Below are positions 1 through 46,965 of a DNA stretch of 46,965 bases, piece after piece. The translations under genes were made by a program, and so were the position numbers. Numbering within the stretch: the stretch's first letter is position 1; every line of letters starts with the position of its first letter. Under the pieces are notes generated by a model. That model worked only from the letters and a program-made list of their open reading frames with translations. It searched no databases and was not told where the DNA came from. This DNA is from Prochlorococcus sp. AG-442-N17 (GTDB lineage: Bacteria; Cyanobacteriota; Cyanobacteriia; PCC-6307; Cyanobiaceae), in assembly GCA_003212375.1 (NCBI GenBank), contig QCPY01000009.1, forward strand, positions 1 through 46,965, given 5' to 3'.

Positions 1-543
1 TTGCCAGTTTTTTTGAAAGCAGCCAGAAAATTACAACAAAAATATCCAGATTTAATTGTTTATATTCCCTCTTGTAGAGAGGTTTTTGATGCTAAATTCA
101 AATTAGCTTTAGATAAATACAAAGTTAAAGGAAAGGTTATATCTAAAAATGATATCGATGAATTTAAAACACATATTTACTCATTAACTAAATTAGCCCT
201 ATGTAAATCAGGAACAGTGAATATGGAATTAGCTTTATATGGAATACCTCAAATTGTTGGATATAGAGTTAGTAGAGTAACAGCTTTTATAGCAAAAAAG
301 ATTCTCAATTTCAAAGTTAAATTTATTTCGCCAGTTAATTTATTAGTAAAAAAGTTAATTATTCCTGAATTCGTTCAAAAAAAATTTGAGGTAAACAACA
401 TATATGATAAGGCTTGTCGAATCATAGATCGCAAATCAGAAAAAGCAAGAATTTTAAAAGGTTATGCAATCTTAAAAAAAGAGTTGGGTCAAGAAGGTGT
501 ACTTAAAAGAGCTGCCGAAGAAATTATTAATTCTTTAATTTGA
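1..543 (+). CDS. lpxB: Lipid-A-disaccharide synthase, C-terminal part (cut by window edge)
   Basis: This is the C-terminal 180 residues of a GT19-family glycosyltransferase. The enzyme joins UDP-diacylglucosamine to lipid X to form lipid A disaccharide at the inner face of the inner membrane. The stretch KSGTVNMELALYGIPQIVGY matches the donor-nucleotide binding region typical of LpxB, in which the serine/glycine loop is followed by an ELAL-GxP motif. The family is usually about 380-390 residues long, so roughly half lies upstream of the window, and the TTG at base 1 is only an in-frame codon, not a supported start. msrA follows 16 bp downstream on the same strand, so the two may be co-transcribed. 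Confidence 0.85.
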   Translation: MPVFLKAARKLQQKYPDLIVYIPSCREVFDAKFKLALDKYKVKGKVISKNDIDEFKTHIYSLTKLALCKSGTVNMELALYGIPQIVGYRVSRVTAFIAKKILNFKVKFISPVNLLVKKLIIPEFVQKKFEVNNIYDKACRIIDRKSEKARILKGYAILKKELGQEGVLKRAAEEIINSLI

Positions 544-559
544 TGTTTATAATTAAGTA

Positions 560-1162
560 ATGAAATATCTTTACTCATTAATAATTATATTTTCAATATT
601 AGTAAATCCTATAAATACTTTTGCTGAAGAAGTAGTACTAGCTGGAGGGTGTTTTTGGTGTTTAGAACATGATTTAGAGTCTTTAAAAGGTGTTAATACA
701 GTAATAAGTGGATACTCTGGTGGAGATTTACAAAATCCTACGTATGAAAATCATAATGGACATCAAGAAGTCGTTTTAGTAGATTATGATTCTGAGGTAG
801 TAAGTTTATCAGAAATATACAGGTTATATATGAGAAATATTGATCCCCTTGATGGAGGAGGTCAATTTTGTGATAGAGGTAATTCTTATAGACCTGTTAT
901 CTTTTATGAAAATTCAAATGAAAAGAGAGAAGCAACTAAATCCCTACTTTCTGCTTCAAAAGAATTAGGAACTAAATTAGACAAAATTAGTGTGGAACTA
1001 AAACCAAAAAGTCAGTTCTGGGTTGCTGAGGATTATCATCAGGATTTTGCCAATAAAAATGAATTAAAATATAAGTTTTATAGATACACATGCGGAAGAG
1101 ACCAGACATTAGATAAATTATGGAAAGACAATGCTAGATCAATTAATGTTTGGTCTGAATAA
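560..1162 (+). CDS. msrA: Peptide-methionine (S)-S-oxide reductase MsrA, exported
   Basis: MsrA reduces methionine-S-sulfoxide in oxidised proteins. The catalytic motif GCFWC is at residues 30-34 with nucleophile Cys31, followed by the family motifs GGQFCDRGNSYRP and EDYHQDF. A cysteine in YTCGRD near the C-terminus could act as the resolving residue. The first 22 residues form a hydrophobic signal peptide ending NTFA, so the enzyme probably acts in the periplasm or thylakoid lumen rather than the cytosol. At 200 residues it is full length for the family. Its stop codon abuts the stop of the convergent pepA with no gap between them. Confidence 0.93.
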   Translation: MKYLYSLIIIFSILVNPINTFAEEVVLAGGCFWCLEHDLESLKGVNTVISGYSGGDLQNPTYENHNGHQEVVLVDYDSEVVSLSEIYRLYMRNIDPLDGGGQFCDRGNSYRPVIFYENSNEKREATKSLLSASKELGTKLDKISVELKPKSQFWVAEDYHQDFANKNELKYKFYRYTCGRDQTLDKLWKDNARSINVWSE

Positions 1163-2650
1163 TTATTTATTATCAATACATTTATTCTTAACCCATTGGA
1201 CTAAAGTTTTTACTCCATATCCTGTAGCTCCTGATGGGTTAATCCCTTTATTTTTATCAGCCCAACAAGTCCCTGCTATATCTATATGAGCCCATTTTAT
1301 ATTGCTATCAAAAAATTCTTCTAGAAATAGTGCAGCAGTAATTGATCCGCCTGCCCTTGGCCCAGTATTTTTCATATCGGCAATATGTGACTTAAGACCA
1401 TCTTTATAAGATTTTTGTAAGGGCATTTGCCATAATAATTCTCCAGCTTGGGATGATGCTTTTTTTAAGTCTTTTGCCATCAAATTGTTATTAGTCCAAA
1501 AACCGGCTACATCATTTCCTAATGCAATAACAATTGCACCGGTCAAAGTAGCAAGATCAATTATTGAATCAGGTTTTAAATTTGATGCGTAGGTTAATGC
1601 ATCAGCCAATGTAAGCCTCCCCTCAGCATCAGTATTATTTATTTCAATTGTCTTGCCATTTGAAGCTTTTATCACATCCCCAGGATGTACAGCTGATCCA
1701 TTTATCATATTCTCGCAAGCCGCTACAATAAAGTGTATTTCTAATCCATCTGGATTTATTGCTCCGAGTGCTTTGGCCGCTCCTAAAACTGCAGCGCTAC
1801 CACCCATATCATATTTCATCATTTCAATTTGAGATGCTCCAACTTTTAAGTTGTAACCTCCAGAATCAAACGTTAAACCTTTTCCTACTAATGCAATCTT
1901 TTCTCTTACAGGACTTTTTGACTTTAAAGTTAAGTGTATAAATTTAGGTTCTAAATCAGAACCTTTAGCTACTGCCAAGTATGCACCCATTCCTAAATCT
2001 TTGCATTCATTTTTATCAAGGATTTTAATCTCTAAGCCATGTTCTTTAGCTATTTTTGTAGCTTCTAAAGACATTTCTAGTGGAGTAAGACTATTAGGGG
2101 GAGCAGCTACAAGTCTCCTTGCGAGCTCAACACCTTCACAAAGATATTCTGTCTCATCGAAGCTTATATCTTCAAATTTATTCAAATTCAAAAATTCAAT
2201 TTCTTGGAGAATTTTTTTTTCATTTCTTTTGCTTTTGAATCGATTATCTTTGTAGGTTGATAATCTTGCTAATTCAGCTAAAGAACTTATTTCCTCTTCT
2301 GTTTTTATTAATTCCGAAGGTAATAGAATACTAATCTTTTCATCTCTATCCAAAGTTGTTCTAATGATTTTTGCCATATTATTTTTAACATCATTTATCT
2401 CAATATCATTTGATTTACCAAGACCAAAAATTATTAAAGTTTCTAATCTTTGATCTAAAAATTCGAGGTTTAGAATTTCTCCTTTTTCTCCTTTGAATTT
2501 TTTTTGATTAACTTTTTTAAGTAATATTTCAGGGTCAACAATGAATTTAATATTATCTAATTGAGTTTCTATTTCTTCATCAAAAATTCCAAATATAAGT
2601 GAAGTTCCTTGCCAACTATCTAGATTTTTTTTGAAGGTGGAAAATTGCAT
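1163..2650 (-). CDS. pepA: Leucyl aminopeptidase (M17 family)
   Basis: This cytosolic dizinc aminopeptidase removes N-terminal residues during protein turnover. At 495 residues it is of usual length. The metal and catalytic signature is intact: [10 protein letters not shown] around residues 256-265 (Lys257 and Asp262 as zinc ligands), Asp281 in KYDMGGSAA, and the M17 signature NTDAEGRL at 339-346 (Asp341, Glu343, catalytic Arg345). The N-terminal 160 residues form the more variable macro-like domain. It is convergent with msrA. The GIY-YIG-like gene lies 25 bp upstream on the same strand and may share its transcript. Confidence 0.95.
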
Positions 2651-2675
2651 TTTAAAGAAAGGATTTAATTAATTG

Positions 2676-3281
2676 TTAGTTGTTTGTGAAGGTAGTTGTC
2701 CACCGATCTCTTGTTTCTTTATTGAATGGTGGTAGCCATAAATATATTAGATTATTTTCTAATTTACGTCTTAATCTGACATCTCTTGGAACATCAATAA
2801 AAAAACGTATATCTTGGTGACTTTTAAGATTGTTTGAAGCGAGAGCCTCTTTGTAATTAATTAGATAATTCTTGCAATCATGCTCACCCTTCCATCTTTT
2901 ATTAGCTGAATTTGTTTCACCTATGTAAAGGATTATTTTAGAATTTAACATATTATCAATTACAAAGTACATAGCTGGACCTTGGTGTACAGATTGATTC
3001 ATTCTCCAAAAATTTAATGACAAAGGTTGAAGAGAGAATGGATCAATTTTTTTATCTTCAAAGCTTTTAATTTCATTAAGAAGTGATTGTTGAGAATTTG
3101 TATTTTGTTTATTATCAAGAATTTTTGATTGATGATCATGAATTTTATTGCGCCAAATCATTAAGGTTTTGCTTTTTATTTTTAGATCATTTGAGAATGG
3201 CAAATTAGTTGAAGTATTTATTTTAGAATTAAATAATTCAGTTTGCCTACTTTGTTTTGAAGTATTATTTAAAGGTTCCAA
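2676..3281 (-). CDS. GIY-YIG nuclease-like protein, function unknown
   Basis: This 201-residue protein has a low-complexity, Asn/Ser/Lys-rich N-terminal 80 residues and a C-terminal domain resembling GIY-YIG nucleases. MYFVI (104-108) and LYIGET (118-123) correspond to the two strands naming the family. An Arg at 129 follows in the next helix, and Glu175 in RRKLENNLIYLW with Asn187 in PPFNKE match the usual metal-binding Glu and conserved Asn. The domain therefore looks potentially active, but the substrate is unknown. Phage, repair and stand-alone GIY-YIG proteins share this fold. It lies 25 bp upstream of pepA. The call rests on motif reading alone. Confidence 0.6.
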   Translation of the reverse strand: MEPLNNTSKQSRQTELFNSKINTSTNLPFSNDLKIKSKTLMIWRNKIHDHQSKILDNKQNTNSQQSLLNEIKSFEDKKIDPFSLQPLSLNFWRMNQSVHQGPAMYFVIDNMLNSKIILYIGETNSANKRWKGEHDCKNYLINYKEALASNNLKSHQDIRFFIDVPRDVRLRRKLENNLIYLWLPPFNKETRDRWTTTFTNN

Positions 3282-3427
3282 GATAATGAAACAATTTTTC
3301 TAAATCTTAGATCTTAATCAATATTAGTAAGAGAATTATTTATAAATAAATATTTATCTATATAAAAAGTATGGATTTATTTTTCTAAAAATACTTTTCA
3401 TGATTTGTTAAAAAAAATGTAAAAAAT

Positions 3428-4549
3428 TTAATTAAATTTTTTTATTTTTTTATACCATTCTTCTTTAATTTTGGATTTTAGAAGACTAAATAATGTAAAC
3501 ATAAAAATCTTTATATTGAAAACAAAAGTAATGTTATTAAATCTAGAGGGCCGATACTGATTATGCCATTTTTTATAAGCATGAAAATTTATCCAGAAAA
3601 GTGTTTGATCTTTAACAAGCTTATTTTTTTTAATGGGCTCTCTATTTATTAGTTTTTCATATAGTATTTTCGAACCATAAATCTCACTATTTTTTATAAG
3701 CCAATCATAAAAACTTGTTTGGATCTCATAGTATTTTGATTTGAATTTATCTTCTTTTATAAGTTTATTTGTGAATTGCTCATACAATTTGTTTGCATCA
3801 AGTTGTAACTTCTTAGGATAATTATTTAAACAATACCTTGGGACAAGTTCTATGTTGCCAAAGTAAGGGACAGCTCCAGAAGCTATGATTTCGTAATGTC
3901 GAAGAGCATCTGCACCTCCTCTAATTTCGGTATAAGCAAAAAAAGATTCTTTATATTGCTGAAAATAATTTTTTTCCTTTGTATATATAAAAGTACCCCT
4001 ATCCCTTGGATCGCAAGGAGCTAATAAATATTTTTTGGAAGTAAATTCTCTAGTTTGATTTTTAATATTTTCTATTATGGGTTTAGGAATAAAATATTGT
4101 ATTGGATTAATCCCGTTTGAATATGCAATAGAGGAAGTTTCTCTTTTAAAATATATACAATATTTTGAATGCCAACTAATACATTCATCATCATCTCCAT
4201 CGATTGCTATAACTTTATCTGGTCCAAATCTCTTTAAAGAGACCCAGAAGTATTTATCAAATTTTCTTATTGAAGGATAAATAACATAATCATATTCATC
4301 ATAAAAAATCTCATAATCAGAAACACAACAATCAATAAATTCTGATTTCTCTAATTTGCCATAAAGTGTGAACCCTTTACCATGTGCAGTTTTAATATTA
4401 CTCGAATGATCACCATCAGTATTAAATAAGAAAGATGGATATGAATTACTAAAAAAATTTATTCTTTTATCAATTACAAGATTCATCCAAACCATATCAG
4501 ACACATGATCTATATTCCGCCCTTCTCGTAAAACAAGTACTTTAGGCAT
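3428..4549 (-). CDS. Glycosyltransferase-like protein (putative)
   Basis: This 373-residue protein is not firmly recognised. The stretch RGGADALRHYEIIASGAVPY (residues 210-229) resembles the C-terminal donor-binding segment of GT-B or exostosin-like glycosyltransferases, where an Arg, a Glu and an ASG(C/A)VP motif are typical. AIDGDDDE (115-122) is acidic but not a clear DXD site. No signal peptide or transmembrane helix is visible. The C-terminus is Lys/Phe-rich and could be membrane-peripheral. It stands alone, with 146 bp downstream and 471 bp upstream free of clear genes, unlike the tight packing elsewhere, which suggests an accessory gene for surface polysaccharide or protein glycosylation. 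That role is inferred. Confidence 0.45.
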   Translation of the reverse strand: MPKVLVLREGRNIDHVSDMVWMNLVIDKRINFFSNSYPSFLFNTDGDHSSNIKTAHGKGFTLYGKLEKSEFIDCCVSDYEIFYDEYDYVIYPSIRKFDKYFWVSLKRFGPDKVIAIDGDDDECISWHSKYCIYFKRETSSIAYSNGINPIQYFIPKPIIENIKNQTREFTSKKYLLAPCDPRDRGTFIYTKEKNYFQQYKESFFAYTEIRGGADALRHYEIIASGAVPYFGNIELVPRYCLNNYPKKLQLDANKLYEQFTNKLIKEDKFKSKYYEIQTSFYDWLIKNSEIYGSKILYEKLINREPIKKNKLVKDQTLFWINFHAYKKWHNQYRPSRFNNITFVFNIKIFMFTLFSLLKSKIKEEWYKKIKKFN

Positions 4550-4935
4550 CTTGGTTTTGTGAAATTTAACAATTTTATCATCAAACTTTGTAATTTCTAT
4601 TATTTGTTTCTTTTGCTTGGCAGTTTTTTACTAAATTTCTCCATACAAATTTCAATCTAATAAACTTTGATCAAACCAAGATGATTGATTTTAAATTGTA
4701 ATTTTAAACAAATATTTTTTCTCAAATTACTATAATTTTTTGGATTAAGATATAAAATTCAAAGAATACCAAACAATTATTTTATAGTTAGGGAATTAAT
4801 AATTATTTTTACAACTAAATATCTTTAGTGGAATCTTTTTTTTATTTATAATAATTCTGTTATGTTATGTAAAAAGATCCCTCTCAAACCTATCGCAAAA
4901 CATCATTCCATTTAAAAATAATAACTTCACTTAAA

Positions 4936-5034
4936 ATGTCATACTCTCATCAAATTATAATTGGTAAATTAAATCAAGTTATAATTAGTAAATTAAATCA
5001 AGGAAATATGGAGGCTTATAATGTCATTCTTTGA
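4936..5034 (+). CDS. Possible 32-aa upstream ORF overlapping the DUF1825 start
   Basis: An ATG at 4936 opens a 32-codon frame that ends at TGA 5032-5034, 14 bp inside the DUF1825 gene in another frame. The 24-bp tandem repeat lies within it and preserves frame, giving two near-identical octapeptides (IIGKLNQV and IISKLNQG). It could be a leader peptide or a chance frame. No ribosome binding site is visible ahead of 4936, so confidence is low. Confidence 0.18.
   Translation: MSYSHQIIIGKLNQVIISKLNQGNMEAYNVIL
4955..5002. repeat. 24-bp direct tandem repeat, two copies
   Basis: Two adjacent 24-bp units, 4955-4978 and 4979-5002, differ at a single position (G at 4963, A at 4987). They sit immediately before the Shine-Dalgarno sequence of the DUF1825 gene. 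The unit contains the palindrome-like core TAATT and could be a duplicated regulatory site or a replication-slippage product. Confidence 0.9.
5010..5014 (+). promoter_or_regulatory. Strong Shine-Dalgarno site of the DUF1825 gene
   Basis: GGAGG stands 6 nt ahead of the ATG at 5021. Most genes in this window have no recognisable Shine-Dalgarno sequence, so this one is unusual. It fixes the start of the DUF1825 gene and suggests efficient translation. Confidence 0.75.
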
Positions 5035-5344
5035 ATCAAACATTGTACAAGAAGAAGCTAAAAAGCTTTTTACTGATTATCAAGAACTAATGAAGCTAGG
5101 TTCTGAATATGGAAAATTTGACAGAGAAGGAAAAAAAATGTTCATAAAAAAAATGGAATCCCTTATGGATCGTTATAAAATTTTCATGAAAAGATTTGAA
5201 TTGTCGGAGGATTTCCAAGCTAAAATGACTGTAGAGCAATTAAAAACTCAGTTAAGTCAATTTGGGATTACTCCAGATCAAATGTTCGATCAGATGAATA
5301 AAACTTTAATAAGAATGAAAAGTGAACTTGATAAAGATTCTTAA
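5021..5344 (+). CDS. DUF1825 family protein
   Basis: A 107-residue soluble, mostly helical protein matching the conserved cyanobacterial DUF1825 family; FFESNIVQEEAKKLF and the charged, Met/Lys-rich middle are characteristic. No function is known to me for this family. There is no signal peptide, membrane segment or cysteine. The start is supported by a GGAGG six bases upstream. tyrS follows 19 bp downstream and pyrF after that, so it probably heads a three-gene unit. The strong ribosome binding site hints at a more abundant product than its neighbours. Confidence 0.85.
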   Translation: MSFFESNIVQEEAKKLFTDYQELMKLGSEYGKFDREGKKMFIKKMESLMDRYKIFMKRFELSEDFQAKMTVEQLKTQLSQFGITPDQMFDQMNKTLIRMKSELDKDS

Positions 5345-5363
5345 ATTTTAAATATGAAATTCA

Positions 5364-6605
5364 ATGGTTGATAAATCAGCATTGCCAAGATGGCTTTCAA
5401 GAGGAATTGAGGAATACTTTCCAATTAAGGGTACAGATGAAACTTTTGCAAAGAAAATTAATGATGCAAAACATAATAATAGAAAATTAAGGGTTAAATT
5501 TGGAATCGATCCAACTGGAACCGATATTCATCTCGGGCACAGTATTTTGTTTAAAAAACTTAGGGCATTTCAAGACAATGGACATATCGCAGTTTTAATT
5601 ATTGGTGATTTTACAGCTCAAATAGGAGACCCAACTGGGAAAAGTAGAACAAGATTGCAGTTGTCGGAAAAACAAGTTAAGGAAAATGCAAAAACATACT
5701 TAACACAATTAGGAATGGGAAAATCACCTGATGAATCTATTTTAGATTTTGATTCAAAAGATAAAATAGAAATTAGATATAACAGTGAATGGTTAAAGGG
5801 ATTAAATCTTAATTCGATAATTGAATTAATGGGGAGTGCTACAGTTAGTCAAATGCTATCTAAAGAGGATTTTAATAAAAGGTATAATACTCAAGTCCCA
5901 ATTGCTTTGCATGAATTCTTATATCCACTACTGCAAGGCTATGATTCGGTAGCAGTGCAATCAGATATTGAGCTTGGGGGTACAGATCAAAAATTTAATA
6001 TTGCAATAGGCCGGGATCTGCAAAGGCATTTTAAACAACAACCTCAATACGGTGTTCTAATGCCAATTTTGACAGGTTTAGATGGAATAAAGAAAATGAG
6101 TAAATCTGAATTTAATACTGTAGGTATGAGAGAAGATCCTCTTTCAATGTATTCAAAATTAGAAAAAGTACCCGATAATATAATATCTACCTATTTTGAA
6201 TTACTTACAGATATAGATTTAAGTGATCTTAAGGACGCAAACCCGCGTGAGATGCAGAGAAGAATGGCTTTAGAAGTTACTACTTTATTCCACGGCGCTG
6301 ACGAAGCATTAAAAGCACAATCAAACTGTGAAAAATTATTCCTTGGACAAAAGGAGAAAGTTGGAAAAATTCCAGAGATTTCATTAGAAGAAATAGTTTT
6401 CCCTGTTAAAATTTTCTACTTGTTAAGTGCTTTAAAATTATTTAAATCTAGTAGTGAGTCCAAAAGATCTATTAAGGGGGGTGGTGTAAAGATTGATAGC
6501 CAGAAAGTAATTAATCCTGATCTAATTTTTGAATCAAAAAAAGATTTAGAGGGTAAAATTGTGCAAATTGGGAAAAAAGTAATTAAGAGGTTTGAAAAAC
6601 AATAA
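5364..6605 (+). CDS. tyrS: Tyrosyl-tRNA synthetase
   Basis: This class I aminoacyl-tRNA synthetase charges tRNA-Tyr in the cytosol. The HIGH-type motif reads HLGH in GTDIHLGHS, and the second signature is the KMSKS loop in [12 protein letters not shown]. The tyrosine pocket [16 protein letters not shown] is also present. The C-terminus has the S4-like RNA-binding part ([14 protein letters not shown]). At 413 residues it fits the bacterial TyrS subgroup with a TyrZ-like HLGH motif. It lies between the DUF1825 gene and pyrF, which begins 3 bp after its stop, so it is almost surely co-transcribed with pyrF. Confidence 0.95.
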
Positions 6606-6608
6606 TAA

Positions 6609-7337
6609 ATGAATAACAGTTTTAATTTAGAAGATAAAATAATATTGGCAATTGATGGACTTGATGGAAGTCAGGCAAAATCCCTTCTAGAAAAGTGCCC
6701 TAGTATCAAGTGGGTGAAAATTGGGCTAGAGCTTTTTGTTAGGGAAGGTCCAAGAGTTATTGAAATATTGAAAGGTTTGAATAAAAAAATTTTTTTAGAT
6801 TTAAAATTCCATGATATCCCAAACACTATGAGTGCAGCTTGCTACCAAGTTTCAAAATTAGGAGTTGATATAATTTCTATCCATGCTTCAGCAGGTCTAA
6901 AAGCTCTCAAGGATTCGAAAAAAGCATCTTTAGAAGGAGCTACCTCTGTGAGTGTAAACCCTCCATTTATTGTAGGAATAACTGTTTTAACAAGCTTTTC
7001 TCTAAAAGATTTTCAAACTGATCTTGATAGAAATAATTCAATTGAAGAAAATGTATTGAGACTTGCAAAGTTGTCTTTTGATGCTGGATTAGATGGATGT
7101 GTCTGTTCGCCTTGGGAGGTGAAAATGTTGAGATCTATTTATAAGGATAATTTTGAACTAATTACACCAGGTATCAGATTAAAGGTTGAAAATAAAGATG
7201 ATCAAAATAGAATTATGACTCCCTATGAAGCTATAGATAATGGCGCTTCGAAATTAGTCATTGGTAGATCAATATCAAAAGCTACAGATCCTAATAAAGC
7301 TCTAATAGAAATGTTTAAATCTATTAATTCTGGTTAA
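6609..7337 (+). CDS. pyrF: Orotidine 5'-phosphate decarboxylase
   Basis: PyrF converts OMP to UMP, the last step of de novo pyrimidine synthesis. The catalytic segment [13 protein letters not shown] carries the essential Asp-Lys-x-x-Asp array typical of the family. The phosphate-binding end is [11 protein letters not shown], and TPGIRL is the usual strand-7 motif. At 242 residues it is complete. It starts 3 bp behind tyrS. Its 3' end overlaps the 3' end of the convergent plsY by 14 bp. Confidence 0.95.
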
Positions 7338-7914
7338 TCTTGGATTCTTCTCCCTTAAGCAATCTTGTTATGTTTGTTCTATGTTTCCAGATTACTAATA
7401 ATGCCACAATTAAACTTATAAAAAAGTATGAGTGTATCAAATTACTGAGATAAAAAAACATAAAAACAGGAAGCAAAATTGCAGCTGTAATACTGGATAA
7501 AGAAACAAATTTAGTTTTCGTTAGGACTATTAAAAAAATGCCAAGAGATGCTAGCCCAACTTTCCAGGAAAGAGCCAAAAACATACCTAATCCAGTCGCA
7601 ACTGCTTTCCCTCCTTTACCTCTAAGCCATATTGGCCAAATATGCCCTACTACAGCCGATATGCCTGCTATAACTTCTATGAATCCTTGATCTGTATAAT
7701 ATTGAGCAATTTTTACGGCAATAAGGCCTTTCCCAACGTCAATGAAAAATACAAAAAGTGCTGGCCATTTCCCAACATTTCTCAAGACATTTGTGGCCCC
7801 TGTAGATCCAGAACCTATAGTTCTTAGATCTATATTTTTAAGATATTTTCCAACTAAAAAACCTGTTGGAAGTGACCCTAAAAGATAACTTGTAAAAATT
7901 ATTAAGATGTTCAT
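7324..7914 (-). CDS. plsY: Glycerol-3-phosphate acyltransferase PlsY
   Basis: This inner-membrane enzyme moves the acyl group from acyl-phosphate to glycerol-3-phosphate, the first step of phospholipid synthesis. The motif [16 protein letters not shown] near residue 35 and the later [12 protein letters not shown] are the conserved cytoplasmic loops that bind substrates. At least five hydrophobic segments are visible in 196 residues. It is last in a minus-strand run with DUF3086 (5 bp gap), DUF3119, an MlaE-like permease and a transporter, which makes a link to membrane lipid supply likely. Confidence 0.93.
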
Positions 7915-7919
7915 AAAGA

Positions 7920-8930
7920 TTAGTTTAGTTCAAGATCATCATAAATTTCATTATCTGAACCAGCAAATGCAACCCATAATGGGAATTGAAGTATTGGAAT
8001 TTCAACAGAGGCTTCTGCTGCATCAATGATAATAAATGGCAATTCTTCATTGGCTTCTAATCTATCAGCTCTTTCGATAACACCTTCAGGCCTTTCAAAA
8101 AGAACAATCCCACTATTAGGTCCAAAGTCATCCCTTGTGAGACCAAGTGAATCTTGCAGAATTCTTCTCCATTCGCCTAATCTTTCAGGCTGCGAAGCTA
8201 AAATAAGAGTCTGAAACTGATCTCCATATAATTCGCCAAGAATAGATATTAAACCCGCTGATAACAAGGCATTTTTTTGTCGAGATCCTCTACTTTCAAG
8301 AGAACCTCTTCCTCCCATGTTGAAGAACCAATCATCCATAATTTCTATATCTGATGAATTAAGACTTCTTCTTAATTTCCATGGTTCAGCATAAAAATCA
8401 GGTTGTTCTTGGAAACTTGAAAAGCAACTTTTTATAATCTCTTCATCTGGCTTAAATGTTTCAGAAAGAGCTGGAACTTTAATAACATTATCTTTGCCAT
8501 TGTCTTGCTTTTTCTGATCAAGGGGAGATGGTTTTACGATTATTGGTTGAGAAACTAATTCAAGTTTCTCTACGTTTTGTGAAAGATTCTGTAAAGCTCC
8601 AGTTAAATACTCTTGAAAGCCTTTAACTCTTTTAGCGATATTATCTGACTGTCCTTTAAAGTTTGATTCAATATCTTGTTCTAATTCATTTTTTTTTGTT
8701 TCTAACTCTTTTATTTCTTTAACTAAAGAGTCTTTTTTTGAAACGAGATCTCTAAAAATTTCATCAGAAATTTCATCAAAAGACTTAGTTGATTTGTTAT
8801 TTTTTGGGGCGATTTTTTTATTTTGCGTTGTATTTTTCTTACTAATTTGTTTGGTTTTATCATTTGTAATTGACTTATCTATTATTAATTCCTTTTCAGG
8901 ATTATTGTTGGAAATTTCTGTATTGGTCAT
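7920..8930 (-). CDS. DUF3086 family cyanobacterial protein
   Basis: A 336-residue soluble protein of the cyanobacterial DUF3086 family; function unknown. The first 50 residues are Asn/Lys-rich and probably disordered. Residues 55-100 form a heptad-like coiled coil ([15 protein letters not shown]). The conserved C-terminal part from about residue 170 includes [20 protein letters not shown] and [15 protein letters not shown] and ends in acidic residues. No membrane helix is visible. The genes on both sides concern membrane lipids, which suggests, but does not show, a role with PlsY or the MlaE-like permease. Confidence 0.85.
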
Positions 8931-8965
8931 TTAAATAATTTTGATGATTAAGCAAAAACTAATTT

Positions 8966-9382
8966 TTAGGAATTTTTAATTTCCAGGGATTCAACTTTTT
9001 TTATCAGCTCATCTTTTAATTGCTTTGGATTAAATAATATTGGTAATAGATGAGGACTGGACTTTTCTCTAAAATAAAAAATACCTGGGATTGTAGGGAA
9101 AAAGAATTTCCATGATATCCAATTCTTGAATGGAAAAGTTCTAATCTCTTTCCCTAATTGTAAAACGATAAAATCATCATTTGTTATTTTTATTCTTAAG
9201 GTTAATGACTGAAGTAATAAAAAAAAGCTAAAAGAAGCAAAAACTATTGTTGGTAAAGAACCAATATTCAAAAACAAAAGCATAAAACTTAAGACTATTA
9301 GAATGATTGGCAACTGAAATGATGGAGATATTATTACTGGCTCCTTTTTTTTTGATTTAGTGTTAAACATTGAATCATCCAA
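8966..9382 (-). CDS. DUF3119 family membrane protein
   Basis: A 138-residue protein resembling the cyanobacterial DUF3119 family. Two closely spaced hydrophobic segments (about residues 22-40 and 43-62) form a membrane hairpin, followed by a PH-like soluble part containing TFPFKNWISWKFFFP and FYFREKSSPHLLPILF. PH-like domains on short membrane anchors are common, but the function of this family is unknown to me. Its start overlaps the end of the upstream MlaE-like permease gene by 8 bp, which indicates translational coupling and a shared job. Confidence 0.8.
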   Translation of the reverse strand: MDDSMFNTKSKKKEPVIISPSFQLPIILIVLSFMLLFLNIGSLPTIVFASFSFFLLLQSLTLRIKITNDDFIVLQLGKEIRTFPFKNWISWKFFFPTIPGIFYFREKSSPHLLPILFNPKQLKDELIKKVESLEIKNS

Positions 9383-10130
9383 ATAAAATTTGTGTTAGTA
9401 ATACATCCATTAAAGATACAGTAACGAGAGTCATTACAACTGCGCCTGTTGTACTTGTTCCAACTTCTTTTGGACCGCCTTTAGTTGTGAGTCCATATCC
9501 ACAAGCAATAATTGAAATAAGTAAACCGAATACTACAGATTTTATTATCATTGAAGTTAAGTCTGAACTGGTTAAACTCACATTACCTGACCTTACGGAT
9601 GTCCAAAAAACTATTGGAGGAACTTTATAAAAAATTGTGCTCCAAATTTGTCCACTCCATAAAGCTACAGATAAAAACAAAAGACACTGTATTGGAGACA
9701 TTATTACCATTGATAGTAACCTTGGGACTACCAAATATTGGACTGGTTCGGTCCTTAACATAGTTATCGCCTCAATTTGTTCTGTGACTTTCATAGTGCC
9801 CAGTTGGGCGGCATAGGCAGTAGCAACCTTCCCAGTCATTAAAGTAGCAGTTAGAAGAGGAGCCATTTCTCTCGCCATGCCTACTGCTAATAAACCGCCA
9901 ATTTCACTTGAAACCCCCATACTTGTAAGTTGTGATGCAACTTGAATATTAAAAACTGTACCCGCGGCAATTCCTGTAATTAATACAATTAACAAACTCC
10001 CAGGACCTGACTCCATAAGTTGATCAAAGAGGTCATTTTTGGAAATTTTACCTCTAAAGATAAAATTAATTGCTTGCCCGCCAATGATTAAGCTGCTTAG
10101 TATTCTTTTAAAAAAATTAGGGTAATACAT
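9375..10130 (-). CDS. MlaE-family lipid ABC transporter permease (Ycf63-like)
   Basis: This is an integral membrane permease of the MlaE/TGD1 family, which carries phospholipids or related lipids between membranes with an MlaF-type ATPase and an MlaD/TGD2-type substrate protein. The family motif EQIEAITML lies in the cytoplasmic coupling helix, after GMAREMAPLLTATLMTGK. About five transmembrane segments fit in 251 residues. In algal plastids the homologue is Ycf63. The ATPase and MCE-domain partners are not in this window. It sits 9 bp behind the transporter gene and overlaps DUF3119. Confidence 0.9.
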   Translation of the reverse strand: MYYPNFFKRILSSLIIGGQAINFIFRGKISKNDLFDQLMESGPGSLLIVLITGIAAGTVFNIQVASQLTSMGVSSEIGGLLAVGMAREMAPLLTATLMTGKVATAYAAQLGTMKVTEQIEAITMLRTEPVQYLVVPRLLSMVIMSPIQCLLFLSVALWSGQIWSTIFYKVPPIVFWTSVRSGNVSLTSSDLTSMIIKSVVFGLLISIIACGYGLTTKGGPKEVGTSTTGAVVMTLVTVSLMDVLLTQILFG

Positions 10131-10139
10131 ATCTTTATA

Positions 10140-11537
10140 TTAGTTTGTAATTGATTTTTGATCCCAGTTCCGCATTACTAATATTCCAATTATTACTAAA
10201 ACTGAGGGTATAAAACCAATACATAATCTAATAGTTAATTGTGCTGAAGTACATTGCTCAATAATACTCAAACTATCTTTATCAACAAAGCATGATTGAT
10301 AACCAGACAAATACAGCAAAAATCCTAATAATTGAACACTCAATGCGATTCCAACCTTTTGAATAAGTACCATCCAAGCAGTATATAATCCTGCTGGTTT
10401 CTCTGGATCTTCATCAATTGCATCAGGAAGTAGTGACCAAGGGATAAGGAAAGCAGTTGAAGCTCCAATTCCAATAAGACAGATTATGAAAATTAAAAGA
10501 GTAAACAAAATTATGTTATTTGCATTTATAAATAGACCGTCGCTAATTTCTGAAGAATTTGATAGGGCAGGTAAAAATAGCGCTGCCGTACAAGAAATAA
10601 TCCACATAATCGCGCCATAGTTTAAAGCTGAAATTCTATTTAGTTTATTTGATACTCTTGCCCATATTTGTAAACCTATTAAGGCGCTAATTTGGAAAGG
10701 TATCGGGATCCACATTGCAATATCTGTTGGCACCTTTAGTACATCTTCCACATAGATTAACGCCACAGTTTGCATTAATTGTAAGGCGCACCAGAGCAGA
10801 ATATAAAGCGTAATAACTTTAAGAAATTTTTTATTTCTGAAAATCCTTTTGAATTGAAGTGTTATGTTTTCAATTTTTCCTGAAGGCCTTCTTGCTTTTT
10901 TTGCAAATGGAGCCAATCCCCAACAGGATATTAATGTTGTTGTAACTGCAATGCATCCACTGATTTTACCCATCAAAAAATATTCATTATTTGCAGATCC
11001 TTCGGAACCTAAAACAATTCCAGCAATAATTAAACCAGTTAATCCTGCAATTATTGAACCAGTAAATCTGGCAGCATTTAATCTTGTTCTTATTGCGGTT
11101 TTTTGAGAAATCTCAGTTGATAGAGCTGCAAAAGGAAGATTAATGCTTGTGTATGCAGTCATTACAATTATAGAAATTATGGCATAGTAAATAGTCTTAT
11201 TTAGTACTGAACCTGTGGGTGTCCACCATATCGCAGCTAAAGAGAAACCAAGAGGAACAGATGCCGCTATCATCCAAGGGATTCTAGGCCCCCATCTTGA
11301 TTTGGTCCTATCACTTAACCATCCAATTAAAGGATCATTTATTGCATCCCATATCTTTATTAACATCAACAATGATCCAGCAATTATTACTGGTAATCCA
11401 GCTGAAATAAAGAATTTAAAAAGAAAAAAACCAAATTGCGTTGCTACTAAACCTGTGCCTGCATCTCCTAAACCATAGGAAACCATTAATCTTGTTGTTG
11501 ATCTTGTAATATTTTTTTTCGAGTGTGAATTTTCCAA
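10140..11537 (-). CDS. GPH/melibiose-type MFS transporter
   Basis: This 465-residue protein has about twelve transmembrane segments and the signature of the glycoside-pentoside-hexuronide:cation symporter family: DAINDPLIGWLSDRTKSRWG near residues 64-83, where Asp residues in helix 2 bind the coupling cation in MelB. The second-half signature around WSLLPDAIDEDPEKPAG is also typical. The substrate is unknown; a sugar or a related polar solute coupled to sodium or protons is the family expectation. It heads the lipid-linked minus-strand run, which raises the alternative that it moves a lipid or head group, as in MFSD2-like relatives. Confidence 0.85.
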   Translation of the reverse strand: MENSHSKKNITRSTTRLMVSYGLGDAGTGLVATQFGFFLFKFFISAGLPVIIAGSLLMLIKIWDAINDPLIGWLSDRTKSRWGPRIPWMIAASVPLGFSLAAIWWTPTGSVLNKTIYYAIISIIVMTAYTSINLPFAALSTEISQKTAIRTRLNAARFTGSIIAGLTGLIIAGIVLGSEGSANNEYFLMGKISGCIAVTTTLISCWGLAPFAKKARRPSGKIENITLQFKRIFRNKKFLKVITLYILLWCALQLMQTVALIYVEDVLKVPTDIAMWIPIPFQISALIGLQIWARVSNKLNRISALNYGAIMWIISCTAALFLPALSNSSEISDGLFINANNIILFTLLIFIICLIGIGASTAFLIPWSLLPDAIDEDPEKPAGLYTAWMVLIQKVGIALSVQLLGFLLYLSGYQSCFVDKDSLSIIEQCTSAQLTIRLCIGFIPSVLVIIGILVMRNWDQKSITN

Positions 11538-11597
11538 TCTTTTTACTTTGTTGATTGTTTGATAATGTATTATTGCAAGGGTAATTCTATTACTTAT

Positions 11598-11668
11598 GCG
11601 GGCGTGGTTTAGTGGTAAAACCTCAGCCTTCCAAGCTGAAGATGCGGGTTCGATTCCCGCCGCCCGCT
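11598..11668 (+). tRNA. tRNA-Gly (anticodon TCC)
   Basis: A complete 71-nt cloverleaf. The acceptor arm GCGGGCG (11598-11604) pairs with CGCCCGC (11661-11667), with a T discriminator and no encoded CCA. The anticodon loop CTTCCAA between TCAGC and GCTGA gives anticodon TCC, reading GGA/GGG. The T arm is CGGG-TTCGATT-CCCG. It is tail to tail with the debranching-enzyme gene, one base apart. Confidence 0.97.
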
Positions 11669-11669
11669 T

Positions 11670-13703
11670 TTAGAATATATTATTTTTTGCCCTAAATAAT
11701 TCTTCTGAAATGATTAATAAAGAGCTTCTACTCTTTATTGAAACAGATTTTTCTTTGATAGTTAGGGGCTCAAAAATTTTAGGCATGCTAGTGTCAATAA
11801 CTTTTAACCAATTATATTTACATTTCGGCAAGGGGAAATCGATACTTTTTGAATATGCATTTAAACCTATCCAGACAAGAGGATTAGAATTCTCCTTGTT
11901 AATGCTGAAGGCAACTGTGTGAGACCAACTACTCCAATCGGGACTATCTAACTTTGTTCCATGCCAATGATATGTTGGAATATTTTCATTGGTTTGATTT
12001 TTAGGGGAGAATGATGGATTAAAAATGTTTATTAGTTTTTTTCGGATTTTTATAACGTATTTACAATACTCTAATAATTCCAAATCTTGTTGACCATGAC
12101 CCCAATTCATCCAGCCCAATAAATTATTTTGGCACCAAGAATTATTGTTACCGCCTTGTGACCTTCCTATCTCATCACCCATAAGAATCATGGGAACACC
12201 TTTAGAGATAAGTAAACTAAGAATAAGATTTTTTTGTTGTCTTTTTCTTAAATCATTGATCAATAAGTTTGTAGTTGGCCCCTCTATACCATGATTCCAA
12301 GAATTGTTATGGTTATCACCATCTCTATTTTGTTCTCTATTGGCAAAATTATGTTTTCTATTGAAAGTTACTAAATCTTTTAAAGTGAATCCATCATGTG
12401 AAGTAATAAAATTTATTGATTTTGGTAAAATATTTTTCTCTTTATAAATAGATGGACTACCTTTTATTTTATCACTCATATTCCAAGCTGTATCTTTATC
12501 TCCCTTCCAAAATCTCCGCAAGTCATCTCTAAAATGACCATTCCAAGTGAAAGTATTCTTAGATGGGAAATCACCTAATTTATATAAGCCTCCACAATCC
12601 CATGGCTCACTTATTAATTTGATATCGATAAGTTCTGGTTCACATTCTATATCTTCAAAAATTGGAGGATTTTCGAGTGGCGAAAGATTTTCACCTCTAG
12701 ATAGGGCAATTCCTAAATCAAATCTAAAGCCATCTACTCCAAATTCACTCGCCCAACATTTTAATGATTCAATTATTAGTTTTCTAACTAATCCTCTGTT
12801 TGCTGCAATAGTATTACCACATCCTGAGACGTCCTGATAAGTTTTATCTTTTCCTATAAAGTAATAAAGGTTTTCATCTATACCTTTCCAAGATATTGCC
12901 GGTCCTTGAGAATCTCCCTCAGAAGTGTGATTGTATACAACATCCAAAATAACTTCAATATCTTCTTTATGACATTCCTCTACTAATCTTCTAAATTCCT
13001 CTCTATTCTTTACGGCAGATTCATTCGAAAGATATTCAAAATGAGGAGTAAACCAATTGATTGGACTATAACCCCAAAAATTCTCTAAACCATTTGGTGC
13101 ATCAGTTGGATCAAAACAAAAAATTGGAAGTAATTCAATTGTTGTAATACCGAGTTCTTTAAGATATGGAATTTTTTTTAAAAATTTCTTGAAACAACTC
13201 TCATTTGTATAAGTTGATTCAGTGAAGGATTTGATATGAAGTTCATAAATAATTGTTTCTTCCCAAGAATGTTTCGGTCTTGGATAATCCTTAAAATTAA
13301 ATAATTTTCTATCGCAAACAACGCTTTTAAGACAAGAATGAGTATTTTCTTGGGTTTTTAATGCATTTTCTCTTTTGTAACTGCCCCATCCAGTAATACC
13401 CCTCGAACATGGATCAAGTAGTACTTTTTTTTCATAATTATTATTAATTTCATTATTTTTTTGTTTTATTCTAAAAGCATAAATACAACCTTCATTTAGA
13501 TTTTTTATTTCCACATGCCAGTAGGGACCAGTATTATGGTTCTGATCTAATTTAAATATAGTTTTTGGGGAAATAGAGTCTTCTTTCTCAAACAATAAGA
13601 TTTCTACATATTCAGCATTTGTTGCTATTAGGGAAAAATTAACGCCTTGTGCAGTTAGAGAACTCCCTAAAGGAAATGGTTTACCTTTATTTTTATGAAT
13701 CAC
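11670..13703 (-). CDS. glgX: Glycogen debranching enzyme / isoamylase (GlgX/TreX type)
   Basis: A GH13 enzyme that hydrolyses alpha-1,6 branches of glycogen in the cytosol. The N-terminal 110 residues look like a CBM48 glycogen-binding domain (PFPLGSSLTAQGVNFSL). The catalytic barrel carries DVVYNHT (254-260), nucleophile Asp329 in VDGFRFDLG, general acid Glu366 in ISEPWDCGG, and transition-state Asp437 in FITSHDGFT. At 677 residues it is full length. It is monocistronic as far as can be seen, with a 627-bp spacer upstream. GlgX and isoamylase proper cannot be separated by eye. Confidence 0.93.
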   Translation of the reverse strand: MIHKNKGKPFPLGSSLTAQGVNFSLIATNAEYVEILLFEKEDSISPKTIFKLDQNHNTGPYWHVEIKNLNEGCIYAFRIKQKNNEINNNYEKKVLLDPCSRGITGWGSYKRENALKTQENTHSCLKSVVCDRKLFNFKDYPRPKHSWEETIIYELHIKSFTESTYTNESCFKKFLKKIPYLKELGITTIELLPIFCFDPTDAPNGLENFWGYSPINWFTPHFEYLSNESAVKNREEFRRLVEECHKEDIEVILDVVYNHTSEGDSQGPAISWKGIDENLYYFIGKDKTYQDVSGCGNTIAANRGLVRKLIIESLKCWASEFGVDGFRFDLGIALSRGENLSPLENPPIFEDIECEPELIDIKLISEPWDCGGLYKLGDFPSKNTFTWNGHFRDDLRRFWKGDKDTAWNMSDKIKGSPSIYKEKNILPKSINFITSHDGFTLKDLVTFNRKHNFANREQNRDGDNHNNSWNHGIEGPTTNLLINDLRKRQQKNLILSLLISKGVPMILMGDEIGRSQGGNNNSWCQNNLLGWMNWGHGQQDLELLEYCKYVIKIRKKLINIFNPSFSPKNQTNENIPTYHWHGTKLDSPDWSSWSHTVAFSINKENSNPLVWIGLNAYSKSIDFPLPKCKYNWLKVIDTSMPKIFEPLTIKEKSVSIKSRSSLLIISEELFRAKNNIF

Positions 13704-14330
13704 TTTCTCCTTATCATTGATTAGTTAAATAAATATTGGGATAATTATTAAATTACTGATATTTGAATAATAGATGCAAATTTAAAAAAAAAACTCAAAT
13801 TTAAGGTTTCACTAATCAACTTTATTAGATCTTGTAGATTGTAGATTTTTTAATTAATTACAATTTATTTATCCATCTGCACAGTTCATAGAACGATTTA
13901 GAGAGAAAGTTTAATAATTAGAAAACCAGATTTTTCTTGATTTCAAAATACAAATTACGCTTTTTCATGTGATGAGAAGGAAATATAACTGAAAATTAAT
14001 AAAACATAATAAATAGCTCAATTTCTTAACTTCATTTCCCTTTGGCATTTTTTCTTTGAAAAATGGAGTTAGATTTCTTTAGAATAAATCTTGTGCTACC
14101 AATGGGTTTGACTGTTGTCTATTCAAAAATACTACTTTTTATGTGATAAAAATGTGTGGTCATAAAAATAAATAATTTAGCTAAAAATGTCTCTAAGATT
14201 TGTATAAAGCTTTGCGCCGCCGGCATTTTCGGTTGCCGTATTTGAATTTGCTCCATATGATATGCAAGTTCGAGGTTTTTAGGCTTGATTCAAACTCTTG
14301 TCTTTAAATTTCTGCTTTACAAACAATTCA
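13704..14330. other. 627-bp intergenic region between glgX and HU gene
   Basis: This is the longest gap in the window and must hold the divergent promoters of glgX and the HU gene. I see no convincing gene: only 27-codon frames without family resemblance occur on either strand. A short GC-rich patch stands out around 14214-14238. An unannotated small RNA is possible but not shown. Confidence 0.6.
14221..14238. other. Short hairpin in the HU gene 5' region
   Basis: CGGCA (14221-14225) and TGCCG (14234-14238) form a 5-bp stem around an 8-nt loop, preceded by GCGCCGC. The patch is far more GC-rich than its surroundings and lies about 95 bp ahead of the HU start. It could be an RNA structure in the leader or part of a small RNA. 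Confidence 0.3.
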
Positions 14331-14606
14331 ATGAACAAAGCTGATTTAGTAAATCTTGTTGCTGCTCGTACAGAGCTCACAAAAACGGATGTTTCTTTAG
14401 TTGTTGATGCAGCTATTGAAACTATTGTTGATTCAGTAGTGGAAGGCAAAAAAGTCTCCATACTAGGATTTGGTTCTTTCGAACCAAGAGATCGTTCTGC
14501 AAGACAGGGATTAAACCCTAAAACAGGCGAAAAAATAGCAATACCAGCTAAAAGAGTTCCAACATTCTCAGCCGGTAAACTTTTTAAGGATAGAGTTCAA
14601 GGGTAA
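14331..14606 (+). CDS. hup: DNA-binding protein HU
   Basis: HU is a small histone-like dimer that bends and compacts DNA. From the ATG at 14331 the product is 91 residues and starts MNKADLVNLVAARTELTKTD, exactly the usual HU N-terminus; a TTG eleven codons upstream would add a tail not seen in the family and is rejected. The signature GFGSFEPRDRSARQGLNPKT includes the DNA-inserting beta arm. A strong intrinsic terminator follows 30 bp downstream, so the gene is transcribed alone, in keeping with high expression. Confidence 0.95.
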   Translation: MNKADLVNLVAARTELTKTDVSLVVDAAIETIVDSVVEGKKVSILGFGSFEPRDRSARQGLNPKTGEKIAIPAKRVPTFSAGKLFKDRVQG

Positions 14607-14636
14607 ACTTTTTAATCTATTTCTTTCTTTAATGCG

Positions 14637-14666
14637 AAGGTGCTCTTTTTAGAGCACCTTTTTTTT
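14637..14666 (+). terminator. Intrinsic terminator of the HU gene
   Basis: A perfect 10-bp stem, AAGGTGCTCT (14637-14646) with AGAGCACCTT (14651-14660), closes a TTTT loop and is followed directly by six more T residues. It is the only textbook rho-independent terminator I could find in the window. Confidence 0.93.
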
Positions 14667-14745
14667 CAAATTTCAATAAAATTCTATTTGCTCAATACCC
14701 AAAACTCTTAACAATTTATCTCAAATTATGAGGTCTTAAGAAGTA

Positions 14746-15057
14746 ATGAAATGTTTAACTTTTTTATTTCTAAAATTTTTGTTGTTATCTAATTTTGCAA
14801 TGGCAGAAATAATACCAACAAAATCCAAAATCTTAAAAGACTCTAGTTATTGTATTAAAGATTCTCAAACCAAAGTTTGCCAAGAGTTAGTTTTTGAAAT
14901 AGAAAAACTGCAATTAGTTGTATTTGACCAAAATAGATTCAAATGTCAATCAAGTTTATTGGGGCTGCAGTCGGCAATTATTGAATCTTATTTTTTTAAA
15001 AATTTCTCAAATGAGAGAATTTCATTTATGATCCCATATGTGATTAAAAATTGTTAA
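14746..15057 (+). CDS. Small exported protein, unknown
   Basis: A 103-residue protein I do not recognise. The N-terminus has a clear Sec signal peptide (MKCLTFLFLKFLLLSNFAMA), with probable cleavage after AMA at residue 20. The mature part of about 83 residues holds four cysteines (in SSYCIK, KVCQEL, RFKCQS and the penultimate Cys of IKNC), an even number suited to two disulfides in an oxidising compartment. It is followed 54 bp later by another small membrane protein on the same strand. Its function cannot be inferred. Confidence 0.6.
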   Translation: MKCLTFLFLKFLLLSNFAMAEIIPTKSKILKDSSYCIKDSQTKVCQELVFEIEKLQLVVFDQNRFKCQSSLLGLQSAIIESYFFKNFSNERISFMIPYVIKNC

Positions 15058-15111
15058 TTATTAAAATAATTTCTTTTTTTGGAATATTATAAATTTGGAT
15101 TTTAGGTTGTA

Positions 15112-15357
15112 ATGGTAAAAGGTTTCTCTGATAATGAAGTTAAAAATGATGCTGACAAAAAAGAATCAAAAAAAGAAAAAAAAGGCTTAGCAGCTTTTCT
15201 TAAAGGGAAGAAATTTACTTACACTTTGCCAGGCAAAAAACAAATAAATATTTTTGGATCAATAGTATTAGGCTTAAATATGATTTTAATATTACTAGTT
15301 ATACTTTATTTAAAGAATCAAGAATTCCATGACTTTGTTTTTAATGTTGGTCGTTAA
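15112..15357 (+). CDS. Small single-pass membrane protein, unknown
   Basis: An 81-residue protein. The first 45 residues are highly charged and lysine-rich (KKESKKEKK). One hydrophobic helix follows at about residues 48-67 (GSIVLGLNMILILLVILYL), then a short tail. By the positive-inside rule the Lys-rich N-terminus faces the cytoplasm. I recognise no family. The gene sits in a tandem of small plus-strand genes after the HU gene. Confidence 0.55.
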   Translation: MVKGFSDNEVKNDADKKESKKEKKGLAAFLKGKKFTYTLPGKKQINIFGSIVLGLNMILILLVILYLKNQEFHDFVFNVGR

Positions 15358-15413
15358 ATATTTTTAGATCGAAAAAATTTCTTAAATGATATATTTAAAT
15401 TTTAGAAATTCTT

Positions 15414-15671
15414 ATGAAGTTAGTAAATTTAGTTTTTCAAGCATTTTTTTTGTTAATAGCTCTTCTATTTTTGATATATTTTCTAACAGGTTTTGACTCC
15501 GCTTTTGAGGCAGATCAGAATTGTCATTCATATTTATCAAGTTACGATAATCTATCTGGAAATTATGGTTGTGATCATGATACTGAGACACATCAGTGGA
15601 TACTTTACGAGTCAAATGACGACAAAGAACCAGCTAAAATTATTAAGAAATTTAGGTACAAATTTTTATAA
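15414..15671 (+). CDS. Small membrane-anchored protein, unknown
   Basis: An 85-residue protein with an N-terminal hydrophobic segment (about residues 5-26) that acts as an anchor or uncleaved signal, then an acidic stretch with two cysteines (QNCHSY and YGCDHD) and a basic C-terminus. No family is recognised. Its 3' end overlaps by 6 bp the 3' end of the convergent 70-residue membrane protein gene. The frame is preferred over the overlapping alternatives because it has a coherent anchor-plus-soluble layout and the AT-rich codon use of its neighbours. Confidence 0.5.
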   Translation: MKLVNLVFQAFFLLIALLFLIYFLTGFDSAFEADQNCHSYLSSYDNLSGNYGCDHDTETHQWILYESNDDKEPAKIIKKFRYKFL

Positions 15672-15878
15672 TTCAAATTTCTTATAAAAAAACTTTGCAC
15701 TTATTATGGATATTATTGCTGTAATTGCGAAAGTAAGATACTGGTATATGCTTCCTTCTAAGTAAATTTTATTTTTATAAAGGGGATAATCTATTAAAGA
15801 ACCTAATGTTCCCCAAATTATTACCCATAAAGATATATAGAGGATTCCTTTTATTGGATTAGACTTTTTTTCTTCCAT
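15666..15878 (-). CDS. Small two-helix membrane protein downstream of hli
   Basis: A 70-residue protein with two hydrophobic helices (about residues 10-27 and 43-61) joined by a loop with SLIDYPLYKNKIYLEGSIYQ. The function is unknown to me. It begins 2 bp after the hli stop codon, so it is almost certainly translated from the same transcript, which suggests a photosynthetic-membrane or stress-related role. Its first codons (MEEKKSNP) repeat those of hli (MEEKDSP). Confidence 0.6.
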   Translation of the reverse strand: MEEKKSNPIKGILYISLWVIIWGTLGSLIDYPLYKNKIYLEGSIYQYLTFAITAIISIISAKFFYKKFEL

Positions 15879-15880
15879 TT

Positions 15881-16126
15881 TTAATTTATACCAAAAATTG
15901 AAGAAGTAACAGGTCTGCCACTCAAGACTAACTCGGTTAATATGAGCATTAAGAATCCGATCATAGCTGCTCTACCGTTCACAAGCTCTGCGCTGCTATT
16001 AAATCCAAAAACATTCTTTACTTCATCACCCTGATTGTCTACCCATTTTGAGTATTCATTATCAGTTAATGATTTATTAGTAAAACCATCATTTTGATTT
16101 TCCATCGGAGAGTCTTTTTCTTCCAT
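15881..16126 (-). CDS. High-light-inducible protein (Hli/HLIP)
   Basis: An 81-residue single-helix protein of the chlorophyll a/b-binding superfamily. The signature AELVNGRAAMIGF is complete: the ExxNGRxAM helix with the Glu, Asn and Arg that bind chlorophyll. The hydrophobic helix continues to LMLILTEL and ends SGRPVTSSIFGIN. Hli proteins sit in thylakoid membranes and protect photosystem assembly or quench excess energy under high light. The first 35 residues are polar. It lies 43 bp downstream of cbiB. Which hli copy this is cannot be decided here. Confidence 0.92.
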   Translation of the reverse strand: MEEKDSPMENQNDGFTNKSLTDNEYSKWVDNQGDEVKNVFGFNSSAELVNGRAAMIGFLMLILTELVLSGRPVTSSIFGIN

Positions 16127-16169
16127 AGGGCCTTTATTTTATATTAATAACTTTTAAACTAATTTATTA

Positions 16170-17195
16170 TTAAATTAAATTCGAGACTATAGAAAAAATT
16201 AAGACAAAAATTATTATCCATAATAATTGTAATCTCAAAATTAATTGACAAATTAATTTAATTTTTTCTTGATTGCAATAATCTCCAGTCGCATTTATTA
16301 TTGGCTTTTCAATAATTTTATTTTTATATTTACTTTTTCCTCCCAATTTAATACCGGAAATATAGGCAAATATAGCTTCTGAAATCCCAGCATTAGGCGA
16401 ATCATATTTTCTACCATCAAGATAACTGTTTTTTATGATTGATATATACTCATTAACTTTGTCACTTACTAAAGGTAATGTGATTAAAACTAATCTTGAG
16501 GGTATAAAAGTAAAAATATCTTCAATTTTTGCACTGAAAAAACCTAAATATCTAAAATAATCATATTTGTAGCCTATCATTGAATCTAAAGTACTTATAG
16601 CTTTGTAAGAAAAACCAAGTGACAAAGGGCCTGGTAGAAAAACTGAAAACTTCATAAAGACAATTCCAATAAAAATCCAAAATAATGGCCCAAATATTCC
16701 ATCAACAGAATTTTCGGTTAGACTCTCGGTGCTTGATCTCAAGAGATGTTTTATAGAAGATGACCTTACATCCCTACTAACTATCCTTTGAACTTTCTCT
16801 TTGATTATGCTCTTATTTTGGTCATTAATTTCCTTGCTTTCTATTAGCTCTGCAATCTCTTTCACACTTGAAATAAGTCCTTTAGTTGCAATACAACTTG
16901 CAAGTCCAAAAAAAATTAATAATCCACTTAAAAAATCATTTTTTGATTGCACATAATAAAGTTCTATCAATTTTCCCAAACTAAAACTAATTCCAATAGT
17001 AGATATAGCGACAAAGGAGCCTCCCCAAAATAATATATTTTTATTTTTTCTAAAATTATGTATTAGGTAATCAGATATTTTTTTTATGTAAAAACCAATT
17101 ATTTGAACAGGGTGGATTAAGAATCTTGGATCGCCGATCAACAAATCAAAACCAATCGATCCAAGAAATATTAAAAATAAATTTATTTCAGCCAA
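16170..17195 (-). CDS. cbiB: Adenosylcobinamide-phosphate synthase (cobalamin biosynthesis)
   Basis: This membrane enzyme attaches aminopropanol or its phosphate to adenosylcobyric acid late in cobalamin (or pseudocobalamin) synthesis; it is called CbiB or CobD. The conserved N-terminal motif [20 protein letters not shown] (residues 15-34) and the loop [18 protein letters not shown] are diagnostic. Several hydrophobic segments span its 341 residues. The start overlaps the 3' end of ilvC by 13 bp, so the two are translationally coupled, although the pathways differ. Confidence 0.92.
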
Positions 17196-18172
17196 CTGAA
17201 CATAGCACGAAGACCTTTCCCAACTTTTTCTATCTCATGTTGAGAGTTTTCTGCTCTTAATTTTGTCATTAAGGGTTTGTTCTCATCACATTCTTTAACA
17301 AAATTCTTGGCGAAAGTACCATCTTGAATATCTTTTAAAATTTTCTGCATTTCTTTCTTTGTATCATTATTTATAAGTCTTTTGCCGCTTACATAATCAC
17401 CATATTCTGCAGTATTTGAAATCGAATCTCTCATTTGAGATAAACCTCCCTTGACCATAAGATCCACAATTAACTTTACTTCGTGTAGACATTCAAAATA
17501 AGCCAGTTCGGGTTGGTATCCTGCTTCAACGAGAGTTTCAAATCCTGATTTAACAAGTTCTGATAAACCACCACATAGAACTGCTTGTTCTCCAAATAGA
17601 TCTGTTTCAGTTTCTTCTTTGAAATTTGTTTCAAGAATCCCAGCTCTCGTACCTCCAATCCCCTTGGCATAAGCCATGGCTAATGATCTTGCATTGCCCG
17701 AATAATCCTGTTCTACCGCAAACAGAGCAGGTACTCCTTGCCCATTCTGATACTCCCATCGAACAGTGTGTCCAGGTCCTTTTGGTGCAATCATCACAAC
17801 ATCGACAAAACTGGGTGGTTTTATAAGGCCGAATCTTATATTGAATCCATGTGCAAAACTTAATATCTTTCCATCTTTTAAATTTGGTTCTATCTCTCTA
17901 AAGTAAACATCTTTTTGAAACTCATCTGGAAGCAAAATCATTATCCAATCAGCTTTTTCACAAGCCTCAGATACATTAAATACTCTTAAACCATCATTAA
18001 TAGCTTTACTTTCAGATTTGCTACCTTTGTATAAACCTACGATGACATCCATGCCGCTGTCTTTAAGATTTAAAGCATGTGCATGACCTTGCGAACCATA
18101 ACCTATTATTGCAATAGTTTTGTTATTCAAAAGACTTAAGTCAGCATCTACGTCATAAAAGAGTTGTGTCAT
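17183..18172 (-). CDS. ilvC: Ketol-acid reductoisomerase
   Basis: IlvC isomerises and reduces acetolactate or acetohydroxybutyrate with NADPH in valine, leucine and isoleucine synthesis. The Rossmann motif [18 protein letters not shown] opens the protein. The metal- and substrate-binding helices include [17 protein letters not shown] and [12 protein letters not shown]. At 329 residues it is the short class I form of bacteria and cyanobacteria. It is followed by cbiB with a 13-bp overlap and preceded by a 115-bp gap after clpP, room for its own promoter. Confidence 0.97.
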
Positions 18173-18287
18173 TAGTTGTGGTATCTTGATTTTTTGTTAG
18201 TTAATATTGTAGACACTAAACGAGTAAATAAGCCATTTAATTGCTCATTTAAAAATTAATATTTAAATATTGATTCTTCACTCACAA

Positions 18288-18893
18288 CTAATTTGCTTCA
18301 CTTGGATGTGAAATTACTCTATCTATTAGGCCATAATTTTTAGCTTCTTCAGCACTTAGAAAATAATCTCTGTCAGTATCTTTCTCTATTTTTTCGAATG
18401 ATTGACCTGTCATATCTGCCATAGAGTGGTTCAACATATCTTTAATTCTAAGGATTTCTTTAGCTTCTATCTCAATATCACTAGCCTGACGTTGTGAGGT
18501 ACCCCCTAGTGGTTGATGAATCATAATACGACTATGAGGAAGAGCTACTCTTTTACCTTTAGTACCGGCACCTAGTAAAAATGCTCCCATTGAAGCTGCG
18601 AGTCCAACACAAATAGTAACAACATCACTTTTTACATATTTGATAGTGTCATATATTGCCAAACCAGCAGTAACTGATCCACCAGGACTATTTATATAGA
18701 GATAAATTGGTTTTGTATTATCATCGGAATCAAGGTAAAGCATTTGAGCAACCAGGCTGTTAGCAATTCCATCATTTACTTCCTGTCCAAGAAATAAAAT
18801 TCTTTCAACCCCTAATCTTGTGTAAATGTCTACCCATCTTTCATATTGACTTCCTGGAAGTCTATAAGGGACGCTTGGAGTTCCTATTGGCAT
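18288..18893 (-). CDS. clpP: ATP-dependent Clp protease proteolytic subunit (ClpP3-like)
   Basis: An active ClpP serine peptidase subunit. The catalytic triad is intact: Ser101 in GLAASMGAF, His126 in IMIHQP and Asp176 in TDRDYFL. The 201 residues cover the whole fold, including the handle helix. It lies 35 bp downstream of the inactive paralogue clpR, the arrangement known for clpR-clpP3 in cyanobacteria, where the two form a mixed core that works with ClpC. Naming it clpP3 rests on that context. Confidence 0.95.
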
Positions 18894-18928
18894 AATTTTA
18901 AAAAAAAAAGTTAGTTAAAAGTTAAGAG

Positions 18929-19600
18929 TTAAAGTGTATTTTGCAAATCTTTTTGGCTTGTAAGTATTCTATCAATTACCCCATACTCTAGGGCTTCTTG
19001 AGGATTAAGATAACTCATCCTATCAGAGTCTTTTGAGAGATCTTCAATACTTTTCCCTGTATTGCGTGATAAAATCTCCAGCATTGATTTTTTATTTTTT
19101 AATACTTCTTCTGCTCTTATTTGGATATCAGTTGCTTGACCTCTTGCTCCGCTAATGGGTTGATGCAGGACTATGGAAGCGTGAGGTAGTGCTGCTCTAT
19201 GCCCTTTTGTACCAGAAGATAGAATAACTGCTGCTGTACCCATTGCTTGTCCAATACAAATTGTATGAATAGGTGGTTTGATGTAGTTAATAGTATCGCA
19301 AATAGCAAAAGCTTCTGTTTCAAATCCAACCGCATCACCTGTGTACCAACTAGTACCTGTTGAATTGATATAAAAGTAGATAGGCTTATCTGGATCATCA
19401 AATTCTAGATAAAGGAGTTGAGCAATAATGAGCTCAGTAACATCCATCCCTAGTTGCCTTTTGGCGTCATCATCTGAAAATAAGGGTAATCCAAGATATA
19501 CAATTCTTTCCTTTAGAAGTAAAGAGGGTAAATCTGGTGGTGGAGTCCTCATAGCGGTATTTTCGCCATAATAAGGAGCAGATACAGTCATATGTTCCAC
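18929..19600 (-). CDS. clpR: ClpR, inactive ClpP-like subunit
   Basis: A ClpP paralogue that has lost catalysis. At the nucleophile position Gly121 (CIGQAMGTA) replaces Ser, and at the acid position Met195 (SDRMSYL) replaces Asp; His146 in VLHQP is kept. An insertion of about ten residues after YINSTGTSW, containing YTGDAVGFETE, is the ClpR-specific extension near the active site. ClpR is a structural subunit of the ClpP3/R ring in cyanobacteria and plastids. It is 223 residues long and lies between the PIN/TRAM gene (31 bp) and clpP (35 bp). Confidence 0.93.
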   Translation of the reverse strand: MEHMTVSAPYYGENTAMRTPPPDLPSLLLKERIVYLGLPLFSDDDAKRQLGMDVTELIIAQLLYLEFDDPDKPIYFYINSTGTSWYTGDAVGFETEAFAICDTINYIKPPIHTICIGQAMGTAAVILSSGTKGHRAALPHASIVLHQPISGARGQATDIQIRAEEVLKNKKSMLEILSRNTGKSIEDLSKDSDRMSYLNPQEALEYGVIDRILTSQKDLQNTL

Positions 19601-19631
19601 TAAATAAATACTGAAATGATTCTAGCTAGAT

Positions 19632-20741
19632 TTAGCCCTGTGTCGCTGGAGATTTAAAAGATTTGTTTGACTCAGGATTATTTATGAGTTTTCCAAATAC
19701 CATTCTTCCAGTAGGTGTTTGCAATGCACCAGTAATTATTATGTCTAATCTATCGCCAACAAATTTCTTCGCATCATCAATAACCACCATTGTACCGTCA
19801 TCTAAATATCCAATTCCTTGCATTTTTTCCTTCCCCTCTCTAACAATTTTTATATTTAGTGATTCTCCAGGTTGTACTTCTGGTCTTAAAGCAATTACTA
19901 AATCGCTTAAATTCATAACTTTTAGTTCTTTTACTTCTGCAATCTGAGATAGATTATAATCTGCAGTAAGAATTGTACCGGCCATATCCTCAGCAATTCT
20001 TAGAAGTTTTTCATCTACTCCATTTCCCTCATACTTTGTAGGATTTATAACCAGTCTTCTACCATATAGTTCCCTAAGCTCTTTCAATAATTTAAGACCT
20101 CTTCTTCCTTTAGCTCTTTTTTCATTACTACTAGAGTCAGCCAAAGTTTGCAGCTCATCAATTACACTCTGGGCGACAATTAATTGCCCTTCAAGTAAGC
20201 CGCAGCTTAATAAACCATTTATTCTGCCATCTATAATTACACTAGTATCAAGAATTTTTGGGCTTGCAGCTGGTAGTATTCCTTCATTTACTAAATATGC
20301 ATCAGCATTATTTGGATTAAATAATCTTAATAAAGTTCTGCCATGTGTATCAGCTAACTTGTAACCAAGAGCCCCAAAGAAAAAATTACTAAGAATAGCT
20401 GCTAAAGGTTTTGCAAAAAATACTTCTCTTGGAAATGGTATTAATAAAATTGGTGCAAGAAGTAAATTAGCAACAAGTAATCCTAAAATTAATCCTACCG
20501 ATCTACTTATAAGTAAATCAGTAGGCATTGTACGTATTTGATCAAGGAATGTCTTTCTTAGCTGTAGAAATACGAAGCCTGCTGCTAATCCAATAAAAAA
20601 TCCTATAATTGCTAGTACAATTCTAAATCCTTCGATATTTGAAACCTGTTTAAGTATGTCTACTGGTAAAAGATCAACTCCAAGCCATCCTGATGCTGCT
20701 CCAGACAACACAAATAAAATTAGTACTAGGATATCTGTCAT
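19632..20741 (-). CDS. PIN/TRAM domain membrane protein (YacL/PilT-like)
   Basis: A 369-residue protein with four hydrophobic segments in the first 130 residues, then a PIN-type nuclease domain beginning ILDTSVIIDGRI with the acidic residues expected for metal binding (a later ILTADYNL supplies another Asp), then a TRAM RNA-binding domain (PGESLNIKIVREGKEKMQGI). This layout is that of the YacL family found in Gram-positive bacteria and cyanobacteria, a presumed membrane-tethered RNase whose target is not established. It is first in the run leading to clpR and clpP. Confidence 0.88.
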   Translation of the reverse strand: MTDILVLILFVLSGAASGWLGVDLLPVDILKQVSNIEGFRIVLAIIGFFIGLAAGFVFLQLRKTFLDQIRTMPTDLLISRSVGLILGLLVANLLLAPILLIPFPREVFFAKPLAAILSNFFFGALGYKLADTHGRTLLRLFNPNNADAYLVNEGILPAASPKILDTSVIIDGRINGLLSCGLLEGQLIVAQSVIDELQTLADSSSNEKRAKGRRGLKLLKELRELYGRRLVINPTKYEGNGVDEKLLRIAEDMAGTILTADYNLSQIAEVKELKVMNLSDLVIALRPEVQPGESLNIKIVREGKEKMQGIGYLDDGTMVVIDDAKKFVGDRLDIIITGALQTPTGRMVFGKLINNPESNKSFKSPATQG

Positions 20742-20838
20742 ATATATAATCTACTAGGATTTATTAATTGAGTAAATAAAGATTTTATTTATTAAAACCC
20801 TTACTAGATTTTTTTAAGCCAAAAGCATTATATATATT

Positions 20839-22062
20839 ATGAAAAAGTTCCCAAGAAGTGCTTACATACATATACCTTTTTGCCATAGAAGATGCTTCTA
20901 TTGTGATTTTGCAGTTATCCCTTTAGGTAACAATATTGAAAGCTTAAATGGCTATGGAAGTACAACCATAAAAGAATATTTGACTTTTTTAAAAAAAGAA
21001 ATATTGTCAATTAAACATAAATCTCCTCTTTCAACAATTTATATCGGTGGAGGAACTCCTTCAATTTTAGATCCTTTGCAGATTAAAGATTTAATAAATC
21101 TTTTTAAGGAGAATTACAGAATTGATTATGGTGCGGAAATTACAATGGAGGTTGATCCAGCAAGTTTTAATGAAGATGATCTTCATGGTTTCATAAAAGC
21201 TGGAATTAATAGATTTAGTCTTGGTGCTCAAAGTTTTAATAATAAGATACTTAAACAGGCAGGAAGAAGACATTGCAGTAAAGATGTTGAAAAATCTTGT
21301 TATTGGTTAAAGAGAGTATATGACAATGGTCTTATAAAAAGTTGGAGTTTAGATCTGATTCAAAATTTGCCAATGAGTAGTTTTAAAGAATGGCAAGAAG
21401 ACTTGAAAAATTCGTTAAAGTTCTACCCTCCACATATATCAATTTATGATTTAAACATAGAACCTGGAACAGTTTTTCAAAAATTAATTGACTTAGGCAA
21501 ACTATCATTACCAAACGATGATGACTCTTTTAAAAATAGTGAGCAAACAAATTTACTATTAAGAGCTTCCGGTTATTCAAGATATGAAATTTCTAATTAT
21601 TCTCTTCCTGGCCATCAATCAAGACACAATAGAGTTTATTGGACTGGTCAAGGATGGTGGAGTTTTGGCCAAGGCTCTACCAGTTCGCCTTGGGGGGAAA
21701 AGTTTACAAGACCAAGAATTAGTAAAGAATATAAAAATTGGGTAATCAAGCAATGCGAAATTAAATTAGATTCTTCACTTGTTAACCAAGAAAATATTTA
21801 TAAAGAATTAGATGAGAAAATAATGTTAGGAATGAGACTGAGAGAGGGTGTTAATATCCATAAATTAATAAATGAACAAAATTGGAATAAAAAAAAGTCT
21901 GAAATAGCCTTAATAAAATTATTAAAAGAATGGGAAAGATTTTTAGAAAGCGGTCTTTTGATTAAAAGAGGAAATAGATTCTCTTTGAGTGATCATCGAG
22001 GAATGGAATTAAGTAATCAAATTCTTATCTCAATGTTTAAATGGTGGGAAAAAGTCAACTGA
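20839..22062 (+). CDS. hemW: Radical-SAM haem chaperone HemW (HemN-like)
   Basis: A radical SAM protein with cluster cysteines Cys15, Cys19 and Cys22 in IPFCHRRCFYCDFAV near the very N-terminus. GGGTPSILDP and the strand TMEVDPASF are also typical. True HemN coproporphyrinogen dehydrogenase has a longer N-terminus and a further cysteine after the cluster motif; this 407-residue protein lacks both and fits HemW, which binds haem and passes it to acceptor proteins. It overlaps the convergent panB by 8 bp. Confidence 0.88.
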   Translation: MKKFPRSAYIHIPFCHRRCFYCDFAVIPLGNNIESLNGYGSTTIKEYLTFLKKEILSIKHKSPLSTIYIGGGTPSILDPLQIKDLINLFKENYRIDYGAEITMEVDPASFNEDDLHGFIKAGINRFSLGAQSFNNKILKQAGRRHCSKDVEKSCYWLKRVYDNGLIKSWSLDLIQNLPMSSFKEWQEDLKNSLKFYPPHISIYDLNIEPGTVFQKLIDLGKLSLPNDDDSFKNSEQTNLLLRASGYSRYEISNYSLPGHQSRHNRVYWTGQGWWSFGQGSTSSPWGEKFTRPRISKEYKNWVIKQCEIKLDSSLVNQENIYKELDEKIMLGMRLREGVNIHKLINEQNWNKKKSEIALIKLLKEWERFLESGLLIKRGNRFSLSDHRGMELSNQILISMFKWWEKVN

Positions 22063-22828
22063 ACCTTTCAGAGGCTACCCATTCTTTAAGTTTTTCACTA
22101 AAATATTTTTTCCCATCAATTATTGGCCTACAAAATGGGGGTTGCTTATCATTTAGGCCTAATAAATCAGCCGTAACTCTTACTTGCCCATCACAATACT
22201 TACCTGCTCCTATTCCTATTGTTGGTATTTCTAAATTAATTTGAATTTCTTTAGCAAGCAATTCTGGAATATGTTCTAAAACTATTGAAAAGCATCCTAA
22301 TTTTTCCAGTGATAATGCGTCCCTTTTGATTTTTTCGTGACTTTCTGAATTTATCCCTTGTTTTTTTAATCCAAGATTCAAATAGCTCTGCGGAGTAAGT
22401 CCTAAATGCCCCATTACAGGAATTCCCATTCTTATTAATCTTGAAATGACGTTTTGTACCTCTTGTTCAGCACCCTCAACTTTTACTGCCTTTGCATATG
22501 TGTTTTTAATTATTTTTCCGGCATATTCCACCGCTTTATCCTCTCCGCATTGATAAGTTAGAAAAGGCATATCACAAACTAATAAGGCTTGTTCTTCTAT
22601 TTCTTTGTTGAAACCTCTTGAAACTGCATTCGTGTGATATATCATATTTTCTAAAGTAACCGGCAATGTGGATTTATATCCTAAACAGACCATTGCTAAA
22701 GAGTCTCCAACCAGAACAATATCTGCTCCTGATTGCTCAGCTAGAGAACCTGAAATAGAGTCCCATGCAGTTAATGCGATAATTTTTTGAGAGTTTTTTT
22801 TATATCTAACGAGTTCTGATGGCAACAT
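22055..22828 (-). CDS. panB: 3-methyl-2-oxobutanoate hydroxymethyltransferase
   Basis: PanB adds a hydroxymethyl group from methylene-tetrahydrofolate to ketoisovalerate, the first committed step of pantothenate and CoA synthesis. The motif ADIVLVGDSLAMVCLGYKST contains the Mg ligand Asp, and VKVEGAE and IPVMGHLGLTPQS follow as expected. The start is taken at ATG 22828 (MLPSELVRYKK, 257 residues); the frame stays open another 25 codons, but that part lies over the SRP RNA gene and has no family resemblance. IlvC in this window makes the precursor of its substrate. Confidence 0.93.
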   Translation of the reverse strand: MLPSELVRYKKNSQKIIALTAWDSISGSLAEQSGADIVLVGDSLAMVCLGYKSTLPVTLENMIYHTNAVSRGFNKEIEEQALLVCDMPFLTYQCGEDKAVEYAGKIIKNTYAKAVKVEGAEQEVQNVISRLIRMGIPVMGHLGLTPQSYLNLGLKKQGINSESHEKIKRDALSLEKLGCFSIVLEHIPELLAKEIQINLEIPTIGIGAGKYCDGQVRVTADLLGLNDKQPPFCRPIIDGKKYFSEKLKEWVASERFS

Positions 22829-22861
22829 AAGAGCTATGTATCTTTTTTTATCAAAAATTGC

Positions 22862-22867
22862 TATTAT
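22862..22867 (+). promoter_or_regulatory. Candidate -10 box of the SRP RNA gene
   Basis: TATTAT stands 6 nt ahead of the predicted RNA 5' end at 22874, the right distance for a sigma-70 type -10 element. No good -35 box is visible 17 nt upstream. It sits only 34-39 bp from the panB start codon on the opposite strand. Confidence 0.4.
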
Positions 22868-22873
22868 AAATCC

Positions 22874-22967
22874 GACTCGGCCTTTCGCGGTTTTAACGCC
22901 CAAACCTGGTCAGGATCGGAAGATAGCAGCCACAAGGGATGCTTGAGGCAGGCGAGATAACCGAGTC
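22874..22967 (+). ncRNA. ffs: Signal recognition particle RNA (4.5S-type)
   Basis: About 94 nt. The terminal stem GACTCGG (22874-22880) pairs with CCGAGTC (22961-22967). The apical domain contains the near-invariant Ffh-binding segment: CTGGTCAGGATCGGAAGATA (22906-22925), followed by GCAGCC, with the GGAA tetraloop. The RNA joins Ffh to target nascent membrane proteins. It is encoded opposite to both neighbours, panB and ftsZ, with 15 bp to the ftsZ stop. Confidence 0.95.
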
Positions 22968-22982
22968 ACTTAATTTTAAAGT

Positions 22983-24098
22983 TTAATCGATATCTTTTTT
23001 ATTTTGCCTTAACCTTAAAAATTCCGGTATATTTGCACCTATGTCTTTATTATCGGAAACATTATAAAAGGATTGATTAGACAATCTATTTTTTATCCTT
23101 TGTTGCTTTAATGGTTGGTTGGTTTCGAAACCTGTAGCAATAACGGTAACTTGTACTTCGCCTTCCATAGATTCGTCGACAGCTTGACCAACAATTATAT
23201 TCGCATCCTGATCTACAACATCACTAATAACTTCGCCAACAGAGTTTACATCTTCAAGAGTCAAATCACTCCCACCAGTGATGTTAACAAGGCACCCTTT
23301 TGCTCCATCAATTCTACCTGCTTCAAGTAATGGACTATTAATAGCAGCTTGAGCAGCTTCTATGGCTCTTGATCGGCCAGATCCAAAACCCATACCAAGA
23401 AGCGCTGTGCCTGCCTCAGTCATGACTGACCTGACGTCAGCAAAGTCAAGATTAACCTCACCTGGGCGAGTAATTACTTCACTTATACCTTTAACTCCCA
23501 TCCTTAATACATCATCAGCACTCCTGAATGCCTCTTGTATAGAAGCTCCCGCAGAAACCTCTTTTAACCGATCATTTGGAATAACTATTAAAGTATCAAC
23601 ATTTTCTGCCAATCTTGCAATTCCTTCTTCGGCCTGACGCATTCTTCTTTTGCCTTCGAAAGAAAATGGCTTAGTTACTATTCCAACCGTTAATGCTCCG
23701 CTTTGCTTTGCTACTTCAGCTACAACTGGAGCAGCTCCTGTACCTGTACCTCCGCCCATTCCTGCTGCTATAAAAACCAAGTCAGACCCTTCTAATGCTT
23801 GTTGAAGCTCCTCTCTAGATTCTTCCGCGGCTTTTTGACCAATACTTGGATTTCCTCCAGCTCCGAGACCCCTTGTTAAGTTTTGACCTAATTGAACTCT
23901 TTGTTCCGCAGAGGAGTTCAATAATGCTTGTGCATCAGTATTGAGAACTCTGAAAGAAACTCCTTCGAGGTCGCTATCAATCATCCTATTAACAGCATTA
24001 CTCCCGCCACCACCGACACCAATTACTTCAATTTTGGCACTCTGACTTGGAAGGATATCTTTTGATTGATCAAAGTTTGGATTGTTTCCGAAGCTCAT
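22983..24098 (-). CDS. ftsZ: Cell division GTPase FtsZ
   Basis: FtsZ is the tubulin-like GTPase that forms the division ring. The nucleotide motif GGGTGTG is at residues 115-121, and the T7 loop [11 protein letters not shown] carries the catalytic acidic residues. The N-terminus is a short 20-residue spacer. The C-terminus ends in [10 protein letters not shown], the conserved peptide that binds ZipN/SepF-type anchors in cyanobacteria. At 371 residues it is complete. It is last in the ddl-ftsQ-ftsZ cluster but separated from ftsQ by 176 bp holding a perfect 15-bp inverted repeat, so it may also have its own promoter. Confidence 0.97.
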
Positions 24099-24151
24099 CT
24101 CTAAATAAAATCAAATACTAGTATTGGGTGCATTATGTACACACTAAGCCG

Positions 24152-24186
24152 ATATTTAGGATTTTCTTGATGAAAATCCTAAATAT
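24152..24186. repeat. Perfect 15-bp inverted repeat between ftsQ and ftsZ
   Basis: ATATTTAGGATTTTC (24152-24166) and its exact reverse complement (24172-24186) surround the 5-nt loop TTGAT. No T-run follows on either strand, so it is not a classic terminator. It lies 54 bp ahead of the ftsZ start and may be an mRNA processing hairpin, an attenuator or an operator. Confidence 0.85.
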
Positions 24187-24274
24187 TAACTTGTTTAAAA
24201 TTGAGTTAAAAGATTAAAACCCTTGTAAAGACTGTACAAATCAAAATATTTTTTTTTAAATTTGTTTCTAATTA

Positions 24275-25006
24275 TTAGGGTTTGAACACTTTAATTTTGG
24301 GATTGTTAGGGTCGGTTAGGTCTATATTATCTATCTTTTCTAATAGATTTTTATCGCTTATTTGATTTTTAATATCACAAATCATTTGTAATTGAGTTTT
24401 GATTATTTTTGGGTTGATCCCTAAAAATATTTTTTTTAAATTTTTTTCTTCTAATGTTAAAAATCCACTAGGTGAGAAATTCACTGTAAGAAATTCAACA
24501 TCATTATTTTTTTGAGATTTCAATATTTTCGATAATGTCTCTTTAAAGTTTTCTTTCCATCCAATAACTCTAATAGATAATTGTTTCATATTCTCAATAT
24601 CTGAATATTGTTCATTTATAAAAAAACCATTTTCATCAACAAATCCAATAATTTTTTTCCCGTCTAAAATCTTCTCCGCATAAGCTATTGGTGTTCTTGT
24701 TTTAATTATAATTTTCAAACCAAAAGGGAATATTTGCCTATTTACAGAAACATTTTGGAGCGATAACTTTTTCTTTAATTCTCGCTCTAAATACTTGGTT
24801 TTTACAAATATCAAGCGTGTTGGTAAATTCAAAGAGGAATTATTTAATATATCTTTGTTAGTAAATAAATCACTACCAAATAGAATGATATCTTTCGAAT
24901 AAACTTTTTTAAAAGTTTTAGAGGTTAAATATGAAGTAAAGAATAAAAAGGAAATTAATAAAAAAGCCCTTAATTTTTTTCTTTTTGTTAATCCTTTATA
25001 AATCAC
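24275..25006 (-). CDS. ftsQ: FtsQ/DivIB-like division protein
   Basis: A 243-residue bitopic protein: basic cytoplasmic tail (RKKLR), one transmembrane helix around residues 13-28, then an extracytoplasmic POTRA-like region (about 38-110) and the FtsQ beta domain. Sequence similarity to FtsQ is weak, as is normal for cyanobacteria, but KTRTPIAYAE and VDENGFFI are family-like and its place between ddl and ftsZ is the classical one. It would link the Z-ring to septal peptidoglycan synthases. The start overlaps the upstream gene by 11 bp. Confidence 0.82.
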   Translation of the reverse strand: MIYKGLTKRKKLRAFLLISFLFFTSYLTSKTFKKVYSKDIILFGSDLFTNKDILNNSSLNLPTRLIFVKTKYLERELKKKLSLQNVSVNRQIFPFGLKIIIKTRTPIAYAEKILDGKKIIGFVDENGFFINEQYSDIENMKQLSIRVIGWKENFKETLSKILKSQKNNDVEFLTVNFSPSGFLTLEEKNLKKIFLGINPKIIKTQLQMICDIKNQISDKNLLEKIDNIDLTDPNNPKIKVFKP

Positions 25007-25406
25007 ATCTAGCTTTTTCCATTAATTGATCCATCCATTCTCTAGCTCTTTCCGCATCTGAAAATGGAACATCCATTTCTTTACCATCTCCAACAAGTCT
25101 AAGTCTACATTTGCCTTGTGATTCCTTTGTTAAAGGTGCTTCTCCTGAAGTAAGAGCCATTAATTCTACTAATTCAAGTTTTTTTATCGTAAAGCTATCT
25201 TTCTCTTCGAAAATCCCAGCTTCAAATGCACTCCACTTCAATTCACCATCTTTTAATAAGGCTGCACAAGAACTATCTAATTTACAAATTTCAGAACCTT
25301 TAGCCCAACTCCTAAAAAGATTCTGCCTTCTTCTTTCTAGCCAACCAAGAGCAGTTAAAAGAACGAAGATTAATAGTAATGGTAACCAAAGTAGTCCATG
25401 CAACAT
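24996..25406 (-). CDS. Conserved membrane-anchored protein of the division cluster, unknown
   Basis: A 136-residue protein with an N-terminal hydrophobic helix (residues 3-22), a basic stretch (ERRRQ), then a soluble part with PH-like alternation ending in a helix (DAERAREWMDQLMEKA). No family is recognised. It lies 10 bp behind ddl and overlaps ftsQ by 11 bp, so it is translated as part of the wall/division cluster. Its composition is richer in Ala, Leu and Glu and poorer in Asn and Ile than its neighbours, which suggests stronger constraint against the AT drift of this genome. Confidence 0.7.
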   Translation of the reverse strand: MLHGLLWLPLLLIFVLLTALGWLERRRQNLFRSWAKGSEICKLDSSCAALLKDGELKWSAFEAGIFEEKDSFTIKKLELVELMALTSGEAPLTKESQGKCRLRLVGDGKEMDVPFSDAERAREWMDQLMEKARCDL

Positions 25407-25416
25407 TTGACTTTAT

Positions 25417-26484
25417 CTATGAATCTGAGGATATATCAATTAGTTTAGCCACAAGTTGATCGATATTTAAACCTGAGGCATTCCAAAGCATAGGAAACAT
25501 ACTTTTTCTCGTAAACCCAGGAATTGTATTAATTTCATTCAAAAAGATTTTATTTGAAATCTTTTCTAAAAAGAAATCAACCCTAGCAAAACCGTAAATA
25601 TTCAATGCTCTGCAACTTCGAATAGCTATGTCTTTAATTTGTTCAGAGAAATGAGTATCTATATCAGCTGGAATGATTACTTTATTAACCAAAGAATATT
25701 TTGAGTCATAATCATACCAATCTGTCGAATACAAAACTTCCCCAATTTCGGATATAGAAAGTTTTAAATTTCCAATTATTCCGCATTCAAGTTCTCTAAC
25801 ATCTAAACCTTCCTCGATAATAATTCTTGAGTCAATTTCCCAAGCCTTTTGCAAAGCTTTAATTATTTCTGATTTATTCTTCGCTTTAGAAATACCAAGC
25901 GAAGAACCTGAATTAGAAGGTTTGACAAAAACTGGTAAATTTAATTTTTTAATTATTTCAACAGCTAAATTATTTTTAACATTATCATCATTTAAATTTT
26001 GATTTTGGATAGTTAAATACTTTACTTGTGGGATTGCTAAATATGAAAATATTTTTTTCATCAATATTTTATCCATTCCAAGTGCAGAACCCAAAATCCC
26101 TCCCCCAACCAAAGGTTTTTGTGTAAATTTTAATAATCCATGAATTGCTCCATCTTCTCCATTTATTCCATGTAATAAAGGGAACCATATATCAATACTT
26201 TGAAACTCAATATTTTGTAGAAAATTAATTTGCCTTTTGGGTAATTCTTGATATTGTTCGGCTATATAATTACTACTTTTTTCTTTTAATACTTCAATAG
26301 ATTTTTCGTTATCAAACCATACTCCATACTTATTTATGTAAAATGCTTTCACACTGAATCGATCTTTGTTTGTTTTGGAAATTAGGGCTTTAAAAACTGT
26401 CTTTGCGGACAAAATTGATACATAATGTTCATTCGAATTCCCCCCGAAAATTATGCCAATACATTTTTTTTCTTTCACAACCAT
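25417..26484 (-). CDS. ddl: D-alanine-D-alanine ligase
   Basis: An ATP-grasp enzyme that makes D-Ala-D-Ala for peptidoglycan precursors. The N-terminal motif GIIFGGNSNEHYVSILSA, the central FPLLHGINGEDG, the phosphate-binding FVKPSNSGSSLGISK and the metal-binding LNEINTIPGFT are all present. At 355 residues it is complete. It lies 8 bp behind miaB and 10 bp ahead of the 136-residue protein gene in a five-gene run. No residue change typical of D-Ala-D-Lac ligases is evident, though that cannot be settled by eye. Confidence 0.95.
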   Translation of the reverse strand: MVVKEKKCIGIIFGGNSNEHYVSILSAKTVFKALISKTNKDRFSVKAFYINKYGVWFDNEKSIEVLKEKSSNYIAEQYQELPKRQINFLQNIEFQSIDIWFPLLHGINGEDGAIHGLLKFTQKPLVGGGILGSALGMDKILMKKIFSYLAIPQVKYLTIQNQNLNDDNVKNNLAVEIIKKLNLPVFVKPSNSGSSLGISKAKNKSEIIKALQKAWEIDSRIIIEEGLDVRELECGIIGNLKLSISEIGEVLYSTDWYDYDSKYSLVNKVIIPADIDTHFSEQIKDIAIRSCRALNIYGFARVDFFLEKISNKIFLNEINTIPGFTRKSMFPMLWNASGLNIDQLVAKLIDISSDS

Positions 26485-26492
26485 TTAGAAAA

Positions 26493-27953
26493 TTATTTAT
26501 AAATTTGACCACTTAAAGAAAAAGATCTTGCTTCTCTTATTTTGACATTTAGCTCATCTCCAAATGAATAATTAAATTTAATATTTTTTGGAATTTCTAC
26601 AAAAGTAAGCCTATTTGATCTTGTCCTACCCATCATTTGAGAATTGTCTTTGGGATTCAAACCCTCTATCAAAACACTTTCAATATTATTTAAATACCTC
26701 TGATTTCTTTTTCTGGAGGTTGTATCAATAAGCTCGTTAATTTCTTTTAATCTTTCTTTTTTAAGTTCTTCAGAAATTTGATTATCCCATTTTGCAGCAG
26801 GTGTATTAGGTCTTGGAGAATAAGCCGCAGTCATTACTTGATCAAAACCAATTTCAGTAATTAGTTTTAAAGTATCTTGATATTGTTGATCAGTTTCTCC
26901 AGGAAAGGCAACTATTGCATCTGCGGTAATTGATGCATTTGGCATTAATGATCTTATATTTTCAATTATTTTTTTATATTTATCAACTGTATAACCTCTT
27001 CCCATTAGTCTAAGGATTTCATCATTACCACTTTGGAATGGGATATGAAAATGCTCACAGACTTTATCTAATTCAAAACATGCTTTGATAAGTCTTTTAG
27101 AAAAATATCTTGGATGACTAGTAGCAAATCTTATCCTTTTAATTCCCTCTACATCATGAATAAAATAAAGAAGATCAGTAAGTGTATTTTCTTTAGTACC
27201 ATCTTTATTCGTCCCTGGAAGATCTCTACCGTAAGCATCAATATTCTGACCTAGAAGAGTTACTTCTTTGAAGTTATTATGAGCTAGAGTCTTTATCTCA
27301 TTCTTTATTGCCTCAGGATATCGTGATTGTTCTTTCCCTCTAACGGAAGGGACAACGCAATAAGAGCATCTTTCATTGCATCCATATATGATATTTACCC
27401 AACCACAAATTGAACTGTCTCTTCTAGCAAAAGTAATATCTTCAGATATAAAAGTTTCTTCAATAGCTACAACTTGGTTACCTGAGTCGACTCTGCCTAT
27501 GAGATTTTCAAGATTATTAACGTGTTGAGGCCCCATTATTAAATCAAGTTCAGGAACTCTTCTTAAAAGAGATTCACCCTCTTGTTGGGCAAGGCAACCG
27601 GCGACCACTAATTTCAATTTTGGATAATTATGCTTTCTTTTGACTTGTTTTCCTAAAAAACTGTAAACCTTTTGCTCAGCACTATCCCTTATTGTACAGG
27701 TGTTGTATAGGACCAAATCCGCTTTGAATTCGTCAACTGCTTTTACATATCCCATTTTTTCAAGAGTACCTGCCATCCTTTCGGAATCCGCCTTATTCAT
27801 TTGGCAACCAAAAGTTGTTATCCAATAAGTGTTAATAGTTGAATCTTTCTGAGACTTTTTTTCTTCTTGTGATAGTTTTGTTAGCACTTTGCTAAAAGTT
27901 CTAAAGGGGCCAATTAATTCAAAATTACAATTTAAATAATTTTGGGACAACAT
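26493..27953 (-). CDS. miaB: tRNA-2-methylthio-N6-dimethylallyladenosine synthase
   Basis: MiaB is a two-cluster radical SAM enzyme that methylthiolates i6A37 in tRNAs reading U-starting codons. The N-terminal UPF0004 domain has [14 protein letters not shown] and [11 protein letters not shown], the radical SAM motif is [13 protein letters not shown], and the TRAM domain closes the protein. The start is taken at ATG 27953 (486 residues). The frame is open 22 codons further upstream, but that stretch is the tRNA-His gene. Only 7 nt separate the tRNA 3' end from the ATG, and there is no Shine-Dalgarno site. Confidence 0.94.
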
Positions 27954-27960
27954 TATTGAG

Positions 27961-28034
27961 GGCGAGCGAGGGGATTCGAACCCCCGAATAGCGGCGCCAC
28001 AAGCCGCTGCCTTAACCACTTGGCGACGCCCGCC
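27961..28034 (-). tRNA. tRNA-His (anticodon GTG)
   Basis: The cloverleaf on the minus strand has acceptor arm GCGGGCG with CGCTCGC (one G-T pair), the anticodon loop TTGTGGC between GCGGC and GCCGC (anticodon GTG) and T loop TTCGAAT. An extra G at 28034 opposite the C discriminator at 27961 gives the G-1:C73 pair diagnostic of tRNA-His. No CCA is encoded. miaB starts 7 nt downstream. Confidence 0.97.
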
Positions 28035-28165
28035 TCACATATATAAATTTAACAAGTTAAGTGTAAAAATTCATAATCATTTTTATTTTTAAGAAGATTT
28101 TTAATTATTTTTTTGTACATCTAATTTGTATTTATGTTTTAAAGTAAAATATAAGCAAAAAAAAA

Positions 28166-29401
28166 TTGAGCAATTCCGGAAACTTAGAGGTCCTTATCCC
28201 AAGATGCCTTTGTGAAATAGAAAATACTGATAACCTAAAGGTAGACGATGAAAATCTAGCTTCTGTTTTTGTTGCTTGGGAAAAAGGAATTGTTTCTGAA
28301 CTAAAGCCGATAGATATTGAAAATAAAAAACCAAAAACAATTCTTTTCCCAAGATTTGTTGAAACTCATTCACATTTTGATAAGTCTTTTACTTTTGGTG
28401 AGTACCCCAACTTTAAATCAAACTATCAAGAAGCATTGTCAGTAAATTTAGAAGAGCATAAAACAAGGACTTCAAATAAAGTTTTGGATAGAGCTGAAAA
28501 ATCTCTAAATCTTGCTCTCAAAAATGGTTATAGAGCTATTAGAAGTCATATTGATACTTTTGAAAATCAGGATAGTTGTATCTGGGATGATCTTTTTAAG
28601 CTACAAAAAAAATATTCTTCTAAATTGAAATTGCAATTTGTAGCCTTAGCGCCATTGGAATTTTGGGATACTCCTCAAGGAGAGGAATTGGCAAAAAAGC
28701 TTTCTAATAAAAAAGGTATTTTAGGAGGAGTTCTTACTCCTCCTTTTATAAATAAAATAAAAGTAAAACGCTTACTCTCTAAAATCCTTTTATTAGCAGA
28801 TAAATATAAATTAGAAATTGATCTACACGTAGATGAATCAACCATTGAACCTGGAGCTGGTATTAAACTTCTTTTGGAAACTGTAGATAGATTAAATATC
28901 AAAGTTCCAATAACATGTAGTCATTTGAGTAGCATTTTACTTTTAAAAAATGAAGAGATAATTAATCTTGGAATTAAAATTGCTGAGAAAGATATAAAAG
29001 TAATTGCTTTGCCTCTTACAAATTTTTGGTTGCTCAATCGCAAAGATCAATCTACATCTTTATATAGACCTGTTGCACCAATCAAGCAACTACAAAAATC
29101 ATTAGTCGATGTTTCTATAGGGAGTGATAATGTTCAAGATCCTTGGTATCCATTTGGTAATTATGACCCTTTTTATTTAATGTCTCTCGCAATCCCTATG
29201 CTTCAACTCAATCCTTGGGAAAGATTGACATTATCTTCGATCCTTTTATCACCAAGTAGATTATTAAATTTAAATTGGGATGGATTGGTTAAAAAAGGCT
29301 GTCCTGCAGACTTTATTCTTTTAAGTGCTGAAAAGTGGGCGGATATTTTTTCAAATAATTTAAAAAGAAAAGTTCTAATAAAAGGCGAATTGTATAACTA
29401 A
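28166..29401 (+). CDS. Amidohydrolase, cytosine-deaminase-like
   Basis: A 411-residue metal-dependent hydrolase of the CodA-like branch of the amidohydrolase superfamily. HSHFDKSF (68-75) supplies the first metal-binding histidines, IDLHVDES the next, TCSHLSS another, and the CodA-type signature GSDNVQDPWYPFGNYDP contains the catalytic Asp. The start is TTG 28166; an in-frame stop lies at 28145-28147 and no ATG is near. The substrate could be cytosine, another pyrimidine or an N-acyl or guanidino compound. The FAD oxidase gene follows 34 bp later. Confidence 0.82.
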   Translation: MSNSGNLEVLIPRCLCEIENTDNLKVDDENLASVFVAWEKGIVSELKPIDIENKKPKTILFPRFVETHSHFDKSFTFGEYPNFKSNYQEALSVNLEEHKTRTSNKVLDRAEKSLNLALKNGYRAIRSHIDTFENQDSCIWDDLFKLQKKYSSKLKLQFVALAPLEFWDTPQGEELAKKLSNKKGILGGVLTPPFINKIKVKRLLSKILLLADKYKLEIDLHVDESTIEPGAGIKLLLETVDRLNIKVPITCSHLSSILLLKNEEIINLGIKIAEKDIKVIALPLTNFWLLNRKDQSTSLYRPVAPIKQLQKSLVDVSIGSDNVQDPWYPFGNYDPFYLMSLAIPMLQLNPWERLTLSSILLSPSRLLNLNWDGLVKKGCPADFILLSAEKWADIFSNNLKRKVLIKGELYN

Positions 29402-29435
29402 TCAATTAGTTTATACCAAGAGAAAATCATTATTA

Positions 29436-30791
29436 ATGTCATTAAGAAATTCAAAATTAATAGAAAAATTAAAAAAAGTTGAAAATTTAGAAATTATCGA
29501 AAGGACTTCAGATGTAAAAAGACTTTCAAAAGACTTTTACAACTATTCACCAATTCTGGAAGAAAAATTAGATGGATGTATTGCTGATTTTGTAGTACGA
29601 CCTTTTGATATAAATGCGATAAAGAAAGTAGCAGAAATTTGTTGGAAATTTAATATCCCACTTACATTAAGAGGCTCAGGTACAGGAAATTATGGTCAGG
29701 CTGTCCCTTTGTTCAAAGGTATTGTCATGCAAATGAATTATTTAAATCAATTAGAAGAGTTTTATCCAGAGACAGGTTTCGTAAAGGTACAATCTGGATG
29801 CCTAATGGGAGATTTAAATAAAAAACTAGAAAAATATGGACGAGAATTAAGGTTACTTCCAAGTACGTGGAAAACTGCAACTATAGGAGGTTTTATTGCT
29901 GGTGGTTCAGGGGGTATTGGATCTATTAGGTGGGGGTTTTTAAGAGATCCTGGAAATCTTTTAGGCCTAGAAGCTGTGACAATAAATGAAAAGCCTAGAC
30001 TAATGAGCTTTGATGCTCAAGAATCAGAACCTTTAAATCATGCATATGGAACTAATGGAATTATTACTTCATTATTAATTTCTACAGATATCAAACGAAA
30101 GTGGCATTCCATAGTAATTGATTGTGAAAAGTTAAATAAGACAATCGATATTTTAAAAACATGCACTATCGCATCAATTGACTTAAAGCTTGGCGCAATT
30201 CTTGAGAAAGAAATTGTAGATCAAATGCCTATTTGGTTCAAAGCTAAATCTAAATGTAATAAGATATTGCTTCAATCAACTCTTGGTGGGATAAAAACTA
30301 TTGAATTAATTTGTAAAAAATATGAAGTTAATTCTTTTCTCCTTGGAGAAGAAGATCAATTAACAAATGGAATCTCTGAAGTCGTATGGAATCATACAAC
30401 CCTTCACATGAGGGCAAAGGACAAAAATTGGACATATTTACAGATGCTATTACCTTTAAATAAGGAATTTGAATTAATTTCTTGTTTGAGAGAAAAATGG
30501 GGTAAGGATATTCTTTGGCACATTGAAGCAGTAGCTCAACAAGGGGTTCCTAGATTAGCAGCTTTGCCTGTAATAAAGTGGCATGGTTCAGAACAATTAA
30601 ACCAAATAATTGATAGTTGCAAGAAACTTGGAGCAATCATTTTTAATCCCCATGTATTAACTGTTGAAGGTGGAGGCTTAGGAGTTGTTGATTCTGATCA
30701 AGTAAAAGCAAAAATAAAATATGATCCTAAAGGTTTATTAAATCCTGGTAAATTGGAGGGGTGGGAAATAAAAGATAAGTTTAATTTTTAA
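29436..30791 (+). CDS. FAD-linked oxidoreductase (GlcD-like)
   Basis: A 451-residue flavoenzyme of the FAD_binding_4 / FAD-oxidase C family that includes GlcD and D-lactate dehydrogenase. The flavin pyrophosphate loop is RGSGTGNYGQAVPLF, the second FAD contact is TIGGFIAGGSGGIGSIRWG, and the C-terminal FNPHVLTVEGGG and KYDPKGLLNPGK are typical. It is probably soluble or membrane-peripheral. The substrate is a 2-hydroxy acid by family expectation. It may be co-transcribed with the amidohydrolase, but the link between the two reactions is not evident. Confidence 0.82.
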   Translation: MSLRNSKLIEKLKKVENLEIIERTSDVKRLSKDFYNYSPILEEKLDGCIADFVVRPFDINAIKKVAEICWKFNIPLTLRGSGTGNYGQAVPLFKGIVMQMNYLNQLEEFYPETGFVKVQSGCLMGDLNKKLEKYGRELRLLPSTWKTATIGGFIAGGSGGIGSIRWGFLRDPGNLLGLEAVTINEKPRLMSFDAQESEPLNHAYGTNGIITSLLISTDIKRKWHSIVIDCEKLNKTIDILKTCTIASIDLKLGAILEKEIVDQMPIWFKAKSKCNKILLQSTLGGIKTIELICKKYEVNSFLLGEEDQLTNGISEVVWNHTTLHMRAKDKNWTYLQMLLPLNKEFELISCLREKWGKDILWHIEAVAQQGVPRLAALPVIKWHGSEQLNQIIDSCKKLGAIIFNPHVLTVEGGGLGVVDSDQVKAKIKYDPKGLLNPGKLEGWEIKDKFNF

Positions 30792-30796
30792 AACTC

Positions 30797-32020
30797 TTAT
30801 TTATTTGCAAATTTAATAAACTCTGCAACTAAGAAGATTGAACCCGTTATCACAGGATTGCATTTCGGCCATCTTTTAAGCTCGAAAAGATAATTAATAG
30901 CATGATCAACTTTCTCAAACTCAGTTATTTTAAAATGTTTAAGTTCATTGATCCTAGAAAGATCATTTAATCGCCAACTTTTTTGATTAGGAACTGGAAC
31001 TAAAAGTATGTGATCATTTTTTTTAAAAAGAACTTTAATCATTGAGATAATGTCTTTTTGGATTTGGACTCCTAAAATCCAATAAATCCCTTCTTGATTA
31101 TTTACCCAAGTTTTCCTTTCCTCCGAAAGGGCTTTTGCCGCTGAGTAGTTATGTGCAGAATCTAAAAGTATTTTTTTATTTAAATAGTTAATTATTTCAA
31201 GCCTCCCGTTCCATTTTGTATTCTTTAGTCCTTTTTTGATAGAGCTCTCTTTAACGTTAAATCCTAAGTTATTTAGTGCTTCAATTGCACCAATCGCAAC
31301 AGCTGCATTTTGTTTTTGAAAATTTCCTTTTAAGCCAATTTCATAATTGCTTGGTAAAGGTTCTTTCCATATGATTTTTGCTCCTACTTCTTCAGCTCTT
31401 TTTTTAATTATGCTTTCAACTTTATTATCTTGACAACAAGTAATAACCACTGCATTTTTTTCAATTACAGCTACTTTCTCTATGGCAATTTTTTCAATTG
31501 AATCGCCAAGGTACTCTTTATGGTCTAAACCTATGTTGCCAATAGCAATTATTGGTCTGAAATTATGAGCTGTAGTTGCGTCTAATCGCCCACCTAATCC
31601 AGCTTCAAGAATTAGTAAATCTACTTTTTGTAAATCAAAAAATTCTAGTGCACAGCAAATAATTTGTTCAAAAGGAGTTAATTTATGGGTTGAAAGATTA
31701 TTTTCTATTTTCTTAAATAGTCTTTCAAATTCTTCCTTATTAATATTTTCTTTATTGACTCTGATTCTTTCACAAATATCCAAAAGGTGAGGCGAAGTAG
31801 TTACCCCAACATTCTTTTTTTCGGAATAAAGAATATTTTCTATGAAAGCTGTAATAGAACCTTTCCCATTTGTTCCAACAATTTGAATCGCGGGAATATT
31901 TTTGCAGGGATTATTTAATTCCTTAAGGGCTTTTTTTATTCTTGATAAACCTAATTGAATATTTTCCCTTTCAAATTTGGGTGAAAGTAAATCAAAATTC
32001 TCAATATTTACTTTGGTCAA
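30797..32020 (-). CDS. folC: Folylpolyglutamate synthase / dihydrofolate synthase
   Basis: This Mur-ligase-fold ATPase adds glutamate to dihydropteroate and to folates. The P-loop GTNGKGS is at residues 49-55. LEAGLGGRLDATTAHNF and LDHKEYLGDSIEKIA are the diagnostic folate-ligase segments, and LLDSAHNYSAAKAL marks the C-terminal domain. At 407 residues it is complete. It lies 12 bp behind argD, with which it is probably co-transcribed, and is convergent with the FAD oxidase gene, 5 bp apart. Confidence 0.93.
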   Translation of the reverse strand: MTKVNIENFDLLSPKFERENIQLGLSRIKKALKELNNPCKNIPAIQIVGTNGKGSITAFIENILYSEKKNVGVTTSPHLLDICERIRVNKENINKEEFERLFKKIENNLSTHKLTPFEQIICCALEFFDLQKVDLLILEAGLGGRLDATTAHNFRPIIAIGNIGLDHKEYLGDSIEKIAIEKVAVIEKNAVVITCCQDNKVESIIKKRAEEVGAKIIWKEPLPSNYEIGLKGNFQKQNAAVAIGAIEALNNLGFNVKESSIKKGLKNTKWNGRLEIINYLNKKILLDSAHNYSAAKALSEERKTWVNNQEGIYWILGVQIQKDIISMIKVLFKKNDHILLVPVPNQKSWRLNDLSRINELKHFKITEFEKVDHAINYLFELKRWPKCNPVITGSIFLVAEFIKFANK

Positions 32021-32032
32021 AACTTCTCAAAT

Positions 32033-33208
32033 TTATAGCTCTTCAAAAATTAACTCTAATTTTTTTAAAAGAATATTGATTTCTTTTCTCGTAATTATTA
32101 GTGGAGGAACAAACCTAACAACATTCCCTCCAGCTGGGACTAGAAGCAAACCTTTCTGAAAAGCTTTCAATGTAATTGTTTTTGCATCAGTATATGCATC
32201 TTCTATAACAAGGCCTTGTATTAATCCTAATCCTCTAATGCCTTTTATAATATTGGGGAATTTAGCTGAAATTTGACTAAATCCCTCATTTAATTGCTCA
32301 CCTCTTTCGTAAACGTTTTTAAGAATTTTACGTCTTGTAATTTCTTCTAATACTGTCAAAGCAGCTCTACAAGCAAATGGGTTGCCACCGAAAGTACTTG
32401 CGTGATCTCCAGGGGAAAAAATGTTCGCTTTTTTTTGTACCAATAAAGCACCAATTGCATGTCCTCCACCTAATCCTTTAGCTAAGGTAAAACCATCAGG
32501 CTCGATTTCTAGATTCTCATATCCCCACATTTTCCCAGTTCTTCCTACACCACTCTGAACTTCATCAAGAATTAAAAGAGAATTATTTTCATTACAAATT
32601 TTTCTTAATTCTTTAAAAAACAACTTATCTCCTGGTATTACTCCGCCTTCTCCTTGAATAGGTTCAATTAAAATCCCTGAAACTTTTTGGTCATTTTTTT
32701 TTAATTCTTTAAATATTCTTTTTACTGAAGCAATATCGTTATATTTAAAAAACTTAAAGCCCTTAACCATTGGCTCAAAACCTTTTTGGTATTTAGGTTG
32801 ACCAGTAGCACTTAAAGTGGCTAGTGTTCTGCCATGAAAGCTAGATTGAGCAGCGAGAATAAAAGACTCTTTCCCTGCATGTGCTGTATTACCATATTTT
32901 TTTAATAATTTAATCGCTGACTCGTTTGCTTCGGCGCCACTGTTGCAGAAAAAAACACTTTCAGCACAACTCTGTTTGGTTAGAAATTTGCTTAATTCTT
33001 CCTGCTCTTCAATTTTATAAAGATTGGAGATGTGCTGAATTTTCTTTAACTGAGCAGATAACTTTCTTCTTAAGATTCTATTGCTATGCCCAAGACTACA
33101 TGTCGCTATACCAGCTACTGCATCAAGATATTTTTTCCCTTTTTCGTCCCATAACCAACAGCCATTACCTTTTTTGAAAGATATATCAAATCTTTCATAA
33201 GTATTCAT
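32033..33208 (-). CDS. argD: Acetylornithine aminotransferase
   Basis: A class III PLP aminotransferase that makes N-acetylornithine in arginine synthesis and may also serve lysine. LLILDEVQSGVGRTGKMWG contains the PLP-ring Asp, and FTLAKGLGGGHAIGAL holds the Schiff-base Lys. The start is placed at ATG 33208 (MNTYERFDISF, 391 residues). The frame is open 27 codons upstream, but that part is tRNA-Leu sequence. Five nucleotides separate the tRNA 3' end from the ATG. No Shine-Dalgarno site is visible. Confidence 0.94.
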   Translation of the reverse strand: MNTYERFDISFKKGNGCWLWDEKGKKYLDAVAGIATCSLGHSNRILRRKLSAQLKKIQHISNLYKIEEQEELSKFLTKQSCAESVFFCNSGAEANESAIKLLKKYGNTAHAGKESFILAAQSSFHGRTLATLSATGQPKYQKGFEPMVKGFKFFKYNDIASVKRIFKELKKNDQKVSGILIEPIQGEGGVIPGDKLFFKELRKICNENNSLLILDEVQSGVGRTGKMWGYENLEIEPDGFTLAKGLGGGHAIGALLVQKKANIFSPGDHASTFGGNPFACRAALTVLEEITRRKILKNVYERGEQLNEGFSQISAKFPNIIKGIRGLGLIQGLVIEDAYTDAKTITLKAFQKGLLLVPAGGNVVRFVPPLIITRKEINILLKKLELIFEEL

Positions 33209-33213
33209 TAAAG

Positions 33214-33295
33214 TGGGAGCGGTCGGACTTGAACCGACATACCCGAAGGTGCCGCATTTTGAGTGCGGTGCGTCTACCAATTCCACCACGCTCCC
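33214..33295 (-). tRNA. tRNA-Leu (anticodon CAA)
   Basis: An 82-nt class II tRNA on the minus strand. The acceptor arm GGGAGCG pairs with CGCTCCC, with an A discriminator and no encoded CCA. The anticodon loop CTCAAAA between CCGCA and TGCGG gives CAA. A long variable arm (CACCTTCGGGTA region) and T loop TTCAAGT are present. argD starts 5 nt downstream. Confidence 0.97.
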
Positions 33296-33609
33296 AAGGC
33301 TTTTCAGCTATAACATTGCATAAAAATCATAGCAAATGATGTAGAATTTGCCATTTTTTTCTATACATCAACCATAATCCATTTATTCACTCCTTCGCCT
33401 GCTTTACGCAGAACAGTTAGGGAAATATAAAATACTTAAAAATTTTTTCAAATCAAACACATTTCATAAATAATTACTCAAAAAAAATATTTTATGCTGT
33501 ACATAATTGAGACATTTATGCCTAATAAATAATCTAAACCGGCTTATTTCAAGAATTAGCTTCACAGATTGTTATATTATGATATATTTAGGTAAGAAAT
33601 TTCTCTAAA
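33296..33609. other. 314-bp spacer upstream of tRNA-Leu
   Basis: A mostly AT-rich stretch between tRNA-Leu (minus) and two tiny plus-strand ORFs. Apart from the candidate tRNA-Leu promoter I see no gene or stable hairpin. A locally GC-richer patch (33391-33415) has no clear meaning. Confidence 0.5.
33307..33335 (-). promoter_or_regulatory. Candidate promoter of tRNA-Leu/argD
   Basis: On the minus strand TTGCTA (33335-33330) and TATAGC (33312-33307) are separated by exactly 17 nt and lie 11 nt ahead of the mature tRNA 5' end. Each matches four of six consensus bases of a sigma-70 promoter. Position and spacing are good, but AT-rich DNA gives many such matches. Confidence 0.35.
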
Positions 33610-33729
33610 ATGCAAAATATCAAATTCAAAAATAAAAATCGGAGGTTATCTCTCAAGTTTGCCCCCTATTTTTTTATTATGACTGCAATTTTAACGGCTT
33701 TTGTATCAAATACTGGTACATGGGTATGA
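33610..33729 (+). CDS. Possible 39-aa membrane microprotein
   Basis: ATG 33610 to TGA 33727-33729 encodes 39 residues. The first 16 are strongly basic (KFKNKNRRLSLK) and the rest hydrophobic (APYFFIMTAILTAFV), a positive-inside single-helix pattern. Its stop overlaps the start of the next small ORF as ATGA. There is no strong ribosome binding site. No family is recognised; the support is the pattern and the coupling only. Confidence 0.4.
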   Translation: MQNIKFKNKNRRLSLKFAPYFFIMTAILTAFVSNTGTWV

Positions 33730-33836
33730 ATAACTTTAATATCAGTGGATTAAACAAATATTGGTCTTTTCGATTTTTAATATTATCATTTCTATTTATT
33801 GGTTGCCTATCACTTGCCAATATAGCTTACATCTGA
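33726..33836 (+). CDS. Possible 36-aa membrane microprotein
   Basis: ATG 33726 to TGA 33834-33836 encodes 36 residues: a polar N-terminus (NNFNISGLNKYW) and one hydrophobic helix (FLILSFLFIGCLSLANIAYI). It overlaps the previous ORF by four bases (ATGA), the usual form of translational coupling, and ends 10 bp before the stop of the convergent murA. No family is recognised. Confidence 0.38.
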   Translation: MNNFNISGLNKYWSFRFLILSFLFIGCLSLANIAYI

Positions 33837-33846
33837 ATTTATTAGA

Positions 33847-35220
33847 TCAAGCTGCACTAGCTATAGATACATCCTCTTTATTTAAGTTTGAACTTTCATG
33901 CATAGATTTCTTAGTTTTTTTTATATCTATTTCTCTCGTAACTTGTGCACCCAGCATAGATAGCTTCATTTCAATACTTTCGTAACCTCTATCTAGATGT
34001 TCAAGACCATAAATAAAGCTGATTTCATTGGATATTAAAGCTGCAATTATCAATGCAGCTGAAGATCTTAGATCTGAACCTACTAATTTCATTCCTCTTA
34101 ATTTATTAACTCCAGTTATATATGCCACATTATTTTTTACAGTTATAGAACTACCCATTTCATTTAAAAGTTCTACATGATTCATTCTGTTTTCAAAAAT
34201 CGTTTCAGAGATCTTTGATCTTCCTTTGGCAATAGTCATTAGAGCCATAAATGGGGCTTGTAAGTCGGTAGGGAATCCTGGAAATGGAGCAGTTTTTATA
34301 TCTACAGCCTCAATCTTGTTACCTTTTATTGAAATCGAATTTCCTTTTTTTGTAATTTGACTACCACTTTCTTCTAGCTTATTTAATACTGCTTCTAAGT
34401 GATTTGGGATTACTGGAGAAACTGTAATTGAAGATGAAGTTGCAGCAGCAGCTATTAAAAATGTTCCTGCTTCTATTCTATCTGGAATTACTTTATGCGA
34501 ACAGCCAACAAGTTTTTGAACTCCATCAATAATTATTTTTTTTCTACCAGCATCATAAATTTTTGCCCCCATTTTATTTAGCATATTACATAAATCTTGA
34601 ATTTCAGGTTCTCTCGCTGCATTTTCTATCACTGTTCTCCCTTCAGCTAAGGATGCGGCCATTAATAAAGTTTCTGTAGCTCCAACACTTGGACAATTTA
34701 ATCTGATATTGGCACCATGTAGTCTATTTCTCTTCTCGACTAGTTTTGCTTTTACGATATCCTTTTCTATAATAATTTTGGCACCTAGTGCCTTTAGACC
34801 TCTTATGTGTTCATTAATAGGTCTTTTACCGATATTGCACCCACCAGGCAAAGGTATTGTAGCCTCTCCAAACCTAGCTAATAATCCTCCAATACAAAAG
34901 AAACTTGCCCTTAATCCATTAACAAGTTCAAATGGGAGCTCTTTGTTGGATATGTTCGTTGAATCAATTGTTAATTGATGATCTTTCGTTTGTAACTTAA
35001 CTCCTAAACTTTCTAGAATACTCCCCATTTTCTCAATATCTGTGAGCTGAGGGACATTATCTAATATGATTTTTTCATCAGTAAGTATTGATGCTGCTAG
35101 TAATACTAAAGCTGAATTCTTTGCACCACTAATCTTTACCTTTCCTTTCAGTGTACTTTGGCCAATAATCTTTAAATTGTGAGATTCAAGATATGACTTA
35201 TTGTTGCTTTCGCAAACCAT
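33847..35220 (-). CDS. murA: UDP-N-acetylglucosamine 1-carboxyvinyltransferase
   Basis: MurA transfers enolpyruvate from PEP to UDP-GlcNAc, the first committed step of peptidoglycan synthesis and the target of fosfomycin. KISGAKNSALVLLAA holds the conserved Lys35-Asn36. The reactive Cys128 is present in LPGGCNIGKRPINEH, so the enzyme is of the fosfomycin-sensitive type. Other family segments are PSVGATETLLMA and RIEAGTFLIAAA. At 457 residues it is longer than most, with short extra tails at both ends. It stands alone on its strand. Confidence 0.96.
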   Translation of the reverse strand: MVCESNNKSYLESHNLKIIGQSTLKGKVKISGAKNSALVLLAASILTDEKIILDNVPQLTDIEKMGSILESLGVKLQTKDHQLTIDSTNISNKELPFELVNGLRASFFCIGGLLARFGEATIPLPGGCNIGKRPINEHIRGLKALGAKIIIEKDIVKAKLVEKRNRLHGANIRLNCPSVGATETLLMAASLAEGRTVIENAAREPEIQDLCNMLNKMGAKIYDAGRKKIIIDGVQKLVGCSHKVIPDRIEAGTFLIAAAATSSSITVSPVIPNHLEAVLNKLEESGSQITKKGNSISIKGNKIEAVDIKTAPFPGFPTDLQAPFMALMTIAKGRSKISETIFENRMNHVELLNEMGSSITVKNNVAYITGVNKLRGMKLVGSDLRSSAALIIAALISNEISFIYGLEHLDRGYESIEMKLSMLGAQVTREIDIKKTKKSMHESSNLNKEDVSIASAA

Positions 35221-35404
35221 TAAGAATTATTTTGTTGGTTTAATAATGACAAACTAACTCTAGTAAGTCTACCTTGTGTAACGTGATGAATATTAATTAA
35301 TAGTAAGGGAAGCAAACTATAGATTGCTAAGACTTAAGATTTAAAGAAAATTATTGATCAAAATATTTAAGGAACTAAAATGTGGTAAATATAAAAAGCT
35401 CTAA

Positions 35405-36268
35405 ATCACTATAGAAAATATTTTTCCAAAAATAACTAGCAAAAGTAATACTTTAGTTAAAAGATTCAGATCTTTTAAGCAAGGGTCTTATACAAAAGAT
35501 AAAGATTATTTTTGCATTGAAGGGACCCATTTGATTGAAGAATTTCTTAAGTCTGGTAATCATCCTTCAAAAATTTTAGCAACTGAAAAATGGCTTAATA
35601 ATAATAAGGAACTTATTCAAAAAATTAATAAATTATCAATAACTGTCGTTTCAGAAGAGATTTTAGCTTCTGCGGTATCAACAAAAAATCCAAATGGAGT
35701 AGCAGCTTTAGTGAGGAATGCATCAATACTTGATTATGACTTGAATGATGAAGATGACTTTATTCTTGTCCTTGATAGGATTCAAGACCCAGGAAATATG
35801 GGGAACCTTTTTAGAACAGCTTTAGCTGCTGGTGTGAATAAGATATTATTGGCAGGGGGGGCACATCCTTTAGGGCAAAAGGTATTAAGAGCTTCCTGTG
35901 GATCTGTTTTCCATCTTCCATTTAAAAGATTTGATGGTAGTGAAGAAGAAATAATTAATTCTTTACTACCGGTATTAAATCAATTTTCAAAGAATGGGTT
36001 TCAAATAATTTCTACAAGTAGTCATAATATAAATCCTAATAAATCGCAAAAACCTTATTGGGAAATTGATTGGTCTAAAAGAATTGCACTTATATTGGGA
36101 AACGAAGGGAAAGGCATTCATAAAAGAATTCAAGAAGCTTTTGATGAAACAATTACTATTCCGCATAGCGAGCTTGTAGAATCATTAAATGTGGCTTGTG
36201 TTGCAGTTCCATTATTACTTGAACGAAAAAGAGTCGCATATACTTCTACTTCAATAAGACAAAAGTGA
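35405..36268 (+). CDS. SpoU/TrmH-type RNA 2'-O-methyltransferase, start uncertain
   Basis: This SPOUT methylase modifies ribose in rRNA or tRNA using SAM. The three motifs are clear: DRIQDPGNMGNLFRTA, LILGNEGKGI and IPHSELVESLNVACVAVPLL. The first ATG/GTG/TTG is TTG 35531, but the same frame is open back to 35405 and upstream of 35531 encodes a substrate-binding N-terminus normal for the family (LVKRFRSFKQGSYTKDKDYF, then CIEGTH). The start must therefore be a rare codon: ATC 35405, ATA 35411 or ATT 35420. The coordinates give the longest version (287 residues). lpd begins inside its stop codon (GTGA overlap). Confidence 0.85.
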   Translation: MTIENIFPKITSKSNTLVKRFRSFKQGSYTKDKDYFCIEGTHLIEEFLKSGNHPSKILATEKWLNNNKELIQKINKLSITVVSEEILASAVSTKNPNGVAALVRNASILDYDLNDEDDFILVLDRIQDPGNMGNLFRTALAAGVNKILLAGGAHPLGQKVLRASCGSVFHLPFKRFDGSEEEIINSLLPVLNQFSKNGFQIISTSSHNINPNKSQKPYWEIDWSKRIALILGNEGKGIHKRIQEAFDETITIPHSELVESLNVACVAVPLLLERKRVAYTSTSIRQK

Positions 36269-37704
36269 CTGATCCAAATTTTGACTTTGATTTGATTGTA
36301 ATTGGTGCAGGATATGGAGGTTTTGATGCCGCCAAACATGCTGCTAGTAAGGGATTAAAAGTCGCTATAGTTGAATCTTCTGACATGGGCGGCACTTGTG
36401 TTAACAAGGGGTGTGTACCCTCAAAAGCTCTTTTGGCAGCCAGTGGGAAAGTCAGAGAAATGGCTGATTATGAACACTTAGCCAAATTTGGTATTCACGC
36501 TTCCCCAGTAAGATTTGAGAGATCGAAAATTGCAGATCATGCAAATAAGTTAGTTTTAAATGTTAGGGAAAATTTAACAAAAACCCTCAAAAGAGTTGGA
36601 GTTGAAATTATTTTGGGTATTGGAAGACTTGAAGGAAATCAAAAAGTGGGTGTGAGAGAGAAAAATGGAATCGATAAAATCCTCACATCTAAAAATATTG
36701 TTATAGCAACTGGTTCTTCTCCTTTTGTGCCTCGTGGAATAACTTTGGATAATAGGACTGTATTTACTAGTGATGATGCGGTTAAACTTGAGTGGCTCCC
36801 AAGATGGATAGCCATAATTGGAAGCGGATATATAGGATTGGAATTTGCTGATGTTTATACCGCACTTGGTTGCGAAGTTACCATGATCGAGGCATTGGAA
36901 AATATTATGCCAACATTTGATCCAGATATTACAAAAATTGCTAAGAAGAACCTTATTCAATCAAGAGATATAGATACAAAATCAAATGTATTTGCGACTA
37001 AGATCACACCTGGATGCCCTGTAAACATAGAACTAAGTGATCCAAAATCAAAAGAAATTGTAGAAAACTTAGAAGTCGATGGAGTGCTTGTTGCGACTGG
37101 CAGAATTCCTAATAGTAAAAATCTTAATCTTGATTCTGTTGGAATCGAAACTGTAAAAGGTTTTATTCCAATTGATGATCAAATGAGAGTTATTAATGGC
37201 GAAAAAGTAATACCAAATGTTTGGGCTGTCGGGGATGTTACAGGAAAACTTATGCTTGCTCACACAGCTGCAGCGCAAGGCACTATTGCTGTTGATAATA
37301 TTTGTGGTGGTGAAGTTGAAATTAACTATAAAAGTATCCCTGCTGCAACCTTTACTCATCCTGAGATTAGTTCAGTTGGTCTTTCTGAAGCTGAAGCTAA
37401 AGAAATATCAGCAAAAGAAAATTTTACTTTGGGAGTTGTGAAAAGTTTCTTTAAGGCTAATTCAAAAGCATTGGCTGAATTGGAGAGTGATGGGATGCTC
37501 AAGTTGATTTTCAATAAAGATAATGGGAAAGTATTAGGTGCGCATATTTTTGGGCTGCATGCAGCTGATTTGATTCAAGAAATTTCTAATGCCATAGCAA
37601 GGAACCAAGATGTAATTCAACTATCTACAGAAGTACATACCCATCCCACTCTTAGTGAAGTAGTTGAGGTCGCATATAAACAAGCGGCCTCTCAAATAAA
37701 ATAG
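36265..37704 (+). CDS. lpd: Dihydrolipoamide dehydrogenase (E3)
   Basis: A flavoprotein that reoxidises lipoamide in pyruvate dehydrogenase and, where present, glycine cleavage. The FAD motif is VIGAGYGGFDAA, the redox disulfide is Cys45/Cys50 in GGTCVNKGCVPSK, the NAD motif is IGSGYIGLEF, and the C-terminal catalytic His-Glu pair lies in HTHPTLSEV. At 479 residues it is complete. It starts at GTG 36265 in a four-base overlap with the SpoU methylase stop. trpC follows 12 bp later. The E1-alpha gene of the same complex is at the end of this window. Confidence 0.95.
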   Translation: MTDPNFDFDLIVIGAGYGGFDAAKHAASKGLKVAIVESSDMGGTCVNKGCVPSKALLAASGKVREMADYEHLAKFGIHASPVRFERSKIADHANKLVLNVRENLTKTLKRVGVEIILGIGRLEGNQKVGVREKNGIDKILTSKNIVIATGSSPFVPRGITLDNRTVFTSDDAVKLEWLPRWIAIIGSGYIGLEFADVYTALGCEVTMIEALENIMPTFDPDITKIAKKNLIQSRDIDTKSNVFATKITPGCPVNIELSDPKSKEIVENLEVDGVLVATGRIPNSKNLNLDSVGIETVKGFIPIDDQMRVINGEKVIPNVWAVGDVTGKLMLAHTAAAQGTIAVDNICGGEVEINYKSIPAATFTHPEISSVGLSEAEAKEISAKENFTLGVVKSFFKANSKALAELESDGMLKLIFNKDNGKVLGAHIFGLHAADLIQEISNAIARNQDVIQLSTEVHTHPTLSEVVEVAYKQAASQIK

Positions 37705-37716
37705 TATTTATAATTA

Positions 37717-38604
37717 ATGGAAATAAGACGTAGGCCGCCAAATCCAACAATTAAGGTTGACAATTTAGAATATGCTGTACCTCACAGAGAAGCACAAGCA
37801 AAAAATATCCTCGAAGAAATTGTCTGGCACAAGGACATTGAAATTAAAAATTTTAAAAAAATAGTCTCTTTGGAAGATCTAATAAAAAAGATTGATAAAC
37901 TTCCTGCCCCTAAAGATTTTTATAAAAATATCTTGGAGTCGAAAATAAAACCAGGAGTGATTGCTGAAATAAAAAAAGCTAGTCCTAGTAAAGGTGTTAT
38001 TAGAGAAGATTTTAATCCTGAAGAGATAGCTCTTTGTTATGAAGGATTAGGTGCATCATGTATCTCAGTACTTACCGATAAAAGGTTTTTTCAAGGAAGT
38101 TATGAAATACTCGAAACTGTAAGGAAAGTAACTAATCTCCCTCTACTCTGCAAAGATTTTATTATTTCTGCTTATCAGATTTATAAAGCAAGAGTATCTG
38201 GTGCTGATGCAATATTATTAATCGCAGCGATTTTAAGTGATGATGATTTGATTTATCTAAAGAAAATAGCTGATAATTTAAAGATGAGTGTTCTTGTTGA
38301 AGTCCATAACGATAATGAATTAGAAAGGATTCTAAAGTTAAAGTCTTTTAATTTGATTGGAATAAATAATAGGGACTTAAAGACTTTTGGAACGGATTTA
38401 AAAACATCAATAGAATTGATGCATACATATGCTGATTTATTTTTAAAACAAAATATTCTCCCCATTAGTGAATCCGGAATTAATTGTGCCGAAGATTTAG
38501 AATCGCTAAGATCTATTGGAATCAAGGGAGTATTAATTGGTGAAACTTTTATGAGAGAAACTGATATTGAACAATCTTTCAAGAAATTATTTAACTCAAT
38601 TTAA
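37717..38604 (+). CDS. trpC: Indole-3-glycerol-phosphate synthase
   Basis: TrpC closes the indole ring in tryptophan synthesis. The TIM-barrel signatures are [13 protein letters not shown] with the catalytic Lys, LLCKDFIIS with the second Lys, and [14 protein letters not shown] and ISESGI for phosphate binding. At 295 residues it carries the roughly 40-residue N-terminal extension common in cyanobacteria. It follows lpd by 12 bp and probably shares its transcript. It is not fused to TrpF. Confidence 0.95.
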
Positions 38605-38659
38605 TTTTGACTTCAAATCGTGCTATAAAATTGAATAAACAGAATTGTACTGAATATAT

Positions 38660-39331
38660 ATGCAGGCTATAATTTTAACTGGTATAGTTGCAGGATTTGT
38701 GCATGTTGTTAGTGGCGCTGATCATCTAATTGCAATGGCACCAGCAGCTATTAATAATCCTAAAAAAGCTCTTAAAAATAGTTTCTCATGGGGCTTAGGA
38801 CACTCTTCGGGTGTCCTTTTGTTAGCTTTCTTAGCGATTTTTATTAAGGATATTTCGCCATTAAACCAATTTTCTAATATTGCCGAATTCCTAGTTGGAA
38901 TTTCTCTTCTAATTGTTGGAGTATTTGCTATAAAAAATTCTTTTCAATTAAGTATCCACTCGCATTCCCATAAGCATGAGAATGGAATTGCCCATCGTCA
39001 CTTTCACTTTCATGTCAAGGAACAAAAAATTAATAATAAGCACTCACATGCTTTGACAGGTTTAGGCTTGCTACACGGTATAGCTGGAGGTTCACATTTT
39101 CTTGCAGTTCTTCCTGCTTTAGCACTACCTTTAACAAGCGCTTGCTTATATTTGATTTCATATTTGATTGGTTCACTAATAAGTATGAATTTTTTTACTT
39201 GTTTAATATCTTTTACAACCTTTAAAGCAAGTCAAAAATTTATTAAAAGATTAATAGCTTTAGCAGGAGGGATTTCCTTTTCTTTGGGATTATTTTGGAT
39301 TCAAAGAAGTGCTTCTGTTTTTTTGAATTAA
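38660..39331 (+). CDS. Nickel permease of the Ni-SOD locus (SodT-like)
   Basis: A 223-residue membrane protein of the NicO/HupE/UreH type with about six hydrophobic segments. GADHLIAMAPAAI (19-31) resembles the HxxxxD-like metal motif of nickel permeases, and a histidine-rich loop (residues 100-130, with HSHSHKH and HRHFHFH) is a likely metal-binding loop. GGSHFLAVLPALALP repeats the signature in the second half. Its place next to sodX and sodN points to nickel uptake for superoxide dismutase. The last 42 bp overlap the 3' end of sodX on the other strand. Confidence 0.85.
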   Translation: MQAIILTGIVAGFVHVVSGADHLIAMAPAAINNPKKALKNSFSWGLGHSSGVLLLAFLAIFIKDISPLNQFSNIAEFLVGISLLIVGVFAIKNSFQLSIHSHSHKHENGIAHRHFHFHVKEQKINNKHSHALTGLGLLHGIAGGSHFLAVLPALALPLTSACLYLISYLIGSLISMNFFTCLISFTTFKASQKFIKRLIALAGGISFSLGLFWIQRSASVFLN

Positions 39332-39691
39332 AAATTTTTTTAATTTAGGAATAATTAATTTAGAGGTGACAATCCCAATTATTTTTTCGTTACTGATTAA
39401 TCCAAATTTATTACTATCTTCGCTGAATTCAATATTGTCGCCAATAACCTCAATATTATTATGATTTACTGAATTTACCCTTTTTATTAGGTTTTTATTT
39501 TTATGTGGATGATTAAAAATAACTATCTGTCTATTTTTTAGTATTGATTTATTTTTTTTATATCCTTTAAAAAATACAATATCCCCCTCTTTTAGGTAAG
39601 GTAACATCGATTCACCGCTAATCGTTGCAGTTTTTCTTAAACCTAAAAAAAATAAAATAAAATCAAAAAAGCTTTTGAAAATGATTCCGAT
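39290..39691 (-). CDS. sodX: Nickel-SOD maturation protease SodX, start uncertain
   Basis: An S26 signal-peptidase-like protease that removes the SodN leader to expose the nickel hook. The first ATG (39607) would begin at MLPYLKEGDIV, but the catalytic Ser precedes it: the frame is open upstream and reads TATISGESMLPYL, the canonical SGxSM site, after a hydrophobic stretch. The true start must lie between 39689 and about 39680; ATC 39691-39689 overlaps the sodN stop TAA by one base. A catalytic Lys is probably in LIKRVNSV. The long form has 133 residues, against 105 from the ATG. Confidence 0.85.
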   Translation of the reverse strand: MGIIFKSFFDFILFFLGLRKTATISGESMLPYLKEGDIVFFKGYKKNKSILKNRQIVIFNHPHKNKNLIKRVNSVNHNNIEVIGDNIEFSEDSNKFGLISNEKIIGIVTSKLIIPKLKKFLIQKNRSTSLNPK

Positions 39692-40164
39692 TAACTAGCT
39701 TTTACAAAAGCATCTGATCTTCCTTTTGAAGCCCAGAAAATGTTATGTATCTTTTCTACATAACTCATGAGTTCTTCAGCTTGAGCTAAGTCAATATTAA
39801 CTTTACATGCACTGCATAATTTGGCCGCCTTCCAAATGGTTTCATGTAAGTCTGGATAAGTTTCTAGGTGAACTGGCTTAAAGTAATCTGTCCACAAAAT
39901 TAGAATTTCTTTCTTAGTTTCTTTTGCTTGCTCTTCTTTCACTGCAACATATCTAGAAAATGTATTACTGTAAGAAGCCCACTCTGCTGAATCAGTGCTA
40001 GAAGGAGTTTCTAATGCAATAAGTTTTTTTGTCATTGATAAAACTGCTTCAGCAGCAACTCTCGTAGATGCTGGATCATATACACCGCAAGGACCGTCAC
40101 AGTGAGCATGGACTATCATTGGGGATTTTTTATCTAGAAAAGAATTGATTAATTTACGTAGCAT
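39691..40164 (-). CDS. sodN: Nickel-containing superoxide dismutase
   Basis: SodN dismutates superoxide. The nickel hook is seen as HCDGPCGVYDP at residues 21-31; cleavage after Ala20 would expose His1, Cys2 and Cys6 as ligands, and the mature enzyme is a four-helix-bundle hexamer of about 137 residues. The 20-residue leader (MLRKLINSFLDKKSPMIVHA) is short and not a Sec signal, in keeping with removal by SodX. Using nickel spares iron, as is usual in open-ocean picocyanobacteria. sodX follows at the stop codon. Confidence 0.97.
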   Translation of the reverse strand: MLRKLINSFLDKKSPMIVHAHCDGPCGVYDPASTRVAAEAVLSMTKKLIALETPSSTDSAEWASYSNTFSRYVAVKEEQAKETKKEILILWTDYFKPVHLETYPDLHETIWKAAKLCSACKVNIDLAQAEELMSYVEKIHNIFWASKGRSDAFVKAS

Positions 40165-40242
40165 TTCAAATATTTAATGTTGTATATATATTACTTGGAG
40201 ATTAACTAAATTGAAAAGTCTTAGATATTTTTCTTACTTAAT

Positions 40243-40815
40243 TTAATTGACTTTTAATAATTCAACTTCAAATATCAAAGTTGCATTGGCGGGTATTACA
40301 TTCCCTGCTCCCCTTGATCCGTATCCAAGTTCAGGAGGTATTGTTAATTTTCTTGTCCCTCCAACCTTCATACCAGCGACACCTTCGTCCCAACCTTTTA
40401 TTACTCGTCCGGCACCCAAGGGAAAGCTGAATGGAGCTCTACCTATACTTGTGTCGAATTGGGTTCCGTCTTCTAGAGTCCCCGTATAATTTACGGTAAC
40501 TGTTTGCCCAGCGATGGCTTCATCTCCTTCCCCATTTACAATATCGACAATAATTAGACCACTTTCTGTAGTCCTTGAGTTGCTATCTGATGGTGTTTCT
40601 TCTGCCATGGCGAAAAGTATAGGATTTGGATCTGATGGGTCTAGTTCAAATATATTATTATTTGAGACATTTGATGATTTAGCAACAGGTGTTTTTTGTA
40701 CTGATTGAGTTTCTGATTCGGCAGCGTTAACAACTTGCGGTGAATTAAATTGACTGAACAGAGTTAATGAAACACAAAAAACAAAAACTGCAAAACTAAT
40801 AAAGACTTCTTTCAC
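40243..40815 (-). CDS. FKBP-type peptidyl-prolyl isomerase, exported
   Basis: A 190-residue foldase. Residues 1-31 form a signal peptide ending VVNAAE. A Ser/Asn-rich linker follows to about residue 80, then one FKBP domain with [37 protein letters not shown] and [18 protein letters not shown], the full set of active-site aromatics and loops. It would assist folding in the periplasm or lumen. It lies 78 bp upstream of sodN on the same strand, and its promoter region is shared divergently with lnt. Confidence 0.93.
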
Positions 40816-40900
40816 TTAAATTTTGAAAGTTACTAGAACTAAGTCTACAGAATGAAGGTACAATAAATGGGTGATTATAAATTTAATTTGAAATTTTAGA

Positions 40901-42388
40901 TTGTTAATACCAACTCAGATTAAAAGTCTAAGAAAATATTTTTACCCTTGTTTAGGAGGAATTTTAGGAGGAATTTCTGTTTCAACTCACTTTTGGCTGA
41001 TCTTTATGCCAATATCCTTATTTATTTTATGGAAGGGAAGTGTAAGAAGAGCAGCAAATTTTTGGTGGGGTTTTTTCTTCGTTTTGATAAGTCATTCATG
41101 GTTATTTGATCTTCATCCATTGACATGGCTTGGTTTTTCATGGCTTGCAAGTTTAATAATCGCCGTTTCAATATTATTATTTTGCGCTCTTTTGGGAGGG
41201 ATATTAGTTTATTTATGGGGATTATTAGTTGAAATTATTCTCTGGAAAGAGGATGTTTTTAAAATGAAAATATTACCTTTAACAGTAAAAGTATTTTTTT
41301 TATCTTTGACATGGGGGATTGGTGAATTGATACTTTCTCAAACACCTTTTTTTTGGATAGGTTTAGGAGAGAGTCTTATCCCAGGTGATATTTATCTTGC
41401 TGGTTTGGCAAGATGGATTGGCGCAAGTGGTTTATGCGTATTACAAATATTGATCGGATTTTGGATTTTTTTTAGTCAAGGTAGATGGGAAAGAAAACTT
41501 CATTTTAAAGAAATCTTTCTTTTAGGACTTTTGGTTATTATTTTCTTACATTTATTTGGAGGTTTAATAAATCCAATAAAAAGAAATTACGAATATCCTG
41601 TAGCCATTTGGCAAACTAATATACCAACAAGAGAAAAATTAAAAATAAATGATGAATTTATTAAAGAAAAACAATCTATCGCTCAACAATATGCTTTATC
41701 AAACAAAGCAAAACTTCTTGTTGCACCTGAAGGAACTCTATCTAATAATTTTTATTTATCTAAAGGCGTTAAGGTTAATACCTTGGCAGGAGGTTTCAGA
41801 AATTCAAATAATGAGTTAAGAAGTTCTTTACTCGGATTTCAAATTGGAGATAAATCTTTTACCTCATTTATAGATAAAAATAGACTTGTTCCAATAGGTG
41901 AAAAAATACCTAGATTTCTAGATAGTTTTTCAAGAGGATTATCTGCAGTAGGAGGAATTCAACCAGGCTCTGATTCAAGATTTTTTGAGCCTAAATTTAC
42001 GCCTCCACTAGCAGTAGCTATATGTTATGAAATTAGTGATGGACTAAAAATAAGAAAAGCTATTAATAGTGGTGCAAAACTAATAATAACTGCAGCAAAT
42101 TTAGATCCATATCCAGCAAAGCTTTATAATCAATTTCTATCTTTGGCTAGATTAAGAAGTATTGAAAATAAGAAAAATAATTTACTAGTATCAAATACCG
42201 GCCCTTCGGGTTTAGTTCAAGATGATGGAAAAATAATTAAACTTTTAGATTATAATTTAGAGCAAAATGAAATAGTGTTCCCTAATTTTTCATCCGAAAA
42301 GACTTTCTACACAAAATTTGGAGATAAACCTATTTTGTTTTTGTTTATATTATTTATGGGATTAAATATCTTTTGGAAAATTAATTAA
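40901..42388 (+). CDS. lnt: Apolipoprotein N-acyltransferase
   Basis: Lnt adds the third acyl chain to the N-terminal Cys of lipoproteins at the inner membrane. The N-terminal 230 residues contain about six to seven transmembrane helices with [17 protein letters not shown]. The nitrilase domain follows with catalytic Glu in [11 protein letters not shown] and nucleophile Cys in [10 protein letters not shown] final hydrophobic helix ends the 495 residues. The start is TTG 40901; no ATG is nearby in frame. It overlaps the convergent mnmA by 8 bp. Confidence 0.92.
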
Positions 42389-43538
42389 TTAATCCACCAC
42401 CTAATAAAATTTCTCCTTTATAAAATACTGCAGCTTGTCCAGGCGTTATCGAACTTTGACTTTCTTCAAAAATTAATTTAAATGTTGTAGTTGTATTATC
42501 TAAATTTTTCAAAGGTATTAATGTTCCTTTTACTGGATGACTTCTATATCTGATTTGTGCTTCTATTTCTATCTCTTGCTTTGGTTCTTCGATTGAGACC
42601 CAGTTAACCTTACTAATTATTGCTTCATTATTAAATAATTCACTTTTATCTGCTACATAAACTACGTTTTTTACCCTGTCTAAACTTTTTACAAATAATG
42701 GTTCTGGCCAAGCAATGCCCAACCCTTTTCTCTGACCTACAGTAAAGTGCTGAATTCCATTGTGCGTCCCAAGGACTGTCCCATCTACATGCACAATTTT
42801 TCCTTCTTTGGGGTCAATGTGCTTGTCGATAAATATCTGCATTGACCCATAGTGCTCAACTAAACATAAATCTTGACTTTCTGGTTTTTGAGCAGTTCTA
42901 AGGCCTAATCTGTGGGCTTCCCTTCTTGTGTCTTCTTTTTTCATTTCACCAAGAGGAAATTCTAATCTGCTTAGTACTTCTTGAGAAAGAGAATAAAGAA
43001 AATAACTTTGGTCTTTGTTTTCGTCAGCACCTCTAAGAAGAAGGAAGTCCTTAAATACAAAGCTCTTGCAATCAGGATTTTCAATATAAGATGATTTTTT
43101 TATCCTTGCGTAATGTCCTGTTGCAATACGAGTAAAGTCTTTTTTGCTTATTGCGTAATTAAGCATCTCTTCAAACTTCACATTCTTGTTGCACATCGAA
43201 CATGGAAGTGGAGTGAATCCTTTCTCATAGCTTTCAGTAGTTTTTTTAATTACCTCTCTTTCGAAAATTTCTCTTGAGTCTATTATTTTATGATTAATTC
43301 CCAAATCTTCACAAAGGCCAGCAGCATCTACTAATCCTTCAGAACAACAGGAGCCTTGTCCTTTCATTAGCCAAAGTGTTAGTCCCTCAACATTCCAGCC
43401 TCTTTCTACAAGAAGAGCAGCTGAAAGGGAACTATCTACGCCACCAGAAAGACCTACAATAATATTTTTCTTCTTTTTAGTTTTATTATTAGAAGAAAAA
43501 AAGTTCTCTAATTTTTTATCCTTTTGTGTCTTTAACAT
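42381..43538 (-). CDS. mnmA: tRNA-specific 2-thiouridylase MnmA
   Basis: MnmA thiolates U34 of tRNA-Lys, -Glu and -Gln. The PP-loop [15 protein letters not shown] binds ATP. The two catalytic cysteines lie in [12 protein letters not shown] and [29 protein letters not shown] is the conserved tRNA-binding stretch. The C-terminal beta-barrel domain ends [16 protein letters not shown]. At 385 residues it is full length with a Lys/Asn-rich N-terminal tail of about 27 residues. It is divergent from nnr, with 45 bp between the starts. Confidence 0.95.
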
Positions 43539-43583
43539 GGAAGTTTAAATTTTGAACAGTACTTCAATTGCTTTGTACTAATT

Positions 43584-45149
43584 ATGAACGAAATTGCATG
43601 GCCAACAATTGACTCTAAACATTTAATTGTTGATTCAAAGCAAATGTTGATGTTAGAGAAAGAAATGTTTTCTGATGGGATGCCTCAAGAAGCATTGATG
43701 GAAAAAGCTGGTATTCAAATTAGTAGATGGCTCTTAAAAAGGAAACCTCTTCTAAAATATGGAATAACTGTTTTTATAGGTCCTGGGCATAATGGTGGGG
43801 ATGGTGCAGTAATAGCTAGAGAGCTTTTTTTGAAAGGTTTTTTAGTACAGATATGGTGTCCATTTCCGATAAAAAAAATACTAACAAATAACCACACTAA
43901 TTATCTTACATCTATTGGCGTAACAAATTTAGTAGAGCCTCCTGATGCAAATGGTAAAGAACTTTGGATTGATGCGGTTTTTGGTAATAATCAAAAAAGA
44001 AAAGTTGATAATAAATTAATTAAACTATTTAATCAAAAATTTCATAATAAACATGGCAAGGTAATAAGTATTGATATTCCAACAGGATTATGTCCTGATA
44101 AGGGAGAGCCTTTTTTAGATAACGCAGTAAAGGCAGACTATACCTTGGCAATTGGTCTTAATAAGATTGGGTTGATGCAAGATTCTGCATTACCTTTTAT
44201 TGGAGAATTGCACCATATAGATGTTGGGGTGCCTATTAATAAACTGTCCAAAGTTGATAAAAAGATTTTTAAGGTTACTTACAAAGATTTAAAAAATATT
44301 GATTTACCTTCTTTACCAAAAAATTCCAATAAATATACAAGAGGTAGAACATTATTAATAGCTGGAAGTGAAAAATATCCTGGTGCTGCATACTTAGCAT
44401 TAAAAGGCGCGATATCTAGTGGAGCAGGCTATATCTCGGCTGTCCTGCCTGAATTAGTTGCTGAATCTATTTGGCAAGTTGCTCCAGAAATAGTTTTAAA
44501 AGATACCATGCAATCTAATCAAAATGGAAATGCATCTTTAATTAATGCATTAGAAAATATTGATTTAAGTGCATTTGATTCAGTAGCTGTCGGCCCAGGA
44601 ATAGGAATTGATAATGATGATTGGCAAAAATCAAAAGACTATCTAATGGATTATGGAGGGTTATTGATCTTAGATGCAGATGCGCTTAATCGAATTTCGG
44701 AATCTAAGTTAGGGTCTGATTTCTTTTTAGAGAGAAAATTTAAAACATGGATTACACCTCATACCAAAGAATTCTCAAGATTATTCCCAAAAATAAAATG
44801 TGAGACAAATGTTGGAAAAGCTTTCCAAGCTGCAAAAGAATTTAATATTAGTGTTTTGTTAAAGGGAGCTAATAGCATAGTTGCTGATAATAAAAAAGCA
44901 TGGCAGCTTTATGGAACTGATTCTCAGACAGCGCGAGCTGGATTGGGAGATCTTTTATTTGGATTTGTTGCAGGCAGTTCTGCAATTGATTTAACCTTTT
45001 GCAGAAATATAACAACTGATTTATTTGCTAAATATGTACTTTTGCATTCATTTGCCGCCTCAAAGTGTAAAAAAGGATCAACAGCATCACTGATTGGAGA
45101 TGAATTATCTAAATTAATGAGAAAAACAAAATCGAGACAAATGTTATGA
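43584..45149 (+). CDS. nnr: Bifunctional NAD(P)H-hydrate epimerase / dehydratase
   Basis: A repair enzyme that restores hydrated NAD(P)H: the N-terminal NnrE/YjeF domain (residues 1-220) epimerises the hydrate and the C-terminal NnrD domain (about 240-521) dehydrates it. GPGHNGGDGAVIAREL is the epimerase signature. Ribokinase-like motifs of the dehydratase are GSEKYPGAAYLALKGAISSG, AVGPGIG and TARAGLGDLLFGFVAGSSA, where most homologues have GTGDxLAG. It is encoded alone between divergent mnmA and the downstream sigma factor gene. Confidence 0.93.
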   Translation: MNEIAWPTIDSKHLIVDSKQMLMLEKEMFSDGMPQEALMEKAGIQISRWLLKRKPLLKYGITVFIGPGHNGGDGAVIARELFLKGFLVQIWCPFPIKKILTNNHTNYLTSIGVTNLVEPPDANGKELWIDAVFGNNQKRKVDNKLIKLFNQKFHNKHGKVISIDIPTGLCPDKGEPFLDNAVKADYTLAIGLNKIGLMQDSALPFIGELHHIDVGVPINKLSKVDKKIFKVTYKDLKNIDLPSLPKNSNKYTRGRTLLIAGSEKYPGAAYLALKGAISSGAGYISAVLPELVAESIWQVAPEIVLKDTMQSNQNGNASLINALENIDLSAFDSVAVGPGIGIDNDDWQKSKDYLMDYGGLLILDADALNRISESKLGSDFFLERKFKTWITPHTKEFSRLFPKIKCETNVGKAFQAAKEFNISVLLKGANSIVADNKKAWQLYGTDSQTARAGLGDLLFGFVAGSSAIDLTFCRNITTDLFAKYVLLHSFAASKCKKGSTASLIGDELSKLMRKTKSRQML

Positions 45150-45203
45150 AAAAAACAATTATTAGCAGTTTTTTATAGTTTTAAACACATAACTTCACAA
45201 TTT

Positions 45204-45227
45204 ATACCTGAAATCTGAAGCAGGTAT
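45204..45227 (+). other. Hairpin in the nnr-sigma spacer
   Basis: ATACCTG (45204-45210) pairs with CAGGTAT (45221-45227) around a 10-nt loop. No T-run follows, so it is a weak terminator candidate for nnr or a leader structure of the sigma factor mRNA. Confidence 0.35.
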
Positions 45228-45290
45228 TAAGTAATTGGTTATTTCCCGAAAAATGTAGGAGAGTTTTAATACCTAGTTAGTAGGTTTCTA

Positions 45291-46232
45291 ATGGCTTCAT
45301 CTCTATCTGCATCAACTGAACTGCCCAAAAGAAGGGGTAATGATCCAATTAGTTGGTATCTTTCTAATATTGGCCGCGTTCCTTTATTAACTCCTTCTGA
45401 GGAAATTGAATTAGGTAACCAAGTTCAAAAAATGATGATTCTCACTGAAGATGGTCAATTAAACGAAAAAACAAAAGATTTTACACCTCAAGAAAAAAGA
45501 ACAATAAAAATTGGTAGAAGATCTAAAGAGAGAATGATGAAAGCTAATTTAAGGTTAGTTGTCAGTGTTGCGAAAAAATATCAAGGTAAAGGATTAGAAC
45601 TTTTGGATCTAGTTCAAGAAGGTTCTTTAGGTTTAGAAAGAGCTGTTGAAAAGTTTGATCCTACCCGAGGATATAAGTTTTCAACATATGCCTTTTGGTG
45701 GATTCGCCAAAGTATGACAAGAGCTATTGCCTGTCAATCAAGAACTATTCGTTTACCTGTTCACTTAAGTGAGAGGCTTGCCACTATTAGGAAAGTAAGT
45801 AGGGAATTAGCTCATAAACTTGGAGCAATGCCAAGTAGAATTGAAATCGCAGAAGCTATGGAAATAGATGTAGAGGAACTTGATTCTGTATTAAGGCAAG
45901 CTTTATCTACTAGTAGTTTGGATGCGCCTGTAAATGGAGACGATGGGAGGAGTTTCTTGGGTGATCTTATAGCAGATAGTAATAATGAAGAGCCTTTAGA
46001 CCAAGTTGAGCAGAAAATGCACCAAGAGCAGTTAGGCAAGTGGTTAACTCATTTAAGTGAACAAGAACAACATGTTTTGAAGTTGCGATTTGGATTAGAT
46101 GGAAATGAGAGGCATACACTGGCAGAAATAGGCAGGCTATTAGAAGTTTCCAGAGAGAGGGTAAGACAGGTTGAACTAAAAGCTCTTAGGAAACTAAGAA
46201 ATTTAACCAGAAAATTACCCAGTGGAATTTGA
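45291..46232 (+). CDS. RpoD-family sigma factor (group 2 type)
   Basis: A 313-residue sigma-70 factor. It has region 1.2 (DPISWYLSNIGRVPLLTPSE), the full region 2 with the core-binding and -10 reading helices (LLDLVQEGSLGLERAVEKFD, then YKFSTYAFWWIRQSMTRAI), region 3, and region 4 with the -35 reading helix (TLAEIGRLLEVSRERVRQVE). It lacks the long acidic region 1.1 of primary SigA and so fits a non-essential group 2 factor of cyanobacteria, which set light, circadian or stress programmes. Which one cannot be told. One base separates its stop from that of pdhA. Confidence 0.93.
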   Translation: MASSLSASTELPKRRGNDPISWYLSNIGRVPLLTPSEEIELGNQVQKMMILTEDGQLNEKTKDFTPQEKRTIKIGRRSKERMMKANLRLVVSVAKKYQGKGLELLDLVQEGSLGLERAVEKFDPTRGYKFSTYAFWWIRQSMTRAIACQSRTIRLPVHLSERLATIRKVSRELAHKLGAMPSRIEIAEAMEIDVEELDSVLRQALSTSSLDAPVNGDDGRSFLGDLIADSNNEEPLDQVEQKMHQEQLGKWLTHLSEQEQHVLKLRFGLDGNERHTLAEIGRLLEVSRERVRQVELKALRKLRNLTRKLPSGI

Positions 46233-46233
46233 T

Positions 46234-46965
46234 TTATTCTTCAGCCCAAATATATTTTGTTAATTCTTGAGAAGGTGGTTCTGGTGCATTCAAAGCATTT
46301 TTAACAGACTCAGAGATTTCTAAATCTATTTTCTTTTCTATACTCTTTAATTCGTCTTCTCTTGCAAAATCTCCCTCGACCATAAGCTGCGCTAATTTCT
46401 TAATAGGATCTCTTTTTGCCCAGAATTCTTTTTCCTCTTCTGCTCTTAATTCATCTGGATCGGCCAAAGAATGCCCCCTAAATCTGTAAGTTAAGCATTC
46501 CAGTAAAGTAGGCCCCTCTCCTGCTCTTGCTCTTTCAACAGCTCTTTGTGCCGCGCCCCTCACAGCTAATACATCCATCCCATCAACTTCTTCACCATGC
46601 ATCCCGAAAGCTGATGCTTTTCTCCATATTTCTGGGTTGCTTGTTGCTCTGTCATGAGCCATTCCTATGGCCCATTTATTATTTTCAACTACAAAAATTA
46701 TTGGTAATTTCCATAACTGAGCCATATTAAGACATTCAAAGAATTGTCCATTATTACAAGTCCCATCTCCAAAGAAAGCAGCTGTTACTGCGTCGCTTTG
46801 GTTGTCACCTGCCACTTCTTTTTTGTATTTACTGGAAAAGGCTGCTCCCAAGGCTACTGGAATACCCTCACCAATAAAAGCATATCCTCCTAGCAGATGA
46901 TGTTCTTTCGAGAACAAATGCATAGAACCGCCTCTACCTTTACTGCATCCTGTCGCTTTACCGAA
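46234..46965 (-). CDS. pdhA: Pyruvate dehydrogenase E1 component, alpha subunit (5' end outside window)
   Basis: The thiamine-diphosphate subunit that decarboxylates pyruvate for acetyl-CoA. The frame runs to the window edge: [17 protein letters not shown] begins the visible part, so the ATG at 46923 is internal and about 100 residues are missing. The TPP motif is [20 protein letters not shown] followed by VENN. The phosphorylation-loop-like [14 protein letters not shown] is conserved. It works with E1 beta, E2 and Lpd (36265-37704). It is convergent with the sigma factor gene. Confidence 0.95.

Follow-up and report, generated by a model that had tools for sequence, protein, structure and literature searches.

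In Prochlorococcus sp. AG-442-N17, the gene argD probably begins inside a tRNA gene: comparison with related genomes suggests that it overlaps the gene for tRNA-Leu(CAA) in frame, and that maturation of the tRNA and translation of full-length ArgD compete with each other. This reading is supported by the conservation of the frame between genera, the open frame upstream of the conventional start codon and the coding constraint on the codon before it. Which codon starts argD, the race between RNA folding and translation initiation, and any regulation are what we infer beyond these comparisons.

The window, which is the whole stretch of 46,965 nt that was analysed, carries the junction on its minus strand. 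An intact tRNA-Leu(CAA) gene (33214..33295; ARAGORN and Rfam RF00005, 55.3 bits) ends with its discriminator A at 33214 and is followed by a gap of 5 nt, CTTTA (33209..33213), and by the argD ATG at 33208-33206. The sequence, ARAGORN and Rfam agree in this with the geometry given in the preliminary description of the DNA, whose statement that no CCA is encoded after the tRNA is true in the window and also for 105/105 sense tRNA genes of other genera. From the conventional ATG, argD comprises 391 aa plus stop (32033..33208; ORF list and TIGR00707), and its product, which then begins with MNTY, is identified as ArgD by TIGR00707 (465.5 bits, cut-off 410.05) and NF002325 (440.1 bits, cut-off 372). 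Upstream of this ATG the frame has no stop in the gap or anywhere in the tRNA and continues as far as a TAG stop four codons before the tRNA (33308..33310; sequence and ORF list), and at its longest, from a GTG at 33289, it encodes 418 aa plus stop (32033..33289; ORF list). In the window a complete tRNA gene is consequently found within an open protein frame, both on the same strand, and no ATG, GTG or TTG occurs there between the TAG and the tRNA. Discriminator and gap together read Thr-Leu before the ATG, and the predicted tryptic peptide spanning the junction of tRNA and spacer, as encoded in the window, is CGTFGYVGSSPTAPTLMNTYER. The neighbours of this arrangement are murA upstream (33847..35220, minus strand; TIGR01072, 528.3 bits) and folC downstream (30797..32020, minus strand; TIGR01499, 283.2 bits). 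Elsewhere in the window, positions 22874-22970 of the plus strand match the bacterial small SRP RNA (RF00169, 56.7 bits).

The tRNA gene and argD appear to be transcribed as one unit, as had been assumed before. For the candidate promoter that the preliminary description placed ahead of the tRNA, a consensus scan did return a promoter-like site on the minus strand (33326..33354), consisting of ATGGCA, 17 nt and TATGAT with a TG before the -10 box (extended -10), but taken alone this site is weak, given that the scan gave 8 sites in the region against 3.9 (sd 1.6) in shuffled sequences. In 30 loci of the genus, inspection by eye shows a box resembling TATAAT about as far ahead of the tRNA.

The family comparison comprised 112 genomes from 32 other genera of the Cyanobiaceae, including G316, G317 and G319; the loci L030 and L145 (contig ends) and the genomes G238 (79 nt upstream) and G207 (no full-length match) were left out of the counts. 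Upstream of argD, tRNA-Leu(CAA) is present in sense orientation in 105 of these genomes and inverted in 6, and in one it was not found within 600 nt. The gaps between tRNA and argD range from 8 to 222 nt in these genera, and in 90 of the 105 sense genomes, with gaps of 8-116 nt, the frame of the tRNA is in frame with argD and open into it. Within genera lacking a conserved ATG in the spacer, 13/13 length steps are multiples of three, compared to 3/6 in those with one (Fisher 0.02, with genus groups that were set after seeing the data, genomes that are not independent, and steps taken between sorted lengths instead of along a tree; g24 was placed among the genera without a conserved spacer ATG, yet 4/8 of its genomes carry one). 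With the reservation that this grouping is post hoc, the frame appears to have been kept over time, as expected of a nested tRNA gene. A variant of tRNA-Leu(CAA) with 83 nt is combined with a gap of 13 nt in 11 genomes, and with this gap the frame counted from the 5' end of the tRNA is back in register. These 11 genomes, of g3 and g19, carry a different tRNA-Leu(CAA) before argD, which gives the impression of a tRNA exchange that preserved the frame.

The loci that depart from this pattern carry possible start codons of their own. In 15 sense genomes the tRNA frame is interrupted or out of step with argD; the spacer supplies an in-frame ATG in 11 of them and only GTG or TTG in the other four. 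Where the tRNA is inverted, the antisense strand of its end contains an in-frame ATG in five of six cases, and in the sixth a GTG stands in the spacer. The one genome with no tRNA nearby offers in-frame ATGs at 13 and 28 codons before the Met. At the other extreme, 21 genomes of other genera have spacers without any ATG, GTG or TTG, and 15 of the 21 lack these codons in the stretch from the upstream stop to the tRNA as well. Since neither spacer nor upstream region offers a start codon in these 15 genomes and in the window, argD has to start there either in the tRNA or at the Met itself.

Within the genus of the window, the best 80 named relatives, kept from 232 found, were compared. The tRNA-Leu(CAA) and a gap of exactly 5 nt were found in 79 of them; the contig of the eightieth starts within argD. 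This confirms the tight junction noted earlier for all 79 readable loci, and together with the tRNA upstream in sense orientation in 105/112 genomes of other genera it rules out a chance proximity of tRNA and argD. Due to the constant gap length the frame cannot be tested within the genus, so that the case made by the genus itself concerns one codon. As the codon directly ahead of the ATG, TTG occurs in 40 loci, TTA in 38 and ATA in one, and the latter 39 of the 79 loci have no ATG, GTG or TTG between the tRNA and the Met. On a tree of the 80 sequences the last base of the gap has changed about 10 times, every time between A and G; at 88 fourfold sites in argD, 210 of 370 changes of a purine lead to a pyrimidine, and a restriction to A and G at the gap base has a probability of about 2e-4 by chance. 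G is also commoner at this base (40/78) than in the TTA and TTG codons across the whole of argD (288/1814). In the CTT of the gap a single base differs in a single locus and all else is invariant, even though synonymous change would be possible at the third position of ACT. In the leader, positions 33296-33305 mostly read AAAG or AGAG before CCTT when the loci of the genus are inspected by eye. Base pairing between this stretch and CTTT in the gap (33210-33213) around the acceptor stem is conceivable and might explain the near-invariance of the gap.

Further signs of coding were found before the ATG in the other genera. The residue preceding the Met is V, L or I in 111 of the 112 genomes and Met in one, and 23 of these codons are unable to start translation. 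A GTG occurs at this position in 77/112 genomes and a TTG in 10/112, both of which are potential starts. A nucleotide rule instead of coding is less likely, since GTC, GTT and ATC all occur there. The residue encoded just ahead of the ATG aligns with Leu in three and Ile in one of the best four solved ArgD sequences, and the match to the TIGR00707 profile begins at the residue before the Met. Going by these comparisons, ATG 33208, which the preliminary description had taken as the ArgD start, is probably not the start of argD: with V, L or I before the ATG and with the alignment to solved proteins, coding was not found to begin at the ATG beside the tRNA, as a leaderless mRNA would have it.

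The spacers of in-frame genomes point in the same direction, with synonymous codon changes making up 54/132 in the argD frame and 27/129 and 12/126 in the shifted frames (a set without the genera g5 and g21 and eight single genomes). The absence of stop codons is a weaker sign of coding than these signatures: in unselected spacers of at least 21 nt, the argD frame is interrupted by a stop in 10 of 54 distinct sequences, the other two frames have 14 and 22 such cases and shuffled sequences 17.1, and all 10 stop-bearing spacers have their own start nearer the Met, ATG in nine and GTG in one. The value of 0/37 spacers with an in-frame stop was obtained from the set without non-open genomes, is a result of that selection and was not counted as support. 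Within the tRNA itself, constraint on coding and constraint on the tRNA are indistinguishable.

Three candidate start codons lie near the 5' end of the tRNA on the minus strand: a GTG at tRNA nt 7-9 (33287..33289), where GTG or ATG is present in 156/167 loci; a GTG at nt 10-12 (33284..33286), with a start-type codon in 96/167 loci; and a TTG at nt 16-18 in the D-loop (33278..33280), present in 167/167 loci. Conservation does not allow a choice among them, since conserved tRNA bases supply these codons anyway. In a rough fold that assumes a transcript start at 33319, the TTG of the D-loop is unpaired with a value of 0.84 in partial transcripts of 55-100 nt and both GTGs are paired, while in the complete transcript, for which the predicted structure lacked the cloverleaf, the TTG is buried (0.07). 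The argD ATG is unpaired in the same fold at 0.92, 0.13, 0.88 and 0.91 for lengths of 120, 140, 160 and 200 nt. Both the paired GTGs and the mostly accessible ATG count against a start in the tRNA.

Two other explanations have to be weighed against a start within the tRNA. In tRNA punctuation, mRNA ends are produced by tRNA processing, and the argD junction resembles such cases in the short distance from tRNA to ATG and in the lack of an encoded CCA. Along this line the preliminary description had RNase Z cut after the discriminator to release an argD mRNA with a leader of 5 nt, which is translated from ATG 33208 and makes ArgD dependent on tRNA maturation. As a whole that reading is partly supported, by the apparent single transcription unit with its candidate promoter and by the conserved tight junction. 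In favour of the released mRNA, the gap of 5 nt is kept in every readable locus among the best 80 relatives, the missing CCA suits it, the near-invariant CTT behaves as if the trailer mattered despite possible synonymous change, and the ATG is mostly unpaired in the rough fold. However, the coding frame of argD extends beyond the ATG into the tRNA, which sets it apart from tRNA punctuation; the preceding codon shows coding constraint, and its residue is present in the solved ArgD proteins and in the profile. The dependence of ArgD on tRNA maturation is not supported by the other genera, which keep the frame across tRNA and spacer with gaps of up to 116 nt and would not be leaderless. We regard this model, in which ArgD needs tRNA maturation, as rather unlikely. 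A term search of the literature for RNase Z and leaderless mRNA returned no paper matching the full combination.

Alternatively, the open frame could be a relic of an ancestral argD start in the spacer, so that lineages with short gaps now start at the Met or at the preceding codon and have merely inherited the frame. A conserved spacer ATG is indeed present in some genera (g5, g21 and part of g19), a spacer ATG occurs in 14 of the 90 open genomes, in one of them formed with the discriminator, and the frequent GTG (77/112) immediately before the Met could serve as such a start. Against this, genera lacking a conserved spacer ATG still show length steps that preserve the frame, and V, L or I is still kept before the Met in the 21 genomes of other genera and the 39 of 79 loci of the genus that contain no ATG, GTG or TTG from the tRNA to the Met. 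This makes a relic quite improbable in our judgement.

For a start of argD within the tRNA, we favour the following sequence of events. Transcription from the promoter before the tRNA would yield a single transcript, and ribosomes would engage a GUG or UUG near the tRNA 5' end on the nascent, not yet folded RNA. Early initiation would give an ArgD whose N-terminal tail derives from tRNA and spacer sequence. If folding came first, RNase P and RNase Z would instead cut the transcript and release tRNA-Leu, and because the start would lie within the tRNA, this cutting would remove the start of the ArgD message. Such a competition would be the reverse of the proposed dependence of ArgD on tRNA maturation. 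The leaderless cut product, or uncut RNA, may still be translated from the ATG as a second, additive route. More tentatively, and with the odds in our view somewhat against it, a kinetic choice made for each transcript could allow the capacity for initiation together with folding and processing of the tRNA to set the ratio of tRNA-Leu(CAA) to ArgD, linking translation to amino-acid supply, and could have been kept in most of the examined genera.

A similarity search of 19 genomes, which a very divergent copy would escape, showed, among the matches checked, no second copy of tRNA-Leu(CAA) that would free the one before argD. Thirteen further matches were checked in 12 genomes (11 single-contig genomes and G000), and 12 of them are tRNA-Leu(TAA) and one is no tRNA; G234 had a single match, and the second matches of six more genomes were left out. 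At the locus L291 (G041:C1:574063-574200), a match of 39 bases to the first part of the tRNA, with no tRNA found by ARAGORN, lies about 1.4 kb from a tRNA-Leu(TAA) and may be the trace of an integrated element.

The gene order suggests how the overlap arose. Of 24 family loci tested, 23 have murA beside argD, with the contig ending in the remaining one, and all 24 have folC there. In outgroup cyanobacteria, represented by the best-scoring 23 of 71 genomes, murA was near argD in none of the 23 loci and folC in two (flanks of 1,500 nt), and no tRNA was found within 700 nt upstream of argD. In these 23 loci the frame reaches 87 nt or more beyond the corresponding Met in the upstream direction, and in two of them another residue replaces this Met. 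These data fit an origin by rearrangement: it is likely that at the base of the family argD was cut from its own start and joined in frame behind murA and tRNA-Leu. T7-like cyanophages are reported to integrate into a host tRNA-Leu gene (PMC8776855). Cyanophage SS120-1 (NC_020872.1) carries, at L303 2501-2540 and 115 nt after its integrase gene, an exact copy of 40 bases of the tRNA-Leu(CAA) before argD (nt 1-40), which by its sequence looks like an attP site. Insertion of a phage at tRNA-Leu(CAA) would place phage DNA before the tRNA and the proposed argD start.

In print we found one bacterial nested tRNA gene, selC (tRNA-Sec) within selB of Alphaproteobacteria and others, as described in Mukai 2021 (PMC8124441). 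The selB-selC arrangement resembles the argD case in that a tRNA lies in a protein frame of the same strand with lengths that keep the frame, the overlap is conserved but has been lost or inverted in some relatives, and protein and tRNA are proposed to be alternatives. In selB-selC, however, the tRNA lies at the 3' end and gives a C-terminal extension, whereas in the argD case an elongator tRNA-Leu lies at the 5' end and the extension would be N-terminal. Unlike in the selB-selC system, the start codon provided by the tRNA would belong to a metabolic enzyme that is unrelated to this tRNA. Judged from sequence, with translation of the tRNA-encoded residues presumed, the argD case would be a variant and not a member of the selB type, which has the extension at the C-terminus. 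The same paper cites a tRNA-Lys inside cox1 of Armadillidium vulgare mitochondria, which is likewise nested in direct orientation, but in an organelle, while argD concerns a bacterial chromosome and the N-terminal end. Among the literature matches listed, with preprints and most subscription papers outside the coverage, there was no report of argD starting in a tRNA.

If argD does begin within tRNA-Leu(CAA), the junction would clearly exemplify, in bacteria, a single stretch of RNA with two mutually exclusive uses. The argD genes annotated from the ATG of MNTY would then be too short in these genomes, and across much of the family of Prochlorococcus the start codon of a metabolic enzyme would be held by a tRNA gene.
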